From the NCBI GenBank assembly GCA_027596195.1, contig JADGJG010000979.1:1-10242 (forward strand): a stretch of 10,242 nucleotides of DNA, in the 5' to 3' direction. Source of the DNA: Podochytrium sp. JEL0797. Lineage: Eukaryota > Chytridiomycota > Chytridiomycetes > Chytridiales > Chytriomycetaceae. How positions within the stretch are numbered: the first letter of the stretch is position 1; each line of letters starts with the position of its first letter. The position numbers and the translations under genes are program-made. The notes under the pieces were generated by a model that was given only the letters and a program-made list of their open reading frames with translations, ran no database searches and was not told the DNA's origin. Below are positions 1 to 10,242 of the stretch, piece after piece.

Positions 1-237
1 GTTGGGCAAGTTGATGCAAAAGTTGTTCTGGTCCTTGATGTAGACTTGCTCGCTGGGCAATGGGATCGTGTCGGGCTTGCATGGATCCGGCGTAGGGACG
101 TACCAGTTGTTTTGCTCGCAATACGTGATGTTGGGGAAGCTTCCGAGGCATCCTTGTGGGAGACCTGGTTGCGTTGGGCCGTTGGGATCGTATTGCGCTG
201 CAGCGAGCGACGCGCAAGTGAGCAGTGCAAAGAACAT
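1..237 (-). CDS. Secreted protein of unknown function, 5' part only
   Basis: The ATG lies at 237-235 on the minus strand and the frame stays open for 79 codons to the window edge, so the C-terminus is missing. The first 14-15 residues (MFFALLTCASLAAAQ) are a short signal peptide with a likely Ala-Xaa-Ala cleavage site near residues 13-15. The mature part is rich in Cys, Pro and Asn (cysteines near residues 30, 40, 53 and 74) and carries an N-glycosylation sequon in NIT. The segment DQNNFCINLPN resembles a Cys-containing motif I recall from secreted proteins of early-diverging fungi, but I cannot name the family. A TATA box about 50 bp upstream supports this start. The role is unknown: an extracellular or wall protein is an inference. 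No intron is visible in the part seen. Confidence 0.72.
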   Translation of the reverse strand, partial: MFFALLTCASLAAAQYDPNGPTQPGLPQGCLGSFPNITYCEQNNWYVPTPDPCKPDTIPLPSEQVYIKDQNNFCINLPN

Positions 238-240
238 TAT

Positions 241-684
241 TTTTTTTGATGAATTTGGCAGAGGGAAAGAGTCCTTCCGCGTGTATTTATATCATTTCAC
301 AGGTTCCTATCAAATAAATACTTCAATCGAACTTTGAGTGCGTGTAATCACGCCGTCACCTTATCACGAAATTTTCTCATATTTGATTTTAGTAAGGAAT
401 TTTAGGGGGGGGATACTGGGTTCGTCAATCCCTCGCTCAGTGTGAGGTCTGTGCTGAATCTATCCGTCTGCATTGTAGTGACAATAGCGCGCGTGAAAGG
501 TCGCAACCATAGAAGGCTGGCGTCCATCGCAAAGTTCCAGCAAAGTTCGAACTCGCCCGCCTCCTTTCATTTTCGAATCCGCGAAATTCCATTAATAGCT
601 TGGTTTTCCAGCATTCAAATGAATTTGGAAAATGTTACGAACATCATCCAATGACCCTTGTATTCTTGCACCATTCCTGGTATT
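241..684. other. Intergenic region: promoter of secreted gene and spastin 3' flank
   Basis: This 444-base gap separates the stop of spastin (685) from the ATG of the secreted-protein gene (237). Besides the TATA box at 284-291 it has a run of seven G at 404-410. I found no canonical AATAAA for spastin on the minus strand just below 685, so its cleavage signal must be a variant. Short open frames here (for example 442-654 +) have no supporting features. Confidence 0.5.
284..291 (-). promoter_or_regulatory. TATA box (TATAAATA) of the secreted-protein gene
   Basis: The minus strand reads TATAAATA, 47-54 bases upstream of the ATG at 237. With a usual 25-30 bp spacing to the start of transcription, the 5' UTR would be only about 20-25 nt. 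The same octamer recurs on the minus strand at 8295-8302. Confidence 0.6.
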
Positions 685-2788
<2,104 letters not shown>

Positions 2789-2956
2789 TCAATCAGCGAT
2801 TCGATCGTGAGTGGCGGGAGTGATGTGGCAGGTGCCAGGTCGATTTTGGCGTGGTTTTTGGTTCCGATTTTCGAAACCCAAAACTCGCGGAAAACTCTGG
2901 GACAACTCGCGGATACGAATTGCGGACACAAGAGAATATTAATTTATTACCCATTC
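2789..2956 (-). promoter_or_regulatory. Spastin upstream region with a repeated TCCGCGAGTT motif
   Basis: These 168 bases lie between the SNARE stop and the spastin ATG and must serve as both terminator and promoter. The minus strand carries TCCGCGAGTT twice, at 2891-2882 and 2913-2904, 22 bases apart and about 95-125 bp upstream of the spastin ATG. The first nine bases recur on the plus strand at 9677-9685, about 75 bp upstream of the transporter ATG. A transcription-factor site is an inference. No TATA box was seen. Confidence 0.35.
2943..2948 (-). terminator. Poly(A) signal AATAAA of the SNARE gene
   Basis: AATAAA on the minus strand begins 9 bases after the TGA stop (2959-2957). It supports the placement of the last SNARE exon and implies a very short 3' UTR. 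Confidence 0.6.
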
Positions 2957-4269
2957 TCACTTTGTAAACAAACTCGCAATGAATCCCAACAACGCCAGCA
3001 ACACACACATCAGAATACAGCTAAAAACACATCGATTAGTTCACTCACCAATATTCAAGCAAGATACTTACTTCATCATGAACTTGTCTCCAGCCATCAT
3101 CTAAAGACCTACAGTTAGGCCATCATCAAAAAAAAACTTAGAATAACTAACCCCATCGACGGCTTTTCTCATTTGAACATTCACATTGTCTACATGATCT
3201 AGAGCTTTGTCTGCTGCTTTGGTGATTTCTTCGAGATCGTCGTTTTGCCGTTCGAGTTCCTGATTTTCGTTCTCGCATGAGTATTCTCTCGAATGGAACC
3301 AACCCGTGCCAAAATACTCACGTTCCCCATATTCTGAGCCAGTTCTTTGAGTTTCTGTACTCCTTGGCCAATCTCTTCGAGGTCTTGATCCTATCACGTT
3401 CACAACAAATCACGTCTGAGCACTCGAGTGAAAGAATCCAATTCTAACTCACAATTGCTTGATTCTTCTCATTGATTCGTTTGAAATCCTCTTCGACATC
3501 GATATCTGGCAATTCAGTGTTGTTGAACGGATCCTTCCCCTCTCCATAATTTCCTCCGTAATTTCCCTTCATTCCGCCGCCTGCCATCGAACTGATTCCA
3601 CCTGTTACGATCCTCGTCAATTCATTGAATCAGTGTCACCAAATATCTCTTCAAATTCACCTTTGTTTGTAGCTCCAGCCATCAAGTCGGAACGATCCAT
3701 CGCGTATCCTTCATTGAATCTCCTCTTTTCCAAACTCTCGACTTCTTCAATATGCTTATTCGTCAAGTCGAGTACTTCCTTGTACAAAGCCAATTTTTCC
3801 ATCTTGTTGGCGTCCTTGCTTTTCTATAATCGATTCCGCAAAAAATCAATCCCAATCAGGAACCAAATCCCGGTTTGTTACCTTTTTCTCCTCCTTCTTG
3901 CAAATCTCCGCCATCCTCCCCGCCCCCTCTTTCAAATTCCGTATCATGATTCGAATCTTGTAACTCGCTTCCGCCGTTTCCGGGGTCGTTCCAGACGTGC
4001 ACAGCATATCTTCACGCTCTTTGAGCGCTTGTCGACACCCTTTCACGTCGGCTGCGATTTTCTTTTTGAGGCGTTGGAATTCGTCTAATCTGTTTGGTGT
4101 GGAGATACGATGGTGAGGATCAAGTTGAGGCTATTTGACGCGTTTTGACATCAGGTTGTCAGGGGCAAGAAACGAACCCGAGTTCAGCTTGCTTCGCCGC
4201 GATCGCTTCGGGTACGCAGTTTTCGTAAATGACTTGAAGTCGTTGCATGGCGTCCCGCATGGAAGACAT
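2957..4269 (-). CDS. Tail-anchored Qc-type SNARE, SYP7-like (complete, eight exons)
   Basis: Exons on the minus strand: 4269-4178, 4089-3882, 3823-3661, 3601-3453, 3390-3322, 3259-3152, 3100-3072 and 3020-2957, giving 293 aa in one frame. Introns are 51-88 nt. The N-terminal 150 residues are charged and helical, then comes a Gly-rich linker (MAGGGMKGNYGGNYG). The SNARE motif spans about 195-262 and its central layer residue is Gln232 in ELERQ. It is followed by the membrane anchor CILMCVLLALLGFIASLF (274-291) and a two-residue tail. Aligned from memory, the motif matches plant SYP71-type Qc-SNAREs without gaps (LKELAQNM..ELERQ..DDLEEI..NVNVQM), and the N-terminal helical layout also fits; syntaxin-6 or -8 types are the alternative. 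It would supply one helix to a trans-SNARE bundle on ER, Golgi or plasma membrane. The second GT of exon 3 (3639) and the acceptor at 3272 are alternatives that also keep frame. Acceptor 3260 was chosen because it keeps the heptads unbroken. Confidence 0.85.
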
Positions 4270-4381
4270 CTTGGAGGGGACGTTCGTGTGATGTTTTTTT
4301 ATTCTTTCGTGAAAGGTGACAAATTTTTTTTGGGTTGCGGATAGCGCGCGCGGCCGCATGCTCCTCACAAGTTCTCATTTA
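4270..4381. other. Short gap between SNARE start and PIG-H stop
   Basis: These 112 bases hold a GC-rich alternating tract (GCGCGCGCGGCCGC, 4344-4357) and an A/T-rich stretch near 4285-4330. I see no TATA box. It must contain the SNARE promoter and the end of the PIG-H transcript. Confidence 0.4.
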
Positions 4382-4383
4382 TT
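4378..4383 (-). terminator. Poly(A) signal AATAAA overlapping the PIG-H stop
   Basis: The minus strand reads TAATAAA, so the TAA stop at 4384-4382 shares bases with AATAAA. This supports the end chosen for PIG-H, although the GTAAGTAT just before it could instead be a splice donor. Confidence 0.5.
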
Positions 4384-5303
4384 ATATACTTACGGCCTCT
4401 GCAGGAGGTGCATCTCCAAGCAAAATCCGCCTCGACTCCCAAAACGCGTGTTTTACAAACTTCAATTTCGGCAGACACGACTACACCAAAAATCGAATTA
4501 GCATCAACCTAAATACACATGCGCGCGCGCAAACTCACCCCAAACACAACCAACATCTCCTTCTCCCCATCCACAATCACAGCCATATAATACTTGACCT
4601 GGAACAGCGTGATGGCCTCGTTGACAACGATTTCGGATATTTTGTTGGCTGGGATGAAGCGGGTGGAGGATGTGAATCCGCGTGTGGTTCGCGTTTGGAG
4701 GCCAATGTTTTGGATGAGGAGGAGGGATTCTACCGTTTTGTCGGTAAGGTAAATCGGAATGGCTGGCGTGGAGGTTACCTTCATATACAGTTGCATATTT
4801 CGAGAATATCAAGAACATCAAGATGAGAGCGCTAAGAAGGGCTGGTGTGTTTTTCGACAAGGACTGGATATTCGATTCGAGGCCCTGTTGACAACAGAGA
4901 CGTTCATCCAGTGCCCGTTTAGCCAACGACAATAAAGACCGATATCAACGTACAACAGATCCACTGACAACGAAATGATGCGCGAGAACCGCGAGACAAA
5001 CAGCGCAGACGGATCCATCAATCGCAGACCAAAACCGCCTTTTCGTTTGAATTTGAATTCAGCAACCGACAGACAAGGTTTCTCAACGATGAAGAGTAGA
5101 TTCGGTGATACAAGGGTCTCTTGGTGATTGGGTCTGGGAGGACTCGCGATGGTTGGGTCACTGGGGATGGGTGACTCCAAACGAGTTGAGGATATCCGTG
5201 AGGGGCTGCGGGTGACTGGGGATTTCGGCTTCGCATGATCTTGTTGACTGTGTGTTTGCACTGGCGGAACACTCAGTGCGGCAAACCCCCTCCCCCGCCT
5301 CAT
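4382..5303 (-). CDS. PIGH: PIG-H / GPI15, subunit of GPI N-acetylglucosaminyltransferase
   Basis: PIG-H belongs to the ER complex that transfers GlcNAc to phosphatidylinositol, the first step of GPI-anchor synthesis; PIG-A is the catalytic subunit. Proposed minus-strand exons: 5303-4950, 4884-4779, 4729-4539 and 4480-4382, about 249 aa. The domain is clear in the last three exons: a hydrophobic segment at about 133-150 (ALLSALILMFLIFSKYA), then EESLLLIQNIGLQ (153-165), STRFIP (175-180), IVVNEAI (187-193), VKYYMAVIVDGE, and a final amphipathic part ending in WESRRILLGD. Joining exons 2 and 3 across a 49-nt intron rebuilds the family hallmark Y-E-E-S-L-L. The end of exon 1 is uncertain: donors GTTGAT (4949) and GTGGAT (4964) both keep frame. 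The N-terminus is a Pro/Ser-rich stretch unlike the compact human one, and ATG 5303 is simply the first in frame, 41 bp past the preceding gene's stop. A later start is possible. Confidence 0.85.
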
Positions 5304-5344
5304 TGGTGAGATTTTTGGCAAGAAAGCGATTTCCAAAACCGCAC

Positions 5345-6322
5345 TCACCCTTGAACGCTTGAGAACCGTCTCAGAGCCAATGCCCTTGAGTACGCGTTGT
5401 TTGGCTATTGAGACTTCATTTTTTATCAGCTATTCCCGCAGGTGTCAAAAAACGCTACCCAAAAAATGGTCAGACCGGGAATCTCATCCTCGCCTCCTTC
5501 CCCGAAATTTCTGCCCCCACCCCTCCTCCTCGCATTCTCAATCACTCCCAAACTCCAGACCTGCTCCTGCCCCAAAACACCCTCAACAACGCGTCCCATG
5601 TCACCCTTCCCATCGCCTCCAACCATCCCCAATAACCTCCGCCTCGACTTCAAATCATCCACCCGTTTCAGCAGATAATTCTGCGTCGTATGCGAAGGTC
5701 CACGTGGCCAAGCAAATCCGTTCACGTCTTCCCCGGCAATCGAAGAAACCCACGCGTAATCCGAGGCGGAAAACGTGTTCGAATCGAATCTGGAGGGACA
5801 CAAGCTCAGCATTCCACGGATTTCTCGGTGAGTGTAGGCGCGCAGAATGTCAATATAGGCTTGGAAAATCATGAAGATCGGTTGTGAGGGAGGCCAGGAG
5901 GAATGGGTGCAGGGACCACAAGAGGGTGTTGGGGGATTGGGTTGCTGAAGAAGGAATCGCGGGGTGGCCAAAGGAGAGAAGAGAGGCGGCAATGTGAGTG
6001 TCCAGGGGGTTGGTTTCGGGGTGGTGCTCGTTGGATTGTTCTGCGATCAAGACAATCCCAAACACTTCCTGGGACAAGAGAGAGTTGGTGTGGGGCTATG
6101 GGAACCAGCACAGCATACCACTGCGTCATAGAATCTCAACTGGTCAATCGTTCGAAGCGTTTCCATCGTGTGCTTGATCCCTTCGAAAGGATCCAATTCC
6201 TGGTCATCCGATAATGAGGAGAACTCTTGTTCAAGATGCGGTCGGATCCTCGCTGCGATTTGAGCCTTGAACACCGTGTCGGGATGGTTCCTGTATCGAG
6301 CCGCAACTTCATCAAATTTCAT
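5345..6322 (-). CDS. Unrecognised multi-exon gene with an unresolved frame break
   Basis: I do not recognise this family. Exon 1 is 6322-6119 (68 aa, starting MKFDEVAARYRNHPDTVF, charged and helical, ending LRFYDAV). A 50-nt intron (6118-6069) leads to exon 2, which reads EVFGIVLIAEQSNEHHPETN from 6068 on. The frame carried on to a stop at 5850, while the next plausible coding stretch (FQAYIDILRAYTHREIRGML, then SASDYAWVSS and FAWPRG) lies one base out of phase and runs to 5459. A 54-nt intron (5458-5405, GTAGCG...AATAG) joins the last exon 5404-5345 (PNNAYSRALALRRFSSVQG, stop). The C-terminal half has a Gly/Arg-rich stretch (ENARRRGGGRNFGEGGEDE). The break could be a non-consensus GC-AG intron at 5968-5860, which restores phase, or a one-base indel. 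The start is 21 bp past the PTAR1 stop. Coding is supported by two in-frame joins and by protein-like composition. Confidence 0.55.
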
Positions 6323-6343
6323 TTTTCGGACAAACAAAAGAAA

Positions 6344-7825
6344 TCAATCCATCCGAAACAAAAACGCCGGCCACCCACCACACTCCCGCACCTTCTCCTT
6401 CATTTCCTCCCTCACACCTTCACACCCTTGCCTCCCAAGCAACAAATACATTTGAAAATCAAGCGCCACTTCCACCTGCTCTTTCCACTTCGTCACTCCC
6501 GCACCACCACCCACATCCCCACGGCTCCGAATCACCGTCTCAGAAGCCTCAACAATCCACCGCGCGAATCGGAACAAGGCCACCAAAAACGCGTCGCTTC
6601 CGTTATACCTCCACACATCCCATTCCGATTCAAGGTACGGCTGCATCCAGTCCGACGCATCAATTTCGGAAATCTGATCCCCTTCCACCCCCAATTTCTC
6701 TCCACCTCCTACAAACACACTCCCAACCCGTGCAAGCACATCACCCAATTCGAAATCAGACCCCCCTCCCCCCCGCGCCGCTACAATCACAAACAACCCC
6801 TGCAAATAACACCACGGCGACTTGTGTCCCGGATACGCCACAATCAATCCCATCGTTGTTCGCGTCTCGTTCAACAGGAACGCGTCGCGGTCGAGAAACT
6901 GTGGGTCGTTGAGAATGGTTTCGAGGACGGAGAGGGCGTGTGCGAAGGCACTGTGTTCGCTAATATGGGATTGGATGTAGGATTTTGTGGTTTCGAAGGC
7001 GGATAGTTTGAACTGTTGGTTCCCCCTATTTCAGAATAACTTGTGCAGGGTTTGGAGAGATGAGGCTCACCTCCAACGACGCATCCCGTACAACCTTCCA
7101 TCGATGAGACCATGCATGATAATTCATACGATGCCTCTGCGCCGCTTGATCGCAAACGCGCAGTTCATGTTCAAGCATTAATATCGGATCCGATGCCGTG
7201 GCAAGAAGTTGGGGAAGAACCCACGCGCGGTGAGACCACGCGGCGGGACGTTTCGGGTGTTTCGAGAGAACGAGGTCAATGAGGGCGAGTTCTTGGTGGA
7301 GGGAGAGGGTCGGGTGGTGGAGGTTGAGCAGCTTTTTTCTTTGTTTTGACGGGATCAGAACAGCGGGTGTTGGTGAAGGGAGTGTTACCGAACATTCCAG
7401 GCGGTATAGATCTCTGGGTTCATGAGAACTAGGCATTTGGACGAGACTTCGAGGCGATCCAATTCTGATCGATGAAAGCCGTCAACCTCTGAAATCGGCG
7501 TGATCAAGAACTCACCCTCCCCCGTCAAACCCCCCACTGGATCCCGATCAAACCGCCCCGCAAGGCCAAAAAACACCTTATGCGAAGCACGACACAACCC
7601 CGGGATCGCATTCGCAGGAACGCCCAAATTGCCTTCGACAATCACGAAGGGAGAGAACGGGTCCGTCTCGGGGAGAGGAGAGAGGGAAGCCACGGGTGGA
7701 ACGAATCCGAATTCCGTCAGGGTCGAGGGTGGGTGGGCCGTGAGGAGGCGTGCAAAGGTTTCAAACAGGTCGGCGGCTTCGGGTTTCATTCTCTTTCGCG
7801 AAACAAAGCAAAACGAATCACTCAT
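6344..7825 (-). CDS. PTAR1: PTAR1-like protein prenyltransferase alpha-subunit-repeat protein
   Basis: Minus-strand exons: 7825-7516, 7464-7389, 7338-7071 and 7012-6344, giving 440 aa (human PTAR1 about 400). Introns of 51, 50 and 58 nt all keep frame. The repeats that define the family are visible: TAWNVRK at 124-130, HPKRPAAWSHRAWVL at 156-170, NYHAWSHRWKVV at 200-211 and YPGHKSPWC at 278-286. The spacing, and the N-terminal VEGNLGVPA, match human PTAR1 (VENKLGVES, TAWNVRK, AYPGHETLW-like), rather than farnesyl- or Rab-geranylgeranyl-transferase alpha. In animals PTAR1 pairs with RabGGTB as GGTase-III and geranylgeranylates Ykt6 and FBXL2; the same partner here is inferred. ATG 7789 (MKPEAADLF) is an alternative start that better fits the human N-terminus; 7825 is the first in-frame ATG. 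The first intron is a multiple of three with no stop, so it hides within an open frame. Confidence 0.87.
7465..7515 (-). other. In-frame 51-nt intron of the PTAR1-like gene
   Basis: The donor GTGAGT starts at 7515 and the acceptor CGATCAG ends at 7465. The 51 bases contain no stop in the host frame, so an ORF finder reads through them. Removing them joins LTGE to ELDRLEV and brings the protein into line with the human segment before LLLLNPDFTTAWNVR. Without removal the protein gains 17 residues (EFLITPISEVDGFHRSE region). Confidence 0.7.
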
Positions 7826-7985
7826 CCTGGTGATGTGAGTAAGGCAAGAGAGAGTTGGGGAAACGCTCAATGCAGGAGCCACGAGATGATACCAAATTCA
7901 CCCCTCTCGATGCACAGCGCGAGGCCGTCAAAAATGCCGCAACAGAGAATAAATCATCGTTCTTTTCAACTAAAAAAAACATTCC

Positions 7986-7991
7986 TTTATT
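7986..7991 (-). terminator. Poly(A) signal AATAAA of the putative short transcript
   Basis: The minus strand reads TGTAATAAAGG. The AATAAA overlaps the TAA of the 25-codon ORF, just as AATAAA overlaps the stop of PIG-H in this window. Its use is an inference. Confidence 0.35.
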
Positions 7992-8067
7992 ACAGGTGAG
8001 AGCGGGGATGCAAAACGGAAATGAACTCAGGAATGGAAAGGAAATAACCAACGAAAACACTCCACAT
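7990..8067 (-). CDS. Possible 25-aa small ORF, unrecognised
   Basis: The reading frame runs from ATG at 8067 to TAA at 7992-7990. The peptide begins MWSVFVGYFLSIPEF and is hydrophobic for its first 20 residues. In its favour are the upstream TATA box, the pyrimidine-rich leader and the poly(A) signal at its stop. Against it are its length, two earlier ATGs in the putative leader and no known homologue. Chance is a real possibility. Confidence 0.15.
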   Translation of the reverse strand: MWSVFVGYFLSIPEFISVLHPRSHL

Positions 8068-8174
8068 TCGACGGCTGATTATAACAGTAAGAACGTGGCT
8101 GCACAATACATGTGACTGCCAGATTGTTTACTGCATAAAAAGGCCTGCGAAAGAAGGAGGGGATTCAATCGTGC

Positions 8175-8260
8175 AGGATACTTGGGAAATGGAAAGGGGA
8201 GAGAGAGAGGGGGGGAGAGCGAGAGAGGTTGAAAGGAGGGGAAAAGGCTGAGATTCGCGA
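8175..8260 (-). repeat. Low-complexity pyrimidine-rich tract (CT/CCC on the minus strand)
   Basis: The plus strand is almost all purine, with GAGAGAGAGG and a run of G (8199-8220). On the minus strand it begins about 35 bases downstream of a TATA box, where fungal CT-rich initiator leaders lie, so it may be a promoter element and not merely a simple repeat. Confidence 0.45.
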
Positions 8261-8294
8261 AGTTTGATATGCCGGATTTCGCAAGGGGGCGTCG

Positions 8295-8302
8295 TATTTA
8301 TA
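8295..8302 (-). promoter_or_regulatory. TATA box (TATAAATA) of the putative short transcript
   Basis: The octamer is identical to the one 50 bp upstream of the secreted-protein gene at 284-291. It is followed downstream by a CT-rich leader. It could drive a small RNA or, with a long leader, the PTAR1-like gene at 7825. Confidence 0.45.
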
Positions 8303-8490
8303 GCTGTTTCTGAGTTCAACAAGCACGCGGAATGACGTCCCGCCCAAAACAAAAAAGCCAAGCATCACGAACTGCGCAATCCATTTCCCGCCCTGTTTCC
8401 GCCCGCAGCACACAAAAAGTCTCGTTGGTGGCAAGGGCGGGGATCGGTCCCCGTGTGGATTAACAAGTTTTAATTTTTAATCTGCTCGTC

Positions 8491-9029
8491 TTACTCCGCT
8501 TTCTCTTGATCATCCTGGATCTCTCCCGTCCATCCAGACTCCTTCTTGATACGACGCGCGACTTCCACGGGCGACTCGTTCTCAAGCTGAATCACCACGA
8601 TCCCATACTCGTGTCCGTCCAAGTCAAGAGCCACCGCCTTGTCACAGGTTGCGTACAAATGAAGATCGGGTTTGGATCCATCCGTGTGGTAGAACACGGC
8701 TGTGCGTGTGTGGCGTGTATGATATTTTCAATCAATATGGCGGACTGCGACTTGGCAGAAGGACTCACCATCCGTGACAATACCAGGGATGTTGGATCCA
8801 ACTTTCACACCCTTCACGAGCTTGTACGCTTCAGCGGGACGAGTGCGGATGCCGCGGATCTGGGCGAACGGGATGGTGACTCCGCCGCTGAGGAGCCAAA
8901 TCAACAACCGGATTCATCACGGCACGGAATAGAGGGAACTTACTTCCATTTAACGGTAAGGATCTTCTCGGGGGTGGAGAGGACGATGGAGAGCGTTTGG
9001 GATTGGTGGTCGAAAGTGAGTTTTGGCAT
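8491..9029 (-). CDS. Small conserved protein, similar to a bacterial PH-like family (complete, three exons)
   Basis: Exons on the minus strand: 9029-8944, 8887-8769 and 8699-8491, giving 137 aa. Introns are 56 nt (GTAAGT donor) and 69 nt (GTGAGT donor), phases 2 and 1. The protein looks all-beta with a last helix: MPKLTFDHQSQTLSIVLS, then EKILTVKW, VTIPFAQIRGIR, VGSNIPGIVTDAVFY, LHLYATCDKAVALDLDG, YGIVVIQLENESPVEVARRI and an acidic tail. This order recalls short bacterial proteins (mostly actinobacterial in my memory) with a PGT-like turn, a V-D-L-x-G strand and a V-x-x-P-E-x-V-A-x-R end, sometimes described as PH-like. The match is from memory and the function is unknown. No signal peptide or membrane segment. 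ATTAAA-like signals follow the stop. A degraded copy lies just upstream at 9191-9447. Confidence 0.75.
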
Positions 9030-9068
9030 CTGTTTTGAAACCCACCTCAATCAAAACTGTCACAGCAA

Positions 9069-9118
9069 TCAAGAGTTAATGGCGGCAGCACTCAATTCCA
9101 CCTCAAGCACACGAAAAT
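9069..9118. repeat. Upstream arm of the tandem duplication, functional copy
   Basis: This segment, 40-90 bp upstream of the ATG at 9029, matches 9400-9447 in about 36 of 42 aligned bases (shared GCAGCACTCAATT, CACCTCAAGC and CACGAA). It lies in the promoter or 5' UTR, so the duplication took upstream sequence as well as the coding end. Confidence 0.6.
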
Positions 9119-9190
9119 AATTCTTCGAGTCCCGTCCACCAAGAAAATGAATAACCGATGAGGTCCCAAGTATGATACTTCCTGTTCAAC

Positions 9191-9447
9191 TTACTCCGCT
9201 TTCTCTTGGTCATCATGGATCTCTCCCGTCCATCCAGACTCTTTCTTGATGCGACGCGCAACCTCCACAGGCGACTCATTCTCAAGCTGAATCACAACAA
9301 TCCCATACTATACTCGTGTCCCTCCAAGTCAAGAGCCGCCGCCCGACGCGTTAGATCCTAATATACCGGCTTGTACACTCTCGACTCACCAATCACTGAA
9401 GAGCGAATCGCAGCAGCACTCAATTTCACCTCAAGCGCACGAACATA
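9191..9447 (-). pseudogene. Decayed, internally deleted tandem copy of the 8491-9029 gene
   Basis: Plus-strand 9191-9343 aligns with 8491-8639: it has the same TAA stop and the same last 46 codons, reading YGIVVIQLENESPVEVARR and onward. I count 12 substitutions, 9 of them silent and 3 altering residues (Q to H, D to E, V to A). A 5-base insertion, a repeat of TATAC at about 9307-9315, breaks the frame and puts a stop before YGIVV. Upstream of 9343 homology is lost until 9400-9447, which matches the sequence upstream of the intact gene's ATG. Roughly 370 bases, holding exons 1 and 2 and most of exon 3, are therefore missing. No product is expected. Calling it a pseudogene rests on the frame break plus the loss of the start. 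Confidence 0.82.
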
Positions 9448-9756
9448 TGTCAGGTTTTGGCCTGGCTCCCCCCACCCGTCTCATGATAAGTATGACAAAA
9501 TGAAGTAGAAAAAAGTTCGGATATCCGGAAGAGCTTGACCAATCAAAAAATCGAACCTGTTTGATAACGAACTGCTGATTGGTCCGGGGCCCCGAGAGTG
9601 GAGATGTACAACCAAAGATCTATTCTCGGGGGGTTGAACCCGAAACTCTCGTTACTCACCCGATTGGCTAAAAGTGTCCGCGAGTAAAACAAAAGCTAAA
9701 ACGCCGCTTGTCCCTCCTTGGTTCTCTCTCCATCACCTCCTACCGCTACAACCAAA
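9448..9756 (+). promoter_or_regulatory. Transporter upstream region with three CCAAT-type boxes
   Basis: These 309 bases hold no ORF of note. CCAAT is at 9539-9543, and its inverse ATTGG is at 9578-9582 and 9663-9667; two of them share the extended form CCAATCA. TCCGCGAGT is at 9677-9685, and a CT-rich leader runs into the ATG context ACCAAAATGG. A perfect 8-bp inverted repeat, CCCCGAGA (9590-9597) with TCTCGGGG (9624-9631), could form a hairpin. CCAAT boxes are bound by the HAP/NF-Y complex in fungi; use here is an inference. Confidence 0.45.
9630..9670 (-). other. tRNA-promoter-like element (A box and B box), too short for a tRNA
   Basis: The minus strand has TAGCCAATCGGG (9670-9659), which fits the A-box consensus, and GGTTCAACCCC (9640-9630), which fits the B-box with T-loop TTCAACC and a T-stem. 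Their starts are only 30 bases apart, about 14 fewer than in a normal tRNA, leaving no room for an anticodon arm. It may be a deleted tRNA remnant, a tRNA-derived repeat end, or chance; the A box overlaps a CCAAT box. Confidence 0.3.
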
Positions 9757-10242
9757 ATGGCAATGAACATCAAGCTCCGCCTTACAGCTATCTGGCGACA
9801 ACGCAGAGCCATTGCTCAATGGGCCCTCTACCTCTGCGCCGCGCTCCTTGGAATTGCGCTATTTGTGTTCATCAACTCGTCGCAGAGCATGATTTTGACC
9901 AACATTCTGCTCATTCCAACTGACGAGCTTGGTGATAAGGTGCGAAAGACCTTCTCTTTCTTTCCCACATTGAATTCATTCTAACCCCTCATACACCAGA
10001 GCGGAAACCTCTCCTTCGCAGACCAAATCGCGTCCGTATTCGCCGTTTATATAGCGGGCCTGTCTAGCGACTTTATCGGAAGACGATTCGTCTACGCATT
10101 CGGCTTCCTCATGATGGGCATCGGCCTCTGTTTCTACCCCCGGGTCGACAGTTACACCGCCATGATTTGCGTGCGTCTCGTTTTTGCCATCGGCGGAGGT
10201 TGCGCGTCTTCCATGATGACCGCCGTATTGGCTGACTACGCA
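9757..10242 (+). CDS. Major facilitator superfamily transporter, 5' part
   Basis: Exon 1 is 9757-9939 (61 codons). A 60-nt intron (9940-9999, donor GTGCGA, branch TTCTAAC, acceptor CACCAG) is followed by exon 2 from 10000, open to the window end; 142 aa are seen. A basic N-terminus precedes a first membrane segment at about 22-44. The signature motif A of the superfamily is in the loop after the second segment: GLSSDFIGRR (81-90). Segments three and four follow (VYAFGFLMMGIGLCFYP and MICVRLVFAIGGGCASSMMTAVLADYA). The run ILTNILLIPTDELGDKSGNL, then SFADQIA, resembles a group of fungal general-substrate transporters I recall, so the substrate cannot be named. It is the only clear plus-strand gene here and diverges from the decayed copy. 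The ATG is in a good context (ACCAAAATGG); ATG 9763 is an alternative. Confidence 0.88.

Follow-up and report, generated by a model that had tools for sequence, protein, structure and literature searches.

A probable SYP7-type Qc-SNARE gene in the chytrid Podochytrium sp. JEL0797

Described SYP7 proteins and the Podochytrium gene

During cytokinesis in Arabidopsis, SYP71 belongs to one complex with KNOLLE, NPSN11, and VAMP721/722 (PMC5438246), and in Toxoplasma the orthologues of Syp7, NPSN, and StxPM have been tagged to test their presence at the apical annuli (PMC10857790). Among zoosporic fungi, a SYP7-type SNARE was reported in 2006: a putative syntaxin 71 of Blastocladiella emersonii (EST BeAS412), found in sporulating cells only, for which the authors propose a role in zoospore formation (PMC1550239). 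In a 2017 survey, the only groups described as lacking Syp7 and NPSN are “animals and non-basal fungi” (PMC5399786). Kienle et al. (2009) recorded Npsn in Batrachochytrium dendrobatidis and Blastocladiella and listed three fungal Qc.III SNAREs, Tlg1, Syx8, and Vam7; the name “Syp7” does not occur in the main text of that paper (PMC2639358).

We analyzed a stretch of 10,242 nucleotides from the chytrid Podochytrium sp. JEL0797 (hereafter, the window). A sequence-only reading had recognized a SYP7-like gene in it, had taken this subfamily to be absent from most fungi, and had suggested that the fungal SNARE set needed revising. Absence from most fungi is still a common view in print, with a 2018 paper giving Syp7 to plants and protists (PMC6143360) and a 2023 abstract calling SYP71 plant-specific (PMC10277689), but SYP7 in early-branching fungi had already been published (PMC1550239; PMC5399786), and the suggested revision is not a new one. 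Given the 2006 Blastocladiella report and the 2017 survey, the finding is of a known kind; its additions are a named set of chytrid SYP7 members and a candidate locus for an NPSN partner. In the openly licensed PMC literature, we found no paper combining Syp7, SNARE, and Batrachochytrium, and the word Podochytrium occurred in none of the matches listed.

Judged by its sequence, the Podochytrium gene very probably codes for a Qc-SNARE that belongs to the SYP7 subfamily and is tail-anchored. The explanation that we consider likely as a whole is that this SNARE was inherited vertically by chytrids and serves in fusion at the plasma membrane or in zoospore cleavage. Its similarity to the Blastocladiella protein, which comes from a different phylum (Blastocladiomycota), is drawn from the published description.

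As a SYP7 protein, it would assemble with three other SNAREs, namely a plasma-membrane syntaxin (Qa), NPSN (Qb), and an R-SNARE, into a four-helix bundle in which its own helix takes the Qc place. Such a complex would drive vesicle fusion at the cell surface, and probably also at the membranes by which the zoosporangium is divided into zoospores; internal membrane cleavage is known to divide mature chytrid zoosporangia (PMC8887899). By analogy with the described complexes, we lean, if only slightly, toward a role at the plasma membrane or in zoospore cleavage. The protein might instead be a SYP7 that acts mainly between the ER and the Golgi: plant SYP7 has also been assigned to ER or retrograde transport (PMC6143360; PMC7573729), and the Blastocladiella paper cites ER-Golgi transport (PMC1550239). 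This site of action is a serious but minority possibility, considering that the Arabidopsis complex sits at the cell plate (PMC5438246), that the Toxoplasma orthologue was studied together with SyntaxinPM and NPSN (PMC10857790), and that a candidate NPSN is present in the Podochytrium genome.

That candidate (L030, on contig C823) is a Qb-SNARE that matched Arabidopsis NPSN11, a reference typed by hand, at 31% over 103 gap-free residues. The match scored 70.9 bits, while four other, shorter Qb fragments scored 9-24 bits and the best of 200 shuffles 23.5; one exon join (GT-AG) in L030 was chosen with the alignment in view. Searches of the genome with the Arabidopsis sequence or with a DNA pattern did not find an NPSN, and L030 was the weakest of five matches in a V-SNARE_C search (18.8 bits, below the cut-off), being recognized on translation. 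Reading by eye, we take L001, L002, L004, and L005 (contigs C113, C712, and C445) to carry Qa motifs like those of plasma-membrane syntaxins, and L003 to be another Qa SNARE. Two of the four syntaxin-like motifs are neighbors on one contig. The genome presumably also holds, again by eye, Gos1-like, Vti1-like, and Bos1-like Qb genes, Bet1-like, Stx8-like, and Vam7-like Qc genes, and a SNAP-25-like gene.

Placement among SNARE subfamilies

Confirming the earlier alignment to SYP71-type proteins around a central glutamine, the SNARE motif (residues 203-263) gave a gap-free alignment with plant SYP7 in which Gln 232 occupies the 0 layer. All 16 layers are present, the other 15 being occupied by small or hydrophobic residues. 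The C-terminal anchor follows directly after the motif and is likewise gap-free against the plant SYP7 anchor; an anchor helix is predicted in the chytrid relative P0002. Over 54 motif columns, identity was 21/54 with Nymphaea SYP71 and 20/54 with P0029 (a JGI protein), as against 18/54 with SNAP-23, 17/54 with SNAP-29, 16/54 with each of SNAP-25 and syntaxin 6, and no more than 14/54 with the ten remaining non-SYP7 sequences compared. At the level of sequence, the likeness of SNARE plus anchor to SYP7 exceeds chance: the best ungapped profile score was 121, whereas none of 100 column shuffles exceeded 25.8, and a profile-profile comparison of chytrid with plant sequences aligned SNARE plus anchor with a probability of 98.4. 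The Pfam SNARE domain scored 18.5 bits in the window's protein, below its cut-off of 26.8, and an NCBIfam search gave nothing useful.

Many of the reference sequences were typed by hand, and most are motif or C-terminal pieces, which makes a motif-only comparison the fairer one. The 15 plant-type sequences (10 named syntaxin-71/SYP7 by their source, four bearing plant-species names with other labels, and P0096, an unnamed JGI protein) were chosen from the best 120 of 1,089 matches, mostly plants, to a search profile that included typed SYP71. Because a profile already containing SYP71 is circular for classification, we used (i) a profile built only from chytrids (24 sequences) and (ii) a profile built only from plants (15 sequences).

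The chytrid-only profile scored all 15 plant-type SYP7 sequences at 62-78 bits. The best non-SYP7 sequences were the C-terminal helices of SNAP-23 and SNAP-25 (35.8 bits) and SNAP-29 (34.0), followed by STX6 (23.7), STX8 (22.7-23.0), and the genome's SNAP-25-like helix (23.0), with others lower. A typed piece of human USE1 reached 3.3 bits against those 62-78 bits; a Use1 identity was excluded by this profile alone. Conversely, the plant-only profile scored 22 of the 24 chytrids at 41-66 bits, and its best other Qc sequences, STX6 and the genome's Stx8-like sequence, at 30.5. The two low-scoring chytrids, P0010 (30.5 bits) and P0003 (24.5 bits), are both models without a C-terminal anchor. When the profiles were restricted to the motif, the chytrid profile gave the plants 46-53 bits, the SNAP helices, the nearest motif outside SYP7, 40-42 bits, and other Qc sequences at most 24 (STX6 20.4, SYP61 16.3). 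The plant motif profile gave the window's protein 37.5 bits and SNAP-29 29.2, the latter outscoring four of the 24 chytrids (26.5-28.5 bits), among which the window's protein is not found. Both the reciprocal and the motif-only profiles thus place this protein nearer to SYP7 than to any other Qc type tested. On the motif, SYP7 leads the Qbc helices by a narrow margin; including the anchor, which Qbc helices do not have, widens it.

A motif-only tree of 54 columns, built without chytrid P0130 and plant-type P0049, P0055, P0092, and P0096, whose 0 layer was missed by the pattern, did not resolve the families, its alignment being too short. In a tree of 88 columns (motif plus anchor, Qbc helices included, USE1 left out, 15 of 23 chytrid rows), chytrids, plant SYP7, and Qbc helices formed one group (95/97), to which syntaxin 6, syntaxin 8, and Bet1 did not belong. 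In this group, P0029 joined the plants (97/98), plants and P0029 lay among the chytrid rows, and the chytrids were not one clean group; the order was weak, and a constraint that keeps chytrids, plants, and P0029 as one set apart from Qbc was not rejected (p 0.24). Bootstraps of these two trees had not settled, and long branches were present. In a tree from which USE1 and four Qbc rows were left out (seven of 11 plant rows), chytrids, plant SYP7, and P0029 fell together on one side of a branch (90/89). AU tests on this tree rejected uniting the chytrids with STX6/SYP61 (p 0.0016), with STX8, SYP51, and the genome's Stx8-like and Vam7-like sequences (p 0.036), and with the Bet1 type, Bet1/GS15 (p 0.0087). 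All trees were built without Dikarya Qc sequences, fungal Tlg1, or protist SYP7, and the genome's Bet1-like fragment L012 was used in the profile tests and in none of the trees. Had the protein fallen within syntaxin 6/8 or some other standard Qc clade, this would have told against the SYP7-like identity first proposed. For the three clades tested, the unions with STX6, STX8, and Bet1 were rejected, and that identity is supported by these rejections, by the reciprocal profiles, and by the tree without Qbc.

The N-terminal domain offers a mixed comparison. The sequence-only reading had given it the same layout as that of SYP71. AlphaFold2 models of the chytrid relative P0002 (mean pLDDT 77; helices 4-18, 34-63, 67-99, and 105-152) and of plant SYP71 P0067 (pLDDT 75; helices 3-18, 35-59, 63-92, and 100-118) do share a predicted layout, in which helices are followed by a linker, the long SNARE helix, and then the anchor; the third long N-terminal helix is predicted longer in the chytrid. 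The alignment used for P0067 was made up of P0029, 14 plant-type sequences, and five from chytrids. The sequences themselves, however, are not significantly alike. Similarity between chytrid and plant N-termini was at most 8 bits, with a profile-profile probability of 0.2, and the best ungapped segment, although near the expected diagonal, had a score reached by 11 of 200 shuffles. The match to plant SYP71/72/73 lies in the motif, the anchor, and the predicted helix layout, and not in recognizable N-terminal sequence.

A divergent chytrid Tlg1/syntaxin 6, acting in fusion from endosome to trans-Golgi, would share with the syntaxin 6/10, Tlg1, and SYP61 proteins a Qc motif, an anchor, and a helical N-domain of similar predicted fold. 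Foldseek aligned the predicted N-domain of P0002 to syntaxin 6 (1lvf; TM 0.75 by target, E 0.23) and syntaxin 10 (4dnd; 0.80, E 0.57), and six of the 17 family members matched Pfam STX6_10_61_N with E values no higher than 0.01, P0020 alone scoring above the cut-off (32.2 vs 29.4 bits). In addition, an intron-blind and insensitive exon-by-exon search of the genome for a separate syntaxin 6/Tlg1 found only Stx8-like, Vam7-like, and Bet1-like genes. The likeness of the N-domain to syntaxin 6 and the lack of a Tlg1 among the genes found keep this alternative alive. We nevertheless regard it as improbable, because the joint grouping of chytrids with STX6 and SYP61 was rejected, because the chytrid motif profile scored STX6 and SYP61 far below plant SYP7, and because the window's own protein has no Pfam match to STX6_10_61_N. 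Foldseek gave no match at E < 0.001 for the P0002 or P0067 model, its top matches were to a chain of the yeast Sec18-Sec17-Sec9-Sso1-Snc1 complex, the nearest SNARE N-domain to P0067 was that of Vti1 (at a weak E-value), and designed or unrelated helical bundles ranked among the SNARE N-domains. On our reading of these models, the chytrid N-domain may be a three-helix domain common to SNAREs of this kind.

Proteins of the SNAP-25 type carry two SNARE helices and lack a membrane anchor of this sort. Derivation of the chytrid protein from a SNAP-25-type Qbc C-terminal helix, with the first helix lost and an anchor gained, might be entertained because its top sequence matches among solved structures are the C-terminal helices of SNAP-23, SNAP-29, and SNAP-25 (no solved SYP7 structure turned up among the structure-database matches) and because SYP7 and Qbc were not separated in the 88-column tree. 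We think this very unlikely. The protein has only one SNARE motif, preceded by a helical N-terminal domain and followed by a C-terminal anchor, and this architecture separates it from SNAP-25 types where the trees do not; moreover, each of the 15 plant sequences scored above every Qbc helix under the chytrid motif profile, and the genome appears to hold a SNAP-25-like gene of its own (L009, E 0.04, read by eye).

Extent of the gene and its neighbors

The features of the window are collected in Table 1. The splice model reproduced exactly the coordinates and the eight exons given by the sequence-only reading. All seven introns are GT-AG and 51-88 bases long, and the joined exons form one open frame of 293 residues with its stop at 2957. 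Exon 4 includes the conserved stretch LPDIDVEED. In the genome (24.4 Mb, 995 contigs), the only strong match to the protein was the window's own locus; a second, weak match (E 0.018) lay inside the SNAP-25-like gene.

Table 1. Features located in the window, with the basis for each
Feature	Position	Strand	Basis
Probable Qc-SNARE gene, SYP7 type, 293 aa, eight exons	2957-4269	-	splice model and identity to HDU98_012234
SNARE gene, exons 1-4	4269-4178, 4089-3882, 3823-3661, 3601-3453	-	splice model
SNARE gene, exons 5-8	3390-3322, 3259-3152, 3100-3072, 3020-2957	-	splice model
Exons 1-3: predicted N-terminal helical domain	3661-4269	-	AlphaFold2 model of relative P0002; weak Foldseek alignments to syntaxin 6/10 N-domains
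Exon 4: low-confidence linker and start of long SNARE helix	3453-3601	-	splice model and P0002 model
Exons 5-6 and intron between: most of Qc-SNARE motif, with 0-layer Gln 232	3152-3390	-	alignment
Exons 7-8 and intron between: short linker and C-terminal membrane anchor	2957-3100	-	P0002 model; alignment to plant SYP7 anchor
PIG-H-like neighbor gene	4382-4808	-	PF10181, 70.3 bits on P0001
AAA-ATPase frame	987-1541	-	PF00004, 116 bits
Frame with hydrophobic stretch	2102-2788		no Pfam match
Protein prenyltransferase alpha-subunit repeats	7026-7481	-	PF01239, 60 bits
128-base repeat	8482-8609 and 9182-9309		700 bases apart, 90% identity
Second repeat pair, 54 bases	9066 and 9394		83%
Part of major facilitator transporter gene, cut at window end	9985-10242	+	PF07690, 37 bits

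A protein search showed that the 293 residues are identical to residues 116-408 of a 408-residue public model from the same organism (P0001, HDU98_012234), the first 115 residues of which carry a PIG-H domain. By splicing out 4393-4270, that model fuses PIG-H and SNARE. If the public record were right, the real product would be a PIG-H-SNARE fusion protein; the same two parts are joined in three public models (Podochytrium, Chytriomyces, and Rhizoclosmatium), and the window has the GTAAGT donor and AG acceptor that such a splice needs. There is scant likelihood of this. The PIG-H frame has an in-frame stop (4384-4382) directly behind the GTAAGT donor, with the SNARE start 112 bases beyond, and 20 of 31 family proteins, among them P0002 from Siphonaria (86% identical), have M[AS]SMRDA at their very start, as does the window's SNARE in the model adopted here. 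In our reading, the Rhizoclosmatium fusion model also lacks exon 1 and has one stretch out of frame. The fused models are probably an artefact of gene prediction across close tandem genes, and possibly a real read-through splice.

Elsewhere in the window, the frame at 2102-2788 may belong to the same gene as the AAA-ATPase frame, and the repeats may stem from a small gene having been duplicated in part and in tandem. ARAGORN found no tRNA in the window.

Distribution and probable inheritance in Chytridiomycota

A first protein search returned 31 proteins: 27 named to species (the window's included), one under the JGI code Hompol1, and P0029-P0031. Three more came from further searches: Rhizophlyctis rosea, Polyrhizophydium stewartii, and Polychytrium aggregatum. 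With P0029-P0031 not counted, this gives 31 chytrid entries in total, 30 besides the window's. These searches need shared exact words, and the counts cover word-sharing relatives; the Siphonaria entry is flagged UNVERIFIED_CONTAM by its source. By taxonomy look-up, all named species or genera belong to Chytridiomycota, in the orders Chytridiales (which includes Podochytrium), Spizellomycetales, Rhizophlyctidales, Rhizophydiales, Lobulomycetales, Cladochytriales, Polychytriales, and Caulochytriales, plus Quaeritorhiza, of an unplaced family. Both B. dendrobatidis (P0019) and B. salamandrivorans (P0015) carry a family member. P0019 would be a fourth Qc.III SNARE, unless it is the Tlg1 of Kienle et al. 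(PMC2639358). A database search from chytrid sequences alone listed 25 proteins, none of them from a plant, as expected when candidates must have exact words in common. At the sequence level, a link between chytrid and plant SYP7 is provided by P0029, which scored 178 bits over its whole length with the chytrid profile and 61 bits with the plant SYP7 profile.

The sequence-only reading had left a choice between retention from an ancestor and transfer. The spread of the gene over chytrid orders favors inheritance, and transfer is not needed. Horizontal transfer from a plant or alga, for which we found nothing beyond the similarity to plant SYP7 itself, is the least probable explanation, given the seven introns of the window's gene, the 30 other chytrid entries over eight named orders, the report of SYP7 from many eukaryote lineages (PMC5399786), and trees in which chytrids were never nested inside plant rows (the 88-column tree had the reverse, with weak order).

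These results supply concrete genes, many of them named “hypothetical protein”, for a SNARE that is absent from animals and later fungi according to the 2017 survey (PMC5399786). With members in culturable chytrids and a probable partner, a shared ancestry of the plant cell-plate complex and zoospore cleavage becomes testable. We offer tentatively, as a possibility on the unlikely side, that the ancestral plasma-membrane set of syntaxin PM, NPSN, and SYP7 survives complete in chytrids beside SNAP-25-type machinery, and serves there for vesicle fusion in zoospore cleavage as it serves plants for the cell plate. If so, the loss of this set would accompany the loss of zoospore cleavage in later fungi.
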